Below are positions 1 through 64,000 of a DNA stretch of 64,000 nucleotides, piece after piece (the first letter of the stretch is position 1; each line of letters begins with the position of its first letter). The stretch comes from Allostella sp. ATCC 35155 (lineage in GTDB: Bacteria > Pseudomonadota > Alphaproteobacteria > ATCC43930 > Allostellaceae). The stretch covers positions 3,964,001-4,028,000 of the forward strand of contig AP019701.1 of NCBI GenBank assembly GCA_006738865.1. The letters run 5' to 3'. Position numbers and translations under genes: made by a program. The notes under the pieces were generated by a model. The model did not search any database and had not been told where the DNA came from. It was given only the letters and a program-made list of their open reading frames with translations.

Positions 1-636
1 GCGCCGGTCCGGCACGGCATAGGGGACCGACTGCACGAAGGCCAGCGCCAGCGCGATCCGCTCGCGCTCATCCTCGGTCTGCGCGGCGATCGCGTCGGCC
101 ACCGGCTTCAGATCGGCGACCGCACGCGGCACGATGCGCGCAAAGTCGGGCCGCACCTCGATTCCGCTGGCGTCGCGTACGTTGAAGAAGGCGGCGTAGG
201 TCTCCGAGGTGGCGCTTTCGGCCCGCCGCTCGACCTCGGCCTCGACGGCCGGGGTCGCCCGGTTGGGCGGCAGCTTGACCTCGTAATGCACCGACAGGCT
301 GCCCTTGCTGCGCTCGACCGTGACCTCGATCGTGCCGCCCAGCGGGCGCACATAGGCCTCGATCGACTGCGCCACGCGACGCTTCAGGGAATTCGCCACT
401 TCCGGGCTGTCGATCGGCCGATACTCGCGATGCCCGCGCACGACCGCCTTCTCCGGCAGTCGGAAGCGCAAGGTCTGCTCTCGGCCATCGGCATCGTAGA
501 AGCGATAGCTGTACTCGATCGCCCCCTTGTCGAGCTGGCGCGCGAAGCCGAGCTGCTTCGCATCCGCTCCGGACGCGCTCAGCAACAGGGCGGCGATCAG
601 TACCGGGGCGGCAATGCCCCGGGGACGAACCGGCAT
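1..636 (-). CDS. Secreted hypothetical protein, 3' end beyond window (transglutaminase-like neighbourhood)
   Basis: The frame is open from an ATG at 636 down to base 1, giving 212 codons with no stop, so the C-terminus lies outside the window. Residues 1-24 form a signal peptide: basic start, then a leucine/alanine-rich core ending at ASGADA. The rest is a soluble, charged exported domain with no membrane segment. The last visible part, ALAFVQSVPYAV, resembles the lead-in to the catalytic region of transglutaminase-like exported proteins; this is an inference from memory and the catalytic residues are not in view. It runs away from the 788 gene, with about 150 bp between the two starts for promoters. 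Confidence 0.6.
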   Translation of the reverse strand, partial: MPVRPRGIAAPVLIAALLLSASGADAKQLGFARQLDKGAIEYSYRFYDADGREQTLRFRLPEKAVVRGHREYRPIDSPEVANSLKRRVAQSIEAYVRPLGGTIEVTVERSKGSLSVHYEVKLPPNRATPAVEAEVERRAESATSETYAAFFNVRDASGIEVRPDFARIVPRAVADLKPVADAIAAQTEDERERIALALAFVQSVPYAVPDRR

Positions 637-787
637 TCCAATCCTCGTCGATGGCGGCCGGACGGCACGATAGCCGAGGCCGACGGCGTTTGGAACGCCT
701 GTCGTCCCTTCGGCGGGACTGCGGTAAGGTCGGGCTCCGCCCGATGCCGTCCCAGGCACCCCGTTCCGCCCCACCCGGACAGGTCCG

Positions 788-1798
788 ATGCAGCTTTCCC
801 GATTCCCCCGCCTCCGCTTCGCCCATCTGCCGACGCCGCTCGAGCGGCTCGACCGCCTCAGCCGGCTCCTCGACGGCCCCACCATCTGGATCAAGCGCGA
901 CGACTGCACCGGCCTCGGGCTCGGCGGCAACAAGACGCGCAAGCTCGAGTACCTGATGGCCGACGCGCTGGCCCAGGGTGCGGACACGGTGCTGACCGTG
1001 GGCGCGGTACAGTCGAACCATGCACGCCAGACCGCGGCCGCGGCCGCCCGCCTCGGCCTCGCCTGCCACCTCGTGCTGGAGGCGCGGATCGGCGACGCCG
1101 ACCAGGCCTATACCCAGAACGGCAACATCCTGCTCGACCGCCTGCTCGGCGCACGGCTGCACGAATATCCGTCCGGCACCGACATGGCCGACGCCATGGC
1201 GGAGGTCGCCGATCAGGTGCGCCGGGCGGGCGGCCGCCCCTACGCCATCCCCGGTGGCGGCTCGAACCCGGTCGGCGCGCTTGGCTACGTCAATTTCGCG
1301 CTGGAACTGATGGCCCAGGCGACCGAGCAGGGCGTCGCCTTCGACCATCTGATCCACGCGACCGGCAGTTCCGGCACCCAGGCCGGCATCGTCGTCGGAC
1401 TGGAAGGGCTGCGCGCGGGCATCCCGGTCACCGGCATCACCGTGCGCCGGGAGCGTGCCGACCAGGAGGAGCAGGTGATGGCGCTGGTCGAGGCGACCGC
1501 CGACCATGTCGGCCTCAAGGGTGCGGTCGCGCGCAGCGCGGTGGTCGCCAACTCCGACTATGTCGGCCCCGGCTACGGCAAGCCGACGCCGGGGATGCTG
1601 GCGGCGCTGCGGACGCTGGCCCGCGAGGAGGGCATCCTGCTCGACCCGGTCTACTCCGGGAAGGCGATGGACGGTCTGATCGATCTGGTCCGCCGCGGCA
1701 CCTTCCGGCGCGGCCAGAACATCCTCTTCGTCCATACCGGCGGGCAGCCGGCGCTCTTCGCCTACCAGCCGACGCTCGACCGGGCGATCAACGAATGA
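788..1798 (+). CDS. PLP-dependent D-cysteine desulfhydrase / L-cysteate sulfo-lyase family enzyme
   Basis: The 336-residue protein belongs to the fold-type II PLP family that includes ACC deaminase, D-cysteine desulfhydrase and L-cysteate sulfo-lyase (CuyA). The PLP lysine lies in the GLGGNKTRKLEYL segment near residue 55, followed by VGAVQSNHARQ (substrate/PLP contact) and a glycine-rich phosphate loop, ATGSSGTQAG. The C-terminal FVHTGG motif is also typical. Family members release ammonia plus pyruvate and sulfide or sulfite from cysteine-type substrates; which substrate is used here cannot be told from sequence. The stop overlaps the next ATG by 4 bp, so it is probably cotranscribed with the acyl-CoA dehydrogenase gene. 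Confidence 0.85.
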   Translation: MQLSRFPRLRFAHLPTPLERLDRLSRLLDGPTIWIKRDDCTGLGLGGNKTRKLEYLMADALAQGADTVLTVGAVQSNHARQTAAAAARLGLACHLVLEARIGDADQAYTQNGNILLDRLLGARLHEYPSGTDMADAMAEVADQVRRAGGRPYAIPGGGSNPVGALGYVNFALELMAQATEQGVAFDHLIHATGSSGTQAGIVVGLEGLRAGIPVTGITVRRERADQEEQVMALVEATADHVGLKGAVARSAVVANSDYVGPGYGKPTPGMLAALRTLAREEGILLDPVYSGKAMDGLIDLVRRGTFRRGQNILFVHTGGQPALFAYQPTLDRAINE

Positions 1799-1822
1799 GC
1801 GCCGGGCAACGAATGAGCGCCG
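1789..1822 (+). repeat. Tandem duplication spanning a start codon
   Basis: The 16-mer CAACGAATGAGCGCCG occurs at 1789-1804 and again at 1807-1822, with an 18-bp period. The duplication carries a stop/start overlap (ATGA) in each copy and keeps the acyl-CoA dehydrogenase frame, adding six codons (MSAGQR before MSAEG). Confidence 0.9.
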
Positions 1823-3555
1823 AGGGGATGAGCATGCCGGCCGCCGCGGCAGCTGTGCCGGACGCCCGCGGCGCCAACCTGTGGCGGGCCGACCCGACGC
1901 TGCGCCAGCTCCTGGCGCTGCACCTGCCCGGGCCGCTTGCGGCCCATCTCGCCCCCCATCTCGACCGGCTGGGCGGGCTCGCCGGCGACGCGCTCGACGC
2001 GCTCGCCGGCACCGCCGACCGCAACCCGCCGCAGTTGCACCATCGCGACCGCCAGGGCCGCGACCGGCAATGGATCGAGAAGCACCCCGCCTACCGGGAG
2101 ATGGAGCGGCTGGCCTTCGCCGAATACGGGCTGGCGGCGATGACGCACCGGCCGGGCGTGCTGGGCTGGAACGCGCCGCTGCCGCCGATCGCCAAGTACG
2201 CGCTGACTTATCTCTTCGTGCAGGCGGAGTTCGGGCTGTGCTGCCCGGTCAGCATGACCGACAGCCTGACCGCGACCCTCGTCCGCCACGGCGACCCGGT
2301 GCTGGTCGCCCGCTACCTGCCCGGCCTGACCGCGACCGACCTCGACCACCTGACCCAGGGGGCGATGTTCATGACCGAGCAGGCCGGCGGCTCGGATGTC
2401 GGGCGGATCGAGACGGTCGCGCGGCGGGACGGCGACGGCTGGCGCCTCTGGGGCGAGAAGTGGTTCTGCTCCAACGCCGATGCCGGCCTCGCCATGGTGC
2501 TGGCCCGGCCGGCGGACGCCGAGCCGGGGCTGAAGGGCCTGTCGCTCTTCCTGATGCCGCGGCTCGCCGCGGACGGCAGCCCCAACCGCTATCGCATCGT
2601 CCGCCTGAAGGAGAAGCTCGGCACCCGCGACATGGCGTCGGGCGAGATCCGGCTCGAAGGGGCCGAGGCGCACCTCGTCGGCAGCCTCGGCCGCGGCTTC
2701 GTCCAGATGGCCGACATGATCAACCTCTCGCGCCTGTCGAACGGCGTGCGTGCCGCCGGCATGATGCGCCGCGCGCTCTTCGAGGCGCTGCACGTCGCGC
2801 GCAACCGCATCGCCTTCGGCCGGCCCGTCATCGAGCTGCCGCTGATGCGCCGCCAACTCCTGAAGCTCATGGTCCCGGCCGAGGCGGCGCGCAGCATGGT
2901 CTTCGCCACGGCCGCCGCAATGCAGGCCGCCGACGCCGGCGATGCCGCCGCGGCCCGGCGCCTGCGCATCCTGACCCCGCTCATCAAGTTCCGCGCCTGC
3001 CGCGACGCCCGCCGCGTCACGGGCGACGCGATGGAGGTGCGCGGCGGCTGCGGCTATGTCGAGGAATGGTCGGACGCGCGCCTCGTGCGCGACGCCCATC
3101 TCGGCTCGATCTGGGAGGGCACCAGCAACGTCGTCGCGCTCGACGTCATCCGCGCCATCCGCCGCAGCGACGCCGCCGCGGCGCTGGGCGAGGATCTGCG
3201 CCGGCGCCTCGCCACCGTACCCCCCGCACTGGCCGAACCGCTCGGCCGCGCGCTGGGCCGGGCGCTGTCCTTCGCCGACGCGGTGGCCCGCGGCGCTGAC
3301 GACCGCGACGCCCGCCAAGCCGCCACCGGCCTCTACTACGCGACCGCGGCCGTGCTGATGGCCGAGGAAGGCGCCCTACTGTCGACCGGAACGGAACCGG
3401 ACGCCCGCCGCCTCGTCCTCGCCCGCCTCGCGCTCGAACACCGCCTCAGCCCCCGCGACCCCTTCACCCCCGCCTTCGACGACGAGCCCGCCGCGCGGCT
3501 ATTGCTGGACGAGCGCGCGGTGGCGCCGGCGGAGGCTGCCGCCGCGCTGGCGTAG
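1795..3555 (+). CDS. Acyl-CoA dehydrogenase, AidB-like subfamily
   Basis: The protein has about 586 residues and the extended N-terminal domain of the AidB/DRP group rather than the 380-residue classical form. Visible family marks are FMTEQAGGSDVG (FAD/substrate loop), WGEKWFCSNADAG, LKEKLGTRDM, and the C-terminal GCGYVEEW...IWEGTSNVVALDVIR, whose glutamate is the usual catalytic base position. It is a cytoplasmic flavoprotein oxidising an acyl-CoA at the alpha-beta bond; substrate unknown. In-frame ATGs occur at 1795, 1813, 1828 and 1834. The first overlaps the upstream stop (ATGA), which favours it, but a 16-nt direct repeat carries both 1795 and 1813, so the start is uncertain by a few codons. 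Confidence 0.85.
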   Translation: MSAGQRMSAEGMSMPAAAAAVPDARGANLWRADPTLRQLLALHLPGPLAAHLAPHLDRLGGLAGDALDALAGTADRNPPQLHHRDRQGRDRQWIEKHPAYREMERLAFAEYGLAAMTHRPGVLGWNAPLPPIAKYALTYLFVQAEFGLCCPVSMTDSLTATLVRHGDPVLVARYLPGLTATDLDHLTQGAMFMTEQAGGSDVGRIETVARRDGDGWRLWGEKWFCSNADAGLAMVLARPADAEPGLKGLSLFLMPRLAADGSPNRYRIVRLKEKLGTRDMASGEIRLEGAEAHLVGSLGRGFVQMADMINLSRLSNGVRAAGMMRRALFEALHVARNRIAFGRPVIELPLMRRQLLKLMVPAEAARSMVFATAAAMQAADAGDAAAARRLRILTPLIKFRACRDARRVTGDAMEVRGGCGYVEEWSDARLVRDAHLGSIWEGTSNVVALDVIRAIRRSDAAAALGEDLRRRLATVPPALAEPLGRALGRALSFADAVARGADDRDARQAATGLYYATAAVLMAEEGALLSTGTEPDARRLVLARLALEHRLSPRDPFTPAFDDEPAARLLLDERAVAPAEAAAALA

Positions 3556-3914
3556 GACAATCCCGGTCGAGACTTCAGACGACTCAAGCATTCGGATGGA
3601 CCGACGATCATTCGGTCCCAACTACCGGGGCGGGCGATCACAACGGAAGGCTTCCAGCTCGTCGACTCCTCACAGCAATGCGCTTCTGCCACTATACTAT
3701 TGCGCCATGACGTCGACACCGTAAAGCTGTCGGCCATCCGCCTCCGCTGCCTCTACCGACGACGAGTGACTGGACCTGACATACCGTCTTCATCGGGTTG
3801 CAAGACGGACAATCGTGGCGGAAGGTGGCGACTAGAGGCAGAGAGCCGACAGACAGATCTCCGTTGGGCGTTCAGGCAGCGAAGTGCCTGTGCCCAACGT
3901 GGCAGGGGGTGGGG
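3556..3914. other. Intergenic region, left edge of a low-GC insert; weak promoter candidate
   Basis: This 359-bp stretch contains no convincing gene. Base composition drops here from the very GC-rich upstream gene. The only promoter-like element seen is TATACT at 3693-3698, about 215 bp before the next ATG, without a good -35 hexamer. No tRNA, terminator hairpin or obvious att duplication was seen. Confidence 0.4.
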
Positions 3915-5072
3915 ATGCCGTTCACGCAGGCGCGTTTTGGGGCCAAGATCCGGGAGCTTAGGGAGCATCGTCAGTTGACGATCACTTCCGTCGCTCAGGA
4001 TATTGGCATCGCGCCTGCCCGCCTGACCGATCTGGAGGCTGGGCTAGGAATGCCGACCGGCGACGAGGTGCTCTACCTGGCTGGACGCTTCCGATGCGAT
4101 TTTGCATGGCTCATCGAGGACGGGTCGAACAACCCCGACGATGGGCTGGAAGTTCTCTTTCGGAATGAGGATGGCACCCTCACATCCTCCGACCGGGATG
4201 CAATCGCGGAATTCGTCCACTTATGCAAGGCTCAGGAATTGCTTGATGCAGTCTTGAGACGGAAGGCCAACGCTAAGCCCTCATTTCGCTTCATCCCGAG
4301 TGGCGGCCACTACATAGCACAAGGCATTGCGTGTGCGCGATCGTATCGTCGACACTTGGGGCTCGGGGATGATGAGATCGTAACAAATCCTTTCGACACT
4401 CTCCGCGCGGATGGGCTGAGAGTTTTTCGTCGAGCGATGCCGGCAGACTCAACGATCGCCGGACTGTACCTGATGCATCCAACTGCAGGATCGTGCTTGT
4501 TGGTTAACTACCGACAGGATCTTTATCGGCAACGCTTCAGCGTCATGCATGAGGCTGGCCATGCGTTCATGGATCATGCAAGGCCGTACAATATATCGAA
4601 GCATGGAGATCTGGAGAGCAGGCAACTGTCTGAGCTTCGAGCTAACACGTTTGCATCGACGTTCTTAATGCCGGACGAGTTACTTAGAAAACTGGGATCG
4701 AAAAGCAGATGGGACGACACTGACCACGTATTGAAGACAGCAGATCGTCTATGGGTTACTGTTCCGGCCCTCCTATCTGCATTAAAACGATCCAAGATAA
4801 TAGACGACGAAACGCGCAACCGACTCCGCGCAGCTCAACTTAGGCTTCCAGAGAAGCGGGAATCTGAACTGGTTGGCGACTATTCTCCTTCTGAACTAGA
4901 ACGAAAATCTCGGTTGATGGCTCGAGGTTTGCACATTAATTTCGTCCTTGACTGCATGGAAGCCCTGACAAGAGGTGATCTGTCCATTGGACGGGTATCG
5001 GAACTGTTGCTGGTTTTACCAGAGGATGTGTATGAGATTGCGTCTCTATTCAGAGTGACTATCCGCCAATGA
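3915..5072 (+). CDS. XRE-family regulator fused to ImmA/IrrE-type (COG2856) metallopeptidase
   Basis: The 385-residue protein has an N-terminal helix-turn-helix at about residues 8-45 and a C-terminal zinc peptidase domain. The metal motif HEAGH lies at residues 212-216, and the third ligand is probably the glutamate at 240 in SELRANTFASTFLMP. This is the ImmA/IrrE (M78) arrangement; relatives cleave a repressor or partner protein. I chose the ATG at 3915 because a purine-rich GGGGGTGGGG precedes it and the HTH begins directly after; an upstream in-frame extension looks non-coding. G+C is much lower than the flanks (27 of 60 bases at 4681-4740), a sign of acquisition. The stop overlaps the PIN gene start (ATGA). 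Confidence 0.85.
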   Translation: MPFTQARFGAKIRELREHRQLTITSVAQDIGIAPARLTDLEAGLGMPTGDEVLYLAGRFRCDFAWLIEDGSNNPDDGLEVLFRNEDGTLTSSDRDAIAEFVHLCKAQELLDAVLRRKANAKPSFRFIPSGGHYIAQGIACARSYRRHLGLGDDEIVTNPFDTLRADGLRVFRRAMPADSTIAGLYLMHPTAGSCLLVNYRQDLYRQRFSVMHEAGHAFMDHARPYNISKHGDLESRQLSELRANTFASTFLMPDELLRKLGSKSRWDDTDHVLKTADRLWVTVPALLSALKRSKIIDDETRNRLRAAQLRLPEKRESELVGDYSPSELERKSRLMARGLHINFVLDCMEALTRGDLSIGRVSELLLVLPEDVYEIASLFRVTIRQ

Positions 5073-5689
5073 TTGACCCCCCACCTTTTCAGGCCATCAG
5101 CACTTATCCCAAAACAAACTCGATCGACTCTTGTTCCGTTTCGAATCTATTCGGGTCCAAGCTCCTGGTAAGCGTTTCTAGAGCCCGGGGGATGGGCTTT
5201 GTAGTTGCAGAGTATGTCGTCCAGGAGTGCTCCCGCGCTGCGCACAGCCGCACTACCCCGGCCAACACGCGAGCACTGGAGCACCTCGATGCTGTACTCA
5301 AGCAGGGTGATTTTGCGCAGCGAGTCGAACTGTCAGTGGATGACCTTAGAGAGGTCGCCCGACTTGAGGGCATTAAGAGGCTGGGAATTGGAGAACTCGC
5401 AGCTATCGTCGTAGCACGGAAGCTTCGCTGCGGGTTTGTCTCCGACGACCGGGCCGCGCGCCGGTTCGCGACTGACTTTCTAGATCCCGAACACATTCGC
5501 ACTATTTCACATCTCGTTGGACACCTTGTGTATTTGACCCATCTCGGGGATGGGGATGTGGCGACTATCATTGCCGACAACAAAGCGCTTCGGGCGGATC
5601 GCGGATGCATAGCACCTTACATTCAGGCTTGCGTCACGGCTGCGCTGCAATTTCGACTAGTTGACCGGCAGGATGTGCAGAGAGGGTAA
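5069..5689 (+). CDS. PIN-domain protein (putative ribonuclease partner of the ImmA gene)
   Basis: The 206-residue protein has the acidic-residue spacing of PIN nucleases. Asp20 and Asn26 lie in an IDSCSVSNLF segment, Glu109 in LGIGELAAIVVA, and Asp126-Asp127 in FVSDDRAARRFA, which closely follows the GE...DD..AR pattern of VapC/DUF3368-like PIN domains. Glu48 and Glu53 occupy the place where a second helix acid may sit. A C-terminal extension of about 60 residues is not recognised. Such domains cut RNA using magnesium or manganese. The 4-bp overlap with the metallopeptidase gene implies translational coupling and a joint role, as in a toxin/regulator pair; that role is inferred. Confidence 0.7.
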   Translation: MIDPPPFQAISTYPKTNSIDSCSVSNLFGSKLLVSVSRARGMGFVVAEYVVQECSRAAHSRTTPANTRALEHLDAVLKQGDFAQRVELSVDDLREVARLEGIKRLGIGELAAIVVARKLRCGFVSDDRAARRFATDFLDPEHIRTISHLVGHLVYLTHLGDGDVATIIADNKALRADRGCIAPYIQACVTAALQFRLVDRQDVQRG

Positions 5690-5795
5690 TGGGCTGACAG
5701 TGAATCGCTCCAGTTAGATGCGCGGTCTTTGGATATGCAATGCGGCCTTTACAGCCAAATGGAAGGATCCAGCCCAAGGCCGCCGCCGCTCTCGC

Positions 5796-7418
5796 CTAAC
5801 CATCCGCCTCGACAACCCCCAGCTTCCGCAGTGCCGCCGCCTCGCGCAGCAGCGCCGCGGCGCGGCCGGCGGGCAGCAGGGGCGCCATCTCCCGGACCGT
5901 GGCCGGGCCGGCGGCGAGACGGTCGAGGATGGCACGGCGCTCGGCGGGAGTGAGGAACAGCCGGTCGTCCTGCGGCAGGCCGGCCCATTGCCGCCGCGCC
6001 GCCGCATCGACGCCCGCGACGAGGCGCAGGCGGGTCGTTGCGGTGAGGTGCTCGGTCGGGTAGTGGGCGAAGGCGACCCAGGGGTCGGGACGGGCGCCGC
6101 GCGGCGGCGGCGCCTCGGGCTTTGCGGCGCGCCGTCGTGCGCCGAGTTCGTCCCAGAGGTCGAGATAGCGGCGCACGATGCCGGGCCAGTCGTAGGCCTG
6201 CGCCCGCTCGCGCCCGGCCGTGCCCATGCGGCGGCGGAGGTCGGGATCGTCGGCGAGGCGGCCGATGCGGTCGGCGGCGACGGCGGCATCGACCGCGACC
6301 GTGGCGGCGACCGCGCCGAGGAAGGCCCCCTGGTTCAGGCGGCCGGCCTCGTGCGCATGGATGAAGGCCTCGCCGCCGGCGCCGGCCGGCATCGCCGTCG
6401 GCACCAGGAAGCCGTCGACGCCCTCGCGCACCGTCTCGCGATAGCCGTCCCAGTCGCTGGCGACGACCGGCAGGCCGGCCGCCATCGCCTCCAGCGGCGT
6501 CAGGCCGAACGTCTCCTGCACATTGTCGACGAGGGAGACGAAGATGTCGGCGGCCGACCAGATGCCGCGCCGCACCACCGGGTCGCTGCCGTCGACCACC
6601 CGCTGCGGCACCGAGGGGCAGAGCGCCGCGGCCCCTTCCGTGAACTGCGCCCGGTCGGCCTCGCCGGCGAACCAGCCGGCCAGCACCAGCACGAGGCGGC
6701 GGCCGGGGCGAGCCTGCGCCGCCGCTTCGGCCGCCAGCCACATCGGCAGCGGGTTGGCCTTGCGGGCAGCGCTGAGGCGGCCGACGAAGAGCAGGACCAC
6801 ATCCTCCTCGGCAAGGCCGAGTTCGGCCCGCCAGCGCGTGCGTTCGTCGGCCGAGGCCGCCATGGCGGCGGCGTCGACGCCGAGCGGGATCACCGGCAGC
6901 AGCGGTTCGGGCGGTGCGGCCGCCGCGCCCAGGCGCCAGGCGAGATAGTCGCGCTCGCCCGCCATCACCGCCGCGACGGTCGCGCGCACCGCCTGCGACG
7001 GGCAGACCAGCGCGTCCCAGGGCATCACCGGCGCCGTCACCAGCGCCGCCAGCGCCTCGAAGGCGGCGAGCGAGGCGACGGCGTGGGCCACGCCGGTCAG
7101 CGACCAGGCATGGGCGCCGCGGCGGTGGCGCTCCCATGCCGCCTGGGCGAGCGAGGGGTTCGGCAGGTGCAGCAGGCCGGCGCGCTCCGCCGTCGTCGGA
7201 CGCACGCGATCGGGCGCGCCCAGCGCCCGCAGCACGGCCGCGACCTGGTCCGCCCCGGCACCGCTCGCCGTCACGACCGGCAGCGCCGGACGGCCGGAAT
7301 GCCGCGCGAGCGCCGCCAGGAAGGCCGAGGACGCCACCGTGGCGCCGAAGGGCTTGCCCGCCCCCGGCACCTCGTAGAGCTGCGGATGGAAGAGGATGGC
7401 GGCGTCGGCCGCCGTCAT
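5796..7418 (-). CDS. GT-B glycosyltransferase (family 4-like) with C-terminal winged-helix-like extension
   Basis: The 540-residue protein contains the nucleotide-sugar half of a family 4 glycosyltransferase: FVGRLSAARK at the start of the second Rossmann domain and the E-x7-E motif in QETFGLTPLEAMAAGLPVV. A tail of roughly 70 residues (FLTPAERRAILDRLAAG...LLREAAALRKLGVVE) looks like a small winged-helix fold and is not part of ordinary glycosyltransferases. There is no signal peptide or membrane segment, so it acts in the cytoplasm or at the inner membrane. Its start overlaps the stop of the upstream flavoprotein gene, an odd operon partner. Acceptor and sugar are unknown. Confidence 0.75.
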   Translation of the reverse strand: MTAADAAILFHPQLYEVPGAGKPFGATVASSAFLAALARHSGRPALPVVTASGAGADQVAAVLRALGAPDRVRPTTAERAGLLHLPNPSLAQAAWERHRRGAHAWSLTGVAHAVASLAAFEALAALVTAPVMPWDALVCPSQAVRATVAAVMAGERDYLAWRLGAAAAPPEPLLPVIPLGVDAAAMAASADERTRWRAELGLAEEDVVLLFVGRLSAARKANPLPMWLAAEAAAQARPGRRLVLVLAGWFAGEADRAQFTEGAAALCPSVPQRVVDGSDPVVRRGIWSAADIFVSLVDNVQETFGLTPLEAMAAGLPVVASDWDGYRETVREGVDGFLVPTAMPAGAGGEAFIHAHEAGRLNQGAFLGAVAATVAVDAAVAADRIGRLADDPDLRRRMGTAGRERAQAYDWPGIVRRYLDLWDELGARRRAAKPEAPPPRGARPDPWVAFAHYPTEHLTATTRLRLVAGVDAAARRQWAGLPQDDRLFLTPAERRAILDRLAAGPATVREMAPLLPAGRAAALLREAAALRKLGVVEADG

Positions 7419-8632
7419 GCCGCCCTGGCCGACTTGGCCGCCACGGTCGCATCGAGCGGCGGGAAGCGGTCCGGCGTCAGGGCGGCGACGTCGAGGCGCG
7501 GCGCCCGGCCGGTGGCGAGGTCGGCGATGATGTCGCCGGTCACGACCGAGAGGCAGATGCCGTCGCCCTCGTGCCCGGTCGCGACCAGGAGGTTGGGGAT
7601 GCGGCCGCTGCGGCCGACGATCGGCAGCTTGTCGGGCACGTAGGGGCGCAGGCCCGCGAAGGAGCGCAGCATCGGCACGCGCGCCAGCGCCGGCAGGCGG
7701 CGCACCGCCTCGCGCACGATGGCCGCCACGCCCTCGGGCGTCGTCCGCCGGTCATAGCCGACGAAGGCGCGGGTCGAGCCGATGATGCACTGGCCAAGGG
7801 CGTTCACCTCGAGACAGAAGCCATGGCCGATGCGGACCAGCGGGTCGGACGAGCGCAGGGCGGCGTCCGGGTCGGCCTTGGCGAGGAGGTAGTTGGCCGA
7901 CATCAGGTAGTGGGTGGCGATGCCCGGCGTCCGCGCCGTCACCACCAGCTCGCCGCGGCGCGGGATCACCGGCAGGTCGAGCCCGAGCATGCGGCCGAGG
8001 TCGCCCGACCAGACGCCGGCGGCGAAGACGAACTGCTCCGCCCGCACCCGCCCGCGGCTGGTGTCGACGGAAAGGATGCGGTCGCCCGCCATCTCGAAGC
8101 CGGTCGGCTCGGCCTCCCACAGGGTCGCGGCACCCCGGTCGACGGCGCGCGCCACTTGGCCCAGCGCCATCAGGTAGGGGCTGACGATCGCCTCGCCCGG
8201 GCAGCGGAAGGCGCCGTGGAGGGCCGGCGAGAGGTTCGGCTCGAGCGCCAGCATCGCCGCGCGGTCGAGATGGTGCATGTCGAAGCCGTAGGAGCGCACG
8301 CCCGCCGCCCGCTCCTCCAGCTGGTCCAGGGTCACGGGGTCCTCGACCAGCAGCAGGCCGCCGCAGGTGCGGTAGTCGACGTCGCGGCCGATGTCGGCGA
8401 CGACTTCGGGGTAGAGCCGCTTGCTCTCGGCCGCCATCGCCATGACGAGGCCGGGCTTCTTGGAGGAGATCGAGACATAGCCGTCGCAGGCGCCGGACGT
8501 GCCGGCGGTCGGCATCGCCCGGTCGATCAGCACCACCCGCCGGCCCCGCCTGGCGAGGTGCCAGGCGCAGGCGGCGCCGACGATCCCGGCGCCCAGGATG
8601 GCGATCTCGGCTTCGACGGCCGGTTGCGTCAT
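7415..8632 (-). CDS. FAD-dependent D-amino-acid oxidase/dehydrogenase family protein (catalytic subunit)
   Basis: This 405-residue flavoprotein of the DAO superfamily opens with the FAD-binding ILGAGIVGAACAWHLARRG at residues 10-28 and ends with GRIPNLLVATGHEGDGI, the typical second FAD contact. It resembles the SoxB/OoxB/HcnC-type subunits that oxidise imino or amino acids (sarcosine, octopine, hydroxyproline). The ATG at 8632 is preceded by GGAGAG and begins just before the FAD motif. The gene faces away from the 8721-10453 pair, which encodes the two other expected subunits, so the three probably form one membrane-linked or soluble dehydrogenase; the substrate is not known. Confidence 0.8.
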   Translation of the reverse strand: MTQPAVEAEIAILGAGIVGAACAWHLARRGRRVVLIDRAMPTAGTSGACDGYVSISSKKPGLVMAMAAESKRLYPEVVADIGRDVDYRTCGGLLLVEDPVTLDQLEERAAGVRSYGFDMHHLDRAAMLALEPNLSPALHGAFRCPGEAIVSPYLMALGQVARAVDRGAATLWEAEPTGFEMAGDRILSVDTSRGRVRAEQFVFAAGVWSGDLGRMLGLDLPVIPRRGELVVTARTPGIATHYLMSANYLLAKADPDAALRSSDPLVRIGHGFCLEVNALGQCIIGSTRAFVGYDRRTTPEGVAAIVREAVRRLPALARVPMLRSFAGLRPYVPDKLPIVGRSGRIPNLLVATGHEGDGICLSVVTGDIIADLATGRAPRLDVAALTPDRFPPLDATVAAKSARAA

Positions 8633-8720
8633 GGATCGGCTCTCCTCGCTCCGCGCTGCGCCATCGGTAGCGCCGAAGATGCTGGCACGGCAAGCGCTTG
8701 CGCAGGGCAAGGGGCCATCT
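8633..8720. promoter_or_regulatory. Divergent promoter region for the three-subunit dehydrogenase
   Basis: These 88 bp separate the catalytic FAD subunit gene (minus) from the [2Fe-2S] and FAD/NAD subunit genes (plus), so promoters for both sides must lie here or nearby. I could not identify convincing -35/-10 hexamers. The only clear signal is the ribosome site AAGGGG at about 8709-8714, six bases before the ATG at 8721. Confidence 0.5.
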
Positions 8721-9071
8721 ATGCTGGCCGGGCGACCCAACCCCAGGCTGACCTGCGCCTTGTACCCGTCCTCCCCTGCACCCGCTGCACCGCCGACGCG
8801 CTTCCGCCGGCTCGACCCTGACGGCCGCCTCGTCCCCTTGACCGTCGACGGCCAAGCACTCGAGCTGCCCGAAGGCATGCCGCTCGCCGCCGCCCTGCTG
8901 ACGCACGGCTTCGACGCTTTCCACCGCTCGGTGCGGCGCGCGGAGCCGCGCGGCCCCTGGTGCCTGATGGGCACCTGCCTGCAATGCATCGCGACCGTCG
9001 ACGGCCGGCCCCAGGTCCGCACCTGCCGCACCCCCGTCGCGGCGGGCATGGTGGTGACGCTGGGATCATGA
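8721..9071 (+). CDS. Small [2Fe-2S] ferredoxin-like subunit (SoxA N-terminal/HcnA type)
   Basis: The 116-residue protein has the plant-type [2Fe-2S] pattern C-x4-C-x2-C...C in PWCLMGTCLQC and VRTC. It corresponds to the N-terminal domain of sarcosine oxidase alpha and to separately encoded subunits of opine or hydroxyproline dehydrogenases, where it passes electrons between flavins. The ATG at 8721 has AAGGGG six bases upstream; an alternative TTG at 8760 would shorten it by 13 residues. The stop overlaps the next start (ATGA), fitting strict co-translation with its partner. Confidence 0.8.
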   Translation: MLAGRPNPRLTCALYPSSPAPAAPPTRFRRLDPDGRLVPLTVDGQALELPEGMPLAAALLTHGFDAFHRSVRRAEPRGPWCLMGTCLQCIATVDGRPQVRTCRTPVAAGMVVTLGS

Positions 9072-10453
9072 GACCGCCCGCCGAGACGATCGTCGTCGGC
9101 GCCGGACCGGCGGGCGCCGCGGCGGCGCTGGCGCTGGCCGAGGCCGACCTGGCCGTAACCCTGCTCGACGACAATACCCGCGCCGGCGGCCAGGTGTTCC
9201 GCACCGGCGGCCGGACCCGCCGCGGCCCCGGCTGGGATCCGCGTGGGGCGGAACTGCGCGCGCGCATCGCGGCGTCGCCGGCCATCGACCATCGGCCGGA
9301 CCATGAGGTGGTCGCCATCCATGCCGACCGCTCCCTCTGGGTCCGCGACGCCGACGGGCGGGTCGTCCGCATGGCGCCGCGGATGCTGCTGGCGGCGCCG
9401 GGCGCGGTCGAGATCGCCGTGCCGGTGCCGGGCTGGCAGCGGCCGGGCGTCTTCGGCCTGGGCGGGCTGCAACTGCTGCTGAAGGGCGCCGGCACGGTGC
9501 CGACGGGCCCGGTGGTCCTGGCCGGCGCGGGGCCCCTGCTGTACCTGCTGGCGGCGCAGTTTCGCGCCGCGCGCGTGCCGGTCGCGGCCGTAATCGACGC
9601 CGCCGCGCGGCCCGGCTTCTCGACCCTGCTCGGCCTCGCGGCGCAGCCGTCGCTGCTGGCGGCCGGCATCGGCCATCGCTGGCGCCTGCTGTGGGGCGGC
9701 ATCCCGGTGCTGCGGCGCCATGCGGTGACCGCGGTCGATGGCGACCGCAGCGGCGTCACCGCCGTCGAGGTCGCCCGCGTCGACGAGAACTGGCGCCCCC
9801 TGCCGGGCGGGCGCCGCCGCATCGCTGCCCGCACGCTCGGCCTCGGCTTCGGCGTGCGTCCCAACATCGAGCTGACGCGCCTCGCCGGCGCCGAGCACGG
9901 CTGGGACACCGGCCTCGGCGGCTGGTTCCCGAAACGGACCGACGCGCTGGAGACGACGGTGCCGGGCCTCTTCGCCGCCGGCGACGGGGCCGGCGTGCTG
10001 GGCGTCGACAATGCGCTCGACGAGGGGATCATCGCTGCGGCGGCCATCGCGCGGCGCCTCGACCGCGGCGGCATCCTCGACTGGCGGGCCGCGGCCGCCG
10101 CCGGGCGTCGGCAGCGCCGCCGCGTCTTCCGCGAGGCGCTGGCCGACTGGTCGGCCCTGCGTCCCGGCATCTTCGCCGCCGCCGACGCCGAAACCGTCGT
10201 CTGCCGCTGCGAGGACGTGACGGCGGGCGAGATCGCCGAGGCCGTGCGCCTCGGCTATCGCGCGCCGGGCCCGCTCAAGATGGCGACACGGGCGGGGATG
10301 GGCCTCTGCCAGGGCCGGGTCTGTGCCACGGCCGTGCAGCACCTGCTGGCCGAAGCGGCCGGCATCGACCCCGGCGCCGTGCCGCCGCCCAGCGTCCGCG
10401 CGCCCCTGCGCCCGGTGCCGCTGGACGGTTTCACGGAGATGGCGGCGGACTGA
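9068..10453 (+). CDS. FAD/NAD(P)-binding oxidoreductase with BFD-like [2Fe-2S] domain (SoxA/OoxA/HcnB type)
   Basis: The 461-residue protein has an N-terminal FAD motif, VVGAGPAGAAAALALAEA, a second dinucleotide fold near residues 145-165 (VVLAGAGPLLYLLAAQF), the FAD-closing FAAGDGAGVLG, and a C-terminal bacterioferritin-associated-ferredoxin-like cluster site with C-x-C (CRCEDVT) and C-x4-C (CQGRVC). This is the alpha-like subunit of heteromeric amine or opine dehydrogenases. With the 8721 ferredoxin and the divergent 7415-8632 flavoprotein it completes a three-part enzyme that oxidises an amino or imino acid. No transporter that would hint at the substrate is adjacent. Confidence 0.85.
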   Translation: MRPPAETIVVGAGPAGAAAALALAEADLAVTLLDDNTRAGGQVFRTGGRTRRGPGWDPRGAELRARIAASPAIDHRPDHEVVAIHADRSLWVRDADGRVVRMAPRMLLAAPGAVEIAVPVPGWQRPGVFGLGGLQLLLKGAGTVPTGPVVLAGAGPLLYLLAAQFRAARVPVAAVIDAAARPGFSTLLGLAAQPSLLAAGIGHRWRLLWGGIPVLRRHAVTAVDGDRSGVTAVEVARVDENWRPLPGGRRRIAARTLGLGFGVRPNIELTRLAGAEHGWDTGLGGWFPKRTDALETTVPGLFAAGDGAGVLGVDNALDEGIIAAAAIARRLDRGGILDWRAAAAAGRRQRRRVFREALADWSALRPGIFAAADAETVVCRCEDVTAGEIAEAVRLGYRAPGPLKMATRAGMGLCQGRVCATAVQHLLAEAAGIDPGAVPPPSVRAPLRPVPLDGFTEMAAD

Positions 10454-10471
10454 GCGGCGCGGCCGCCGCCG

Positions 10472-11815
10472 CTACGCCGCGATCGCCAACGGCGCGAAGC
10501 CGCGGCGGCGGGTGAGCGGCAGGGTGCGGCCGGCCGTCTCCTCCGCCAGCACGGCGCGCAGGCGGTTGCGGTCGCCGGCGCGGGCGGCGGCGTCGGCCAG
10601 CATCTGGCGGAAGATGTCGCGCTGGGCGTGGCTGCCGCCGAGCCGCCACAACTCGTTGCGGATGGGCCAGAGCAGGTCGACCACCCGGCCCCAGTCGCCC
10701 TGGCGATGGGCGAGCGCGGCCGCTGCCGTCGGCCCGGTGACGGCGGCATGGATGGCCGCCAGCGTGCCCTCGCCCTCCCCCGCGGCCGCAAGATCGGCGA
10801 CGAGCCGGCCCGCCGCATCGCCGCGGCCGGTCGCGGCCAGGGCCAGCATCCAGTGCGGCTGGGTGAAGGCGGACAGCGTGTCACCCGCCCGCGCCTCGGC
10901 CTTGTCGGCGAGTTCGGCCCAGCGGTCGCCGACCGCGACCCCCGCGCGCTCCAGCCGCCACAGCATGGCGGCCGCGTTCTGGACGTCGATGTAGAGGTCG
11001 GGCATGGCGCGGGTCAGCGGCGAGGCCGGGTTGCGGAAGCGCCCGTCATAGAGCGCGAGCACCGTGTCGAATTCGCCCAACTCCCAATGGTAGAGGGCGC
11101 AGTGCCACCACAGATGATGGACGATCGCCGCTGCCCCCTCCCAATGGCCCTGGAGCCCGTCGAGCCAGGCGATGCCGTCCCGATGTCGCCCTTCCATCTC
11201 CATGACATGGGCGACGGCATGCGTGCCCCAGAGGTCGCGCGGATCGATCTCGACGGCCGCCCGGCCGGCCGCCTCGGCCTCGCGATACTCGCCGCACTCC
11301 TCGCGCGCGAAGGCCTCGCAGGACAGCACGGTGCCCCAGCCCGGCAGGTCGGCCGCCCAGCCCGGCTTGGCATGCAGGACCGAGCGGCGCATCGCGTCCA
11401 CCTCGCCCAGCCAGAAATAGTTGAAGTGGGAGAGGCGCAGGGCGAGCACGTCGGTCGGATGCTCGGCGAGGATCGCCTCCCAGGCATGCAGCGTCCGCCA
11501 CAGCCGGCCGGCCGTCCATGCCTCCAGCGCCTCGAGGTGCAGCCGCTCGCGGCCGGTCAGCCGCGCCTCCGCCTTGCGCGCCTCGGCAAGCGCCGCCGCG
11601 GCCGCTGGCACGAAGGCGCGGTTGAAGGCGAGCATGGCGAGATAGCCGCGCAGCAGGTGGGCCATGGCGAAGCCGGGATCGGCCGCCAGTGCCGCCTCGA
11701 CATGGCGCGCGGCATCGGTGCGGTAGCCGAGATAGGAGGCGATGGCGGCGTCGTAGGCGCGGGCCGCCTCGGGCTGGTCCGTCGTGAGCGCGAGGCCGCG
11801 CGCATCCTGCTGCAT
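10472..11815 (-). CDS. Tetratricopeptide repeat protein, TTC38-like
   Basis: The 447-residue all-helical protein has degenerate TPR units through most of its length, for example AARHVEAALAADPGFAMAHLLRGYLAML and AAGRAAVEIDPRDLWGTHAVAHVMEMEGR. The HAVAHVMEM and VHHLWWHCALYHWELGEFD stretches are what I associate with bacterial relatives of the TTC38 family, whose function is not established. No signal peptide is seen, so it is probably cytoplasmic. It converges with the dehydrogenase gene ending at 10453 and diverges from the ligase gene starting at 11906; about 90 bp between the two starts holds the promoters. Confidence 0.75.
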   Translation of the reverse strand: MQQDARGLALTTDQPEAARAYDAAIASYLGYRTDAARHVEAALAADPGFAMAHLLRGYLAMLAFNRAFVPAAAAALAEARKAEARLTGRERLHLEALEAWTAGRLWRTLHAWEAILAEHPTDVLALRLSHFNYFWLGEVDAMRRSVLHAKPGWAADLPGWGTVLSCEAFAREECGEYREAEAAGRAAVEIDPRDLWGTHAVAHVMEMEGRHRDGIAWLDGLQGHWEGAAAIVHHLWWHCALYHWELGEFDTVLALYDGRFRNPASPLTRAMPDLYIDVQNAAAMLWRLERAGVAVGDRWAELADKAEARAGDTLSAFTQPHWMLALAATGRGDAAGRLVADLAAAGEGEGTLAAIHAAVTGPTAAAALAHRQGDWGRVVDLLWPIRNELWRLGGSHAQRDIFRQMLADAAARAGDRNRLRAVLAEETAGRTLPLTRRRGFAPLAIAA

Positions 11816-11905
11816 GGTCGTTCCTCCTGGTCCTGGGGCTCTGCGGCAGTCTAGCGACGCCGCCGGCGATTGACAGGGGCCGCGGGCCCGGTCCTATGGT
11901 CGCCG

Positions 11906-13414
11906 ATGCACCCCATCCGGTTCTTCTTCCGACGTGCGGAACTGCAGCCCGACGCACCGGCGCTGGAGGACGCGTCGGGCAACCTCACCTACCGCGCGCT
12001 GGCCGAACGCGTCGCCGCGCTGGCCGCGGGCCTGCAGGCGATCGACCCCTCGCCCGGCAGCCGCGTCGGCCTGTCGGCCTACAACAGCGCCGACCATGTG
12101 ACGGCGCTGCTCGCCACCATGGCGGCCGGCAAGGTCTGGGTGCCGCTCTATCCCAGGAACGGCCGGCAGGAGCTCGACCGCATGGTCGGCTTCACCGAGC
12201 CGTCCATCCTGGTCGCCGACCGCGAGTGCCGCGACGGCTTCGACCCGCAGGGCGCGCGCCTCGTCACCATCGACCCCGCCAGCGGCGCCGCCGACACGCT
12301 GGAAGGGCTGGTCGCCGCCCATTCCGGCCGCGAGCCCGCGCCGAACGACCTGCCGCTCGACGCGACCCAGGCGATCAAGTTCACCGGCGGGTCGACCGGC
12401 GCGCCCAAGGGGGTGATGCAGCCCTATCGCTCCTGGACGGCGAACGCGCTGACGCAGATCCATCACTACGGCCTCGGGGCCGGCGACCGCTATCTCGCGG
12501 CCGCGCCGATCACCCATGGCACCTCGACCTACATCGTGCCGACGCTGGCGGCGGGCGGGCGGATCGCCGTCGTCGACCGGCAGCGTCCGGCCGAACTGCT
12601 GGAGTGCTTCCGCCGCTACGGCACGACGCTGACCTTCCTGCCGCCGACCCTCATCTACATGCTGATGGAGGCGCCGGACGACGCGCCCTGCCCCAGCCTG
12701 CGCAACCTCGTCTATGGCGGCGGACCGATGCGGCCCGAGCGCATCGCCGCCGCGCAGGCGCGCTTTGGGCCGGTCCTCGCCACCTCCTACGGCCAGACCG
12801 AGGCGCCGCAGATCATCACCGTCGTGCCGCCGGCCGAACTGATGGCCGAGGAGAACCGGCCGACCGTCGGCCGCGCCAGCCTGATGACCGAGGTCGCGAT
12901 CCTCGATGCCGACGGCCGGCGCCTGCCCCGGGGCGAGACGGGCGAGGTCTCGGCCCGCGGCGACCTCGTGATGAGCGGCTATTGGCGCAACCCGGAGAAG
13001 ACGGCCGAGACGCTGGTCGGCGGCTGGCTGCGCACCGGCGACCTGGGGGCGTTCGACGCCCGCGGTTATCTGACGCTGAAGGGGCGTTCGCGCGAAGTCG
13101 TCATCACCGGCGGCTTCAACGTCTATCCGATCGACGTCGAGGCCGCCCTCGGGCGCCATCCGGACGTGCTGGACGTCGCCGTGTTCGGCGTCGAGGACGC
13201 CAAGTGGGGCGAGGCGGTCCATGCCGCGGTCCAGCTCCGCCCCGGCGCGGCGGCCGGGCCGGCCGACCTCCTCGCCTTCGCGCGCGAGGCGGTCGGGCCG
13301 GTCAAGGCACCGAAGGTGGTCCATCTCTATCCCGAACTGCCCAAGAACGCCTTCGGCAAGATCCTGAAGCCGCAGCTCCAGCGCGAGGCGGCAGCGCGGC
13401 CCGAGGCCGGGTGA
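11906..13414 (+). CDS. Adenylate-forming acyl-CoA ligase (AMP-binding family)
   Basis: The 502-residue enzyme of the ANL superfamily has the P-loop-like FTGGSTGAPKGVM near residue 160, the TSYGQTEAPQ motif, the LRTGDLGAFDARGYLTLKGR hinge region and the catalytic lysine in NAFGKILKP near the C-terminus. It activates a carboxylic acid with ATP and transfers it to CoA or another thiol; the substrate is not evident. The N-terminus begins MHPIRFFFRRAELQPDAPAL, a typical position for the family, supporting the ATG at 11906. Its stop overlaps a GTG start of an exported protein. Confidence 0.85.
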   Translation: MHPIRFFFRRAELQPDAPALEDASGNLTYRALAERVAALAAGLQAIDPSPGSRVGLSAYNSADHVTALLATMAAGKVWVPLYPRNGRQELDRMVGFTEPSILVADRECRDGFDPQGARLVTIDPASGAADTLEGLVAAHSGREPAPNDLPLDATQAIKFTGGSTGAPKGVMQPYRSWTANALTQIHHYGLGAGDRYLAAAPITHGTSTYIVPTLAAGGRIAVVDRQRPAELLECFRRYGTTLTFLPPTLIYMLMEAPDDAPCPSLRNLVYGGGPMRPERIAAAQARFGPVLATSYGQTEAPQIITVVPPAELMAEENRPTVGRASLMTEVAILDADGRRLPRGETGEVSARGDLVMSGYWRNPEKTAETLVGGWLRTGDLGAFDARGYLTLKGRSREVVITGGFNVYPIDVEAALGRHPDVLDVAVFGVEDAKWGEAVHAAVQLRPGAAAGPADLLAFAREAVGPVKAPKVVHLYPELPKNAFGKILKPQLQREAAARPEAG

Positions 13415-14007
13415 CCGCGATCCGCAACCTCGCCGCGGCGGCGGCCCTCCTCGCCGCGACCGCCGCCGCGGCCGAGCCGCCGGCCGTCGGCACCCGCATC
13501 CTCTGGCAGGACATGGACGCGGCCCTGCCCGGCCCGACCTGGACCGTCACCGCCGCCGGCCCGGACATGGTCGAGGTGGCCGAGACGGATGCCGGCACGC
13601 TGCGCCGCATCCGCATCGCGGCCGGCCTCTTCCCCGCGCGCACCGCCGACGGTGCCGCCACCCGCTTCGACCGGACCCGGCTGGCCGCCCTGCCGCCGCT
13701 GGAGCCGGGTCGCGTCGTCACCTTCGATGCGGTCGAGGATGGTCCGGCCGGCAGCGCCCGCTGGTTCGTCCATGTCGCGGTCGCCGAGCGCCGCATCGAG
13801 GCGACGCCCGCGGGCGCGCACCCGGCGCTCGCGATCGAGCATCACCGCCGCGGCACCGGCCCAGACGGCCGACCGCTCGAGACGGTGACCGAGTGGGCCG
13901 TCGCCCCCGCCCTCGGCCTGCCCGTCGCCATCCGCACCTGGCGCCTCGCCGAGGGCCGCGCCATCCTCGTCGGCGACCGCCGCGCGCTGGCCGTTCTGCC
14001 GCCCTGA
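13411..14007 (+). CDS. Secreted hypothetical protein
   Basis: The gene starts with GTG in a GTGA overlap with the ligase stop and encodes 198 residues. The first 22 or so (AIRNLAAAAALLAATAAAAEPP) are a signal peptide with likely cleavage after AAA. The mature part is beta-rich and acidic, with no cysteines or membrane segments. I do not recognise the family. Coupling to the acyl ligase suggests one transcript, but nothing in the sequence links them functionally. Confidence 0.6.
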   Translation: MTAIRNLAAAAALLAATAAAAEPPAVGTRILWQDMDAALPGPTWTVTAAGPDMVEVAETDAGTLRRIRIAAGLFPARTADGAATRFDRTRLAALPPLEPGRVVTFDAVEDGPAGSARWFVHVAVAERRIEATPAGAHPALAIEHHRRGTGPDGRPLETVTEWAVAPALGLPVAIRTWRLAEGRAILVGDRRALAVLPP

Positions 14008-14074
14008 TGATCAGGCGCAGCTTGGGGGCTTGCCTCCGCGTTCCCCCCCGTGTATCAGTCCCCGCCTTCCCGGG

Positions 14075-14149
14075 GCCGCCGTAGCTCAGTGGTAGAGCAC
14101 ACCCTTGGTAAGGGTGGGGTCGTGATTTCGATTATCACCGGCGGCACCA
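14075..14149 (+). tRNA. tRNA-Thr (anticodon GGU), CCA encoded
   Basis: The sequence folds as a full cloverleaf. The acceptor stem is GCCGCCG/CGGCGGC (14075-14081 with 14139-14145). The D arm is GCUC...GAGC, the anticodon arm CACCC-UUGGUAA-GGGUG, and the T arm GUGAU-UUCGAUU-AUCAC. The 3' ACCA is genomic (14146-14149). Anticodon GGU reads ACC/ACU threonine codons. A lower-GC accessory patch begins directly downstream. Confidence 0.95.
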
Positions 14150-14291
14150 TTCTTCGCGTTGATATCGCTGGGGTTTCGGGCCGTTCGGCCACCCCGCACC
14201 GGGAACAAAAGACGACAGAAAACTCCAAGAGCGACCACGGAAGTAGGAAACCATTCCCTCTCCGTTCGCGCGAGCGGGAGGGCATGGCGCC
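14150..14291. other. Spacer downstream of tRNA-Thr, possible island boundary
   Basis: Composition falls sharply after the tRNA (AACAAAAGACGACAGAAAAC around 14205). I found no second copy of the tRNA 3' end within the following 1.5 kb and no integrase gene, so an att site is not shown. No terminator with a T-run was seen. Confidence 0.35.
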
Positions 14292-14411
14292 ATGACGCGC
14301 CATTTCATCCTCATCCTCGTCGCTCCATTGGCCGCTGCTTCAGCCGATCTCGGGCGACCCTTCAAAATCTCTTTCTGCGGCCGTCTGGCGACAATCGCCA
14401 GCTTCCGGTAG
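14292..14411 (+). CDS. Possible small secreted peptide
   Basis: A 39-residue frame begins MTRHFILILVAPLAAASADLG, which has the shape of a signal peptide, and continues for only about 20 residues with one cysteine. A GGGAGGGC lies about ten bases upstream. It may be a real small gene or the damaged 5' end of a longer exported-protein gene; the next gene also encodes an exported protein. Evidence is limited to these features. Confidence 0.3.
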   Translation: MTRHFILILVAPLAAASADLGRPFKISFCGRLATIASFR

Positions 14412-14472
14412 AACCACCATCAGGAAGCCATTACCAATGGCTGAAACGGTGGCGCCGAGGAGCCGTGTGAGC

Positions 14473-14892
14473 ATGATCCAGAGGTTGATGTTTGCCATCG
14501 GTGCGAGCGCCGCCATGACGGTTGCCGCATCCGGAGCCTCCGCCCAGGTCCCGACGGAAGTCCTGTTCTTCAACTACTCGAATCAGCCCGTGCTGATGGA
14601 CATGAACGGCGAGGTCCGACGCGAGATTCGCGCCGGCGGATCCGACTCCCACACTTCCTACTTCTCCAAGAACACGTTCGACAGCGGGGAGCGCGTCTAC
14701 CGGCTGCGCTTCTTTTCCCTGAGCGGCGTCACGCTGTGCGACACGCACATCCGCCTCTATGCCACCAGCAGCATGACCGTGTCCGAGTGCTCGGTGCAGT
14801 CCCAGGTTTCGGGGGCGGGAAAGCAGTGCGATTCGAGCAATACGATGCACGGCAACACCAAGTGCCGGGCGCAGTTTTCCGTCGACGACTGA
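14473..14892 (+). CDS. Secreted hypothetical protein, cysteine-containing
   Basis: From the ATG at 14473 the product has 139 residues with a clear signal peptide (MIQRLMFAIGASAAMTVAA, cleavage near ASAQ). GAGGAG lies upstream of this ATG; an in-frame ATG at 14437 would add 12 residues and is the alternative. The mature domain contains VLFFNYSNQPVLMDMNGEVR and four cysteines near the C-terminal half, suggesting disulfides in the periplasm or outside the cell. I do not recognise the family. It lies in the lower-GC patch between tRNA-Thr and a toxin-antitoxin pair. Confidence 0.55.
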   Translation: MIQRLMFAIGASAAMTVAASGASAQVPTEVLFFNYSNQPVLMDMNGEVRREIRAGGSDSHTSYFSKNTFDSGERVYRLRFFSLSGVTLCDTHIRLYATSSMTVSECSVQSQVSGAGKQCDSSNTMHGNTKCRAQFSVDD

Positions 14893-14902
14893 TCGACGGG
14901 AG

Positions 14903-15175
14903 GTGATCGGCGCACGATCCTGCCGGATCGAACCGGTAGGCGCGAGGTCGTCGCCATCGTTGACCCGGATGCCTGCGAACACGGCAAAGCTGATCCGGTC
15001 GAAGATCGAGCAGTTCGCCGCCGATCCAGCATCGCTGGCAAACAACGTCAAAGCGCTGAAGGGCGATATGGCCGGAATTCGCCTGCGCGTGGGAGACTGG
15101 CGCATCCTCATGGATGACCACGGCAATGTGCTGGCGATCGTCTCTATCGGGCCTCGTGGCGAAGTCTATGAGTGA
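14903..15175 (+). CDS. RelE/ParE-superfamily toxin
   Basis: The C-terminal 65 residues match the RelE fold closely: MPANTAKLIRSKIEQFAADP, then NVKALKGDMAGIRLRVGDWRI, and the end GPRGEVYE, where the conserved arginine and tyrosine sit. Members cleave mRNA on the ribosome or otherwise block growth. The annotated GTG at 14903 gives 90 residues, but the first 22 do not look like the usual RelE N-terminus, so the start or the 5' end may be altered; the family-like part starts near 14969. It lies just upstream of an XRE antitoxin gene in toxin-first order, their frames nearly touching. Confidence 0.75.
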   Translation: MIGARSCRIEPVGARSSPSLTRMPANTAKLIRSKIEQFAADPASLANNVKALKGDMAGIRLRVGDWRILMDDHGNVLAIVSIGPRGEVYE

Positions 15176-15185
15176 GGAAGGAACG

Positions 15186-15560
15186 ATGGGCCAAGTTCAG
15201 TTCATCGACACGCCGAGCGGCCGGCTCGCCGTTCTGTCCGAGGAAGACTATCGACTTCTGGCCGAGGCCGCCGAGGACAATGCCGACGCCGCCGCCATTG
15301 CCGACTTCCGTCGCAGACTGGCCGCCGGCGAGGAAGAACTGATTCCGGCGGAGTTCGTCAATCGCATGCTGGATGGGGAGAACCCCATCCGGGTCTGGCG
15401 AGACTGCCGCGGCATGACCGCCAGTCAGCTCGCCGAGAATGTCGGCATCTCCCAGGACTTCCTGAGCCAGCTCGAGAATGGCAAGCGCGATCCCTCGGTG
15501 GTGGTGCTGAAGGCGATTGCTGCGGCCCTGCGTGTCGATCTCGACGACGTCGCCCCCTGA
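15186..15560 (+). CDS. XRE-family antitoxin of the RelE pair
   Basis: The 124-residue protein has a C-terminal helix-turn-helix of the Cro/cI type at about residues 60-115 (MTASQLAENVGISQDFLSQL...KAIAAALRVDLDDVAP). The acidic N-terminal part (VLSEEDYRLLAEAAEDNADAAA) is the probable toxin-binding segment. An excellent ribosome site, GAGGAAGGAACG, precedes the ATG at 15186; another ATG at 15168 overlaps the toxin stop. Antitoxins of this arrangement usually repress their own operon. No operator was identified by eye. Confidence 0.8.
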   Translation: MGQVQFIDTPSGRLAVLSEEDYRLLAEAAEDNADAAAIADFRRRLAAGEEELIPAEFVNRMLDGENPIRVWRDCRGMTASQLAENVGISQDFLSQLENGKRDPSVVVLKAIAAALRVDLDDVAP

Positions 15561-15633
15561 TACGGACGACCTCGCCCCGGCGGGATCTCCGCCAACTGGC
15601 CGTGATCGCCGGCCCCATGTATCTCTACCGGCC

Positions 15634-17127
15634 ATGATCGCCCCGGCCGACCTCAACGTCATCGACCCCATCATCGAACAGGCGGCTCGGCAGCCGGAAG
15701 CGACCGCGATCGTGCAGGCGGAGGGAACCGTCGACTTCGCCGGATTCGCCGGCGCGCTGGCGGGCGTCGCCGCCGGCCTCGAAGCGGCGGGCGTGCCGCG
15801 CGGGGCAGTCGTCGCCGTCATCGCGGGCGAGGCCTACGAATCGTTCCGGGCAATGCTGGGTGTCATGCTGGGCGGGCGTGTCCTGCTGGCGCTCGACCGT
15901 GACATGACGGCGGGGGAGGTACAGCGGCTGGTCGCCGTCACCGGTGCCGCCGCACTGATCGCCGACGACAGGGGCGACGCGCCGCCGGGCGTGCGCGTCC
16001 TGCGCCTGGCGGACCTGCCCCGCTGCGGCGACCCGGCCCGGGAGCGCGCGCCGGGCGGCGAACGAGTGGCCCAGATCGTCGTCTCGTCCGGCACCACCGG
16101 GCCGTCCAAGGCGGCGCCGGCCACGCACCGGGAACTCGCGCTGCGCATCGCCGACCGCGCGCGGGAGAGCGGCATCGACGCCACCACCTGCCACCGGCCG
16201 GTGATCGGCATGGGCTTCGTCCTGGGGCGCTATCCGGCCATGCGCACGCTCAATGCCGGTGGCCGCGTCATCTTCCGGCCGCTCGGCGCCTCCGTGCCGG
16301 AGTTGGTGGCCAGCTTCGCCGCGGACGGCGTGACCTATCTGGCGCTGACGCCGAGCCATGTGTCCTCTCTCCTCGAGGCGCTGCCGCCCGGCGACGGGCC
16401 GGCCCTGCCCACGGTGCGGACGCTGACGGTGGCGTCGGCAGCACTTCCAAAGGCGACGCGTCGCGCGGTGCTGGACCGGCTGACGCCCAACCTCCACATC
16501 GCCTATGCCAGCAACGAGGTCGGACCCATCACCCATGCCCAGCCGGAGGCGCTGGCCGGCCGGCTCATGACCGTCGGGCGCGCGCTGGCGGGCGTCGCCA
16601 TCGAAATCGTCGACGAGGCGGGGCGCCCCCTGCCGACGGGGGAGATCGGCGAGATCCGGGTGCAGACACCGAGCATGACCCGCGCCTATATCGGCGACGA
16701 TGCCGCCGGGCGCGCGATCCGCGACGGCTGGTTCCACATGGGCGACACCGGCCACCTCGACGAGGGCGGCTATCTCTATCTCCACGGCCGGACCGACGAC
16801 CGCATCAACTGCGGCGGGCGCAAGCTCTATGCCTTCGAGATCGAGGACGCCCTGCTGGCCCATCCCGCCGTCGCCGAGGCGGCGGCGACGGGCGTGCCGA
16901 GCAAGCGGCACCAGGAAGTCCCGGTCGCGGCCGTCGTGCTGCGCCACCCGGCGCGCGTCGTCGAACTGGTCGCGCATTGCCGGACCCGGCTGGAGCCGTG
17001 GAAGATGCCGCGCCGCCTGCGCATCCTTCCCGAGCTGCCGCGGACGCCGAACCGCAAGGTCTCCCGCGTCGAGCTTCGCCGCATCCTGACCGCCCCGCCG
17101 GAACGGCGCCGCAAGGAGACGTCATGA
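15634..17127 (+). CDS. Adenylate-forming acyl-CoA ligase (AMP-binding family)
   Basis: The 497-residue ANL-superfamily enzyme has the adenylate P-loop VVSSGTTGPSKAAPATH, the YASNEVGPITHAQPE acid-binding/template motif, the GWFHMGDTGHLDEGGYLYLHGR hinge and the C-terminal lysine in RTPNRKVSR. The lysine-containing end follows the usual pattern, so it is probably active. Its substrate is unknown. The stop overlaps the ATG of a Bug-type solute-binding protein, suggesting that the imported compound might be the ligase substrate; this is an inference from gene order only. Confidence 0.85.
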   Translation: MIAPADLNVIDPIIEQAARQPEATAIVQAEGTVDFAGFAGALAGVAAGLEAAGVPRGAVVAVIAGEAYESFRAMLGVMLGGRVLLALDRDMTAGEVQRLVAVTGAAALIADDRGDAPPGVRVLRLADLPRCGDPARERAPGGERVAQIVVSSGTTGPSKAAPATHRELALRIADRARESGIDATTCHRPVIGMGFVLGRYPAMRTLNAGGRVIFRPLGASVPELVASFAADGVTYLALTPSHVSSLLEALPPGDGPALPTVRTLTVASAALPKATRRAVLDRLTPNLHIAYASNEVGPITHAQPEALAGRLMTVGRALAGVAIEIVDEAGRPLPTGEIGEIRVQTPSMTRAYIGDDAAGRAIRDGWFHMGDTGHLDEGGYLYLHGRTDDRINCGGRKLYAFEIEDALLAHPAVAEAAATGVPSKRHQEVPVAAVVLRHPARVVELVAHCRTRLEPWKMPRRLRILPELPRTPNRKVSRVELRRILTAPPERRRKETS

Positions 17128-18110
17128 CCCGCCTGCCGACCATCGGCCGCCGCGGCCTGCTCGCCGGCCTGCTGGCCGCTCCGCTGCTGCCGCGACCGGC
17201 CGCGGCCGGAGACTGGCAGCCGGACCGCCCGATCCGGGTCTTTCGCGGCTTCGCCCCCGGCAGCATGGGCGATGCCGTCATGCACCGCATCGCGGACGGC
17301 CTGGCGCCAAGGCTCGGCCAGCCGGTGGTGATCGAGAGCCGGGCCGGTGCCGGCGGCAACATCGCCATGGACGCCCTGGCGAAGTCGGCACCCGACGGGC
17401 ATACCCTGGCGCTGTCACCGATGGGACCGGTCGTCACCAACCCGATCCTGATGGGCGCCCGCATGCCCTACGACGCGGAGCGGGCCTTCACTCCCCTCTT
17501 CCGCATCTCCGAGCAGCCCCTCGTGGCCATCGTGCATGCGTCCGTGCCGGCGACGGGGGCGGACTTCATCGCCTGGCTGCGCCGGAATCCCGACACGGCG
17601 TTCGGCTCCGTCGGGATCGGCTCGACGCACCATCTGGTCGGGGCGACGCTGTCGCACACGCTCGGCCTGCATCTGCGCCATGTCCCCTACCGGGGCTCGT
17701 CGCTGGCCATGACCGACCTGGTGGCCGGCCGCATCCCGCTCAGCTTCGACGTGCTCGGCGGCGCGGCCGGCGCCATCCGCGACGGTCAGGTGCAGGCCGT
17801 GGCCGTCACCACCGAACGGCGATCGCCGCTCTTCCCGGACGTGCCGACCTTTGCCGAGATCGGCCTGCCGCAGGTCACAACCTCGTCCTGGTTCGGGCTG
17901 TTCGCCCCGGCGGGCCTGCCGCCCGACGTCGCGCGGCGGCTGACGGATGCCCTCAATGCCGTCATCCGCGAGCCGGTCTTCGTCGAATGGCTGACCGGCC
18001 TCGGCGCGACGCCGGTCGGCGGCGATTCCGCCGCATTCTCCGCCTTTCTCACAGCGGAGCGGATACGCTGGCGCGCCCTGATCGAGGCGGCCGGAATCAC
18101 CCGGGACTGA
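17124..18110 (+). CDS. Tripartite tricarboxylate transporter substrate-binding protein (Bug family)
   Basis: The 328-residue periplasmic protein opens with a Tat-like signal, IGRRGLLAGLLAAPLL, with cleavage near AAAGDW. Family marks are PIRVFRGFAPGSMGDAVMHRIADGL, IESRAGAGGNIAMDALAKSAPDG and VPYRGSSLAMTDLVAGRIPLSFD. Bug proteins bind carboxylates for TctAB-type importers or act as sensors. No TctA/TctB genes lie in this window, so it is an orphan binding protein, as is common for this family. It is coupled to the preceding acyl ligase by a 4-bp overlap. Confidence 0.9.
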   Translation: MTRLPTIGRRGLLAGLLAAPLLPRPAAAGDWQPDRPIRVFRGFAPGSMGDAVMHRIADGLAPRLGQPVVIESRAGAGGNIAMDALAKSAPDGHTLALSPMGPVVTNPILMGARMPYDAERAFTPLFRISEQPLVAIVHASVPATGADFIAWLRRNPDTAFGSVGIGSTHHLVGATLSHTLGLHLRHVPYRGSSLAMTDLVAGRIPLSFDVLGGAAGAIRDGQVQAVAVTTERRSPLFPDVPTFAEIGLPQVTTSSWFGLFAPAGLPPDVARRLTDALNAVIREPVFVEWLTGLGATPVGGDSAAFSAFLTAERIRWRALIEAAGITRD

Positions 18111-18284
18111 CCGCAACTGCGCCGCCGCAGGGAGATGCCCCGCGCGGCCGACCGGTCGCTGCCCGGGGCTCCCCCCGCCTCGCCCGACGACCGGACGGAA
18201 CAAGGCGCCGACGCCGTCCGTTCTCGACGCGAAGCCGCCGGACCGATATCAGGTCACCATCCGGCCAGAGCCAAGGACGCCCCC

Positions 18285-19292
18285 TTGAACGCGAACCCTG
18301 CACCCGACTTCGCCGCCGCCTTCTCCGGCGCCCGCGTCATCATCACGGGCGGCCTCGGCTTCATCGGCTCCAACCTGGCACGCCGGCTCGCCGGCCTGGG
18401 TGCGCAGGTGACGGCGATCGACAGCCTCATCCCGGAATATGGCGGCCACCTCTTCAACGTCGCCGGGATCGAGGACCGCATCCGCGTCAACATCTCCGAC
18501 GTGCGCGACATGCACGCGCTGCGCTACCTCGTGCAGGGCGGCGACTATCTCTTCAACCTGGCGGGGCAGACGAGCCACCTCGATTCGATGCACGACCCGC
18601 AGACGGACCTGGCGATCAACGGCACCGCCCAGCTGTCGCTGCTGGAGACCTGCCGCAAGCACGCGCCCGCCATCCGCATCGTCTTCGCGAGCACCCGCCA
18701 GATCTACGGCAAGCCCGACTACCTGCCGGTCGACGAAAAGCACCTGCTGCGCCCGGTCGACGTCAACGGCATCAACAAGATGGCGGGCGAGTGGTACCAT
18801 ATTCTCTACAACAACGTGTACGGCCTGAAGGCGGCGGCGCTGCGCCTGACCAACACCTACGGCCCGCGGATGCGCGTCAAGGACGCACGCCAGACCTTCC
18901 TCGGCATCTGGATCAAGATGGTCCTCGAAGGCGCCCCGATCGAGGTCTGGGGCGGCGAGCAGCTGCGCGACTTCACCTATGTCGACGACTGCGTCGAGGC
19001 GATGCTGCTGGCGGCGGTGACACCGGCTATGGAGGGCCAGGCGCTGAACATCGGCGGCGACGGCGTCATCAGCCTGAAGGACCTGGCGGAGATGCTGGTG
19101 CGGGTCGCCGGGCAGGGCTCGGCCACGGTGAAGCCCTTCCCGGCCGAGCGCAAGCGCATCGACATCGGCGACTACTATGCCGACGATCGCCGGCTGCGCG
19201 AGGCGACCGGCTGGACGCCGCAGGTCTCGATGGAGGAAGGTCTGCGCCGCACCGTCGCCTATTATCGCGAACACCTCGACCGCTATCTCTGA
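18285..19292 (+). CDS. NAD-dependent epimerase/dehydratase (extended SDR) with Asn in place of catalytic Tyr
   Basis: The 335-residue extended SDR has the NAD motif TGGLGFIGSN at residues 21-30 and nucleotide-sugar features (NLAGQTSHLDSM; LRLTNTYGPRM; RDFTYVDDCVEAMLLA). Where the active site normally reads YxxxK, it reads N161-G-I-N-K165, and the usual serine region reads FASTRQIYG. Either the chemistry differs or another residue substitutes. The start is taken as TTG at 18285, with AAGGAC upstream; no ATG fits between the upstream stop and the NAD motif. The DegT-type aminotransferase gene follows, implying synthesis of a modified sugar for a surface polymer. Confidence 0.8.
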   Translation: MNANPAPDFAAAFSGARVIITGGLGFIGSNLARRLAGLGAQVTAIDSLIPEYGGHLFNVAGIEDRIRVNISDVRDMHALRYLVQGGDYLFNLAGQTSHLDSMHDPQTDLAINGTAQLSLLETCRKHAPAIRIVFASTRQIYGKPDYLPVDEKHLLRPVDVNGINKMAGEWYHILYNNVYGLKAAALRLTNTYGPRMRVKDARQTFLGIWIKMVLEGAPIEVWGGEQLRDFTYVDDCVEAMLLAAVTPAMEGQALNIGGDGVISLKDLAEMLVRVAGQGSATVKPFPAERKRIDIGDYYADDRRLREATGWTPQVSMEEGLRRTVAYYREHLDRYL

Positions 19293-19332
19293 CCCCCTCC
19301 CTCCGCTCCTTCCAGCCCGGCGAGACCCCTCG

Positions 19333-20454
19333 ATGGCAAGCCCGATCCCGCAGACCGACCCCAAGGCCGGCTATCTCGAACTCCAGGCGGACATCGACGC
19401 CGCCGTCGCCCGCGTGCTCGCGGGCGGCTGGTACATCCTCGGCAAGGAGGTCTCGGCCTTCGAGGCGGAGTTCGCCGCCTGGAACGGCAACGCCCACGGC
19501 ATCGGCGTCGCCAACGGCACCGACGCGCTGGTGCTGGCGCTGCGCGGCCTCGGCATCGGCGCGGGCGACATGGTCGCCACCGTCTCGCACACCGCGGTCG
19601 CCACCGTCGCGGCGATCGAACTCACCGGCGCGACACCGATCCTGATCGACATCGAGGCCGACAGCTACTGCATGGACCCGGCCGCGCTGGAGGCCGCCTT
19701 CGCCCGCGAGGGCGGGCGGATCAAGGCCGTCGTCCCGGTCCATCTCTACGGCCACCCGGCCGACATCGACGCCATCGCGGCGCTGGCGCGCAACCACGGC
19801 GCCAAGGTGCTGGAGGACTGCTCGCAGGCCCATGGCGCGGCGATCGGCGGCCGCAAGGTCGGCACGTTCGGCGAGATCGCGGCCTACAGCCTCTATCCGA
19901 CCAAGAACCTGGGGGCCCTCGGCGACGGCGGCGTCGTCACGACCGACGACGCGACCCTGGCGCAGCGCATCCGCGAGCTGCGCGAATATGGCTGGCGCGA
20001 CCGCTACATCAGCGCCACCGCCGGCATGAACAGCCGGCTCGACGAGCTGCAGGCGGCGATCCTGCGCGCCAAGTTGCCCCATCTCGACCACGACAACGGC
20101 CGCCGCCGTGCGGTCGCGGCGCATTACGATTCCGCGCTGGCGAACTCGGGGCTGCGCCTGCCGGCGGTGCGCGCCGGCACCACCCACGTCTACCACCAGT
20201 ATGTCGTCCGGGCGGCCGACCGCGAGGGGCTGCGGGCGCGCCTGCGCGAAGGCGGGATCGCGACCAACGTGCACTATCCGGCACCGGTCCATCTGCAGCC
20301 CGCCTACCAGGGTCGCACGCCGGTCGGGCCGGCCGGCATGGCCGCGACCGAAGCGGCGCAGGGCGAGATCCTGAGCCTGCCGATGTTCCCGCAACTCGCC
20401 CGGGCGGACGCCGAGCGGGTGACGGAAGCGATCCTGGCCGCCCTGCGCGCCTGA
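19333..20454 (+). CDS. DegT/DnrJ/EryC1/StrS-family sugar aminotransferase
   Basis: The 373-residue PLP enzyme has the family N-terminus (GGWYILGKEVSAFEAEFA), the GVANGTDALVLALRGLG PLP pocket, the VLEDCSQAHGA acidic motif and the PLP lysine in SLYPTKNLGALGDGG. Members convert 3- or 4-keto NDP-sugars to amino sugars using glutamate. It follows the SDR gene by 40 bp with an unremarkable start at ATG 19333. The pair would make an amino sugar for lipopolysaccharide, capsule or glycoprotein, consistent with glycosyltransferases a few kilobases downstream. Confidence 0.9.
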   Translation: MASPIPQTDPKAGYLELQADIDAAVARVLAGGWYILGKEVSAFEAEFAAWNGNAHGIGVANGTDALVLALRGLGIGAGDMVATVSHTAVATVAAIELTGATPILIDIEADSYCMDPAALEAAFAREGGRIKAVVPVHLYGHPADIDAIAALARNHGAKVLEDCSQAHGAAIGGRKVGTFGEIAAYSLYPTKNLGALGDGGVVTTDDATLAQRIRELREYGWRDRYISATAGMNSRLDELQAAILRAKLPHLDHDNGRRRAVAAHYDSALANSGLRLPAVRAGTTHVYHQYVVRAADREGLRARLREGGIATNVHYPAPVHLQPAYQGRTPVGPAGMAATEAAQGEILSLPMFPQLARADAERVTEAILAALRA

Positions 20455-20458
20455 CGGG

Positions 20459-20884
20459 ATGGAACAGCGCCTCAGCCTCGTGACCCTCGGCGTGCGCGAC
20501 CTCGAACGGTCGCGCGCCTTCTACGAGCGGCTGGGCTGGGTGCGCAGCGGGCGATCGGCCGCGGACGTCGCATTCTTCCAGGCGGGCGGCATGGTGCTGG
20601 CCCTCTGGTCGAGGGCCGCGCTCGCCGCCGACGCCGGCCTCGCCGACGACGGCAGGGGCTTTGCCGGCATCACGCTCTCGCACAACGTCCGCACGCGCGA
20701 GGAGGTCGACACCGTCCTGGCGGAGGCGGTGGCGGCCGGCGCCCGCCCGCTGCGCGCCGCGCGGGACATGGATTGGGGCGGCCGCGCCGGCCATTTCGCA
20801 GACCCGGACGGGTTCGTCTGGGAAATCGCCTGGAACCCCGGCTTCCCGATCGCCGCAGACGGTTCGATCCTGCTGCCGGACTGA
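20459..20884 (+). CDS. VOC-family (glyoxalase/bleomycin resistance-like) protein
   Basis: The 141-residue protein has two beta-alpha-beta-beta-beta modules: SLVTLGVRDLERSRAFYERLGW at the start and a C-terminal GGRAGHFADPDGFVWEIAWNP, the usual place of a metal ligand glutamate. The superfamily covers isomerases, dioxygenases and resistance proteins; the specific role is unknown. It begins only 4 bp after the aminotransferase stop and so is probably in the same transcript, though a link to sugar metabolism is not evident. Confidence 0.8.
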   Translation: MEQRLSLVTLGVRDLERSRAFYERLGWVRSGRSAADVAFFQAGGMVLALWSRAALAADAGLADDGRGFAGITLSHNVRTREEVDTVLAEAVAAGARPLRAARDMDWGGRAGHFADPDGFVWEIAWNPGFPIAADGSILLPD

Positions 20885-20902
20885 CCGGCCGGCCCGCCCC
20901 GG

Positions 20903-21286
20903 TCAGGCCGCGGCGATGACCTCGATCTCGACCAGCCAGCCGGGATCGAGCGTGCCGACGACGATGGCGGTCGTCGGCACCCGCCGACCGCCGAGCGCGG
21001 CGATCCGCGCCCGCTGGTTCGCCCCGACATAGGCGGCATCCCGCAGGTAGCTCGTCACCCGGACGATGTTGTCCACCGTCATGTCGGCCGCCGCCAGGAT
21101 GTGGCGAATGTTCGCCCAGACGAGATCGAGTTGCGTCTCCAATGTTGCCGCCGGCCGCCCGCCGGGGTCGAGGCCCATGGTCCCGGCGACGTAGAGGGTG
21201 CGCGCGGCGCCGCGGACCTCCATCGCGTGGACATAGTCGGTGGCCGGATAGATGCCGTCGGACGGGTTGATCGCGGTCGCTTGCAT
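20903..21286 (-). CDS. RidA (YjgF/YER057c/UK114) family protein
   Basis: The 127-residue protein has the RidA pattern: early SDGIYPATDYVHAMEV, then TMGLDPGG, ATLETQLDLVWANIRHILAAADMTVDNIVRVTSYL, and the end VEIEVIAAA. RidA proteins hydrolyse reactive enamine/imine intermediates formed by PLP enzymes. The canonical arginine near position 105 is not in the usual context here, so it may belong to a subgroup without enamine deaminase activity. It is divergent from an Lrp-family regulator gene, which probably controls it. Confidence 0.8.
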   Translation of the reverse strand: MQATAINPSDGIYPATDYVHAMEVRGAARTLYVAGTMGLDPGGRPAATLETQLDLVWANIRHILAAADMTVDNIVRVTSYLRDAAYVGANQRARIAALGGRRVPTTAIVVGTLDPGWLVEIEVIAAA

Positions 21287-21290
21287 GGAT

Positions 21291-21332
21291 GAATATCCTT
21301 TCGTCGAAGCGCGATATCAGCGACGAATATTC
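21291..21332. promoter_or_regulatory. Inverted repeat in the RidA/Lrp divergent promoter, candidate operator
   Basis: GAATATCCTTTCGTCG at 21291-21306 faces CGACGAATATTC at 21321-21332; the arms match as GAATAT...TCGTCG with four extra bases in the left arm. A shorter palindrome, GATATC, lies between at 21313-21318. The position between divergent ridA-like and lrp-like genes fits an Lrp/AsnC operator. Confidence 0.5.
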
Positions 21333-21355
21333 GCCCTCAAGCGGGAACGGACGGC

Positions 21356-21886
21356 ATGATCGCAAAAGCAGAGGACATTCGGGCGAACGGCCGACCGACC
21401 CGCGCACTCGATGCGATCGACCGAAGGATCTTGGCCGCCCTGGAGGCCGACGCGCGCCTCACCTACGCCGAGATCGGCGCGCGGGCCGGCCTGTCGGCGC
21501 CGGCGGCGCACGAGCGGGTGAAGCAACTGCGCGCGGCGGGCGTCATCGCCGGCACGGCGGCGCGGCTCGATCCCGTCGCCGTCGGCAAGCCGTTCCTCGC
21601 CTTCGTCCATGTCGATGCCGACGGCTGGGGCAAGAGCCGCCGGATGATGACGCTGCAGCGGTTCCCCGAGGTCGAGGAGATGCATTCGGTCGCCGGCGAC
21701 ACCTGCGTCATCCTCAAGGTGCGCACGGCGAGCGCGCGGGCGATGGAGGAGTTCCTGGCCCAGCTCTACATCCTGCCCGGCGTGCGCGGCACGAAGAGCT
21801 ACGTCGTGCTGTCGACCTATCTCGAACGCCCGGTGCAGGCGGGCGTCACCGCCGAATGGCCGGAGGTGCCGCTGCCGCCGGACTGA
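21356..21886 (+). CDS. Lrp/AsnC-family transcriptional regulator
   Basis: The 176-residue protein has an N-terminal winged helix (LDAIDRRILAALEADARLTYAEIGARAGLSAPAAHERVKQL, about residues 18-60) and a C-terminal RAM/ligand domain (FLAFVHVDADGWG...VAGDTCVILKVRTASARAMEEFLAQL...VLSTYLE). Family members are amino-acid-responsive octameric regulators that often act on a divergent neighbour. The neighbour here is a RidA-family gene, which suggests control of amino-acid-derived imine metabolism. The palindromic element at 21291-21332 is the likely binding site. Confidence 0.9.
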   Translation: MIAKAEDIRANGRPTRALDAIDRRILAALEADARLTYAEIGARAGLSAPAAHERVKQLRAAGVIAGTAARLDPVAVGKPFLAFVHVDADGWGKSRRMMTLQRFPEVEEMHSVAGDTCVILKVRTASARAMEEFLAQLYILPGVRGTKSYVVLSTYLERPVQAGVTAEWPEVPLPPD

Positions 21887-22047
21887 CGTCCGTCGGCGAT
21901 CAGGGCCGAACCCTCGACCGTCGCCCGCGCCTTCATCCGCCACGCGCGGCGGTTCATCGCGTAGCCGGGAAGTCTCTGGAACGCGCGACGGCCACGTCCG
22001 TGCGGCGGCTCAGGATCGGACCGTTTCCGCCGTATGGCAGCAGGGAA

Positions 22048-22302
22048 TCACTGCGGCAGCCCCTTCTCGTCATGGAGAAGATCGCCATGCGGCGTAGTGC
22101 GAAACGGCTCGCGCACCAATGGACCGCACTCCTTGGCGATGGCGATGAGGCGAGCGGCAACGCCTCGACCATCGCGCTTCCGCACCCTGGACAGGCGCTC
22201 TTCGAGCGCCTTGGTCACGGCCTCGGTCAGCCCCTCCCCCGTCAGCGACGATAGTTCCCGCGCCAGACGCTCGGCCTTCGGATCGCGGATGCTGATGCCT
22301 AT
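22048..22302 (-). pseudogene. Decayed VapB-family antitoxin gene (ATA at start position, toxin missing)
   Basis: Reading the minus strand from 22302, 84 codons encode a complete VapB-like antitoxin: IGISIRDPKAERLARELS, then LTEAVTKALEERL, ending DEKGLPQ and TGA. Family members normally start MGISIRDP; here that first codon is ATA, and no in-frame ATG, GTG or TTG lies between it and the end of the neighbouring gene. After the stop, a GTGATT overlaps as VapC genes usually do, but the frame fails after about 13 codons and no PIN motifs follow. It is either a relic or depends on a rare AUA start. Confidence 0.7.
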
Positions 22303-22340
22303 GAAGCAGCTCGTACTGCGCGGAATTGTCGATGTCCACC

Positions 22341-22697
22341 CTACCCCCGGAACAGGATCGCGATGCCGGAGCAGATGAGGACGATGCCGGCGACCTGCGG
22401 CCAGCCGAGCGCCTCGCCGTAAAGGAAGTAGCCGAGGACGACGACGAGCGCGTAGCTGATGGAGACCGACGGGAAGGCGATCGAGACGGGAATCGTCTGC
22501 AGGGCGGCCATGTAGAGGAAGGCCGCCATCCCGTAGAGGCCGAGGCCGACGATCGACTGCCAGCGGAAGAGCTGCTCGACGAAGCCGCCCGCGCCGCCCG
22601 CCCCCGCCTTGAGCAGCAGCTGGCCCGCGACACCGACCAGGATGGCCGCGGCCAGCGCGAGATAGTGGCCGGTCGAGGGCCCCGCGAGGGCGGTCAT
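22341..22697 (-). CDS. Small membrane protein, EamA/SMR-like (ArnE/ArnF type)
   Basis: The 118-residue protein has four predicted transmembrane helices: LALAAAILVGVAGQLLLKAG, VGLGLYGMAAFLYMAALQTI, IAFPSVSISYALVVVLGYFLYGE and WPQVAGIVLICSGIAILF. This is the size and pattern of SMR transporters and of ArnE/ArnF, which flip undecaprenyl-phosphate-linked aminoarabinose. Its start overlaps the stop of an ArnC-like glycosyltransferase gene by 4 bp, so a role as flippase for the undecaprenyl-linked sugar made by that enzyme is a reasonable inference. Confidence 0.75.
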   Translation of the reverse strand: MTALAGPSTGHYLALAAAILVGVAGQLLLKAGAGGAGGFVEQLFRWQSIVGLGLYGMAAFLYMAALQTIPVSIAFPSVSISYALVVVLGYFLYGEALGWPQVAGIVLICSGIAILFRG

Positions 22698-23683
22698 CGG
22701 CCGTCCTCCGCGCCGGACCCGCCGCGATAGACGGTGCGCACGATCCCCTGCGGCTTGCGGTTGACGGTCAGGAACAGGCGGCCGAGATACTCGCCGATCA
22801 TGCCCAGCATCACGAGCTGGACGCCCGATACCAGCAGGACCGCCACCATCAGCGAGGCCCAGCCGGCCGGCGGTTCGTTGAACAGCGCCTCGATCAGGAC
22901 GATGATGCCGACCAGGCCGCCGAGCGTGCCGAGGCCGAGGCCGAGCATCGTCGCCACGCGCAGCGGCATGACCGAGAAGTTGAGGAACATGTTCATCCAC
23001 AGCCGCACCAGCCGGCGCAGCGTGTAGTTGCTGCGGCCGACCGCGCGCGGCAGGTGGCGGACCTGGATTCGGCCGATGCGCTTGGTCACCTGCAGCAGCA
23101 GACCGTCGACATAGGGGAACGGCCCGTCATAGCGACCGATCGCCTCCGCGGCGAACGCGCTCATGCAGCGGAAGCTGGAGAGATAGAGCCCCTTCGGCTT
23201 GTCGAGCAGCTTGTCGGCGCACCAGTTGGTGAAGCGGCTGCCGAGGTTGCGCCAGAGCGCATGCTCCTTGGTCTCGTAGTAGGTGTAGACGACGTCGAGG
23301 TCGTTCGCCTGGGCGTGATCGAGGATGCGCAGCACCTCCTCGGGCGGGTTCTGCAGGTCGTCGTCCATGGTGATGACGTAGCGGCCGCTGGCGTGGCGCA
23401 GGCCGGTCATCACCGCGTTGTGCTCGCCATAGTTCCGGGCATGGTCGACGACGACGAGCGGCACGCGCGCCGTCGCCAGCAGCGACCGGCAGACGGCGAG
23501 GCTGTCGTCCGGGCTGCCGTCGTTGACGAGCACGATCTCGAGACCGCCCGGCACGGGCAGCGCCGACAGGGCCTCGACCAGTTCGCCGACGGAGGCCGCA
23601 CCGTTGTAGACGGGCACGACGATGGAGAGGGTGCAGCCGGCAGCGACCTCGCGATCGGTGGCCGGCGTCGCGGATGCGGTCAT
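22694..23683 (-). CDS. GT2 glycosyltransferase, ArnC/DPM1-like, membrane-anchored
   Basis: The 329-residue protein has an N-terminal GT-A domain (LSIVVPVYNGAASVGELVEAL; IVLVNDGSPDDSL; YVITMDDDLQNPPEEVLRIL with the DDD metal site) and two C-terminal membrane helices (LGLGLGTLGGLVGIIVLIEAL and LMVAVLLVSGVQLVMLGMIGEYLGR). ArnC and GtrB relatives transfer a sugar from UDP/GDP-sugar to undecaprenyl phosphate. The overlap with a four-helix membrane protein gene fits a lipid-linked sugar synthesis and flipping pair for lipid A or glycan modification. Confidence 0.88.
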   Translation of the reverse strand: MTASATPATDREVAAGCTLSIVVPVYNGAASVGELVEALSALPVPGGLEIVLVNDGSPDDSLAVCRSLLATARVPLVVVDHARNYGEHNAVMTGLRHASGRYVITMDDDLQNPPEEVLRILDHAQANDLDVVYTYYETKEHALWRNLGSRFTNWCADKLLDKPKGLYLSSFRCMSAFAAEAIGRYDGPFPYVDGLLLQVTKRIGRIQVRHLPRAVGRSNYTLRRLVRLWMNMFLNFSVMPLRVATMLGLGLGTLGGLVGIIVLIEALFNEPPAGWASLMVAVLLVSGVQLVMLGMIGEYLGRLFLTVNRKPQGIVRTVYRGGSGAEDGR

Positions 23684-23709
23684 GCGTCAGGGTCCTCGGG
23701 ACATACGGG

Positions 23710-24444
23710 TCATGAAGGATTGCGGGCGACCGCCAGCACGGAGCCGCCGAACGGCAGCCGGCGCCCGGCGGCGATCCAGCGGCGCTCCAGGCCGACGATC
23801 GCGGCGAACAGCCGCTCGACCGGGGCCGGCGCCAGGCCGACGTCGCTGGTGGCGGTGCCGCCGGGCCACAGCTTGCGGCGCGCCACCATCAGCGGGAAGA
23901 GGATCGTGTTCCAATAGCCGACCCGGACGTCGCCGAAGCCCGCGGTCGCCAGCGCCGCGGCGAGGCCCGACGCATGATAGCGGCGGGCATTGTCGACGGC
24001 ACGGTCATGGTCGCTGAAGAGCCAGCCATAGGCGGGCAGGTTGAGGATGCAGACGCCGCCCGGCGCGAGGCAGCGGCGGATCTCTGCCAGCGCCACGGCC
24101 TCGTCGACGCCCGCATGGCACAGCACGTCGGCACTGACGACCGCGCCCAGGCTGCCATCGGCGAAGGGCAGGCGGTCGATCGAGCCGAGCACGACCGGCC
24201 CCGGCCAGCGGCCGGCGGTGGCGCGACAGGCGGCCGGATCACGGTCGAGGCCGATGAAGCGGGTGCCCGGCATGTGGCGCGATAGGCGGCGCAGCAGCCC
24301 GCCCGTGCCGCAGCCGGCATCGAGCACCGGCCCCGGCAGCGCGCCGGCGGCGGCCAGGTGCCCGGCCAGGATGCCGTGCAGGCCGTGGAACCACCACATC
24401 CCGTCCTCGGCGGCGGCCAGCTTCTCGACTTCGCGTACGTCCAA
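23710..24444 (-). CDS. Class I SAM-dependent methyltransferase
   Basis: The 244-residue protein has motif I VLDAGCGTGGLLRRLS, the acidic motif II FIGLDRDPAACR, and SADVLCHAGV followed by CLAPGGVCILNLPAYGWLFSDHDRAV, a typical sequence of methyltransferases in polysaccharide clusters. The start is placed at TTG 24444, with GGAAG upstream and a sensible N-terminus; the frame stays open further upstream, but that part is proline/arginine-rich and looks non-coding. It lies 26 bp upstream of the ArnC-like gene on the same strand, so it may methylate a sugar or lipid-linked intermediate. Confidence 0.75.
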   Translation of the reverse strand: MDVREVEKLAAAEDGMWWFHGLHGILAGHLAAAGALPGPVLDAGCGTGGLLRRLSRHMPGTRFIGLDRDPAACRATAGRWPGPVVLGSIDRLPFADGSLGAVVSADVLCHAGVDEAVALAEIRRCLAPGGVCILNLPAYGWLFSDHDRAVDNARRYHASGLAAALATAGFGDVRVGYWNTILFPLMVARRKLWPGGTATSDVGLAPAPVERLFAAIVGLERRWIAAGRRLPFGGSVLAVARNPS

Positions 24445-24695
24445 GTCCGTGGCTTCCCGGCTGCCGCATCCCCCGCATCGGGCCCGCGTCCGCAGCGCGC
24501 GGGAGCCTAGGCGCAGGGACGGAATGCGACAAGAACGGCGGCAGGCCGCACCTATTCCTGCCGACCGGCCCGGACTGCTTGTGGGCGGCGCCTGTGTGGG
24601 GGGCGGCTTGTCGCGGGACACCCGCTCCCGTACACCACCCCGGCTCGGGTCGGGGCAGGATCGGCGGACCAGGATCTGTGGGCAAGGAGCGGAGC

Positions 24696-25679
24696 ATGAC
24701 CGAGCGGACGGTGCTGGTGACCGGCGGGGCCGGCTATGTCGGCAGCCATGCGGCCAAGGCGCTGGCGCGGGCCGGCTACCGGCCGGTCGTGTTCGACGAT
24801 CTCAGCCGGGGCTTTCGCAAGGCGGTGCGCTGGGGGCCGCTGGTCGAGGCCGATCTCGCCGACCGCGCCGCACTCGCCGCCGCCTTCGCCGAGTGGCGGC
24901 CGGTGGCGGTGATGCATTTCGCCGCACTCGCCTATGTCGGCGAATCGATGTCGGATCCCGGCCTCTACTACCGCGCCAACGTCGCCAACACGCTGAACCT
25001 GCTCGATGCGATGGTCGCGGCGGACGTCCGGCGCATCGTCTTCTCCTCGACCTGCGCCACCTACGGCGACCCGATCCGGGTGCCGATCACGGAGGACCAT
25101 CCGCAGCGGCCGGTCAATCCCTATGGCGAGACGAAGCTGGCGGTCGAGCGGATGCTGCACTGGTTCGGCGCCTGCCACGGGATCGGCTGGGGGGCACTGC
25201 GCTATTTCAACGCCGCCGGGGCCGACCCCGACGGCGAGATCGGCGAGAATCACGAGCCCGAGACGCACCTCATCCCGCTGGCGATCGACGCCGCTCGCGG
25301 CGGGCCGCCCTTGCGGGTCTTCGGCACCGACTATCCGACGCCCGACGGCACCGCCGTCCGGGACTATATCCATGTCAGCGATCTGGCGGCCGCCCATGTC
25401 CTCAGCCTCGGGCGCCTGCTGGAGGCCGGCGGCAGCCACGCCCTTAACCTCGGGACCGGCACCGGGCACTCGGTCCGGTCGGTGATCGAGGCGGTCGCGC
25501 GCCGCACCAACCGGCCCGTGCCGGCCGAAATGGCGCCGCGCCGCCCGGGCGATCCTCCGGCGCTCGTCGCGGACCCGTCCGAGGCACGGAAACTGCTTGG
25601 CTGGCAGCCCGCATGCTCGGACATGACCACGATCGTGGACACCGCCTGGCGATGGCATTCGGCGGCGCCGAACGCCTGA
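24696..25679 (+). CDS. galE: UDP-glucose 4-epimerase
   Basis: The 327-residue extended SDR has the NAD motif TGGAGYVGSH at residues 9-18, MHFAALAYVGESM, the SSTCATYGDP serine region and the complete active-site YxxxK in NPYGETK. LRYFNAAGADPDGEIGENHEPETHLIP is diagnostic of GalE. It interconverts UDP-glucose and UDP-galactose. The ATG at 24696 has AAGGAGCGGAGC upstream. It stands divergent from the methyltransferase/ArnC genes and upstream of the glucan synthase, giving UDP-sugar supply for surface glycans. Confidence 0.9.
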   Translation: MTERTVLVTGGAGYVGSHAAKALARAGYRPVVFDDLSRGFRKAVRWGPLVEADLADRAALAAAFAEWRPVAVMHFAALAYVGESMSDPGLYYRANVANTLNLLDAMVAADVRRIVFSSTCATYGDPIRVPITEDHPQRPVNPYGETKLAVERMLHWFGACHGIGWGALRYFNAAGADPDGEIGENHEPETHLIPLAIDAARGGPPLRVFGTDYPTPDGTAVRDYIHVSDLAAAHVLSLGRLLEAGGSHALNLGTGTGHSVRSVIEAVARRTNRPVPAEMAPRRPGDPPALVADPSEARKLLGWQPACSDMTTIVDTAWRWHSAAPNA

Positions 25680-26049
25680 ACGAAGCGATTCCGGATCGGG
25701 GGCAGCCGGGCGGCAGCCGTCATCGAAATGTCGCCAAAATAGGCAGTGACGCCGGCTTGTGCGGCAACTGCCTTTTCCTATATCACCGCGCGGACCGCAG
25801 CGCCTGCAGCAGCGCGGTCCTTCCCAAAACCCGGGCGCGCCGGCAACGGCCCCACGCCCCCGTTTCGTCCCGTCGGTCGGAGCATCGGATGGTGTGGCGT
25901 TCTTCGAGTTCGCGCGACCGCCCCCGGTGCGCGCCCGCGACAGACCGTCGCGGCAATTTTCCGGGACTAACCTTCTTCGGCCTTCCGTTATCCCGTCGTC
26001 GGCCGGCACCCCCCGGCCTCCTCCCCGTCAAAGTGGGCTGACCCAAGTC
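25680..26049 (+). promoter_or_regulatory. Promoter and long leader of the glucan synthase gene
   Basis: This 370-bp stretch holds no credible gene. TTGTGC at 25757-25762 and TATATC at 25779-25784, with a 16-bp spacer, resemble a sigma-70 promoter, placing the transcript start near 25791 and leaving a leader of about 260 nt. The leader opens with a hairpin-like GGACCGC...GCGGTCC (about 25795-25818), followed by CCTTCCC. No known riboswitch class was recognised. Confidence 0.45.
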
Positions 26050-28683
26050 ATGCGCCTGCAGAACCTCGGCATCCTGGCGATCCTCGCCCTCGCCACGACC
26101 GCCTTCTGGGTTGCGTTCAACCAGCCGCGCGAGGAAGCCGGCTGGAACGGCCGCATCACCGGCATCTCCTACAGCCCCTATCGGACCGGCCAGAATCCGA
26201 ATGGCGGTCCGCATCCGACGCCGGAGCAGATCGACGAGGATCTGAAGCTGATGTCGGAACGGGTGGACCGGGTCCGCGTCTACACGACGCAGGACGGCCA
26301 CAACGTCGTGCCCGCGCTCGCCCAGAAGTACGACATGACCGTCACGCTGGGCGCCTGGGTCGACAACCGCAAGGAGCGCAGCGAGCGCGAGGTGCGCGAC
26401 GTGGTGCGGCTGGCACGCACCCACCGCAACGTCGACCGGGTGATCGTCGGCAACGAGGCGCTGCTGCGCAACGAACTGACGGTGCCGGAGCTCATCCAGT
26501 ACATCCGGCGCGTGCGCGACCAGGTCGAGATGCCGGTGTCCACCGCCGAGACCTGGGACGTCTGGCTCGCCAATCCCGAGCTAGCCCAGGCGGTCGACTT
26601 CATCGCCGTCCAGATCCTGCCCTACTGGGACGGGACCGAGATCGGCCAGGCGGTCGAGTCCGTCTTCCAGCGCTATCAGCAGCTTCGCCGCACCTTCCCC
26701 GACAAGAAGATCGTGCTCTCGGAAGTGGGCTGGCCAAGCGATGGCCGCATGCGGCTCGAGTCCGTGCCGAGCCGGGTGAATCAGGCGAGCTTCATCCGCC
26801 AGTTCCTCGCCCGGGCCGACGACTGGGGCCTCGACTACTACGTCATCGAAGCCTTCGACCAGCCGTGGAAGCACTCCACCGAAGGCGGCGTCGGTGCCTA
26901 CTGGGGCATCTGGAACGCCGACCGGACGCCGAAGTTCGCCTTCCAGGGCACACTGCAGGAGCGGCCGAGCTGGCCGCTGCTCGCCGGACTGTCGGTGGCG
27001 GTGGGCGCCCTCTTCTCGCTGCTCTTCTTCCGACGCGCCGGCAACCTCCGCTTCTCCGGCCGGTTCGCCTACGCCGCCATCCTGCAGTCGCTCGCGGGCG
27101 GTGCGGTCTGGGTCGGCTTCGTCACCGCGACCAAGTACCTGACGCCGTCGGCGATGTTCGTCTGGGGCGTGATGGTGCTCTCGATGCTGCTGCTGGCGAT
27201 CATCCTGCTGGCCGAGGGCCGCGAGATGATCGACGCGCTGTGGTCGAAGGCGATGCGGCGCGGCTTCCGCCCGCTCAAGGTCGATGCCGAGCGCCAGCAC
27301 TGGCCCAAGGTCTCGATCCACCTGCCGATCTACAACGAGCCGCCGCAGATGGTGATGCAGACCATCGACAGCCTGCTGCGGCTGGACTACCCGGCGCTCG
27401 AGATCGTCGTCGTCGACAACAACACCAGGGACGAGGACGTCTGGCGCCCGGTCGAGGCCTACTGCGCCGACAAGACCGACCGGGTGAAGTTCCTGCACAT
27501 CCCGCATTGCCCGGGCTTCAAGGCCCAGGCGCTGAACATCGCGCTCGCCAACACGAGCCCGGATGCGGAGATCGTCGGCGTCGTCGACAGCGACTATCTG
27601 GTCCAGGCCGACTGGCTGAAGAGCCTCGTCCCCTACTTCGACCGCCAGGAGGTCGGCTTCGTCCAGGCGCCGCAGGACCATCGCGACGCCCACCTCAGCC
27701 CCTTCAAGCGCATGATCAACTGGGAATATGCCGGCTTCTTCAACATCGGCATGGTCCAGCGCAACGAGGACAATGCGATCATCCAGCACGGCACCATGAC
27801 GCTGATCCGCCGCCAGGCGCTGGTCGAGACCGGCCAATGGGGCGAGTGGTGCATCGTCGAGGACGCCGAGCTGGGCCTGCGGCTGCTGGAGGCCGGCTGG
27901 GAGTCGGTCTACGTCAACCACTCCTTCGGCCACGGCCTGTCGCCCGACTCCTTCTCCGGCTTCAAGCGGCAGCGCTTCCGCTGGGCCTACGGCGCCGTCC
28001 AGATCCTGAAGCGGCACTGGCGCGCACTCCTGCCCTGGGACAAGTCGACCAAGCTCACTCCCGCCCAGCGCTACCACTTCGTCATGGGCTGGCTGCCCTG
28101 GTTCGCCGATGCCCTCAGCGTCGTGCTCGCGGTGATGGGCCTCGTCTGGACCGCCGGCCTGCTGATCGCCCCCTCGTACTTCGACTTCCCGCTCACCATC
28201 TTCCTGGCGCCGACCATCGCGGTCTTCGCCTTCAAGCTGATCCGCTTCTTCTGGCTCTACAGCGCCAAGGTGCAGTGCGACGTCGGCGACTGCCTGCGGG
28301 CGGGCGTGGCCGGCCTGGCGCTGACCTACACGATCGGCTACGCGATGCTGGCCGGCCTCTTCACGAAGAAGCTGCCCTTCCACCGCACGCCGAAGATGGA
28401 GGACAAGCCCGCGCTGGTGCAGGCGCTGGCGATGGCCCGGACCGAGGCGGTCATGCTGACGCTGCTGGTCCTGGGTGGGCTCGCCATCGGCCTGCGCTTC
28501 GGCACGCTCGACCGCGAGGCCTGGGTGTGGTCGGCGACCCTGTTCGTCCAGGCGACGCCCTATGCGGCGGCCGTCTACACCGCGGTCCGCGACGCCCTGC
28601 CCAAGGTCGCCATCTTCGGGCGGCTGCGGAAGCCGGCGCTGCCGAACCCCGGCGATCCGACTTCGGCCGACGCCCACCCGTAG
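26050..28683 (+). CDS. ndvB: GH17-GT2 membrane glucan synthase (NdvB-like, beta-1,3/1,6 glucan)
   Basis: The 877-residue protein starts with a membrane helix, followed by a GH17 domain with the acid/base glutamate in VIVGNEALL (about residue 137) and the nucleophile in LSEVGWPSDGR (about 224). After two or three helices (about 310-400) comes a GT2 domain: PIYNEPPQM, VDNNTRDED, the VDSDY metal motif (about 513) and the FKRQRFRW (Q/R)xxRW motif (about 640), then several C-terminal helices. This architecture matches NdvB of Bradyrhizobium and Pseudomonas, which makes periplasmic cyclic or linear beta-glucans for osmoadaptation or biofilm tolerance. A strong terminator follows. The exact linkage made is not shown by sequence. 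Confidence 0.88.
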   Translation: MRLQNLGILAILALATTAFWVAFNQPREEAGWNGRITGISYSPYRTGQNPNGGPHPTPEQIDEDLKLMSERVDRVRVYTTQDGHNVVPALAQKYDMTVTLGAWVDNRKERSEREVRDVVRLARTHRNVDRVIVGNEALLRNELTVPELIQYIRRVRDQVEMPVSTAETWDVWLANPELAQAVDFIAVQILPYWDGTEIGQAVESVFQRYQQLRRTFPDKKIVLSEVGWPSDGRMRLESVPSRVNQASFIRQFLARADDWGLDYYVIEAFDQPWKHSTEGGVGAYWGIWNADRTPKFAFQGTLQERPSWPLLAGLSVAVGALFSLLFFRRAGNLRFSGRFAYAAILQSLAGGAVWVGFVTATKYLTPSAMFVWGVMVLSMLLLAIILLAEGREMIDALWSKAMRRGFRPLKVDAERQHWPKVSIHLPIYNEPPQMVMQTIDSLLRLDYPALEIVVVDNNTRDEDVWRPVEAYCADKTDRVKFLHIPHCPGFKAQALNIALANTSPDAEIVGVVDSDYLVQADWLKSLVPYFDRQEVGFVQAPQDHRDAHLSPFKRMINWEYAGFFNIGMVQRNEDNAIIQHGTMTLIRRQALVETGQWGEWCIVEDAELGLRLLEAGWESVYVNHSFGHGLSPDSFSGFKRQRFRWAYGAVQILKRHWRALLPWDKSTKLTPAQRYHFVMGWLPWFADALSVVLAVMGLVWTAGLLIAPSYFDFPLTIFLAPTIAVFAFKLIRFFWLYSAKVQCDVGDCLRAGVAGLALTYTIGYAMLAGLFTKKLPFHRTPKMEDKPALVQALAMARTEAVMLTLLVLGGLAIGLRFGTLDREAWVWSATLFVQATPYAAAVYTAVRDALPKVAIFGRLRKPALPNPGDPTSADAHP

Positions 28684-28707
28684 CAGGCGCGGCACGACCG
28701 ATGCGGC

Positions 28708-28743
28708 AAGGGGCCGTCCCGCAAGGGACGGCCCCTTCTTCTT
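28708..28743 (+). terminator. Rho-independent terminator of the glucan synthase gene
   Basis: AAGGGGCCGTCCC (28708-28720), a GCAA loop and GGGACGGCCCCTT (28725-28737) form a perfect 13-bp stem followed by CTTCTTT. It lies 25 bp after the stop at 28683. Confidence 0.9.
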
Positions 28744-28772
28744 TGCCGGCCGCCACCGATGCCCCCCAATGC

Positions 28773-28803
28773 AAAAGGCCCGCGGCGTTTCCGGCCGCGG
28801 GCC
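28773..28803 (-). terminator. Rho-independent terminator of the minus-strand DUF465 gene
   Basis: On the minus strand GGCCCGCGGC (28803-28794) pairs with GCCGCGGGCC (28786-28777) around a short loop and is followed by TTTT (28776-28773). It lies about 30 bp past the DUF465 stop, back to back with the plus-strand terminator. Confidence 0.85.
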
Positions 28804-28834
28804 TCGTCGGGGAGCTGCAGGCCTCGTGCCCGGG

Positions 28835-29005
28835 TCAGGCGGGCCTGCTGAGTTGACTGATCTCGTCCTTGATTCGGAGCTTCTGACGCTTCAGGTCGGC
28901 CAGTATGGCCTCGTCGGGACAGGGTCGGTGAATCTCGTCGTCGAGCTTCTGTTCGAGATGGTAATGCTGACGGCGAAGCGCCTCGATCCGATCAAGAGTA
29001 GCCAT
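28835..29005 (-). CDS. YdcH-family (DUF465) small coiled-coil protein
   Basis: The 56-residue protein begins MATLDRIEALRRQHYHLEQK and contains DEAILADLKRQKLRIKDEI, the helix-hairpin pattern of DUF465 with the conserved LK..KL.IKDE motif. A consensus ribosome site, CCGGAGGTGACG, precedes the ATG. Family function is not established; members are abundant cytoplasmic proteins in alphaproteobacteria. A second, different DUF465 gene lies at 30771-30974. Confidence 0.88.
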   Translation of the reverse strand: MATLDRIEALRRQHYHLEQKLDDEIHRPCPDEAILADLKRQKLRIKDEISQLSRPA

Positions 29006-29118
29006 CGTCACCTCCGGCTGTGGTCAGTCACAACTGTGACATATGGGAGCTTACGCCCCAACTTGAAGCCCGCCAAGACCGCTGAACCATCCGCAACGGA
29101 CCGACCTAACCCCTTGAC

Positions 29119-29628
29119 TTATAGGCAGGTGTTACAGGTCCCGGTCACCGCGGCGGCAATCAGCGCTGGCGGTGGGGCCGTCTCGGCCGCGCCCAGCCGG
29201 TCAAGGCAGAGGACGAGGTTGGCCGCCACTACCGGCTCGCGCGGCACCCCTTCGACGGCCGTGCCGCCCAGCCGGAGCTGCTCCAGGGCTGACTGCTGCA
29301 GGCGCTCGGCCTCCAGTTCCAGCGCCTTGGCGCGGCGACGCAGTTCGGCGGCCGCGGCCGCGCCGATCGCCCCGAGATCGCCGCGCATCGCCCGGCGCGC
29401 AGCCCGCAGCGGCCGCACCACGCCGTCGCGCCATGGCGCCGTCGCCGCCTCGGCAGCGGCGAGGTCGGCAGGCGCGAGCCGCCGGCCGCCGGCGCCCCGC
29501 CAGGCCGCCCACAGCAGGATGTTGACGTCCGCGCCGAGCCCGTCCTGCTGTGCCAGGCACCACTCCGCCACGCCGGGTGCGGCATAGACGCGCAGGGAGA
29601 ACTGCCACAGCCCCTCGGGCTCGCTCAT
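29119..29628 (-). CDS. TIGR02444/DUF2390 family protein
   Basis: The 169-residue protein begins EGLWQFSLRVYAAPGVAEWCLAQQDGLGADVNILLWAAWRG, the characteristic start of the TIGR02444 group (function unknown), followed by an alanine/arginine-rich helical region (LRRRAKALELEAERLQQ). Its ATG overlaps the phosphofructokinase stop by 4 bp (ATGA), so it is translated with it. No signal peptide or membrane segment is visible. Confidence 0.8.
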   Translation of the reverse strand: MSEPEGLWQFSLRVYAAPGVAEWCLAQQDGLGADVNILLWAAWRGAGGRRLAPADLAAAEAATAPWRDGVVRPLRAARRAMRGDLGAIGAAAAAELRRRAKALELEAERLQQSALEQLRLGGTAVEGVPREPVVAANLVLCLDRLGAAETAPPPALIAAAVTGTCNTCL

Positions 29629-30713
29629 ACCGCCGGCGCCCCCGGCCGGTCGCCGAAGCAGATGCCGAGCCCGCGCGCGGTGGCGACGATCGCGCCGTCG
29701 GGATCGACCGCCTGGTAATGCTCGATCGCGTGCTGGATCGGCACGTCCCCGACCTGCCGGTTGATCCAGGCGACCATACGGTCGAAGCGCCCTTCCGCCA
29801 CCAGCTGGACCGCCTGCACGCCGAGCGCCGACGCCAGCAGCCGGTCGCCCGAGGTGGGCTGGCCGCCGCGCTGGACGTGGCCCAGCACGGTGACCCGGAC
29901 CTCGGCGCCGGTGTCGCGGGTCAGGCGCTCGGCGACGTAGTGCCCGATGCCGCCATAGGAGCCGCGGTCCTGACGCACCGGCCGGCCCTCCTCGGTCAGC
30001 ACCGCCTCGGCTACGACGACGAGGGCGAAGTTGCGGCCGGTGGCATGAATCTGCCGCAGGTGGTCGGCGATGGGCGCGAACTCGTAGGGGATTTCCGGGA
30101 TCAGGATGACGTCGGCCCCCCCGGCGATCCCGGTCGCGAGCGCGATATGGCCGGCGTCGCGCCCCATCACCTCCAGGATCATGACACGGCTGTGGCTCGC
30201 CGCCGTCGGCTGCAGCCGGTCGAGCGCCTCGGTCGCGACGGCCACCGCCGTCTGATAGCCGATCGCGGTCTCGGTCAGGCCGATGTCGTTGTCGATCGTC
30301 TTGGGGATGCCGATCAGGGGGATGTCGCCCTGGCGGGCGAGGCGCCGCAGGATCGCCATGCTGCCGTCGCCGCCGATACCGATGAGGGCATCGAGGTCGA
30401 GCAGGCGATAGCCCTCGATCACCTCCTCCGAGCGGTCGATGCGGCTGCCGTCGGCCATCGGATAGTCGAACGGGTCGCCCTGGTTGGTGGTGCCGAGGAT
30501 GGTGCCGCCCATCCGCATCATGATCGTGTCGGTGGCTGCCGGACCGAGCTCGTCGGCCATGGGCGGGCGGGCCATCAGGCCGCGCGTGCCCTGGCGGATA
30601 CCGACGACGGTCCACCCGCGCTGCCGCGCCGCCAGCACGACCGCCCGGATCACCGCGTTGAGGCCGGCGCAGTCGCCGCCGCTGGTCAGGATGCCGATCC
30701 GCTTCGCCGTCAT
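29625..30713 (-). CDS. 6-phosphofructokinase (group III / mixed-substrate type)
   Basis: The 362-residue enzyme has the PFK signatures ILTSGGDCAGLNAVIR at the start, GIGGDGSMAILRRLA, IPKTIDNDIGLTETAIGYQTAV and MGRDAGHIAL. The glycine in GGDGS is typical of ATP-using enzymes, whereas the lysine in PKTIDND is found in PPi-dependent and group III enzymes; this combination is what I associate with the mixed-substrate TIGR02483-type group. It phosphorylates fructose 6-phosphate in glycolysis, or works reversibly if PPi is used. The cofactor cannot be decided here. Confidence 0.88.
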   Translation of the reverse strand: MTAKRIGILTSGGDCAGLNAVIRAVVLAARQRGWTVVGIRQGTRGLMARPPMADELGPAATDTIMMRMGGTILGTTNQGDPFDYPMADGSRIDRSEEVIEGYRLLDLDALIGIGGDGSMAILRRLARQGDIPLIGIPKTIDNDIGLTETAIGYQTAVAVATEALDRLQPTAASHSRVMILEVMGRDAGHIALATGIAGGADVILIPEIPYEFAPIADHLRQIHATGRNFALVVVAEAVLTEEGRPVRQDRGSYGGIGHYVAERLTRDTGAEVRVTVLGHVQRGGQPTSGDRLLASALGVQAVQLVAEGRFDRMVAWINRQVGDVPIQHAIEHYQAVDPDGAIVATARGLGICFGDRPGAPAV

Positions 30714-30770
30714 CGTCCTTCTCCGCTAGTATGATCGGGAAATGTGCCATGCGCGGGCATGACGGTGGGG

Positions 30771-30974
30771 ATGGAACTGGACCTGGAGCTGATCCGGCAG
30801 AAGCTGGAAGTCGTGAAGAGCGAGCATCGCGACCTTGACGACGTGATCGAGCGGCTGGGCGAGCAGGCGCCGGTCGACCAGTTGCGCATCCAGCGCCTGA
30901 AGAAGCGCAAGCTGGCCCTGAAGGACCAGATGGCCAAGCTCGAAAGCATGCTGCTGCCCGACATCATCGCGTGA
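30771..30974 (+). CDS. YdcH-family (DUF465) small coiled-coil protein
   Basis: The 67-residue protein (LELIRQKLEVVKSEHRDLDDVIERL...QRLKKRKLALKDQMAKLESML) shows the DUF465 helix pair with the conserved LKKRKLALKDQ segment. Start choice is uncertain: ATG 30771 sits directly behind GGTGGGG, ATG 30759 and GTG 30744 are alternatives in frame. It is divergent from the phosphofructokinase gene and just upstream of purE. Function of the family is unknown. Confidence 0.8.
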   Translation: MELDLELIRQKLEVVKSEHRDLDDVIERLGEQAPVDQLRIQRLKKRKLALKDQMAKLESMLLPDIIA

Positions 30975-31054
30975 TCGGGGCCGGCGACGGCAGCCGAGCC
31001 TTGCCGGCGCGCCGCAGCCCCCTATAATCCGCGGCTTTTCGCGGATCGGACATC

Positions 31055-31558
31055 ATGGAACGGGTCCCTCCTCTCGTCGGCATCATCATGGGCAGCACGT
31101 CAGACTGGGAGACGATGCGCCACGCGTCCGAAACGCTGGAGGCGCTGGGGGTTCCCCACGAAACCCGCGTGGTCTCGGCCCACCGCACGCCCGAGCGGCT
31201 GCACCAGTATGCCCGCACCGCCCGCGACCGCGGCCTCAAGGTGATCATCGCCGGCGCCGGCGGCGCCGCCCACCTGCCGGGCATGGCCGCCGCCATGACG
31301 CCGCTGCCGGTCTTCGGCGTGCCGGTCGAAAGCCACGCGCTGAAGGGCATGGACAGCCTGTTGTCGATCGTCCAGATGCCGGCCGGCGTTCCGGTCGGCA
31401 CGCTGGCGATCGGCCGTGCCGGCGCCGTCAACGCCGCCCTGCTCGCCGCCGCCGTGCTCGCCCTCTCCGACCCCGCCCTCGCCCAGGCGCTCGACGGCTG
31501 GCGCATGCGGCAGACGGCGGGCGTGCCGGAAGTGCCGGTGAAGAGCGGCGACGCATGA
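31055..31558 (+). CDS. purE: N5-carboxyaminoimidazole ribonucleotide mutase
   Basis: The 167-residue protein is a class I Pur[14 protein letters not shown] at the start (nucleotide/CO2 site), [10 protein letters not shown] with the catalytic histidine, and [18 protein letters not shown]. It converts N5-CAIR to CAIR in purine synthesis. The stop overlaps the purK start by 4 bp. Length and motifs are complete and ordinary. Confidence 0.97.
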
Positions 31559-32634
31559 CGCGGCCGATCCCGCCCGGCTCGACCATCGGCATTCTCGGCG
31601 GCGGCCAGCTCGGGCGGATGCTGGCGCTGGCCGCCGCCCAGCTCGGCTATCGCACGCACGTCTTCGTGCCGGACGCGGACTCCCCAACGAGCCAGGTCGC
31701 GGCCGCCGCCACCGTCGCCCGCTATGACGACCTCGACGCCCTCACGCGCTTTGCCGCCGCGGTCGACGTCGTCACCTACGAGTTCGAGAACGTCCCGGCC
31801 GCCACGGCCGAGCACCTGGCGGCCCTGAAGCCGCTGCACCCCTCGCCGCGGGTTCTGGCGATCGCGCAGGACCGGCTGGCGGAGAAGCGCTTCCTCAACG
31901 GCATCGGCGTGCCGACGGCCCCGTTCCGGCCGGTTTCGACGCCGGCGGAACTGGACGCGGCGCTGGTCGAACTCGGCCGGCCGGCCGTCCTCAAGACCGT
32001 CCGCCTCGGCTATGACGGCAAGGGCCAGGCGATGATCCGGGCCGATTCCGACCCCGCCGCGGCATTCGCCGTGCTGCGCGGCGCCGAGGGCATCCTCGAA
32101 GGCTTCGTCGATTTCCGAATGGAGGCGTCGGTTGTCGTCGCCCGCGCCGAGAGCGGGGAAACCGCCCCCTTCGTCCCGGTCGAGAACCGCCACGTCCACC
32201 ACATCCTCGACACCACCATCGCCCCGGCCGACATCCCGCCGGCGCTCGCCGAGGAGGCCGTCGAAACGGCGCGCCGCATCGCCCGCGCGCTCGACCTCGT
32301 CGGCCTCATCGGGGTCGAGATGTTCGTCACCCGCGACGACCGCATCCTGGTCAACGAGCTGGCGCCGCGGCCGCACAATTCCGGCCACTGGACGATGGAC
32401 GCCTGCCGGACGAGCCAGTTCGAGCAGCATGTCCGCGCGGTCTGCGGCCTGCCGCTCGGCTCGCCCGAGCGGCACAGCGACGCGGTGATGAAGAACCTGA
32501 TCGGCGACGAGGTGGATGGGTGGCTGGAGGCGCTGGCCGACCCCACCGCCAAGCTGCATCTCTACGGCAAGGCCGAGGCGCGGCCCGGCCGCAAGATGGG
32601 CCACGTCAACCGGCTCTATCCCCGCAAGGGGTGA
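31555..32634 (+). CDS. purK: N5-carboxyaminoimidazole ribonucleotide synthase
   Basis: The 359-residue ATP-grasp enzyme starts [22 protein letters not shown] and contains [22 protein letters not shown] (ATP site) and [18 protein letters not shown], all PurK hallmarks. It makes N5-CAIR from AIR, bicarbonate and ATP, the substrate for PurE encoded immediately upstream. It ends 6 bp from the convergent COQ9-family gene. Confidence 0.97.
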
Positions 32635-32640
32635 GGCCGT

Positions 32641-33300
32641 TCAGCGCCCGAGGAAGCGGCGCCCCCGCTGCCCCGGCCCGGCGCGCAGGAAGCGCCGCGG
32701 GTCGGGCAGCCGCCGCAGCAGCGCCTCCGCCTGCTGGCGCAGCCTGGGGATGCGCATGACGTCGGCGATGCGCCGGTCGAGGAAGGCCCAGCTGTCCGCG
32801 TGCCCGGCCGAGCGGTCGTTCATCCAGTAGACGAGGGTCGAGGAATAGACCCCGGCCAGCAGCGCCCGTCGCGTGTACCAGGAGGCGTCGGTCGAGTTGT
32901 CGCCGACGGCGTACCAGATCGCATCGACCGTGCGCCACAGCAGCCGCGCGCCGGTCGGCGCCATGTGCGGCAGCGACAGGACGGCCGCTCCGCGCCGCAC
33001 CGCCTCGCGATAGGGGGCCAGCACCTCGATGCGTGCGCGCACCGCCGCGGCGATGCGGTCGCGGATCTTCATGGCGTCGAGCGGCAGGTCTTCGAGATGG
33101 GCCAGCATCTGCCGGTCGGCCCACTCGCTGAAGGCGACCAGCAGCTCGTTCTCCCCGCCCGGCAGCAGGGCGGCCGCCTCGGCATGGTCCATTCCGCATT
33201 CGCGGGCGCCGGCCCGGATCGCTGTCATCGACCAGCCGTCGAAGGCGGCGTTGGCCGCCGCCGCCAGCACCAGCGCCTCGCGCCGATCGGTCATCGTCAT
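32641..33300 (-). CDS. COQ9-family protein
   Basis: The 219-residue protein has a TetR-like N-terminal helical part (REALVLAAAANAAFDGWSMTAIRAGARECGM) and the COQ9 C-terminal region (DAIWYAVGDNSTDASWYTRRALLAGVYSSTLVYWMND). In eukaryotes COQ9 presents ubiquinone intermediates to COQ7; a similar lipid-binding role in ubiquinone synthesis is assumed for alphaproteobacteria. Its ATG overlaps the peptide deformylase stop by 4 bp. Confidence 0.88.
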   Translation of the reverse strand: MTMTDRREALVLAAAANAAFDGWSMTAIRAGARECGMDHAEAAALLPGGENELLVAFSEWADRQMLAHLEDLPLDAMKIRDRIAAAVRARIEVLAPYREAVRRGAAVLSLPHMAPTGARLLWRTVDAIWYAVGDNSTDASWYTRRALLAGVYSSTLVYWMNDRSAGHADSWAFLDRRIADVMRIPRLRQQAEALLRRLPDPRRFLRAGPGQRGRRFLGR

Positions 33301-33863
33301 CGCCGCGCCTCCGGTTCGGGCGGATACTTCGCCATCTCCTCGTTGAAGCCGAAGAGCGAGAAGTCGGTCATCCGCGCGGGGTAGAGAATGCCGTCGAGAT
33401 GGTCGAACTCGTGCTGCACCAGGCCGGCGTGATAGCCGGAGACGACGCGCTCGACCGTGCGGCCGTCGAGGTCGGTCCCGACATAGCGGATGCGCCGCCA
33501 GCGCGGCACCGCGCCGCGCAGCCCGGGGACCGAGAGGCACCCCTCCCAGCGCAGCATCTTCTCCTCGCCGAGCGGCTCGATCACCGGGTTGACCAGCGCC
33601 TGCATCGGCGCCGCCACGTCTTCGGAGTCGCCGGTCAGGCGCTCGGCCCGCACCCGGAAGATCACGACGCGCAGCGGCACATGGACCTGCGGCGCGGCCA
33701 GTCCGGCGCCGCCGATATCCTCCAGCGTGTCGACCATGTCGGCGACGAGCGCCCGGACGGCGGGCGCCGTCGGATCGGGGACGGGGTCGGCCACCCGGCG
33801 CAGCACCGGATGACCCATGCGAGCGATCTTGAGGATGGCCATCGGCGGAATATGGCCGCTCAA
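33297..33863 (-). CDS. def: Peptide deformylase
   Basis: The protein carries the three PDF motifs: GGAGLAAPQV, EGCLSVPG with the metal cysteine, and QHEFDHLDG with two metal histidines and the catalytic glutamate. It removes the N-formyl group from nascent proteins. The ATG at 33863 overlaps the upstream stop, but ATG 33842 (MAILKIARMGHP) is the more typical beginning, so the real product may be 181 rather than 188 residues. Confidence 0.93.
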   Translation of the reverse strand: MSGHIPPMAILKIARMGHPVLRRVADPVPDPTAPAVRALVADMVDTLEDIGGAGLAAPQVHVPLRVVIFRVRAERLTGDSEDVAAPMQALVNPVIEPLGEEKMLRWEGCLSVPGLRGAVPRWRRIRYVGTDLDGRTVERVVSGYHAGLVQHEFDHLDGILYPARMTDFSLFGFNEEMAKYPPEPEARR

Positions 33864-34720
33864 TCCTCCGCCAGCAATGCCAGCAGGCGGTTCAGCCGGG
33901 CGCGCGTCTTGGCCTGATAGGCCGGCACGTCGCGCTGGCGCCAGTCATAGAAGCCGCGACCGGTCTTCACGCCGAGGTCGCCGGCGCGGAACTTGTCCTG
34001 CACGACCGGGCTCGGCGTCGCGGAATGGCAGAGGTGCGGCACGATCGCGGCCTGCGCCAGGGCGTGGGTGTCGAGGCCCGAGAGATCCTTCTGCTCGATC
34101 AGGCCGGTGATGCACATGCGCGGGCCCAGCATCTCCTTGGCCGCGATGTCGATCTCGGCCGCGGTGCAGACGCCCTGCTCGATCAAGTAGTAGGCCTCGT
34201 GCAGGATGGCGTGCTGCAGCCGATTGATGAGGAGGCCCGGCAGCGCCTGCCCGAGCGGCAGCGCGCGCTGGCCGCAGCGCGCGACGGCGGCCGCCACCGC
34301 CGTCATCACCGCCGGATCGGTCTGGCGGATGGCGGCCAGCTCGACGATCGGGATGATGTCGGCCGGCTGGAAATAGTGCAGCCCCGCATAGCGCCCGGGA
34401 TGGACCAGCTTGTCGGCCAGTTCCTGCACCGGCAGGCCGGAGGTGTTGGTGACGAGGATCGGCCGTCCGCCATAGGCCGCCTCGACCCTGGCATTGAAGG
34501 CGATCTTGGGCGCCATCTCCTCGACGATCGTCTCGACGATCAGGTCGGGCGGTTGCGCCGGCAGGTCGCCGACGACGGCGACCCCGGCGGGCACGCCCGT
34601 CGCCTTCTCCGGCGCGCGGGTGAGGATGGCGGTGGAATGGCCGCCGCGCGCGAAGGCGGCGGCGATGCCGCGTCCCATCGTGCCGAGGCCGGCGACGAGG
34701 ACGGATCGAATTTCGCTCAT
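33860..34720 (-). CDS. 3-hydroxyacyl-CoA dehydrogenase family protein
   Basis: The 286-residue protein has the NAD motif VLVAGLGTMGRGIAAAFARGG, LVTNTSGLPVQELAD, the catalytic-region GLHYFQPADIIPIVEL (histidine in LHYF) and the GLLINRLQHAILHEAYYLIEQG helix of the C-terminal domain, ending GVKTGRGFYDW. It oxidises a 3-hydroxyacyl-CoA (often 3-hydroxybutyryl-CoA) with NAD(P). The ATG at 34720 places the NAD motif seven residues in, as usual. It forms one operon with def and the COQ9 gene. Confidence 0.88.
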   Translation of the reverse strand: MSEIRSVLVAGLGTMGRGIAAAFARGGHSTAILTRAPEKATGVPAGVAVVGDLPAQPPDLIVETIVEEMAPKIAFNARVEAAYGGRPILVTNTSGLPVQELADKLVHPGRYAGLHYFQPADIIPIVELAAIRQTDPAVMTAVAAAVARCGQRALPLGQALPGLLINRLQHAILHEAYYLIEQGVCTAAEIDIAAKEMLGPRMCITGLIEQKDLSGLDTHALAQAAIVPHLCHSATPSPVVQDKFRAGDLGVKTGRGFYDWRQRDVPAYQAKTRARLNRLLALLAED

Positions 34721-34833
34721 GGGGCGCGACCCTAGCCTGATCGGGCGGCCGGCGTCACGCCCCTGCAAGCATCGGCATGAACCGGACACGCGGGCCATGC
34801 GACGGAGGGGCAATCCCAGCGCGAGAGGACCCG

Positions 34834-34935
34834 ATGCAGCGCCTGTCGATTCTGCTCTTCACCTCCACCTGCTTGCTCCTCGCCACGGCAATCGTCCTCG
34901 TCGCCTGCGAGGTCGCGGCCAATCCCCGCCTCTGA
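34834..34935 (+). CDS. Small single-helix membrane peptide or lipoprotein-like ORF
   Basis: A 33-codon frame encodes one hydrophobic helix (LSILLFTSTCLLLATAIVLV) followed by ACEVAANPRL. GAGAGGA lies nine bases before the ATG. The cysteine after VLVA resembles a lipobox, but the mature part would have only nine residues. It is divergent from the 3-hydroxyacyl-CoA dehydrogenase gene and precedes the DUF3572 gene. Only composition and the ribosome site support it. Confidence 0.4.
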   Translation: MQRLSILLFTSTCLLLATAIVLVACEVAANPRL

Positions 34936-34981
34936 GGTGCTATAGGTTCGGCCTCCCGCCCCCTCCGGAGGCCGAAATCCC

Positions 34982-35305
34982 GTGCTGATTCCCAAGACGA
35001 CGCGCCGGCGATCGGGGCCGGGCGGCATGGACGCCGCCGCGGCCGAGGCGCTGGCGCTCCGCGCGCTGGCCTGGATCGCCGCCGACGACGACCGCCTGAT
35101 GCGCTTCCTCGCGCTCGCCGGCATCGGCCTCGACGAGGTCCGCGCCCGCGCCGCGAGCCCGGCCTTCCTCGGCGGCGTCCTCGACTGCCTGCTCGGGGAC
35201 GAGGGCTGGGTCGTGGAATTCGCCCGCGAGGCCGGCATCGAGCCCGCCATGCCGGCGGCCGCGCGGCGATTGCTGCCGGGCGCCGGCGGGGAGTTCTCGC
35301 CGTGA
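34982..35305 (+). CDS. DUF3572 family protein
   Basis: The 107-residue protein has the DUF3572 pattern AEALALRALAWIAADDDRLMRFLALAGIGLDEVRARAASPAFLGGVLDCLLGDEGWVVEFA; family function is unknown. The GTG at 34982 has CCGGAGG upstream; an ATG at 35027 is the alternative and would remove 15 basic residues. Its stop overlaps the start of the MFS gene (GTGA), so the two are co-translated. Confidence 0.85.
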   Translation: MLIPKTTRRRSGPGGMDAAAAEALALRALAWIAADDDRLMRFLALAGIGLDEVRARAASPAFLGGVLDCLLGDEGWVVEFAREAGIEPAMPAAARRLLPGAGGEFSP

Positions 35306-36597
35306 CCGCCGTCCTGCCCCAGGTTCCGGCGGGCCGGGCGGCCGCAAGCCGGGCCGGGCTCGTCGCCTGGTCGCTCTACGACTTCGCCAACTCCGCCTTT
35401 CCGACCGTCGTCGTCACCTTCGTCTTCTCGGCCTATTTCGTGCGGGCCGTCGCCGCCGACGTCGAGGCGGGGACGGCGGCCTGGGGCCAGGCGATGGCCG
35501 TCGCCGGGCTCTCGACCGCCATCCTCGGCCCCGTCCTGGGCGCCGTCGCCGACCGCGCCGGCCGGCGCAAGCCCTGGGTCTTCGTCTTTTCGCTCGCCTG
35601 CATCCTGGCCGCGGGCGGGCTGTGGTTCGTGCGGCCCGATCCCGGCTATGTGCCGCTGGCGCTGGTCCTGGCCGTCGTCGCCGTCATCGCCTTCGAGGTC
35701 GCGACCGTCTTCTACAATGCGATGCTGCCGGACCTCGTCCCGGCCGGCCATATCGGGCGCTGGTCCGGCTGGGCCTGGGGCATCGGCTATCTCGGCGGGC
35801 TGCTCTGCCTCGTGGTCGCGCTCTTCGGGCTCGTCATGACGCCGACCCCGATCTTCGGCCTCGACAAGGCGGCGTCGGAGCATGTCCGAGCGGCCGCTCC
35901 GCTGACCGCGATCTGGTTCGCCGTCTTCGCCCTGCCCTTCTTCGTGCTGACCCCGGACCGGCCGGCGACCGGCGTCGCGCCGATCGCCGCCGCGCGGGCC
36001 GGCCTCGCCCGCATCTGGCACACGATCCGCCACCTCGGCCGCGAGCGGAACATCGCGCGCTTCCTCATCTCCCGCCTGTTCTACACCGACGCCCTCAACA
36101 CGCTCTTCGCCTTCGGCGGCATCTATGCCGCGGGCACCTTCGGCATGGGCTTCGACGAGGTCATCCTCTTCGGCATCGCGCTCAACGTCACCGCCGGCCT
36201 CGGTGCGGCCGCCTTCGCCTGGATCGACGACCGCATCGGGCCCAAGCCCACCATCCTCGCCGCCATCGCCGGCCTCATGCTGTCCGGCACGGCGGTGCTG
36301 CTGGTCGACGAGAAGATGTGGTTCTGGGTCTTCGGCCTGACGCTCGGCATCTTCGTCGGCCCCGCCCAGGCGGCCAGCCGCTCGCTCATGGCCCACCTCG
36401 CCCCCCCGGAGCGGGAGAGCGAGATGTTCGGGCTCTTCGCACTGTCCGGCAAGGCGACCTCGTTCATCGGCCCGGCGACGCTGGCCTGGGCGACCCTCGC
36501 CTTCGACAGCCAGCGCGCCGGCATGGCGACGATCATCGTCTTCTTCGCCATCGGCTTCGCCATCCTGCTCGGCGTCGAGGGCCGCCGCAGGCCCTAG
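35302..36597 (+). CDS. MFS transporter, UMF1/Atg22-like family
   Basis: The 431-residue protein has about 12 transmembrane helices and begins VAWSLYDFANSAFPTVVVTFVFSAYF, the recognisable start of bacterial UMF1 permeases. AWGIGYLGGLLCLVVALFGLVM and the C-terminal LAPPERESEMFGLFALSGKATSFIGP are also family marks. Substrates of bacterial members are not established. It starts with GTG overlapping the DUF3572 stop. Confidence 0.85.
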   Translation: MTAVLPQVPAGRAAASRAGLVAWSLYDFANSAFPTVVVTFVFSAYFVRAVAADVEAGTAAWGQAMAVAGLSTAILGPVLGAVADRAGRRKPWVFVFSLACILAAGGLWFVRPDPGYVPLALVLAVVAVIAFEVATVFYNAMLPDLVPAGHIGRWSGWAWGIGYLGGLLCLVVALFGLVMTPTPIFGLDKAASEHVRAAAPLTAIWFAVFALPFFVLTPDRPATGVAPIAAARAGLARIWHTIRHLGRERNIARFLISRLFYTDALNTLFAFGGIYAAGTFGMGFDEVILFGIALNVTAGLGAAAFAWIDDRIGPKPTILAAIAGLMLSGTAVLLVDEKMWFWVFGLTLGIFVGPAQAASRSLMAHLAPPERESEMFGLFALSGKATSFIGPATLAWATLAFDSQRAGMATIIVFFAIGFAILLGVEGRRRP

Positions 36598-36625
36598 CGA
36601 AGGTGCGCCACCCTCCCCATATCTC

Positions 36626-36642
36626 TTTAGAATCGTTCTAAA
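36626..36642. promoter_or_regulatory. Iron-control-element (Irr box) palindrome at dps
   Basis: TTTAGAATCGTTCTAAA is a perfect 7-bp inverted repeat with a 3-bp centre, matching the Irr/ICE consensus (TTTAGAA-N3-TTCTAAA) known in alphaproteobacteria. It lies 12 bp before the dps ATG, and its right arm runs into the ribosome site AAAGGAGGG. TAGAAT (36628-36633) inside it could be the -10 element. Irr is not encoded in the window. Confidence 0.8.
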
Positions 36643-36654
36643 GGAGGGTCCAAC

Positions 36655-37128
36655 ATGCGAAACACCCGGATCGATCTCGCCCCGGAGATCCGCGAGAAGT
36701 CCATCGAGCTGCTGAACGCGCGGCTCGCGGACGCGATCGACCTCAAGCTGCAGGCCAAGCAGGCGCACTGGAACGTCAAGGGCCGCAACTTCATCGCCGT
36801 CCACGAGCTGTTCGACGCCATCGCCGGCCGCGTCGACGCGCAGGTCGACGAGTTGGCGGAGCGGGTGACGGCGCTGGGCGGCGTCGCCGAAGGCACGCTG
36901 CAGGCGGTGTCCGGCCGCACGGCGCTCGCGGCCTATCCCGTGCGGACGGCGCCCGGCGACCATGTCGCGCGCCTCGCCGACGCGCTGGCGGTCTACGGCA
37001 AGGGCGCGCGCGCCGCGATCGACACCGCGACGGAGGCCGGAGACGCCGTCAGCGCCGATCTCTTCACCGGCATCGCACGCGCCGTCGACAAGGATCTCTG
37101 GTTCCTCGAGGCGCACCTCGAGGGCTAA
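36655..37128 (+). CDS. dps: Dps-family ferritin-like DNA protection protein
   Basis: The 157-residue protein has the Dps ferroxidase motif: QAKQAHWNVKGRNFIAVHELFDAI with the iron-ligand histidine, then a second helix DAQVDELAERVTALGG, and a C-terminal DKDLWFLEAHLEG. Dps dodecamers oxidise and store iron using peroxide and can coat DNA. A strong ribosome site, AAGGAGGG, lies seven bases before the ATG. The overlapping palindrome at 36626-36642 implies iron control through Irr. Confidence 0.93.
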   Translation: MRNTRIDLAPEIREKSIELLNARLADAIDLKLQAKQAHWNVKGRNFIAVHELFDAIAGRVDAQVDELAERVTALGGVAEGTLQAVSGRTALAAYPVRTAPGDHVARLADALAVYGKGARAAIDTATEAGDAVSADLFTGIARAVDKDLWFLEAHLEG

Positions 37129-37140
37129 TCCCGCAGCCGG

Positions 37141-39234
37141 TTACGCCGCCCGCACCCAGACGGCGCTGTCATGGAAGACGGCGCCGCCCTGGGGCGGGCC
37201 CGGATCGGCGCCGACCAGCGTGTTGATGCCGTTGCCTTCCTCGAAGGCGGCGTTCGGCCAGATCCCCTCCACCACGATCACGCCGCGCTGCTGCCCGCCG
37301 CCGGCCCGGGCATGCAGCACCACGGTGCCGCGCCGGTTGCCGAGGCGGATGCGTGCACCGTCGGCCAGCCCCAGCTGCGCCAGGTCGTCGGGATGGATCC
37401 GCGCCGTCGGCCGCCCCTCGCGCTTTCGGGAGGTCGGCGTCTCGGTGAAGGACGAGTTGAGGAACGAGCGGGCGGGCGGCGCCAGCATGCGGAACGGGTG
37501 CTCCTCGCTCGCCGCCTCGAACAGGGCCGTCTGGTCCGGCAGGGGCGGCAGCTTGCGCCAGTCGGGCCCGATCGCCTGCCAGTCGGCGCGGAAATGGAAG
37601 CGGCCGTCGGCATGGGGGAAGCCGTCGAGGAAATGCGCCCTCTCGAAGGAAGGCTGACGATCGGTCCAGCCGTCCTTCTCCAGGATTTCCGCGGCGGACG
37701 GATAGCCCGAGGCGGCCAGCGTCGCCTCCATCATCTCCCATTCCGTCATGGCGAAGCCGGGATGGTCCGCTCCCAGCCGCCGCGCCAGTTCGCGCAGGAC
37801 CCAGTGATTGGGCTTCGCCTCGGCCAGCGGCTCGATCACCGCCCGCGTGACGTGGAAGAAGCTGGTGCCGCTGGTCTGGTAGAAATCGTCGTGCTCGAGG
37901 AAGGTCGTCGCCGGCAGGACGATGTCGGCCATCGCCGCCGTCTCGGTCAGGAACTGCTCGTGGACGCAGGTGAAGAGATCCTCGCGCAGGAAGCCGGCAC
38001 GGACCTTCGTCGTATCCGGCGCGACCATCACCGGGTTGGTGTTCTGGATGAAGAGCGCCGTCACCGGCGGCCCGTCGCCGAGCGCATCCCGGTCGCCGGT
38101 CAGGATCGGGCCGATGCGCGACTGGTCGAGGATGCGGATCCGGGGGTCGAGCCGGTCGAGGCCCTCGATCAACGTCTTGTCGATGCCGTAGAGCTGGCCG
38201 TTGGAATAGAGCGCGCCGCCGCCGGGATACTGCCAGGCGCCGGTGATCGCCGGCAGGCAGGTGACGGCATGGACGCTGGAAGCGCCGGCACGCGACCGCG
38301 CGAAGCCGTAGCCGACCCGGATATAGCTGCGCTGCGTCTCGCCATAGAGGCGCGCGAAGGCGCGGATCTCCGCCGCCGGCACGCCGCAGATCGCCTCGGC
38401 CCATTCCGGCGTCCGCGTCTCCAGGTGGCGTTCCAGATCCTCCGGGCAGTCGGTGTAGCGCGCCATGTAGGCCCGGTCGGCAAAGCCCTCGCGAAAGAGA
38501 ACGTGCATGACGGCGCAGGCGAGCGCGGCGTCGGTGCCGGGCCGCACGCAGAGGAAATGGTCGGCCACCTCTGCCGTCGGCGTGCGGTAGACGTCGATGA
38601 CGACGATCTTCGCGCCGCGCTCCTTGCGGGCGCGGGTGGCGTGGGCCATGACGTTGACCTGGGTCGAGACCGGATTGCCGCCCCAGATGACGACGAGGTC
38701 GCTGTCGCCGATCTCGCGCCCGTCGACGCCGCGCTTCGCCCCGACGCCAGCGACCCAGCCGGAATCGGCCAGCGTCGTGCAGATCGTGCTGAACTGTCGC
38801 GAATAGCCCATGGCGTGGCGCAGCCGGTTGATGCCGTCGCGCTGCACCAGCCCCATGGTGCCGGCATAGTAGTAGGGCCAGACCGTCTCGGGCCCGTGAC
38901 GGTCGGCCGCCCGCTTCAGGGCATCGGCCACCGTATCCAGCGCCTCGTCCCAGGAGATCGGCGCGTAGGAGGCCGCGCCGACGCCGCGCGGCCCGATGCG
39001 CTTCAGCGGCTGCGTCAGCCGGTCGGGATGATGGACCCGCTCCGCATAGCGGCCGACCTTGGCGCAGACGACGCCGGCCGTATAGGGGTTCTGCGCGCCG
39101 CGCACCCGGCCGATGGTGCGCGCGTCGAGACGCTCCACCTCGAGCGCGCAGGTGGACGGGCAGTCGTGCGGACAGGCGCTGCGGACGATGTCGAGCGGCA
39201 CGGGCGAAAACTCCGGATGTCTTGCCTGCGACAC
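37141..39234 (-). CDS. Molybdopterin-dependent oxidoreductase, [4Fe-4S]-containing
   Basis: The 697-residue protein of the DMSO reductase superfamily has an N-terminal cluster site, C-x3-C-x3-C...C (ACPHDCPSTC and VVCAKVGR), then YAPISWDEALDTVADAL, WGGNPVSTQVNVM (cofactor-binding) and a C-terminal MoCo-binding barrel (IHPDDLAQLGLADGARIRLGNRRG). There is no Tat signal, so it is cytoplasmic. The electron partner and substrate are unknown; no iron-sulfur or membrane subunit gene is adjacent. The ligand position on the metal cannot be fixed with certainty by eye. Confidence 0.88.
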   Translation of the reverse strand: MSQARHPEFSPVPLDIVRSACPHDCPSTCALEVERLDARTIGRVRGAQNPYTAGVVCAKVGRYAERVHHPDRLTQPLKRIGPRGVGAASYAPISWDEALDTVADALKRAADRHGPETVWPYYYAGTMGLVQRDGINRLRHAMGYSRQFSTICTTLADSGWVAGVGAKRGVDGREIGDSDLVVIWGGNPVSTQVNVMAHATRARKERGAKIVVIDVYRTPTAEVADHFLCVRPGTDAALACAVMHVLFREGFADRAYMARYTDCPEDLERHLETRTPEWAEAICGVPAAEIRAFARLYGETQRSYIRVGYGFARSRAGASSVHAVTCLPAITGAWQYPGGGALYSNGQLYGIDKTLIEGLDRLDPRIRILDQSRIGPILTGDRDALGDGPPVTALFIQNTNPVMVAPDTTKVRAGFLREDLFTCVHEQFLTETAAMADIVLPATTFLEHDDFYQTSGTSFFHVTRAVIEPLAEAKPNHWVLRELARRLGADHPGFAMTEWEMMEATLAASGYPSAAEILEKDGWTDRQPSFERAHFLDGFPHADGRFHFRADWQAIGPDWRKLPPLPDQTALFEAASEEHPFRMLAPPARSFLNSSFTETPTSRKREGRPTARIHPDDLAQLGLADGARIRLGNRRGTVVLHARAGGGQQRGVIVVEGIWPNAAFEEGNGINTLVGADPGPPQGGAVFHDSAVWVRAA

Positions 39235-39255
39235 TAGCGCCGGCGCGCGCGCCCG

Positions 39256-39300
39256 CCTACTCCCCCGGCACCTACTCCCACGGCACCTACTCCCACGGCG
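39256..39300. repeat. Three 15-bp tandem repeats at the end of the lipoprotein gene
   Basis: Units are CCTACTCCCCCGGCA (39256-39270), CCTACTCCCACGGCA (39271-39285) and CCTACTCCCACGGCG (39286-39300). The third unit holds the stop of the 39287-39913 gene (CTA read as TAG on the minus strand), and each further copy repeats the same stop in frame. Confidence 0.9.
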
Positions 39301-39913
39301 CCGGGTCCGGGCGCGTGCCTCGGGCCATCAGGTCGCTGGAGTCCCAGGTCAGGACGACCAGCAGCGTCCACTGGATCTTGTGGGCGAAGCCGTGCTCCGG
39401 GCCGGCCGACTTCACCAGCGCGCCATTGTGGGCGTCGTAGGCGGTGGCCGCCAGCTTGGCCACGCCCTGGGCCATGTCCTTCTTGAAGAGCGCGATCTCC
39501 GGCAGGTTGACGTCGCCGCTCAGCGGGATCGGCACGCCGAAGCTGGGGACCCCGATCAGCGCGTCCCGGTCGTCGACGGACAGCGCCCCCGCCCGCATCT
39601 CGACCACCGTGTCGGCCTTGTCGCGCGAGGAGGCCAGGCGGGCGCCGCGGCGCAACAGACCGTCGCGCATGGCTCCCAGCGCGTACTTGCCGTCGAACCC
39701 TTCGAGATTGCCGGGGTCGACATAGACCGCACCGTCCGCCGGCAACGCGTCGGCGAGCCGTTCGACGGCCCGGTCGACCGCGGTCGAGATGAGAAGCTGC
39801 TCGGTCGCGGTCCGTGCCGGCGGCACCAGCCGCTCGGTCGAGCAGCCGGCCAGCAGCCCGGGCAGAAGCGCGCCGACGACGGCGCTCCCGCGCAACCATG
39901 CTCGGCACGTCAC
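39287..39913 (-). CDS. Lipoprotein, DUF6655-like
   Basis: The 208-residue protein has a lipoprotein signal ending LLPGLLAGC, with Cys24 as the lipidated residue, followed by STERLVPPARTATEQLLISTAVDRAV, which I associate with the DUF6655 group. The mature part is a mixed alpha/beta domain (GVPIPLSGDVNLPEIALFKKDMAQGVAKLAATAYDA). Serine at +2 suggests the outer membrane. Function unknown. Its last codons and stop lie inside a 15-bp tandem repeat. Confidence 0.75.
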   Translation of the reverse strand: MTCRAWLRGSAVVGALLPGLLAGCSTERLVPPARTATEQLLISTAVDRAVERLADALPADGAVYVDPGNLEGFDGKYALGAMRDGLLRRGARLASSRDKADTVVEMRAGALSVDDRDALIGVPSFGVPIPLSGDVNLPEIALFKKDMAQGVAKLAATAYDAHNGALVKSAGPEHGFAHKIQWTLLVVLTWDSSDLMARGTRPDPAPWE

Positions 39914-40092
39914 GAAAAAACCTCCCGCTGCCTCGGCCTGCCCCCGCCGCGCACCTTGTCGCTGCGAAGTTTGACGGGGTCATGGCAGACGGAAGGAGGC
40001 TTTGGGCCACGCGCGACCGAAGGGCTCCAGCCTCGCCGCCGGCGCGAGACGGCACGGGGCCTCGCCCCGCGCCGCCCCGTCCGATGCGACGG

Positions 40093-41043
40093 TCAGATGA
40101 ACACGAAATCCTGCGGTCGGAATTCCTCGGGGAACTGGTTGCGGATCACCAGCGTGTTGCCGTTGCCGAGATCGAATCCGGTGCCCCCGCCCCCGGCGTC
40201 GTAGGCCCGCGCCATCAGGTCGGAGAAGTCGAAGATCCCCGATCCGTTGATGTTCCGCTCCATGACCACGCGGTCGGCATCCTCGAAGATGAAGTCCGAG
40301 ATCTCGTCATAGGCGGAGTTGCTGAAGATGACGAAGTCGTCGGCACCGAAGCCGCCATAAAGTGTGTCGTCCCAGGTGCCGCCGTCGAGCGTGTCGGCGC
40401 CGGCGCCACCGTTCAGGACATCGAAGCCCGGTCCGCCGAAGAGGTAGTCGCGGCCCAGGCCGCCATAGAGGTTGTCGTCGCCGAGGTCGCCGCGGATGTC
40501 GTCGTCGCCGTCCTCGCCATGGACGTCGTCATGGTCCTGGCCGCCGAACATGGTGTCGTTGCCGAACCCGCCATAGACGAGGTCGTTGCCGATATTGCCG
40601 TTGACGTGCCAGTCGCTGCCGTCGTCGCCGAAGACGACGTCGTTGTCCTGGCCGCCGCGCACGAAGTCGGCGCCGAAGCTGCCATATACGGTGTCGGCCC
40701 CGGTGTTTCCGTTCAGCGCATCGTCGCCGCCATCACCGAACAGCAGGTCGCTGCCGTCGCCGCCGAAGCCGTGGTCGTTCCCCTCGCCGCCGACCAGCGT
40801 GTCGTTGCCCGAACCGAAGAAGTCGACATTGCTGCCGCCGAACATGGTGTCGGCACCGGGGCCGCCGAAGATGAGGTCGGGGCCGGAATTCCCCATCAGG
40901 AAATCCTGGTCCCAGCCGCCGTCGATGGTGTCGGCTCCGCCCTCGCCGCGAATGAGGTCGTTGGCCTCGAAGCCGGGCATCGAATCGTCGCCATTCGTGC
41001 CGATGAGGGTGTCGGCGCCGGGGCCGCCGGGGATATAGGCCAT
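40093..41043 (-). CDS. RTX calcium-binding repeat protein
   Basis: The 316-residue protein is almost entirely RTX nonapeptides (GGxGxDxxx), for example GGEGNDHGFGGDGSDLLFGDGGDD, which bind calcium as a parallel beta-roll outside the cell. The C-terminal about 70 residues (DDFVIFSNSAYDEISDFIFEDADRV...NGNTLVIRNQFPEEF) form a serralysin-like secretion domain. There is no Sec signal, as expected for type I secretion, but no ABC exporter is in the window. It begins at ATG 41043. A block around SDWHVNGN is nearly the same as in the protein at 42839-43939, so the two are paralogues. Confidence 0.9.
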   Translation of the reverse strand: MAYIPGGPGADTLIGTNGDDSMPGFEANDLIRGEGGADTIDGGWDQDFLMGNSGPDLIFGGPGADTMFGGSNVDFFGSGNDTLVGGEGNDHGFGGDGSDLLFGDGGDDALNGNTGADTVYGSFGADFVRGGQDNDVVFGDDGSDWHVNGNIGNDLVYGGFGNDTMFGGQDHDDVHGEDGDDDIRGDLGDDNLYGGLGRDYLFGGPGFDVLNGGAGADTLDGGTWDDTLYGGFGADDFVIFSNSAYDEISDFIFEDADRVVMERNINGSGIFDFSDLMARAYDAGGGGTGFDLGNGNTLVIRNQFPEEFRPQDFVFI

Positions 41044-41112
41044 GAATGCTGCTCCTGCCTTGCAGTATGGGATTGCCTGCCAAACGAGCAAGATGGCGGG
41101 ACGTTCCCGGCC

Positions 41113-41793
41113 TCACCCGCCGAGGGGCAGCCGCACCGCCAGGATCGCCTCGCACACGCGGTCGAGATCTTGCGCGACGAAGCGGCAGAGACCCTGCATT
41201 TCCGCCGTCGCCTCCAGCAGGTCCGGGACCATCACGACCGCCATGCCGGCGGCGGCCGCCGACCGCACCCCGTTGTGCGAGTCCTCGAGCGCGAGGCAGC
41301 GCTGCGGCGGAACCCCCAGCCGTTCGGCGGCGAGCAGGAAGGGATCGGGCGCCGGCTTGCCCCGCGCATAGTCACCATGGGCGACCACCGCGTCGAAGCG
41401 GCCGGCGATGCCGTGCGCCGCCAGATTGCGCCGGACGTCGGCGTGATGGGAGGAGGTCGCGATGGCGCGCGGCAGCCGCAGTTCGTCGAGCAGGTCCAGC
41501 AGGCGCCCGACGCCCGGCTTCAGGGCCAACCGGGCTTCGACGATCGCCTCGAACTGCCGGACCCATTCCGCCTGGAAGGCGTCGACCGCGAAGCCAGCGC
41601 CGTAGTGGTCGAGGAGCGCCGCGCGGTTGGCCATCCACGGCCGCCCGACCAGGCTGAGGAACAGCAGGTCGGGCAGCTCGTGGCCCCAGGCCGCGGCGGC
41701 GGCGAGCGCCGCCTCGCGATAGAGGGTCTCGGTGTCGAAGAGCAGGCCGTCCATGTCGAAGACGACCGCGGCCGGCATCCGCGCCAGGGCCAT
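41113..41793 (-). CDS. HAD-family hydrolase (beta-phosphoglucomutase/phosphatase-like)
   Basis: The 226-residue protein has HAD motif I VVFDMDGLLFDTETLY, motif II AIATSSHH, the motif III lysine in YARGKPAPDPFLLAAERLGV and motif IV CLALEDSHNGVRSA. This is subclass I with an alpha-helical cap, as in phosphoglycolate phosphatase, beta-phosphoglucomutase and sugar-phosphate phosphatases. It starts 14 bp after the Gfo/Idh gene stop; ATG 41778 is an alternative start. The neighbour suggests a sugar phosphate as substrate. Confidence 0.88.
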   Translation of the reverse strand: MALARMPAAVVFDMDGLLFDTETLYREAALAAAAAWGHELPDLLFLSLVGRPWMANRAALLDHYGAGFAVDAFQAEWVRQFEAIVEARLALKPGVGRLLDLLDELRLPRAIATSSHHADVRRNLAAHGIAGRFDAVVAHGDYARGKPAPDPFLLAAERLGVPPQRCLALEDSHNGVRSAAAAGMAVVMVPDLLEATAEMQGLCRFVAQDLDRVCEAILAVRLPLGG

Positions 41794-41807
41794 CGCCGGG
41801 CGCGCCC

Positions 41808-42779
41808 TCAGGCGACCTCGATCCAGGTTCCGGCGCGGGCCGAGCGCTCGACCTGCTCCAGCACCGCCACGCCGTTGATCGCATCGGCGTCGGTGACCGG
41901 ATAGGAACCGCGGCCGGCGAGCAGGTCGGCGAAGCACTCCAGCTCCGCGCGCTCCTTGTCCATCGGCGCATAGCTCCGCACCTCCGGCTTGGCGCCGACG
42001 CGGGTCGCGACGAGCTCGGTCTCGCCCCGCATCTCGGCCGCGCCCTTGGTGCCGTAGACCTGGATGCGCCAGTTCTGGACCGTGGCCGGCGAGGTGACGA
42101 GCGTGCCGGCCGCGCCGGACGCGAAGCGCAGCAGCATCGCGGTGGTGTCGTCGATCGCGATCGGCAGCGCCCGCCGCCAGCTGAGCGCCGAGACCGCTGC
42201 GACCGGACCCAGCAGGCCGATCAGCGCATCGACCATGTGGATGCCAAGCGCAGTCATGCCACCGGCCGGGCTTTCCGTCGGCGAGGCGCGCCAGCCTTCC
42301 GGCGCATAGGCGAAGCCGCCCGAGCCGGTCACCGCGCCCTCGACCTGCAGCACCGTGCCGAGCTCACCGTCCGCGATCAGCCGGGCGAGATCGGCATAGC
42401 CCGGAAGAAAGCGCCGGTTGTGGCCGACCGCGATCTCGACCCCGGCCTCGCGGCAGGCGGCGATGGCTTCGGCCGCACTGTCGCGGGTCAGCGTGAAGGG
42501 CTTGTCGCAGAAGACGTGCTTGCCGGCGGCGGCCGCGGCCTTCACCTGCTCGGCATGCTGGGTGTGCGGCGTCGCCAGCACCACCGCCTCGACCTTGGGG
42601 TCGGCGAGCACCGCCGCATAGTCGGCCAGCATCGCAAATCCGCGCTCCCTGGCGAAGGCCTCGGCCTTGGCCGGGGTGCGCGTCGTGCCGGCCACGAAGC
42701 GGATCTTCTCGCTGCCCTGGACCGAGTTGACCAGCACCTGCCCCCATCGGCCGAGGCCGACCACCGCTGCGTTCACCAT
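41808..42779 (-). CDS. Gfo/Idh/MocA-family oxidoreductase
   Basis: The 323-residue protein begins with the Rossmann motif AAVVGLGRWGQVLVNSV and contains VVLATPHTQHAEQVKAAAAAGKHVFCDKPFTLT, whose CDKP is the EKP-like catalytic motif of the family (lysine conserved). The later GGMTALGIHMVDALIGLLG carries the histidine of the active site. It oxidises or reduces a sugar, polyol or related compound with NAD(P). It is flanked by a HAD phosphatase gene downstream and an RTX gene upstream on the same strand. Confidence 0.88.
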   Translation of the reverse strand: MVNAAVVGLGRWGQVLVNSVQGSEKIRFVAGTTRTPAKAEAFARERGFAMLADYAAVLADPKVEAVVLATPHTQHAEQVKAAAAAGKHVFCDKPFTLTRDSAAEAIAACREAGVEIAVGHNRRFLPGYADLARLIADGELGTVLQVEGAVTGSGGFAYAPEGWRASPTESPAGGMTALGIHMVDALIGLLGPVAAVSALSWRRALPIAIDDTTAMLLRFASGAAGTLVTSPATVQNWRIQVYGTKGAAEMRGETELVATRVGAKPEVRSYAPMDKERAELECFADLLAGRGSYPVTDADAINGVAVLEQVERSARAGTWIEVA

Positions 42780-42838
42780 GGCATTTCCCCCTCGTCGAAA
42801 CGTGATGGGGCGAGGATAGACGGGTGCCGGAGTGCGGG

Positions 42839-43939
42839 CTACGACAGGATCGCGAAGTCCGCGGCGTCGAGAACGGCCGGTGCGGTGTCGAGGATCAGCA
42901 GCGCGTTGCCGCCGCCGAGGTCGAGCAGTGACCCCTCGGCATGGACCGAAATGCGTGCCAGCAGTTCGCCGGCATCGCGCACACCCGAACCGTTGACGTT
43001 CTCCACGACCAGGATGCGGTCGATCCCCGGTTCGAAGTCGACGATGCGATCGAAGCCGACGGCATGGCCGAAGACCAGCCGGTCCGAACCTTCCCCCCCA
43101 TACAGCACGTCGTCGCCGAGATCGCCGAACAGCGTGTCCGCGCCGCCCCCGCCATCGAGGACATCGTTGCCCTGGCCGCCGCGCACGACATCGTCGCCGG
43201 TGCCGCCGGCCACATAGTCGTCGCCGAGGTTGCCGTTGACGTGCCAGTCGCCGCCGTCGTCCCCGAACACCAGGTCGTCGCCCTGGCCGCCACGGACGAA
43301 GTCCGCCCCCGGGCCGCCATAGACGACGTCGTCGCCCGTGTTGCCGTTGACATCGTCGTCGCCTTCCCCGCCCAGCACGCTGTCCGACCCGTCGCCGGCG
43401 ATGATCTGGTCCGCGCCGTCGCCGCCGACGAGCGTGTCGTCGCCGGAATCGGCGATGCCGGTGTCCTGTCCCCCGAAGATGGTGTCGTCGCCGGCCCCGC
43501 CATCGACGAAATCGTTGTCCGGTCCGGCCAGGACATAGTCCGCCCCGCCGGCCGACAGGATCGAATCCCCGTCCGGGCCGCCGAGGATCCAGTCGTCGCC
43601 GTCGCCGCCGACGAAGGTGTCCTGCCCCGTCCAACCCTGAAGGTTCGAGCCGAGCGCGCTGCCGAAGAGGAGGTCGTCGCCGGCATCGCCGAAGATGATG
43701 ACCCCGTCGGCATCCTGCTCGGTCTCCGAGCCGGCCCAGATCGTGTCCGCCCCCTCGCCGCCGCCGAGCTGGTCGTAGCCGGGGCCGCCCGCGATGCGGT
43801 CGTCGCCGTCGCGTCCCTCGATGGAGTCGTCACCGTCTCCGCCGAACAGGGTGTCGTTGCCGCCGAGCCCGTCGATGCTGTCCTCGCCGTCGCCGCCCGC
43901 CAGGGAGTCGGCGCCATCGGTGCCAGTGATCACGGCCAT
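42839..43939 (-). CDS. RTX calcium-binding repeat protein
   Basis: The 366-residue protein consists of about 30 RTX-type repeats such as [20 protein letters not shown] and [20 protein letters not shown], followed by a C-terminal secretion region ([32 protein letters not shown]). It begins at ATG 43939 with GAGAGG upstream. The lack of a Sec signal fits type I secretion. It is a paralogue of the 40093-41043 protein, sharing the GDWHVNGN block, yet the two are separated by unrelated metabolic genes. Confidence 0.9.
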
Positions 43940-44067
43940 ACCAGCCTCTCCATCGGTTGCCTGACGCTCTGACGCGGGCACTATCGCAGAGGTTCAACAG
44001 GAGGCGGAGTGTTGACGCCGGACGGGTACGGGCGGCGGGGGTGGGCGCGGACGCCGGAGGCGCTATC

Positions 44068-45708
44068 ATGCCGCCCATGCTGCAGCCCGCCCGCGACTAT
44101 GCGGCGCTGGCCGGCGGGTTCCGCTGGTCCGTGCCCGACCGCTTCAACATCGGCGCCGACGTCGTCGACCGCCATGCCGCGGCCGACCCGACGCGCCCGG
44201 CCCTGATCTGGGAGGACGAGGCCGGCCGGGTCGGGCGCCTGACCTTCGGCGAGGTCGCCCGCCTCTCGAACCGGCTCGCCAACGTCTTCGCCGGCCTCGG
44301 CCTCGTTCGCGGCGACCGGGTCGGCATCCTGCTCGCCCAGGGGCCGGAGACGGCGCTGGCCCACGTCGCCGCCTACAAGGCCGGCCTGGTCGCGGTGCCG
44401 CTCTTCACCCTGTTCGGGCCCGAAGCGCTGGAGTTCCGGCTCGGCGACTGCGGCGCCGGCCTCGTCGTCACCGATCTGGAGAACGCGGCCAAACTTGGTC
44501 CACTCCGCGACCGCCTGCCGGCACTGCGGCACGTCGTCACCATCGACGGCGGGGATCTCGCCTTCTGGCCGCTGCTGGAGCGGGCGGCCGACCGCTTCGC
44601 CGCGACCGACACGGCGGCCGACGACCCGGCGCTCATCATCTACACCTCCGGCACCACCGGGCCGCCCAAGGGCGCCCTCCATGCCCACCGCGTCCTGCTC
44701 GGCCACCTGCCGGGGGTCGAGTTGCCGCACGAGTTCTTTCCGCAGCCGGGCGATCTCTTCTGGACGCCGGCCGACTGGGCCTGGATCGGCGGCCTGCTCG
44801 ACGTGCTGCTGCCCGCCTGGCACCACGGCGTGCCCGTGCTCGCCCATCGCGCCCGCCGCTTCGACCCGGAGGCGGCGCTGGCGCTGATGGCGCGACACGG
44901 GGTGCGCAACGTCTTCTTCCCGCCGACCGCCCTGAAGCTGCTGCGCCAGTCGGGCGGCCGCCCGCCGGCAGGGTTGCGCCTGCGCTCGGTCGGCTCCGGC
45001 GGCGAGACGCTGGGGACGGAACTGCTCGACTGGGCACGCGCGACGCTGGGGGTCACGGTCAACGAGTTCTACGGCCAGACCGAATGCAACCTCGTGGTCG
45101 CCAACTGCGCCGGCCTCTTCCCGGTGCGGCCCGGCTCGATGGGCCGGCCCGTTCCGGGGCACGACGTCGCCATCGTCGACGCCACAGGCACGCCCCTGCC
45201 GCCGGGGGAGACCGGCAACATCGCGATCCGCCGCCCCGATCCGGTGATGTTCCTCGGCTACTGGAACAATCCCGCCGCGACGGTGGCCAAATTCGCGGGC
45301 GACTGGATGCTGACGGGCGACCTCGGCCGCGCCGACGGGGACGGCTGGCTCTACTATGTCGGCCGCGACGACGACGTGATCACCTCGGCCGGCTACCGCA
45401 TCGGCCCCGGCGAAATCGAGGACTGCCTGCTCGGCCACCCCGCGGTCGCCATGGCGGCCGTCGTCGGCGTGCCCGATCCGGTGCGCACCGAGGCGATCAT
45501 GGCCTGGCTGGTGCTGAAGGACGGCCACGCTCCGTCGGACGCACTGGCCGACGAGATCCGCCGGTGGGTGCGCACGCGGCTCGCCGCCCACGAATATCCG
45601 CGGCACGTCGCCTTCGTCGAGGCGCTGCCCATGACCGCCACGGGCAAGATCGTGCGCCGCGAACTGCGCCGCCGCGCAGCCGAGGAATCGCGGGGAGCCG
45701 CGAACTAG
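44068..45708 (+). CDS. Acyl-CoA synthetase (acetyl/propionyl/medium-chain type, AMP-forming)
   Basis: The 546-residue ANL enzyme begins DYAALAGGFRWSVPDRFNIGADVVDRHA, as do acetoacetyl/medium-chain acyl-CoA synthetases. It has IIYTSGTTGPPKGALHAH (P-loop), NEFYGQTECNLVVANC, LTGDLGRADGDGWLYYVGRDDDVITSAGYRIGPGEIE, and the catalytic lysine in MTATGKIVRRELR. It activates a short or medium acyl group for catabolism. GGAGG lies eight bases before the ATG at 44068. Its 3' end overlaps a small convergent gene by 4 bp. Confidence 0.88.
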   Translation: MPPMLQPARDYAALAGGFRWSVPDRFNIGADVVDRHAAADPTRPALIWEDEAGRVGRLTFGEVARLSNRLANVFAGLGLVRGDRVGILLAQGPETALAHVAAYKAGLVAVPLFTLFGPEALEFRLGDCGAGLVVTDLENAAKLGPLRDRLPALRHVVTIDGGDLAFWPLLERAADRFAATDTAADDPALIIYTSGTTGPPKGALHAHRVLLGHLPGVELPHEFFPQPGDLFWTPADWAWIGGLLDVLLPAWHHGVPVLAHRARRFDPEAALALMARHGVRNVFFPPTALKLLRQSGGRPPAGLRLRSVGSGGETLGTELLDWARATLGVTVNEFYGQTECNLVVANCAGLFPVRPGSMGRPVPGHDVAIVDATGTPLPPGETGNIAIRRPDPVMFLGYWNNPAATVAKFAGDWMLTGDLGRADGDGWLYYVGRDDDVITSAGYRIGPGEIEDCLLGHPAVAMAAVVGVPDPVRTEAIMAWLVLKDGHAPSDALADEIRRWVRTRLAAHEYPRHVAFVEALPMTATGKIVRRELRRRAAEESRGAAN

Positions 45709-45899
45709 CCGCCCAGCAGGCCGAACAGCCGCTCCACCGCCGCGGCGATCGGCTCCGGCAGCGATGCCTCGCCGGTCGCCGCCGGCAGCAGGACGGCGGC
45801 AAGCAGCATCAGCGATGCGCCGGCGGCGCCCAGCATCAGGAGGAACCGGGTGGTCGCGCCGTCCGCGCGCGCGTCGGTATTGCCAGTGCTGCTCTTCAT
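45705..45899 (-). CDS. Small single-pass membrane protein
   Basis: The 64-residue product has a polar N-terminus (MKSSTGNTDARADGATTRF), one hydrophobic helix (LLMLGAAGASLMLLAAVLLPAA) and a short amphipathic tail. GGAGG sits seven bases before the ATG at 45899. It converges with the acyl-CoA synthetase gene with a 4-bp overlap. The frame extends further upstream, but that portion lacks coding character. I do not recognise a family. Confidence 0.5.
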   Translation of the reverse strand: MKSSTGNTDARADGATTRFLLMLGAAGASLMLLAAVLLPAATGEASLPEPIAAAVERLFGLLGG

Positions 45900-46132
45900 C
45901 CCGTGCCTCCGCGCTCCCGTCGCCCCCGCCGACGGCCGCCCCGCAGGTCGGTCGCACCGAGCTGCGGGCAGGTTCTGTTGCATCATCCGGTCCACCGGTG
46001 ACAACGATCGCGACGAACGCTCGTTCGATCCAGCCGCCGCTCCAGGGCGGATTGTCGCGGCCGGCCGGGATCGCTACCAATGGGGCAGCAGGCAGCGGCA
46101 CGAAGGCCGCGCCCCGATCCAGGAGGAACCGC

Positions 46133-48280
46133 TTGTCCGACGCCCGTCCCGCCGCTCCGGCCTCGCCCCTGCTCGACCCCGCCTCGCTGACGGCGATGCT
46201 GCGTCCGCGCTCGGTCGCGATCGTCGGGGCCAGCAACGACCCGACGCGGATCGGCGGCCGGCCCCTGCGCTACTATCGCGAGAACGGCTTTCCCGGCGCG
46301 GTCTATCCGATCAACCCCAACCGGGACGAGATCCAGGGCCTGAAGGCCTATCCCGACATCGCCAGCCTGCCCGAGGCACCGGACCTGGTCCTGGTGGCGA
46401 TCCCGGCGGCGGCCGTCGTCGCGACGGCCGAGCAGGCCGCCGCCAAGGGTGCCCGCGCGATGGTCATCTTCTCCTCCGGCTTCGCCGAGATGGAGGACGG
46501 GGACGGACCGGCGATGCAGCGGCGCCTCGGCGAGATCGCGCGCGAGAGCGGCATGCGGATCGCCGGGCCGAACTGCCTCGGCGTCTTCAATGCCGCCATC
46601 GGGCACTACTGCACCTTCACCGCCTCCTTCGATCTCGGCGGCTTCCCGCAGGAGGGCGGCATCGCGATCGTCAGCCAGTCCGGCGCCTATGGCAGCCACA
46701 TGGCGACCCTGGCGCGCGAGAAGGGCCTCGGCACCACCTACTGGATGACGACCGGCAACGAGTGCGACGTACAGGTTGCCGACTGCATCGCCTTCCTCGC
46801 CGACCAGCCCGACGTCGACGTCATCGGCTGCTACATCGAGGGCGTGCTGGATGCCGGCCGCCTGACCGCCGCGCTGGACTATGCGCACGCGCGGCGCAAG
46901 CCGGTGGTCGTCATGAAGGTCGGCCGCTCGGACGTCGGCGCGGCGGCGGCGCAGTCGCATACCGCCTCCCTGGCCGGCGCCGACCGCGTCTATGACAGCG
47001 TCTTCCGCCGCTACGGCGCGCTGCGCGTCGAGACGACCGAGGAGATGCTGGACGTCGCCTATGCCTGCACCCGGCGGACCTTCCCGACGGGTCGCAAGCT
47101 CGGCATCGTCACCATCTCGGGCGGCGGCGGCGTCGTCCTGGCCGACGCGGCGACCGCCGCCGGGCTCGAGGTGCCCGCCATGCCGGCCGACGCCCAGCGG
47201 CGGCTGAAGGAGATCCTGCCCTTCGCGGCGGTGCGCAACCCGGTCGACATCACCGCCCAGGCATTCAACGACATGAGCCTGGTGACGAAGAACGTCGAGA
47301 TGATGCTGGCCGAGGGCGGCTACGACCTGATCGTCAACTTCTTCACCTCGGTCCCGCGCTCCAAGGTCATCAATGCACGCCTGCGGCCGGCGATGCAGGA
47401 GGCGGCGCGCAAGTTCCCCGGGCGGCTGCAGGTCATGTGCATGATCTCGACGCCCGAGATGACGAAGGAGTACGAGGCCGACGGCTACCTCGTCTTCGAG
47501 GATCCGCATCGCGCGGTGAAAGCGCTGGCGGCGCTGTGCAGCTTCGGCGAGGCCTTCGCCCGGCCGCCGCGCGCAGCGCCCCCCGACCTGCCGGCGGGCG
47601 CCCTGCCCGCCCCCGCGGGCGTGGTCGACGAGCGCGAGGCCAAGCGCATCCTCGGCGCAGCCGGCATCCCCGTCGTCGAGGACCGGCTGGCCCGCACGGC
47701 CGCGGAGGCCGCGGCCGCGGCCCGCGCCTTCGGCGGGCCCGTCGTCCTCAAGATCTCCTCGCCCGACATCCTGCACAAGACCGAGGTCGGCGGCGTCGCC
47801 GTCGGCCTCGCCGACCCCGATGCGGCGGCGGCAGCCTTCGCGGCCATGACGGCCCGCGTCGCCGCCGCCCGGCCAGCGGCGCACATCGACGGTGCGCTGG
47901 TCAGCCCGATGATCGCCGACGGGGTCGAGTGCATCATGGGGGTCAGCGTCGACCCCGCCTTCGGGCCGGTCGTGCTGTTCGGCCTCGGCGGCATCTTCGT
48001 CGAGGTGCTGAAGGACGTGACGCTGCGCGTCGCACCCTTCTCTCCCGCCGAGGCGGCGGAGATGATCCGCGAGGTCAAGGGCTTCCCACTGCTCGACGGG
48101 GCCCGCGGCAAGCCCAAGGCCGACGTCGCGGCGCTGGCCGAGGCGCTCTCGCGCCTCTCGGTCTTCGCCGCCGCCAACTCCGACCGCATCGACAGCATCG
48201 ACGTCAACCCGATCCTGGTGCGCCCCGCCGGCCAGGGCGTGGTTGCGGTCGATGCCCTCTTCGTTCCCCGCCAGTCCTGA
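46133..48280 (+). CDS. ADP-forming acyl-CoA ligase (fused alpha/beta acetate--CoA ligase family)
   Basis: The 715-residue protein joins the CoA-binding/ligase domains (LRPRSVAIVGASNDPTRIG; IVSQSGAYGSHM; QSHTASLAGADRVYDSVFRRYG with the phosphohistidine-type motif) to an ATP-grasp domain (DEREAKRILGAAGIPVVEDRLA; VVLKISSPDILHKTEVGGVAVGL). Enzymes of this type make acyl-CoA or, in reverse, ATP plus acid. I place the start at TTG 46133, because AGGAGG lies six bases upstream and no ATG precedes the first domain. A GST gene follows 13 bp downstream. Confidence 0.88.
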   Translation: MSDARPAAPASPLLDPASLTAMLRPRSVAIVGASNDPTRIGGRPLRYYRENGFPGAVYPINPNRDEIQGLKAYPDIASLPEAPDLVLVAIPAAAVVATAEQAAAKGARAMVIFSSGFAEMEDGDGPAMQRRLGEIARESGMRIAGPNCLGVFNAAIGHYCTFTASFDLGGFPQEGGIAIVSQSGAYGSHMATLAREKGLGTTYWMTTGNECDVQVADCIAFLADQPDVDVIGCYIEGVLDAGRLTAALDYAHARRKPVVVMKVGRSDVGAAAAQSHTASLAGADRVYDSVFRRYGALRVETTEEMLDVAYACTRRTFPTGRKLGIVTISGGGGVVLADAATAAGLEVPAMPADAQRRLKEILPFAAVRNPVDITAQAFNDMSLVTKNVEMMLAEGGYDLIVNFFTSVPRSKVINARLRPAMQEAARKFPGRLQVMCMISTPEMTKEYEADGYLVFEDPHRAVKALAALCSFGEAFARPPRAAPPDLPAGALPAPAGVVDEREAKRILGAAGIPVVEDRLARTAAEAAAAARAFGGPVVLKISSPDILHKTEVGGVAVGLADPDAAAAAFAAMTARVAAARPAAHIDGALVSPMIADGVECIMGVSVDPAFGPVVLFGLGGIFVEVLKDVTLRVAPFSPAEAAEMIREVKGFPLLDGARGKPKADVAALAEALSRLSVFAAANSDRIDSIDVNPILVRPAGQGVVAVDALFVPRQS

Positions 48281-48293
48281 CGGAGCCCACCCA

Positions 48294-48905
48294 ATGATCC
48301 TCGTCGGCCGCTATCTCTCGCCCTTCGTGCGCCGCGTCGCCATCACGCTCGACCTCTACGGCATGCCGTTCGAGCATCGCCCGCTCTCGACCATGACCGA
48401 CCTGGAAGCGATCAAGACGCTGAACCCGGTCGGCCGGGTGCCGGTGCTGACCCTCGACGACGGCGAGAGCCTGGTCGATTCGGCGGCGATCCTCGATCAT
48501 CTGGACGAGGTCGCCGGCCCGGCCCGCGCGCTCGTGCCGCCCGCCGGCCCGGAGCGGCGGCGCGTCCTCAACCGGCTGGCGGTCGTCGTCGGCACGATGG
48601 AGAAGGCGGTCGGCTACGTCTACGAAACCCGGCGCCGGCCGGCCGAGCGCCAGCACCAGCCCTGGATCGACACCCTGAAGGGCCAGGTCGCGGGCGGCCT
48701 CGCGGCGCTGGAGGCAGCCGACCCGCAGCCCTGGCTCGCCGGCCTGTCGATGACCCAGGCCGACGTCTCGGCGGCGGTGCTGGTCGATTTCCTGCGCGCG
48801 ATGGCGCCGGAGCTGCTGCCGGCCGGGTCGCACCCCAAGCTGGAAGCCCTGGCGGCCCGCCTCGCCACCACCCCCGCCTTCCAGAAGGCCGCGGTTCCGA
48901 CCTGA
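48294..48905 (+). CDS. Glutathione S-transferase family protein
   Basis: The 203-residue protein has a thioredoxin-like N-terminal domain (MILVGRYLSPFVRRVAITLDLYG, with LNPVGRVPVLTLDDGESLVDSAAILDHLDE) and an all-helical C-terminal domain ending with AWLAG-like WLAGLSMTQADVSAAV. SPFVRR places serine at the usual catalytic position. It is probably cotranscribed with the acyl-CoA ligase gene. Substrate unknown. Confidence 0.88.
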   Translation: MILVGRYLSPFVRRVAITLDLYGMPFEHRPLSTMTDLEAIKTLNPVGRVPVLTLDDGESLVDSAAILDHLDEVAGPARALVPPAGPERRRVLNRLAVVVGTMEKAVGYVYETRRRPAERQHQPWIDTLKGQVAGGLAALEAADPQPWLAGLSMTQADVSAAVLVDFLRAMAPELLPAGSHPKLEALAARLATTPAFQKAAVPT

Positions 48906-48940
48906 GGGTACGGGCCGTCGGCGCGGGGAACGTCGCGACG

Positions 48941-49147
48941 ATGCTGCGCTCGCCGGAGGTGGCGCTGCTGACGATGGCGGAGGCGCCATTCCGGCGCCGC
49001 GCCGGCTTGCCGGCGGAGGCCGTCGCGATCCCGGCGCCGCCGGCCCTGCCCCCGCCGGGCCCCCCGGCCGTGGCGCGCGGCGGCTTCGGCCTGCTCGGCG
49101 ACCGGCTCGGCCTCGACGAGCTGACGCTGACGTCCGAGCCGCAGTAG
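48941..49147 (+). CDS. Short proline/alanine-rich ORF of doubtful status
   Basis: A 68-codon frame (MLRSPEVALLTMAEAPFRRRAG... ending LDELTLTSEPQ) fills the 246-bp space between two recognised genes. It contains an IPAPPALPPPGPPAV linker and no known motif, and no convincing ribosome site precedes it. It may be a real small protein, a remnant, or chance in GC-rich DNA. Confidence 0.25.
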   Translation: MLRSPEVALLTMAEAPFRRRAGLPAEAVAIPAPPALPPPGPPAVARGGFGLLGDRLGLDELTLTSEPQ

Positions 49148-49151
49148 GGCG

Positions 49152-49637
49152 TCAGGACGGCAGGGCGACGGCGGCGGGGCTGACGGCGCGTTCCGGGCGC
49201 GGCGCCGGCCGCTCCGGCAGGTCGAGGTCGTTCTCGATCATGGCGAAGGCGAGCGCGGCCGCGGCCGCCACCAGCGGCGTGACGCCGGCCGGGCGCACCA
49301 GCCAGCGGGCGAGCCGCACCGCCAGTTCCACCCGCTCGGCCTGGACGGCTGCGAAGAGTGCGAGGACCACCCGCTCGTCGGGCGTCACCTGCTGGCCGCA
49401 GACGGGGTGGTGGACGATGGCGCGGCGGGCGTGGCCGGCGATGGCCGCGACCGACCGGTCGAGCGCGCGGATGGCGGGGCCGGCATCGTCGGCCGGGAAG
49501 GTCCGCCCGAACTCGCGCATCACCATCGGCCGGTGCCCAGCGCCCGACACCCAGGCGCGGAAGGACCAGAGCAGCAGTCGTTCGCCCTGGGTCAGCGTGT
49601 CCACCGCCGGCCCAGGGATCGGTTTGGTCGTCGCCAT
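49152..49637 (-). CDS. Conserved-type hypothetical protein (helical, DE-V-LALF motif)
   Basis: The 161-residue protein contains GERLLLWSFRAWVSGAG, VMREFGRTFPADDAGPAI and a block HHPVCGQQVTPDERVVLALFAAVQAE, which looks like a conserved core, ending in a low-complexity tail. ATG 49637 is preferred because GGAGGCGA lies six bases upstream; ATG 49652 is the alternative. I do not recognise the family. It is divergent from the GST gene at 49773. Confidence 0.6.
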   Translation of the reverse strand: MATTKPIPGPAVDTLTQGERLLLWSFRAWVSGAGHRPMVMREFGRTFPADDAGPAIRALDRSVAAIAGHARRAIVHHPVCGQQVTPDERVVLALFAAVQAERVELAVRLARWLVRPAGVTPLVAAAAALAFAMIENDLDLPERPAPRPERAVSPAAVALPS

Positions 49638-49772
49638 CGCATTCGCCTCCATGTTCGGGCCTGGCCGCCGACCCTAGGCGATAGTGCGACTGATTTGCAA
49701 TAACATGACGTCCAACCCTTGCTCCGACATGCGCCGCATGAGAACATATCAGGAACTTGTCAGGAGAATCGG

Positions 49773-50450
49773 ATGGCACCTCGCCTCTATTCCGGCCCGC
49801 TCAGCATGTTCGGCGCCAAGGCCGAGATCGCGCTGCACGAGAAGGGGGTGCCGTTCGAGCTCGTCATGGTGCCCTTCGACATGGAGCGCCTCTACGAGCC
49901 GAAGCACCCCGAGGTCGCGCGCATCAACCCCAAGCGCCAGGTGCCGGTGCTGGTCGACGGCGGGCTGGAGCTCTTCGATTCGACGCAGATCTTCGAGTAT
50001 CTGGAGGATCGCTGGCCGGCTCCACCGCTCTGGCCCGGCGATGTGGCGGACCGCGCCCGCGCCCGCCAGATCGAGCATCTCTCGGACGAGGTCTATTTCC
50101 CGCCGGTCGTCCGCCTGATGGGGCTGCAGTCGGCGCCGCACGACCCGGCCGCGGTCGCCGCAAGGGAGGCATGCGCCGCCTTCTATCGCCGCATGGAGAC
50201 GACCCTCGGCCGCGCTGACTGGCTCGCCGGCCCCTACGGCTATGCCGACATCGCCTTCTTCATGGCCCAGCTGTTCGGCGCCCGCATGGGCGTGCCGATG
50301 ACCGACGCCACCCCCGCCCTGCTGCGCTGGCGCACCCACATGGCCGCACGCCCCGCCGTGCGCCGCGTCGCCGTACCGATGGCGAAGTATCTCCTGTCCG
50401 TGGACCGCCCGCTGCCGCCGTTCCTGGAGGCGATGGTGGAGGCGGTCTGA
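49773..50450 (+). CDS. Glutathione S-transferase family protein
   Basis: The 225-residue protein has the GST N-terminal domain (RLYSGPLSMFGAKAEIALHEKGVPFELVMVPFD; INPKRQVPVLVDGGLELFDSTQIFEYLEDRW) and a C-terminal helical domain with WLAGPYGYADIAFFMAQLFG. The segment SGPLSMFGAK puts serine near the catalytic position. CAGGAGAATCGG precedes the ATG at 49773. It is a different GST from the one at 48294. Confidence 0.88.
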   Translation: MAPRLYSGPLSMFGAKAEIALHEKGVPFELVMVPFDMERLYEPKHPEVARINPKRQVPVLVDGGLELFDSTQIFEYLEDRWPAPPLWPGDVADRARARQIEHLSDEVYFPPVVRLMGLQSAPHDPAAVAAREACAAFYRRMETTLGRADWLAGPYGYADIAFFMAQLFGARMGVPMTDATPALLRWRTHMAARPAVRRVAVPMAKYLLSVDRPLPPFLEAMVEAV

Positions 50451-50479
50451 GAGCCGGCGTCCCGGTTAGCAGGAGACCT

Positions 50480-50788
50480 TCACGCCGCCTTCGGCAACGG
50501 CCGCGCCCGCTCGACCCGTTCGCGCTGCTCGGGCGTGTTCATCACGGTCCAGAGATCGTTGCGTCGCTGCGTATTGAGCCAGAAGTCCGCGCTGTTGCCG
50601 AACACCCGCGCCAGGATCAGGGCGGTCGCCGCGGTGACCGCCCGGCGATTGCCGCACAACTCGTTGACGTGCTTGCGCGGCACCCCCATCGCCTCGGCCA
50701 AGGCCGCCTGCGTGAGCCCCATTGGACGCATAAACTCCTCCGTCAGGATTTCTCCGACCGTCGCCGGCTTGCGCTTGGTGGTCCACAT
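50480..50788 (-). CDS. higA: HigA-family antitoxin (XRE)
   Basis: The 102-residue protein matches HigA closely: GEILTEEFMRPMGLTQAALAEAMGVPRKHVNELCGNRRAVTAATALILARVFGNSADFWLNTQRRNDLW. It is a helix-turn-helix antitoxin that normally neutralises HigB and represses the higBA operon. Here the gene that should precede it is reduced to a fragment (50843-50884), so it is an orphan. A 7-bp inverted repeat GGTTGCC-TCGC-GGCAACC (50860-50877), upstream of the start, could be its operator but overlaps that fragment. Confidence 0.9.
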   Translation of the reverse strand: MWTTKRKPATVGEILTEEFMRPMGLTQAALAEAMGVPRKHVNELCGNRRAVTAATALILARVFGNSADFWLNTQRRNDLWTVMNTPEQRERVERARPLPKAA

Positions 50789-50842
50789 AGCGGCTTCTCC
50801 GTCATCGATAGCTGTGATCGTGTCGAACCCGAAGAAACCGCC

Positions 50843-50884
50843 TCACAGCTTCTCGGCGTGGTTGCCTCGCGGCAACCGCGAGTC
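50843..50884 (-). pseudogene. HigB toxin remnant
   Basis: The minus strand reads DSRLPRGNHAEKL and then TGA. This matches the internal HigB segment that normally reads like DLR.PPGNRLEKLKGDR. The residues before it and the entire C-terminal half (usually ending VEIVDYH just before higA) are missing or scrambled. The position directly upstream of higA is where higB belongs. The match is short, so the call is moderate. Confidence 0.5.
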
Positions 50885-50933
50885 CCGACCGGTCGCCCGT
50901 GTCGCGTGCTGTGTCGGTTGCCGCGTCGTTCCC

Positions 50934-51203
50934 TCAGGCGGCTTGGCGCAGGCGATCCATCTCGCGAGCGAAGGCCGTGCGGATCGCGGCGGCCTCGGCT
51001 TCCGGCAGCCATCGGGTCATGTTCGGCACCACCGCGCTCCACATCCGCGCGTCCCGCTCGGAAAGGGGCATCGTCTCGGCAGCGCGCAGGGTGCCGAGAA
51101 GCCCGTCCAGCCGTCCCCGGATCGTCTCGGGATCAGGCGTCGTGGCACGCTGCGGCACGGACATGCGTCCGTCGCCGAACAGACTGCCCTGAGCGTCAGT
51201 CAT
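50934..51203 (-). CDS. Small hypothetical protein at the 3' end of the restriction-modification operon
   Basis: The 89-residue charged helical protein (MTDAQGSLFGDGRMS...TIRGRLDGLLGTLRAAETMPLSERDARMWSAVVPNM) has no domain I can name. Its start lies 8 bp inside the 3' end of the type ISP-like gene, so it is translated with it. The pattern LSERDARMW...LPEAEAAAIRTAFAREMDRL suggests a small DNA- or protein-binding helical bundle; this is only an impression. Confidence 0.65.
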   Translation of the reverse strand: MTDAQGSLFGDGRMSVPQRATTPDPETIRGRLDGLLGTLRAAETMPLSERDARMWSAVVPNMTRWLPEAEAAAIRTAFAREMDRLRQAA

Positions 51204-52455
51204 CAATGGGTTCCTTCTGAGTGGGCCACATCGCTTCCCGCGTGAGTGGCGCGTCCAAAGCGTCGAAGAGGATGGTATCCGCCTGCCCGAACAGGTCAAC
51301 GAGATCGGCAATCCGCCCGCAGACGTCCCGGAAGGCATCGAACAGCGCCAGGTCCACGGTCTGACCTTCACGGCCGTCCAGCCAGCGCCGCAGGACGGGA
51401 TAGCGGCTGACCTCGAATCCCCACAGGGTGGCGGGCAGGCCCTCCACCCGACCCGATCCGTCCGCGCAGAGGGTCAGGCAGGGACCGTCCGGCTCGCCTG
51501 CGTCCAGCACGGTGCCGGGACTCGGCACGGTGGCGAGCTGGACGAAAGCCGGATCGCCCGCGGCGGCGGGGGCCTGGGCGAATGTCTGGATGGCGCGGAT
51601 CCGTGCGCCGAGCCCGGCGGCGCGCTGAAACACGCCGTGGTCGGCCGGGAACGGGACGTGCGGGAACGTGTCCTCCAGATCTTCGGCAAAGCGCAGGGTA
51701 TAGGACCGTGCCGAGAGGAGGCAGAGGATCGCGTCGAAGACCTCTTCCGGAGCGATCGTCGCGCCGTAGAGCGCGGTCAGACCGGCCAGCAATCCGGATG
51801 AAAGGTTGAAGCCCGCCGATGCGGGGCGGCGGTCATGGAGCGGAAAGGCGTAGCCGCCATTGTTGCCTCGTATGGCGTGGTAATCCGGCAGAAGACTGTG
51901 GCACCAAACAGCGGGACCGGCATTGGTGCCGCCGGGAAGGGCATAGAAACCAACGTTGTCGGCACCCCAAACCCTCTGCAGCTCAGGCCCGGGGCGGTTG
52001 AGAAGGCGCAAGTCGTTGTAGAACCAACGCAGGTCGCAGGGCCGATAAGCCAACCGTCTCAGAAGTGCCGGATCATGGGGCGGAAGACCGGATTGAACCA
52101 GAAATTCATCCACCTTCCGAACAAGCCTATCTCGGTCTGCATCAACGAAGATCGGATCCCTGCCGCTTTTCATGCCGGACTTGCTGAACCCGAAGCACTC
52201 CCGCAGGCTCGGCCATTCGCCGTTGCCGAACGGATGCGGACGGAAGTCTTCCAGACCCTTGCGGGGCACCGGCACGGCATTGGGCAGCCGTCCGGCATCC
52301 GATCCGTCTGCAAGCCAGTGCAGTTTGGCCGGGCGGCCGAATACGCCCTCGGCCCAGGCGTCGAGATAGCGCACCTCGGCGGGCCGGCCCGCGCGCGATC
52401 CATCGGCGACGGCGATGGTGATGGCGACGCCGACCTGAATGTCGAACACGTTCAT
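51196..52455 (-). CDS. C-terminal (target-recognition) part of a type ISP-like restriction-modification enzyme
   Basis: The 419-residue product begins MNVFDIQVGVAITIAVADG, which in type ISP/LlaGI-like proteins is an internal segment after the methylase motifs. The rest (YRPCDLRWFYNDLRLLNRPGPEL; GNNGGYAFPLHD; FDAILCLLSARSYTLRFAEDLEDTFPHVPFPAD) matches their C-terminal DNA-recognition region. Its ATG overlaps the methylase gene stop by 4 bp. As a stand-alone protein it lacks any catalytic domain, so it either works in trans with the upstream product or is the back half of a deleted gene. Confidence 0.75.
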   Translation of the reverse strand: MNVFDIQVGVAITIAVADGSRAGRPAEVRYLDAWAEGVFGRPAKLHWLADGSDAGRLPNAVPVPRKGLEDFRPHPFGNGEWPSLRECFGFSKSGMKSGRDPIFVDADRDRLVRKVDEFLVQSGLPPHDPALLRRLAYRPCDLRWFYNDLRLLNRPGPELQRVWGADNVGFYALPGGTNAGPAVWCHSLLPDYHAIRGNNGGYAFPLHDRRPASAGFNLSSGLLAGLTALYGATIAPEEVFDAILCLLSARSYTLRFAEDLEDTFPHVPFPADHGVFQRAAGLGARIRAIQTFAQAPAAAGDPAFVQLATVPSPGTVLDAGEPDGPCLTLCADGSGRVEGLPATLWGFEVSRYPVLRRWLDGREGQTVDLALFDAFRDVCGRIADLVDLFGQADTILFDALDAPLTREAMWPTQKEPIDD

Positions 52456-53834
52456 GTCGCCTTCGATGCCTGCGCGGGCACCGCGCCGCCCGGGTTCCGC
52501 AACGTGTGGTGCAGCCGGTAGTGCGCGACGGCGTATGGGCCGACCAGCAGTTCCAGACCGAACAGACGGCTCGCCAGATCCCGCAGCTCCAATGCGGCCC
52601 GGCCAGCACCACCCGACGCCGCGCCATCGCGGACCCGTTCCGCCACGCCCAGCAGGAAGGTTCCGGTCCCCGTGGCCGGGTCGAGGATGGTCAACGCCGG
52701 GTCGCGAAGACCGGTCAGGCCCAGATCGTCGCGCGCCACGCGGTCCAGTGCGCCGACCATGAAGCGGACCACCTCCACGGGCGTGAAGTAGACCCCGTGG
52801 CGGTCCCGAGCTTCGGGGTCGAAGACCGACAGGAAGTCCTCGTAGAAGTAAAGGATCGGGTCCGGACGACCGCGCCGCACGGCCAGGATCGCAGGGTCGA
52901 AGCTGTTCACCGTGTCGAGCAGAACATCGAAGCCAATACCGACCACGTCGAGAATCTCCGCCTGCGTGAGGACGCGCAGCGCCGTGCGCATCAGCGGATG
53001 TTCCGGTGGCATGTGCTGGTAGGCGGTCGTATCGACCGGGCGGCCCCCGCCCTCGCGGACGAGAAGCAGGCCGAAGGCAAGCGTCTGGGCGAAAGCCGCC
53101 GAGAACAGCAAGTCGAAGTCCCGCGCCGGGTATCCCCCTGCCTCGGGATGGGCATAGAGAACCGTCTGGAACTCCGCATGGGCATCGAGAAGCGGATCGG
53201 TCGCTATGCCGCCAGCCCGCAGTTCGGCCAGCCGGTCCCGCACGATGCCCCGCACCAGGCGCGAGGAATGCGCCAAGAGCGCGGCCAGATGCCTCGCGTC
53301 CCGCGCGGCAGGCTGCTGGCCCGCGCCTGCCGCAAGTCGCTCCACGAGGGCGATCAGCGCGGAGGGATCAATCCCGCGGATCAGACGCTCGGCCGCGGGA
53401 TCGGATTGCGCGGGATCGAGCGCCCGCTCCGGCACGATCTGTGCGGTGCCCCGTTCCTCGTCGCCCTCGAACAGGAACAGGTCGATGAAGTTGGACGTGC
53501 TCCAGCAGCGCAGCTCCTTCAATCGCTCGAACTGGCGCTTGTCATGCGGAATGCGCCAGCGAGCTGGGTTGGCGGACTTGTCGAGGGCCTTCAGCTCCAC
53601 GAAGGCGCGCGGCGGCGCACCTGTGCGCACCAGGGCGATGTCCGGCCGGCCAAGGCCAGGGTTTGCAAACTCCGGCACTACGACCAGACCGGGGCCGCCC
53701 GGAACCCCGGTCAGAAGCCGCTCCAGAAGCTCCTGAAAGGCCGGGGCCAGCGCCGGTTCGGACACGGCCGGATGTGCCCGGCGCAGGTCGCGGATGCGCT
53801 GTGCGTAGTCCAGAAGGTGGTCGATCACCGGCAT
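52452..53834 (-). CDS. N-terminal part of a type ISP-like enzyme: nuclease plus incomplete N6-adenine methylase
   Basis: The 460-residue protein has a PD-(D/E)xK nuclease-like segment near residues 45-90 (LGRPDIALVRTG and AFVELKALDK), a helical linker, and the start of an N6-adenine methylase: RHGVYFTPVEVVRFMV and motif I LDPATGTGTFLLGVAERV. It then reads LFGLELLVGPYAVAHYRLHHTL and stops after about 15 more residues. The catalytic NPPY motif (IV) that should follow is absent here and in the next gene. It is therefore probably a broken methylase with a possibly intact nuclease. Confidence 0.75.
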   Translation of the reverse strand: MPVIDHLLDYAQRIRDLRRAHPAVSEPALAPAFQELLERLLTGVPGGPGLVVVPEFANPGLGRPDIALVRTGAPPRAFVELKALDKSANPARWRIPHDKRQFERLKELRCWSTSNFIDLFLFEGDEERGTAQIVPERALDPAQSDPAAERLIRGIDPSALIALVERLAAGAGQQPAARDARHLAALLAHSSRLVRGIVRDRLAELRAGGIATDPLLDAHAEFQTVLYAHPEAGGYPARDFDLLFSAAFAQTLAFGLLLVREGGGRPVDTTAYQHMPPEHPLMRTALRVLTQAEILDVVGIGFDVLLDTVNSFDPAILAVRRGRPDPILYFYEDFLSVFDPEARDRHGVYFTPVEVVRFMVGALDRVARDDLGLTGLRDPALTILDPATGTGTFLLGVAERVRDGAASGGAGRAALELRDLASRLFGLELLVGPYAVAHYRLHHTLRNPGGAVPAQASKAT

Positions 53835-53840
53835 GGCGGC

Positions 53841-53984
53841 TCACCGTCCAGGAAGCGGGTGAAGGAACCCTGTCGGCTGCCGGTCCTCCATGAACAGCTC
53901 CCGACGTTTGGCCATGTTGCGCCAGTGGTCGGCGTTCGTCTTGGCCCTGGCCATCCTTGCTTGGCTGATGCGACAGACGATCAC
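53841..53984 (-). CDS. Possible 47-residue protein between putA and the restriction-modification genes
   Basis: A frame starting with GTG at 53984 overlaps the putA stop (GTGA) and ends 7 bp before the methylase start. It encodes a basic peptide, ISQARMARAKTNADHWRNMAKRREL, ending QPTGFLHPLPGR; an ATG at 53954 is also possible. It may be a true small gene of the defence operon or the end of a longer deleted gene. No family recognised. Confidence 0.35.
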   Translation of the reverse strand: MIVCRISQARMARAKTNADHWRNMAKRRELFMEDRQPTGFLHPLPGR

Positions 53985-56900
53985 CCATCCCCCTCCGCCA
54001 GCGACAGCAGCGAGGCGTTGCCGCCGGCGGCCGTGGTGTCGACGGAGAGCGTGCGCTCGGTCGCGAAGCGCGGGAGGTAGTGCGGGCCGCCGGCCTTGGG
54101 GCCGGTGCCCGACAGGCCCTCGCCGCCGAAGGGCTGCACGCCGACGACCGCGCCGACCATGTTGCGGTTGACGTAGGTATTGCCCACGCCGAGCCGGCGA
54201 GTGACGTGGCGCACCGTCTCGTCGATGCGGCTGTGGATACCGAGCGTCAGGCCGTAGCCGGTGGCCCGGATGGCGTCCAGCACCTGGTCGAGGCGGCCGG
54301 CCTGCCAGCGCACCACATGCAGGATCGGCCCGAAGACCTCGCCTTCCAGCCGCGACAGGGCGTCGATCTCGTAGGCGGCGGGGCCGAAGAAGGTGCCGCG
54401 CTCGGTCCCGGCCGGCAGCGGCATCTCGGCCACCACCTTGCCCTCCCGCCGCATGCGCCCGGCATGGCGCTGCAGCATCGCCTGGGCGTCGGCGTCGATG
54501 ACCGGGCCGATGTCGGTCGCGAGCAGGGCCGGGTCGCCGATCCGCAGCTCGGCCATCGCGCCCTTGAGCATCGCCAGGGTGCGGTCGGCCGCATCGTCCT
54601 GGACGAATAGGACGCGCAGGGCCGAGCAGCGCTGGCCGGCGCTGTTGAAGGCCGAGGTCAGGATGTCCTGCACCACCTGCTCGGGCAGGGCCGAGCTGTC
54701 GACGATGAGTGCGTTCTGGCCGCCCGTCTCGGCGATGAGCGGCGCGATCGGGCCCGGCCGGTCGGCGAGCACGCGGTTGATCGCGCGTGCGGTCTCGGTC
54801 GATCCGGTGAAGGCGACGCCCGACACGCGCGGGTCGGCGACCAGCCGGGCGCCGACCGTCGCGCCGTCGCCGGGCAGGAACTGCAGCACGTCGCCCGGAA
54901 TGCCGGCCCGGTGCAGGAGGGCCACCGCCGCCGCCCCGATCAGCGGCGTCTGCTCCGCCGGCTTGGCGAGCACGGCGTTGCCGGCCGCCAGCGCGGCCGC
55001 GATCTGGCCGGTGAAGATGGCGAGCGGAAAGTTCCACGGGCTGATGCAGGCGAAGGTGCCGCGGCCGGCGAGCCGCAGCTCGTTGCGCTCTCCCGTCGGG
55101 CCGGGCAGGCGGCGCACCCGGAAGTCCCTGCGCGCCCGCGCGGCGTAGTAGCGCAGGAAATCGACCGCCTCGCGCAGCTCCGACAGCGCGTCCGGCACCG
55201 TCCGCCCGCCCTCGCGCACGACGAGCGCCATCAGCCGCGGCCCCTCGGCCTCGTAGAGCGCGGCCGCGCGATCCAGCAGGGCCGCCCGCTCGCCGGCCGC
55301 CAGCGCGTCCCAGTCGGGCGCGGCCCGCGCCGCCCGCGCCACCGCCTGGTCGACCGTCTCGGCCGTCGCCTCGACGACGGAGCCGACGACAACGGTGCGG
55401 TCGGCCGGGCTCGCAACCGGGCGCGACGGCCCGTCGGCCGGGCGGCCGCCGACCAGCGGCGCGGCAGCGGCGGGGACGCGCGCGGCCTCGGCCATGTGGT
55501 CGGCCAGCGCCTGGGCGGCGACCGGATCGGCGAGGTCGATGCCGGCGCTGTTCTTCCGTTCCGCGCCATAGAGGTCGGCCGGCAGCGCAATGCCGGGGTG
55601 CGGCTTGACCGGCAGGCGGGCCAGCCGCGCCACCGGATCGGCCACGATCTCCTCGATCGGCGCTTTCTCGTCGACCAGCCGGTTCACGAAGGAGGTGTTG
55701 GCGCCGTTCTCCAGCAGGCGGCGGACGAGATATGCCAGGAGATCCTCGTGGCTGCCGACGGGCGCGTAGACCCGGGCCGGCCGGTCCAGCTTGTCCTTGC
55801 CCACGACCTCGCCGTAGAGCGCCTCGCCCATGCCGTGCAGGCGCTGGAACTCCCAGTCGGTGCGGTTGCCGGCCAGTTCCAGCACCGTCGCCACGGTATG
55901 GGCGTTGTGGGTGGCGAACTGCGGGTAGAAGGCCGAGGCATCGGCCAGCAGGCGCCGGGCGCAGGCGATGTAGGAGACGTCGGTCGCGACCTTGCGGGTG
56001 AAGACGGGATAGCCCGGAAGCCCGCGCTCCTGGCTGCGCTTGATCTCGCTGTCCCAGTAGGCGCCCTTGACGAGGCGCACCATGAGGCGGCGGCGCGAAC
56101 GGCGCGCGAGATCGGCGAGCCACTCGAGCAGCGGCAGCGCGCGCTTCTGATAGGCCTGGACCGCCAGCCCGAACCCGTCCCAGCCGGCGAGCGCGGGATC
56201 GGTCGCCACGCCCTCGATGACGTCGAGCGAAAGGTCGAGGCGGTCCGCCTCCTCCGCGTCCACGGTGAAGCCGATGCCGACCGCCTTGGCCTGGCGCGCC
56301 AGTTCGGCGACCCGCGGCGTCAGCTCGGCATGGACGCGCGAGCTTTGCGCGAACTCGAAGCGCGGATGCAGCGCCGACAGCTTGATCGAGATGCCGGGCG
56401 CCTCGACCGGCCCCCGCCCCTTCGCCTCGGCGCCGATCGCGGCGATGGCGGCGGCATAGGAACGGAAATAGCGCTCGGCGTCGGCCGCCGTCCGCGCCGC
56501 CTCCCCCAGCATGTCGTAGGAATGGCGATAGCCCGCCTGCTCGGCCGGCCGCGCGCGGGCCAGGGCCTCGGCGATGGTCCGCCCCATGACGAACTGGCGG
56601 CCGAGGATGCGCATGGCCGCAGTCACCGCCTCGCGGATCACCGGCTCGCCGGCGCGGCCGACCAGCCGCTTCAGGATGCCGGCATGGCCCGGCCGCTCGT
56701 CGGAGCGGACGATCCGCCCGGTCAGCATCAGCGCCCAGGTCGAGGCGTTGACGAAGGCCGAGTCGCTGGCTCCGAGATGGCGCTGCCAGTCGGCGCCGCC
56801 GATCTTGTCGCGGATCAGGCGGTCGACCGTCTCCGAATCGGGGATGCGCAGCAGGGCCTCGGCGAGGCACATCAGGACGATGCCCTCCTGGCTCGACAGC

Positions 56901-57124
56901 TCGTACTCGTGCAGGAAGGCGTCGAGCCCGCCCTTGCCGTGCCGGCTGCCGCGCACCGCCTCGACGAGCTGCCGGGCCCGGGCCGCGACACGGTCCCGGC
57001 CGTCGGCCGGCAGGGTCGCGGCGGCCAGCAGGCCCTCGACCACCGCCGTCTCGTCGGCCCGGGTGGCGGCGCGAAGCGCGGCGCGCAGGGAGTCGGCGGC
57101 GGGAAGCGGCGCGGCGAAGAGCAT
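53981..57124 (-). CDS. putA: Bifunctional proline dehydrogenase / L-glutamate gamma-semialdehyde dehydrogenase
   Basis: The 1047-residue protein has an alpha-helical arm, a PRODH barrel (about residues 170-480: SIKLSALHPRFEFAQ; RLVKGAYWDSEIKRSQ; FATHNAHTVATVLELAG; FQRLHGMGEALY) and an ALDH domain (about 540-1030: ISPWNFPLAIFTGQIAAALAAGNAVLAKPAEQTP; AETGGQNALIVDSSALPEQVV with catalytic Glu; SAGQRCSALRVLF with catalytic Cys). It converts proline to glutamate, using FAD/quinone and NAD. No ribbon-helix-helix domain is present at the N-terminus, so it does not regulate its own gene in the manner of E. coli PutA. CAGGAGAC precedes the ATG at 57124. Confidence 0.95.
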   Translation of the reverse strand: MLFAAPLPAADSLRAALRAATRADETAVVEGLLAAATLPADGRDRVAARARQLVEAVRGSRHGKGGLDAFLHEYELSSQEGIVLMCLAEALLRIPDSETVDRLIRDKIGGADWQRHLGASDSAFVNASTWALMLTGRIVRSDERPGHAGILKRLVGRAGEPVIREAVTAAMRILGRQFVMGRTIAEALARARPAEQAGYRHSYDMLGEAARTAADAERYFRSYAAAIAAIGAEAKGRGPVEAPGISIKLSALHPRFEFAQSSRVHAELTPRVAELARQAKAVGIGFTVDAEEADRLDLSLDVIEGVATDPALAGWDGFGLAVQAYQKRALPLLEWLADLARRSRRRLMVRLVKGAYWDSEIKRSQERGLPGYPVFTRKVATDVSYIACARRLLADASAFYPQFATHNAHTVATVLELAGNRTDWEFQRLHGMGEALYGEVVGKDKLDRPARVYAPVGSHEDLLAYLVRRLLENGANTSFVNRLVDEKAPIEEIVADPVARLARLPVKPHPGIALPADLYGAERKNSAGIDLADPVAAQALADHMAEAARVPAAAAPLVGGRPADGPSRPVASPADRTVVVGSVVEATAETVDQAVARAARAAPDWDALAAGERAALLDRAAALYEAEGPRLMALVVREGGRTVPDALSELREAVDFLRYYAARARRDFRVRRLPGPTGERNELRLAGRGTFACISPWNFPLAIFTGQIAAALAAGNAVLAKPAEQTPLIGAAAVALLHRAGIPGDVLQFLPGDGATVGARLVADPRVSGVAFTGSTETARAINRVLADRPGPIAPLIAETGGQNALIVDSSALPEQVVQDILTSAFNSAGQRCSALRVLFVQDDAADRTLAMLKGAMAELRIGDPALLATDIGPVIDADAQAMLQRHAGRMRREGKVVAEMPLPAGTERGTFFGPAAYEIDALSRLEGEVFGPILHVVRWQAGRLDQVLDAIRATGYGLTLGIHSRIDETVRHVTRRLGVGNTYVNRNMVGAVVGVQPFGGEGLSGTGPKAGGPHYLPRFATERTLSVDTTAAGGNASLLSLAEGDG

Positions 57125-57263
57125 CGATCTGTCTCCTGGGCCCCCGATCGGGGCGGACGGCAATCGGCGGGACGATCCCGCCCGCAGGGGCTCGCCGTCA
57201 AGCGCCCGGGCACGGCCGTTGCACGGCCACCCCGGCCGGGGCTATTAGGTTCCGTCAACGGAC

Positions 57264-58265
57264 ATGGAACGCATGGTTCCGAGCCTCGACATCGTCATCG
57301 TCAACTGGAACTCGGGCAGGCAGCTTCGGCGCTGCCTGGAGTCGATCGCGACCTCCGCCCCGGGCCGGTATCACATCGGGCGCGTCATCGTGTCCGACAA
57401 CGGGTCCGTCGACGGCTCGCTGGACCGGCTCGACGATATCGGCCTGCCGCTGGCCGTGCTGCGCAACGGCAACAATCTCGGCTTCGGCGCCGCCTGCAAC
57501 CGTGCGGTCGACATGGGTGTCGGCCGCTACCTGCTGCTGCTCAACCCGGACACGCGGCTGGAGCCCGACACGCTCGCCCGGTCGGTCGCCCACTTGGCCG
57601 ATCATCCCGAGATCGGCATCCTCGGCGTCCGCCTCGTCGATGCCGCCGGCCACACCCACCGCAGCTGCGCGCGATTTCCGCATGTGCGGCACTTCGCGCA
57701 CAAGGTGCTGGGCCTGGACCGGACCCTACCCAACCTGTTCCACGGCCACCTGATGGAGGAGTGGGATCACCGCGACAGCCGCGTCGTCGACCAGGTCATG
57801 GGCGCGTTCTTCCTGATGCCGCGCGCGCTCTACGAACAGCTGGGCGGCTTCGACGAACGGTTCTTCCTCTATTTCGAGGATGTCGACTTCGCCCTGCGCG
57901 CACGCGCGCTCGGCCGGCCCTGCTATTTCCTGGCCGAGGCCGCCGCCTACCACAAGGGGGGCGGCACGTCGGAACAGGTGAAGCCCGAGCGCATCTTCTA
58001 TTGCCTGCGCAGCCGCATCATCTATGCGCGCAAGCATTTCGGCTGGCCGCGCGCGGCCGCGCTGACCGCCGTCACGATCCTGGCCGAGCCCCTGTCCCGG
58101 CTGGCGCTCGCTGCGCTCCGCGGCTCGCCGTCGGTCGTGATGGACACGCTGCGCGCCTATCGCCTGCTCTATGGCGACCTGCCGCGCATCCTCAACACCC
58201 CTTCCAGCGGCCTCCTCGATGCGGGTCTTGCTTCTCGCCCGGTACGGCCCGCTGGGCGCCACTAG
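57264..58265 (+). CDS. GT2 rhamnosyltransferase-like glycosyltransferase
   Basis: The 333-residue protein has a GT-A fold: LDIVIVNWNSGRQLRRCLESI, VSDNGSVDGSL, the LLLLNPDTRLEPDTL metal site and GAFFLMPRALYEQLGGFDERFFLYFEDVDFALRA, as in WbbL-type rhamnosyltransferases of O-antigen pathways. A C-terminal helix bundle may lie against the membrane. Its 3' end overlaps the next gene start by 47 bp, an unusually long overlap, and the last about 16 residues may be non-conserved. It diverges from putA. Confidence 0.88.
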   Translation: MERMVPSLDIVIVNWNSGRQLRRCLESIATSAPGRYHIGRVIVSDNGSVDGSLDRLDDIGLPLAVLRNGNNLGFGAACNRAVDMGVGRYLLLLNPDTRLEPDTLARSVAHLADHPEIGILGVRLVDAAGHTHRSCARFPHVRHFAHKVLGLDRTLPNLFHGHLMEEWDHRDSRVVDQVMGAFFLMPRALYEQLGGFDERFFLYFEDVDFALRARALGRPCYFLAEAAAYHKGGGTSEQVKPERIFYCLRSRIIYARKHFGWPRAAALTAVTILAEPLSRLALAALRGSPSVVMDTLRAYRLLYGDLPRILNTPSSGLLDAGLASRPVRPAGRH

Positions 58266-59289
58266 CCGCCAGCGGCACCGGATCTTCCTTCCCGCGCTCG
58301 CGGACGCCGGCATCCGGGTGACGACCGACACGCTGCTCGACGACGGCTACCTGCGCCGCCTCCACGCCGGCGAGCCGGCGCGGCCGGCCGCGATCCTGGC
58401 CGCCTATGGCCGGCGCGTGCTGCGTCTGGCACGGGCCCGGCGCTGGGACGCGGTCTGGGTCGAGAAGGAGATCCTGCCCTGGCTGCCGCCCATAGCCGAA
58501 GCCTGGCTACGCTGGCGGCGGGTGCCGATGGTGGTCGACTATGACGATGCTTGGTTCCACCGCTACGACGCACATCCGCGGCCGCTGGTGCGCCGGCTGC
58601 TGGGCGGCAAGATCGCGGCCGTGATGCGCAGCGCCACCACCGTCGTCGCCGGCAACGGCTACATCGCCGACCATGCGCGTGCGGCCGGCGCGGCGCACGT
58701 CGAGATCCTGCCCACCGTGGTCGACACCGATGCGATCCGGCCGATCGAGCCGGCCGCCGACCGGCCGCCGACCATCGGCTGGATCGGCACCCCCGCCAAC
58801 GCGCGCTACCTCGACCCGATCCGCCCTGCGCTGGCCGCCGCCTGCCGGGAGGCCGGCGCGCGCCTGCTGCTGGTGGGGGCCGGCGGACCGGCGGAGCTGG
58901 GCGGGCTGCCCGGCGAGGCGCGGCCCTGGGACGAAGCGCGCGAGGCGGCGGACCTCGCAGACATGGACATCGGCATCATGCCCCTGCCCGACACGCCCTT
59001 CGAACGCGGCAAGTGCGGCTACAAGCTGATCCAGTACATGGCGGCCGGGCGGCCGGCAGTCGCCTCGCCGGTCGGCGTCAACGGCACCATCGTCGCGGAC
59101 GGGCGGACCGGCTTCCTGCCGACGACGGTCGAAGGCTGGACGGACGCCCTGCTGGCGCTGGCCCGCGACCCCACCCTGCGCCGCCGCATGGGCGGGGCCG
59201 GCCGCGAGCGCGCCGTCATCCACTACTCGCTCGCCGCCTGGGCGCCGCACCAGGCGCGCATCCTGCGCGAGGCTGCGGAGGGGCGATGA
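58219..59289 (+). CDS. GT-B glycosyltransferase (family 4-like)
   Basis: The 356-residue protein has VDYDDAWFHRYD and VAGNGYIADHARAAGAAHVEILPTVVDTD in the N-terminal half, then IGWIGTPANARYLDPI and CGYKLIQYMAAGRPAVASPVGVN with the late E/G region of a family 4 enzyme. The N-terminus RVLLLARYGPLGATSRQRHRIFLPALADAG supports the ATG at 58219, inside the preceding gene. It belongs to a three-gene glycosyltransferase operon (57264-60425) for a surface polysaccharide; donor and acceptor unknown. Confidence 0.85.
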   Translation: MRVLLLARYGPLGATSRQRHRIFLPALADAGIRVTTDTLLDDGYLRRLHAGEPARPAAILAAYGRRVLRLARARRWDAVWVEKEILPWLPPIAEAWLRWRRVPMVVDYDDAWFHRYDAHPRPLVRRLLGGKIAAVMRSATTVVAGNGYIADHARAAGAAHVEILPTVVDTDAIRPIEPAADRPPTIGWIGTPANARYLDPIRPALAAACREAGARLLLVGAGGPAELGGLPGEARPWDEAREAADLADMDIGIMPLPDTPFERGKCGYKLIQYMAAGRPAVASPVGVNGTIVADGRTGFLPTTVEGWTDALLALARDPTLRRRMGGAGRERAVIHYSLAAWAPHQARILREAAEGR

Positions 59290-60425
59290 CCCGGCCGACC
59301 CTGCTCTACCTCGTGACCGAGGACTGGTTCTTCTGGTCGCACCGCACCCCGATCGCCCGCGCCGCCCGCGACGCCGGGTTCCGCGTCGTCGTCGCCACCC
59401 GCGAGGCCGAGCACGGCGACCGCATCCGCGCCGAGGGCTTCGAGCTGGTCCCGATCAAGTTGCGCCGCACCTCGCTGAACCCGCTGGCGGAGCTGGCAGC
59501 GGTCGCCGACCTCGAAGCGATCTATCGCCGCGAGAAGCCGGCGATCGTCCATCAGGTGGCGGTCAAGCCCGTCGTCTACGGCACCTGGGCGGCGCGGCGG
59601 GCCGGCGTTCCGGCGATCATCAACGCGCTCGACGGGCTGGGCTTCGTCTATGCCTCGCGGCGTCCGGCAGCGCGGCTGCTGCGGCCGCCGGTGGGGCTGC
59701 TGCTGCGCTGGGCATTGAACCGGCCCAACGTCCATGTCCATCTCCAGAACGAGGACGACCGGGCGACGCTGCGGCGCGCCGGCGTCCTCGGTCACGACCG
59801 CGTCTCGATCATCCGTGGTGCCGGCATCGACCTCGAGCATTTCGCGCCGCTGCCCGAGCCGGACGGTCCCTTCACCGTCGGCATGGCCGCGCGGATGAAC
59901 CACGAGAAGGGCGTCGGCGACCTCGTCGAGGCGGCGCGCCGGGCGACACGCGCGGGGACCCCCGTCCGCATCGTCCTCGCCGGCGCGCCGGACCGGGGCA
60001 ACCCGACCGCCATCCCGGAGAGCGCGCTGCGCGCCTGGGCGGCGGAGGGGCTGGTCGACTGGTGGGGCTTCCAGGCCGACGTGCGCAAGGTGTGGGCCGC
60101 CGCCCATGTGGCGGCGCTGCCGTCCTCCGGCGAGGGGCTGCCGAAGGCGCTGCTGGAGGCGGCGGCCTGCCAGCGACCGCTGCTCGCCACCGATGTCGCC
60201 GGCAACCGCGAGGTGACCCTGCCCGGCGAAACCGGCCTGCGCGTCGCCTACCAGGACGTCGCCGGGCTGACCGAGGCCCTCGTCCGCTTCGCCCGCGATT
60301 CCGGCGAACGCCGGCGGATGGGGCTGCAGGCCCGCCGCCTCGCCGAGACCGCCTTCAGCGAGGCGGTGGTGGTGGGCCAGACCCTCGACCTCTATCGCCG
60401 CCTGGCGCCACCGGGTGCGACCTGA
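59286..60425 (+). CDS. GT-B glycosyltransferase (family 4)
   Basis: The 379-residue protein resembles PglA/WbpX-like family 4 enzymes: LYLVTEDWFFWSHRTPIARAARDAG, HQVAVKPVVYGTWAARRAGVPAIINALDGLG, AARMNHEKGVGDLVEAARRA and the E-x7-E motif in SSGEGLPKALLEAAACQRPLLATDVAGNRE. The starting ATG overlaps the upstream stop (ATGA). It is the last gene of the glycosyltransferase operon. Confidence 0.88.
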   Translation: MTRPTLLYLVTEDWFFWSHRTPIARAARDAGFRVVVATREAEHGDRIRAEGFELVPIKLRRTSLNPLAELAAVADLEAIYRREKPAIVHQVAVKPVVYGTWAARRAGVPAIINALDGLGFVYASRRPAARLLRPPVGLLLRWALNRPNVHVHLQNEDDRATLRRAGVLGHDRVSIIRGAGIDLEHFAPLPEPDGPFTVGMAARMNHEKGVGDLVEAARRATRAGTPVRIVLAGAPDRGNPTAIPESALRAWAAEGLVDWWGFQADVRKVWAAAHVAALPSSGEGLPKALLEAAACQRPLLATDVAGNREVTLPGETGLRVAYQDVAGLTEALVRFARDSGERRRMGLQARRLAETAFSEAVVVGQTLDLYRRLAPPGAT

Positions 60426-60551
60426 CGCCCCGCTGGGGGCTACCCGCCGCCACGATCGGGCTCGCTGCTTGACGGGCAGTTGCTGGACATGCTCGACCTG
60501 TCGGCCGGAAATGGGCGGCTGACGCCCGAACAAGCGAACGGGGAGCTCCGC

Positions 60552-61388
60552 ATGGCAACGCAGATCCTGGTGCCGGTCCACACCCATCTCGACGGCAATG
60601 CCGAGACGCTGGCCGATCATGCGGTCGCGGTCGCCCGGCACCGGAAGGCGGAACTGCACGCCCTCGTCCTCGACGCCGACTTCCCGGCGCTGTCGAGCCC
60701 GCTCGGCAACCTGCTGATCGACGTCCCGGCACTGGTTGGCGAGGCCAAGGCGAAGGCGCACCAGCGCGGCGTCGCCGTCGCTGCCGCGCTGGCGCGCGAA
60801 GCCGGCAAGCATGACGTGCCGCTGCGGACGACGCGCATCGAATGCTACCCGATGGCCGCGAGCGAGATCGTCACCCGCCTCGCGCGTTATCACGACCTCA
60901 CCCTCGTCGGCATCGGGACGCGCGATGCCTGGCCGCAGGCGACCGCCGAGGCGGCGACCTTCGGATCGGGCAAGCCCGTTCTCCTCGTCCCCGAGGAACG
61001 GCCCGTCGCGCCGGCCGGGACCGTCGTGATCGCCTGGGACGGCAGCCGGGTCGCGGCCCGGGCGGTTGCCGATGCCGCGCCGTTCCTGGCGCTGGCGACC
61101 CGGGTCGTCGTCGCCTCCGTCATCGACGAGAAGGCGCTCGCGGACGGCGATGCCGCCGAGCGGCTGGTCGACCATCTCGCCCGCCATGGCGTCGCGGCGA
61201 CGGTCGCGCGCATCCGCGCCGAGGGCAGTCCGATCGCCGCCGCGCTGCAGGAGCACGCCGCCGGCATCGACGCCGGCCTGCTGGTGATGGGCGGGTTCGG
61301 CCATTCCCGGATGCGCGACTTCGTCCTGGGCGGCGCGACCAGCGGCGTGCTCAAGGATCCGCGCCTGCCCATCCTCCTCTCGCACTGA
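60552..61388 (+). CDS. Universal stress protein (UspA family, two-domain)
   Basis: The 278-residue protein contains two Usp-like halves. The second carries the ATP-binding pattern GGFGHSRMRDFVLGGATSGV and VIAWDGSRVAARAVADAAPFLALA. The first half has ILVPVHTHLDGNAETLADHAVAVA but no complete G-x2-G-x9-G motif, so only the C-terminal half is likely to bind ATP. ATG 60552 with GGGGAG upstream is preferred over an earlier TTG at 60480. Usp proteins respond to stress and growth arrest. Confidence 0.85.
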   Translation: MATQILVPVHTHLDGNAETLADHAVAVARHRKAELHALVLDADFPALSSPLGNLLIDVPALVGEAKAKAHQRGVAVAAALAREAGKHDVPLRTTRIECYPMAASEIVTRLARYHDLTLVGIGTRDAWPQATAEAATFGSGKPVLLVPEERPVAPAGTVVIAWDGSRVAARAVADAAPFLALATRVVVASVIDEKALADGDAAERLVDHLARHGVAATVARIRAEGSPIAAALQEHAAGIDAGLLVMGGFGHSRMRDFVLGGATSGVLKDPRLPILLSH

Positions 61389-61408
61389 TCCGGGGGCAAG
61401 CCCACTCC

Positions 61409-62113
61409 ATGGCCGGGGACGCACCCACCACGGGCGACGTGACGGTCGGCTCCTTCGCCGCCGCGGCGCGGGCCGCGACCGGCATCGCCGTCGTCATCGA
61501 CGTCTTCCGGGCCTTCACCACGGCGGCGGTGGCGCTCGCCAACGGCGCCCGGCGCATCGTCATGGTCGACGACCTCGACGAGGCGCTGGCGCTGCGCGTC
61601 CGCGGTCTCGGCAGCCGCTGCCTCGGCGAGCGCGGCGGCCTGCGGCCGCCGGGCTTCGACTTCGGCAACTCGCCGGCCGAGATCACCGGCATCCGCTTCG
61701 ACGGCGAGACGCTGATCCAGACGACCTCGAACGGCACGCGCGGCGTCGTCGCCGCGGCGGGCGCGCGGCATGTCTATGCCGGCGCGCTGGTATCGGCGGA
61801 GGCGACGGTGCGGGTGATCCGGGCGCTGGGGCCGCTGCCGGTCGCGCTCGTCGCGATGGGCGATCATGACCGGGAGCGCGCCGACGAGGACGAACTCTGC
61901 GCCCTCTACCTGCGCTCCCGGCTGGCGGGGCGCACGCCCGACCGCGACGCCCTGGCGCGCATCGTGGCGACGATGGCACTGCGCGCGGACGGGGTCCGTC
62001 TGGACGAAGCCGACGTCGCCGCCTGCATCGCGGTCGACCGCGTGCCGTTCGCGGTGCGCGTCTCGGCCGAAGGGGGGCTGCTGTTCGCGACGGCGGAGAC
62101 GCCGCCCGCCTGA
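61409..62113 (+). CDS. 2-phosphosulfolactate phosphatase family protein (ComB-like)
   Basis: The 234-residue protein has the ComB pattern: VVIDVFRAFTTAAVALANGARRIVMVDDLDEAL, CLGERGG, GFDFGNSPAEI, and TSNGTRGVVAAAGARHVYAGALVSAEATV, followed by AMGDHDRERADEDELCALYL. ComB removes phosphate from 2-phosphosulfolactate, in coenzyme M synthesis in archaea and sulfolactate-related metabolism in some bacteria. No companion ComA or ComC is seen, so its substrate here is uncertain. It lies 20 bp after the Usp gene. Confidence 0.85.
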   Translation: MAGDAPTTGDVTVGSFAAAARAATGIAVVIDVFRAFTTAAVALANGARRIVMVDDLDEALALRVRGLGSRCLGERGGLRPPGFDFGNSPAEITGIRFDGETLIQTTSNGTRGVVAAAGARHVYAGALVSAEATVRVIRALGPLPVALVAMGDHDRERADEDELCALYLRSRLAGRTPDRDALARIVATMALRADGVRLDEADVAACIAVDRVPFAVRVSAEGGLLFATAETPPA

Positions 62114-62134
62114 TCAAGGCAGAACGGGGACGTG

Positions 62135-63007
62135 TCAGCCGGTGACGGCGCCGGGGGCGAACTTCTCGTGATGTCCGCGATAGATCGCCGGCCGCGGCCG
62201 ATCGAGGCCCGGCGGCACGTCGATCGGCTTCTTCCAGACCACGACCACATCCTGGTGATGGCCCCAGCCGCGCTCGTGATATCCCAGCAGCGTCGCGTCC
62301 CGGCGACGCTCGACAAGCCGCATCACCCAGGACGGCAGCGCGATCGAGATGCCGTATTCGGGCTGGTGCGGATAGTCGCGGTAACCGAAGCCGTGCTCGG
62401 CCACCTCGGCCGCGATCGCCTGGAAGCGATCCTCGTCGATGTAGGGATAGGTGCGGTGGTAGTCGAGCGACCAGCGCCCGTGGTTGGTGAACACCAGCAG
62501 CCCCTCCGGCGCCAGCCGGTCGATGAACCAGTCGACGAACGCGGCATAGCGGCGGGCGTCGAGATGGGTCAGGAGCGAGCCGCACCAGACGAGATCGAAC
62601 GGCTCGGCGAGCGGGATCGCGGCGGGCTCGATCTCGGAATGGACGGGCACGGCGCCGAAGGTGCGGGCGCAGAATTCGACGCCGCCGCGGTCGAGGTCGC
62701 AGGCGGCGATGCGCGCCGCGGGGAAGGCCGCGCGCAGCATCCGAAGTACCCGGCCGTGGCCGCACGGCAGGTCGAGGATCGAGGCGAGTTCGGTCTTCTC
62801 CGCCAGGATCATCGCCCGCACGATCGCCCGCAGCGCCGCCTCGCCGACGCGGAAATACTGGTCCTGCCAGCTCTTCTCGCCGATCCGCGCCATCGCCGCG
62901 TCGTCGAAGCGCAGGACCATCTGGTCGTCGGGCGAAACCGTGGTGACGAGCCGCTTCCGGTAGTCACGCAGCAGATCGAGCGGCGTCCTTGCGCCGAACA
63001 GGGCCAT
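62135..63007 (-). CDS. Class I SAM-dependent methyltransferase
   Basis: The 290-residue protein has motif I ILDLPCGHGRVLRMLRAAFP, motif II IAACDLDRGGVEFCA and a motif IV-like FDLVWCGSLLTHLDARRYAAFVDWFIDRLAPEGLLVFTNHGRW. The DLPCGHGR form resembles bacterial methyltransferases near polysaccharide genes. The substrate is not known. It converges with the ComB-like gene, with 21 bp between. Confidence 0.82.
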   Translation of the reverse strand: MALFGARTPLDLLRDYRKRLVTTVSPDDQMVLRFDDAAMARIGEKSWQDQYFRVGEAALRAIVRAMILAEKTELASILDLPCGHGRVLRMLRAAFPAARIAACDLDRGGVEFCARTFGAVPVHSEIEPAAIPLAEPFDLVWCGSLLTHLDARRYAAFVDWFIDRLAPEGLLVFTNHGRWSLDYHRTYPYIDEDRFQAIAAEVAEHGFGYRDYPHQPEYGISIALPSWVMRLVERRRDATLLGYHERGWGHHQDVVVVWKKPIDVPPGLDRPRPAIYRGHHEKFAPGAVTG

Positions 63008-63078
63008 GGGGGCTCCGGATTGGGGGCGAGCCGGCGGACCCTACAGGCCCGGCGCCGGGCGGCGCAACCCGACGGCGG

Positions 63079-63603
63079 TCAGTCCCGCCCGCCCGGCGGC
63101 GGCCCCGGCGGCCCGTCCGGACGGTCGCGCGGCGGCCGCGGCGGACGCTCCCGCTGGTCCAGCAGTTCGCGGCGCTGGGATGCCGGCAGCCGTCCCGCCG
63201 CTTCGACCAGCGAGTCCTGGGCCAGCCGCGCCAGTTCGCCGCTGGCTTCCCGCAATGCCCCGAAGGCGCGCCGGGCGGCGTCGGGGTCGTAGGGGTCGGC
63301 GGCCAGCGCCTCCTGCACCGCGCGCCGGGCTGCCCGCAGCTCCTGCCGCTCCTGCCGGATCTCGGTCCGACGGGCGCGGAAGCTGTCGCGGACCGTTTCG
63401 CGCGCCTCCTGCGGCAATCCGTCGGTCAGTCCGCGAAAGCCGATCGGTGCCCCTGGGCCAGGCCCGTGGTCACGGGCGTAGCGGCCGACGAGCGCGCTGA
63501 CCAGGAAGACATTGAGGGCCAGCGAGACCAGCAGGAAGCCGGGCACCAGCCAGCGGCGCCAGCCGGCTCGCCACCCGGTGCTCGGCGACGCGAGATCGCT
63601 CAC
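63079..63603 (-). CDS. Periplasmic heavy-metal sensor family protein (CpxP/Spy-like)
   Basis: The 174-residue protein has one N-terminal membrane helix (WLVPGFLLVSLALNVFLVSALVG) and a periplasmic helical region (LPQEARETVRDSFRARRTEIRQERQELRAARRAVQEAL), matching the Metal_resist/periplasmic heavy-metal sensor group, then a proline/arginine/glycine-rich tail with repeated RPP and DGPPGPPPGG. In CnrX-type systems such proteins restrain a sigma factor/anti-sigma pair. It starts inside the end of the preceding gene (ATGA overlap), whose own start overlaps a sigma factor gene. Confidence 0.8.
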   Translation of the reverse strand: MSDLASPSTGWRAGWRRWLVPGFLLVSLALNVFLVSALVGRYARDHGPGPGAPIGFRGLTDGLPQEARETVRDSFRARRTEIRQERQELRAARRAVQEALAADPYDPDAARRAFGALREASGELARLAQDSLVEAAGRLPASQRRELLDQRERPPRPPRDRPDGPPGPPPGGRD

Positions 63604-63938
63604 AGTTCGATCTCCAGATCCGAGCCGATGAGCAAGGGCGTGACGTCGACCACCTGGACATCGCCGACCAGCGTCTCCTCCGTCCAGCCCGCAGCGAATC
63701 CGATCGCCGCGATCAGCGCGAAGGCGGCCGCCATCGCCCGCGGCCGGCGGCTCCAGGTCGTCCCGCGCGCGGCAACCGCCGGCGGCTCCTGCGGGATCGC
63801 GGCCGTGGCCGCCAGGATGCGGCGGGCGAGATCGGATGGGGGCGCGACGGCGGGTTCCGACGCGATCATCCGGTCCAGCGCCCGGTCGAGCCGGTCTTCC
63901 GGGGCGGCCTCGGGACGGCGGCGGATTTCCTCTGTCAT
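63600..63938 (-). CDS. Single-pass membrane protein, putative anti-sigma factor
   Basis: The 112-residue protein has a cytoplasmic N-terminal helix part (DRLDRALDRMIASEPAVAPPSDLARRILAATAAI), a membrane helix (AMAAAFALIAAIGFAAGW) and a short periplasmic tail ending IGSDLEIEL. The position between a sigma-70 family gene and a periplasmic sensor gene, with 4-bp overlaps on both sides, is that of an anti-sigma factor; no zinc motif (HxxxCxxC) is present, so the assignment rests on context. Confidence 0.6.
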   Translation of the reverse strand: MTEEIRRRPEAAPEDRLDRALDRMIASEPAVAPPSDLARRILAATAAIPQEPPAVAARGTTWSRRPRAMAAAFALIAAIGFAAGWTEETLVGDVQVVDVTPLLIGSDLEIEL

Positions 63939-64000
63939 GCTCCTTCCTCCAGCGCGTCGACGAGCACGGGCTTCAACCGCTCCTTGAGCGCACGCCGCGC
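63935..64000 (-). CDS. C-terminal end of a sigma-70 family (ECF) factor, cut by the window edge
   Basis: Only 21 residues (ARRALKERLKPVLVDALEEG A) and the stop are in the window. This basic RRALKERL helix is what is found at the end of ECF sigma factor region 4. The following anti-sigma-like and periplasmic sensor genes support the call. The main body of the gene lies to the right of base 64000. Confidence 0.45.
   Translation of the reverse strand, partial: ARRALKERLKPVLVDALEEGA

Follow-up and report, generated by a model that had tools for sequence, protein, structure and literature searches.

A TaqII/TspGWI-like restriction-methylase gene very probably broken by a recent internal deletion in Allostella sp. 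ATCC 35155

The restriction enzymes TaqII and TspGWI carry, in this order, a PD-(D/E)xK nuclease, a helical region, a methylase with the motifs DPA.GTG and NPPY, and a C-terminal recognition region, with no translocase, and the PD-(D/E)xK motif of TspGWI has been confirmed by mutation (PMC2700111). In their recognition domains they resemble type ISP enzymes, and the 1105-aa protein of the Thermus aquaticus YT-1 plasmid p61 corresponds to TaqII by its length, its plasmid and the preceding parA/parB genes (PMC5587805). When the NPPY motif of TspGWI was changed to APPY (N473A), methylation was gone and less than 0.8% of cleavage was kept, and Escherichia coli expressing this mutant still filamented (PMC3968444).

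We analysed a 64,000-nt stretch of the genome of Allostella sp. ATCC 35155 (assembly GCA_006738865.1, contig AP019701.1, positions 3,964,001 to 4,028,000; hereafter the window, in whose own positions all coordinates are given). The assembly is a single 5.34-Mb contig, 98.9% complete, and no second copy of the enzyme gene was found in the 5.34-Mb genome. On the minus strand, a 460-aa ORF (53834 to 52452, the 5' fragment) and a 419-aa ORF (52455 to 51196, the 3' fragment) overlap by the letters ATGA, and both the coordinates (51196 to 53834) and the overlap given by the initial annotation were reproduced. In place of a single polypeptide with both activities, there are two ORFs in different frames. 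The 5' fragment comprises the PD-(D/E)xK nuclease, the helical region and the first part of the methylase, with motif I (LDPATGTGTFLL), the PD...ELK nuclease motif and VAHYRL all inside it; it matches N6_Mtase (Pfam, 1.7e-7) and the PADLOC type IIG model PDLC03631 (3.9e-62). Its DPATGTG (motif I, DPA(x)GTG) occupies residues 385–391, and its PD...ExK residues (P64 D65 ... E80 L K82) are intact, invariant among relatives and alignable with the TaqII counterpart. The 3' fragment starts at NVFDIQVGVAI, immediately downstream of a GAAGG-like stretch, and contains the end of the methylase domain and the Type_ISP_C specificity domain (Pfam PF18135, 1.9e-35). Both translations were checked for NPPY and neither holds it, in agreement with the earlier observation of a missing methylase motif beside a retained nuclease motif.

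Intact relatives share with TaqII, TaqIII and TspGWI the N-terminal PD-(D/E)xK nuclease, the helical region, DPA.GTG, NPPY and the C-terminal recognition domain, whereas the window copy lacks NPPY and about 166 methylase residues and lies in two frames. One of the closer of these relatives, from the Rhodospirillales MAG PLM2.Bin51 (L016), aligns with the p61 protein over 1041 positions at 31% identity (E 5e-105), and intact relatives also align with PDB 7lo5 (1029 aa, E 6e-33). The type ISP enzymes LlaGI and LlaBIII have an alignable methylase region (4xqk, 9.5e-26; 5ffj, 4.5e-21) and Type_ISP_C in common with the family, but they are about 1400–1580 aa long, whereas the family members are about 1050 aa and have no SF2 helicase/translocase or coupler. 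In the intact copies L014, L016 and L010 (about 1050 aa), Pfam found only N6_Mtase, Eco57I and Type_ISP_C, and no SF2 helicase-like ATPase/translocase between nuclease and methylase. The class proposed by the initial annotation, type ISP, does not apply in the strict sense, since intact relatives lack a helicase/translocase domain and can be aligned with TaqII from one end to the other; it is an annotation label here, and arises because recognition domains of the TaqII kind resemble those of type ISP enzymes. The domain content thus points to a TaqII/TspGWI-like (Thermus-family, type IIC/IIG) single-chain restriction-methylase gene, of which the window copy appears to be a broken descendant and not a working member.

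A second scan of genome contigs, together with viral contigs, gave 25 homologue records, which were reduced to 21 distinct loci by removing identical records. Sixteen of the 21 are intact, each a single ORF of about 1050–1088 aa with NPPY at residue ~494–521; identity to the window copy reaches 76–80% in the first half for L014–L017, L033 and L034, and about 65% (N-half) and 52–53% (C-half) for L009 and L010. The other five are broken at other places, though some of these lesions may be sequencing errors: L029, L030 and L031 have frameshifts, in L025 the sequence diverges beyond NPPY, close to a contig end, and L018 (Rhodosalinus halophilus, 7001–10132) has a TAG at codon 291 with the nuclease-bearing 5' fragment remaining, which would be an independent loss within the same enzyme family. 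A homologue family with the same split and without NPPY was sought, and the split was found in none of the 25 records or 21 distinct loci from genome and viral contigs. The class and phylum genome samples contained a few relatives or none, and none with this split; no other strong match occurred in the sample of 398 phylum genomes, no relatives were found elsewhere in the order sample, and the first genome-contig scan, with the C-half alone as query, returned no matches. At nearly all loci, the matches of both halves to relatives reach E-values of 1e-107 or below, a homology far beyond chance. A second indel of about 19 aa in the C-half was weighed as a sign of further decay but discarded, because the shorter form also occurs in intact L016 and in L018.

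Alignment with intact relatives explains how the two frames arose. L016 resembles the window copy at 79% (N) and 66% (C) identity but is one unbroken 1052-aa ORF with NPPY at residue 510; by blastn, positions 1–1345 of the window gene correspond to L016 1–1348, and positions 1347–2602 to L016 1849–3110. The blastn comparison with L014–L017 and L033–L035 places the deletion junction at 52487–52491 on the minus strand, where a net ~499 nt are gone out of frame (~499 against L014–L016 and L033–L035; either 499 or 494 with other relatives), a size not divisible by three. In relatives, the sequences matching the two halves share one frame and lie about 540 nt further apart, and in L009 and L010 about 190 residues separate AVAHYRLHH from the VF(D/N)I(Q/K)VG segment. 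The missing part amounts to about 166–169 residues, within the 150–200 estimated earlier, and corresponds to residues ~448–616 of intact relatives, NPPY included; the window copy lacks roughly half of the methylase fold. The second frame remains open over the junction and is homologous upstream of the ATG (RRGARAGIEGD|MNVFD against RRGIRAGIERD|MGVFD in L016); the split therefore goes back to a deletion that broke the frame at about 52488, and the ATG was inherited as an internal Met codon, a Met being present at the corresponding codon in L016, L018, L033 and L034. The final ~12–15 codons of the 460-aa ORF are out-of-frame nonsense, and its TGA is the first stop in the shifted N frame. The ATGA overlap, which had been described as a tidy junction, is fortuitous and no evolved operon junction, because its ATG is inherited and its TGA out of frame. 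Since relatives have short GC-rich CCGG/CGGCG repeats at both deletion ends, a short-homology deletion at such repeats is plausible, although the actual ancestral sequence may differ from that of the relatives.

The repeats at the deletion ends could also be expected if the living strain had an intact ~1050-aa enzyme and the ~499 nt had been dropped from the consensus at a GC-rich repeat, a reading that the lack of further lesions in either half would fit as well. Nevertheless, the genome is one contig of high completeness, a clean 499-nt loss is atypical of assembly errors, and relatives have independent lesions, so that such an artefact is improbable. Taken as a whole, it is very probable that the locus is a recent deletion pseudogene of the known TaqII/TspGWI-like kind. 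A horizontally acquired enzyme gene of about 1050 aa, together with its conserved 89-aa downstream gene, was inserted between a glutathione S-transferase (GST) gene and putA, as the empty congener site shows. A loss of ~499 nt inside the gene, probably through short homologies, then took the methylase centre including NPPY and shifted the frame, as the alignments show. After a short run of nonsense codons the first half stops, and the second would be made at most by chance re-initiation at the old ATG.

The deletion leaves little trace of subsequent decay. In a codon model, dN/dS on the window branch was 0.050 against a background of 0.044 for the N-half and 0.075 against 0.087 for the C-half, with no excess on the window branch and both halves far from significance. 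There are no further stops or frameshifts in either half, and with 879 codons free of any stop, neutral change above 5.4% per site is unlikely. In a branch model with a neutral branch end, values above about 0.1 for the number of neutral substitutions per codon (~3% per site) were rejected for the N-half, and both halves jointly limit neutral evolution after the deletion to roughly 2% per site; synonymous distances are large, and these figures are bounds and not dates. The loss is judged recent because neither half has decayed further: the deletion is recent, as tested by an upper bound, or, as the less likely alternative, constraint on the halves persists. The age and constraint data are compatible with both, and nothing else favours constraint.

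Continued constraint would be expected if the halves had been repurposed as two polypeptides by ATGA-coupled translation, a standalone nuclease and a DNA-binding/recognition subunit acting in trans or on modified DNA. The GAAGG-like stretch just upstream of the overlap, the intact PD...ExK residues and a window-branch dN/dS equal to background, with no relaxed-constraint signal, could be cited for such a pair. However, the split occurs in no homologue, the ATG is older than the split as an internal codon, nonsense codons end the first half, the methylase fold is reduced by about half, and a recent event explains the apparent constraint equally well. A repurposed pair is therefore highly improbable, and there is hardly any likelihood that both fragments are made and useful, for example with the recognition fragment guiding a methylase-free nuclease in trans.

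The initial annotation had held that a nuclease without its protective methylase should be lethal unless inactive or repurposed. This claim is unsupported because cleavage in the family depends on the methylase/recognition part, as illustrated by the trace cleavage of TspGWI N473A, and nuclease-bearing 5' ends also persist in relatives with other lesions; the paradox thus appears weak. Of the two ways out that it offered, inactivity is favoured here, while repurposing finds no homologue with the split. With 166–169 residues gone and the nuclease severed from the recognition domain, an inactive product is therefore expected: methylation and site-specific cleavage, judged by the biochemistry of the family, would both be lost, since the core of the methylase fold is missing and the nuclease is separated from its recognition domain, and both halves are almost certainly non-working, although a low residual nuclease activity of the fragment is possible. 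A variant of the pseudogene reading, in which the leftover nuclease does mild harm and the deletion forms a step towards purging a costly restriction system, could draw on the filamentation caused by the NPPY mutant's residual cleavage (PMC3968444) and on several relatives broken at differing places, but the fragment has no recognition domain, which is needed for cut placement, and the sequence gives no readable sign of damage; this variant is unlikely. The locus represents an unremarkable gene loss of fairly recent date, confined to this genome, and not an unprotected nuclease, so that what looked like one is a recent deletion allele for which neither a lethality paradox nor a new mechanism is needed.

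The gene lies in an insertion of about 3.5 kb (50452–53973) that two closed congener genomes lack, GST and putA being neighbours there with 137–208 bp between the homologous stretches; the insertion's GC content is 0.677 against 0.68–0.74 in the flanks. Between GST and putA, the block contains the broken enzyme, an 89-aa ORF and an orphan HigA. The 89-aa ORF (50934–51203, minus strand), with no assigned function and no Pfam or NCBIfam match, overlaps the end of the 3' fragment and trails the enzyme gene in 23 of the 25 homologue records, L016 among them, its homologues sharing 44–73% identity; it could possibly be a partner or regulator of the restriction enzyme. Comparison gave no support for homology between it and the ORF that follows TaqII. 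The HigA-family antitoxin (50480–50788, minus strand; TIGR02607, 6.5e-30) was not found at the other homologue loci, and HigB or its remnants, sought by eye upstream of it, were not found. Elsewhere in the window, two repeat-rich proteins of the GGxGxD type (40093–41091 and 42839–43981, minus strand) resemble, by eye, calcium-binding RTX repeats.

Among the relatives, L014/L037, L018/L038, L033 and L034/L035 have the enzyme gene and the 89-aa gene between terminase large subunit and portal genes, and there the enzyme looks like a cargo of prophages or capsid-forming satellites. No terminase of this phage-like element type was found in the genome of the window. The carriage of close relatives between terminase and portal genes is of wider interest for the movement of such enzymes. 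The enzyme-carrying phage-like elements also hold a capsid gene, two of them with a Toprim/DUF5906 primase, and the copy with a nonsense codon (L018/L038) is among these carriers.
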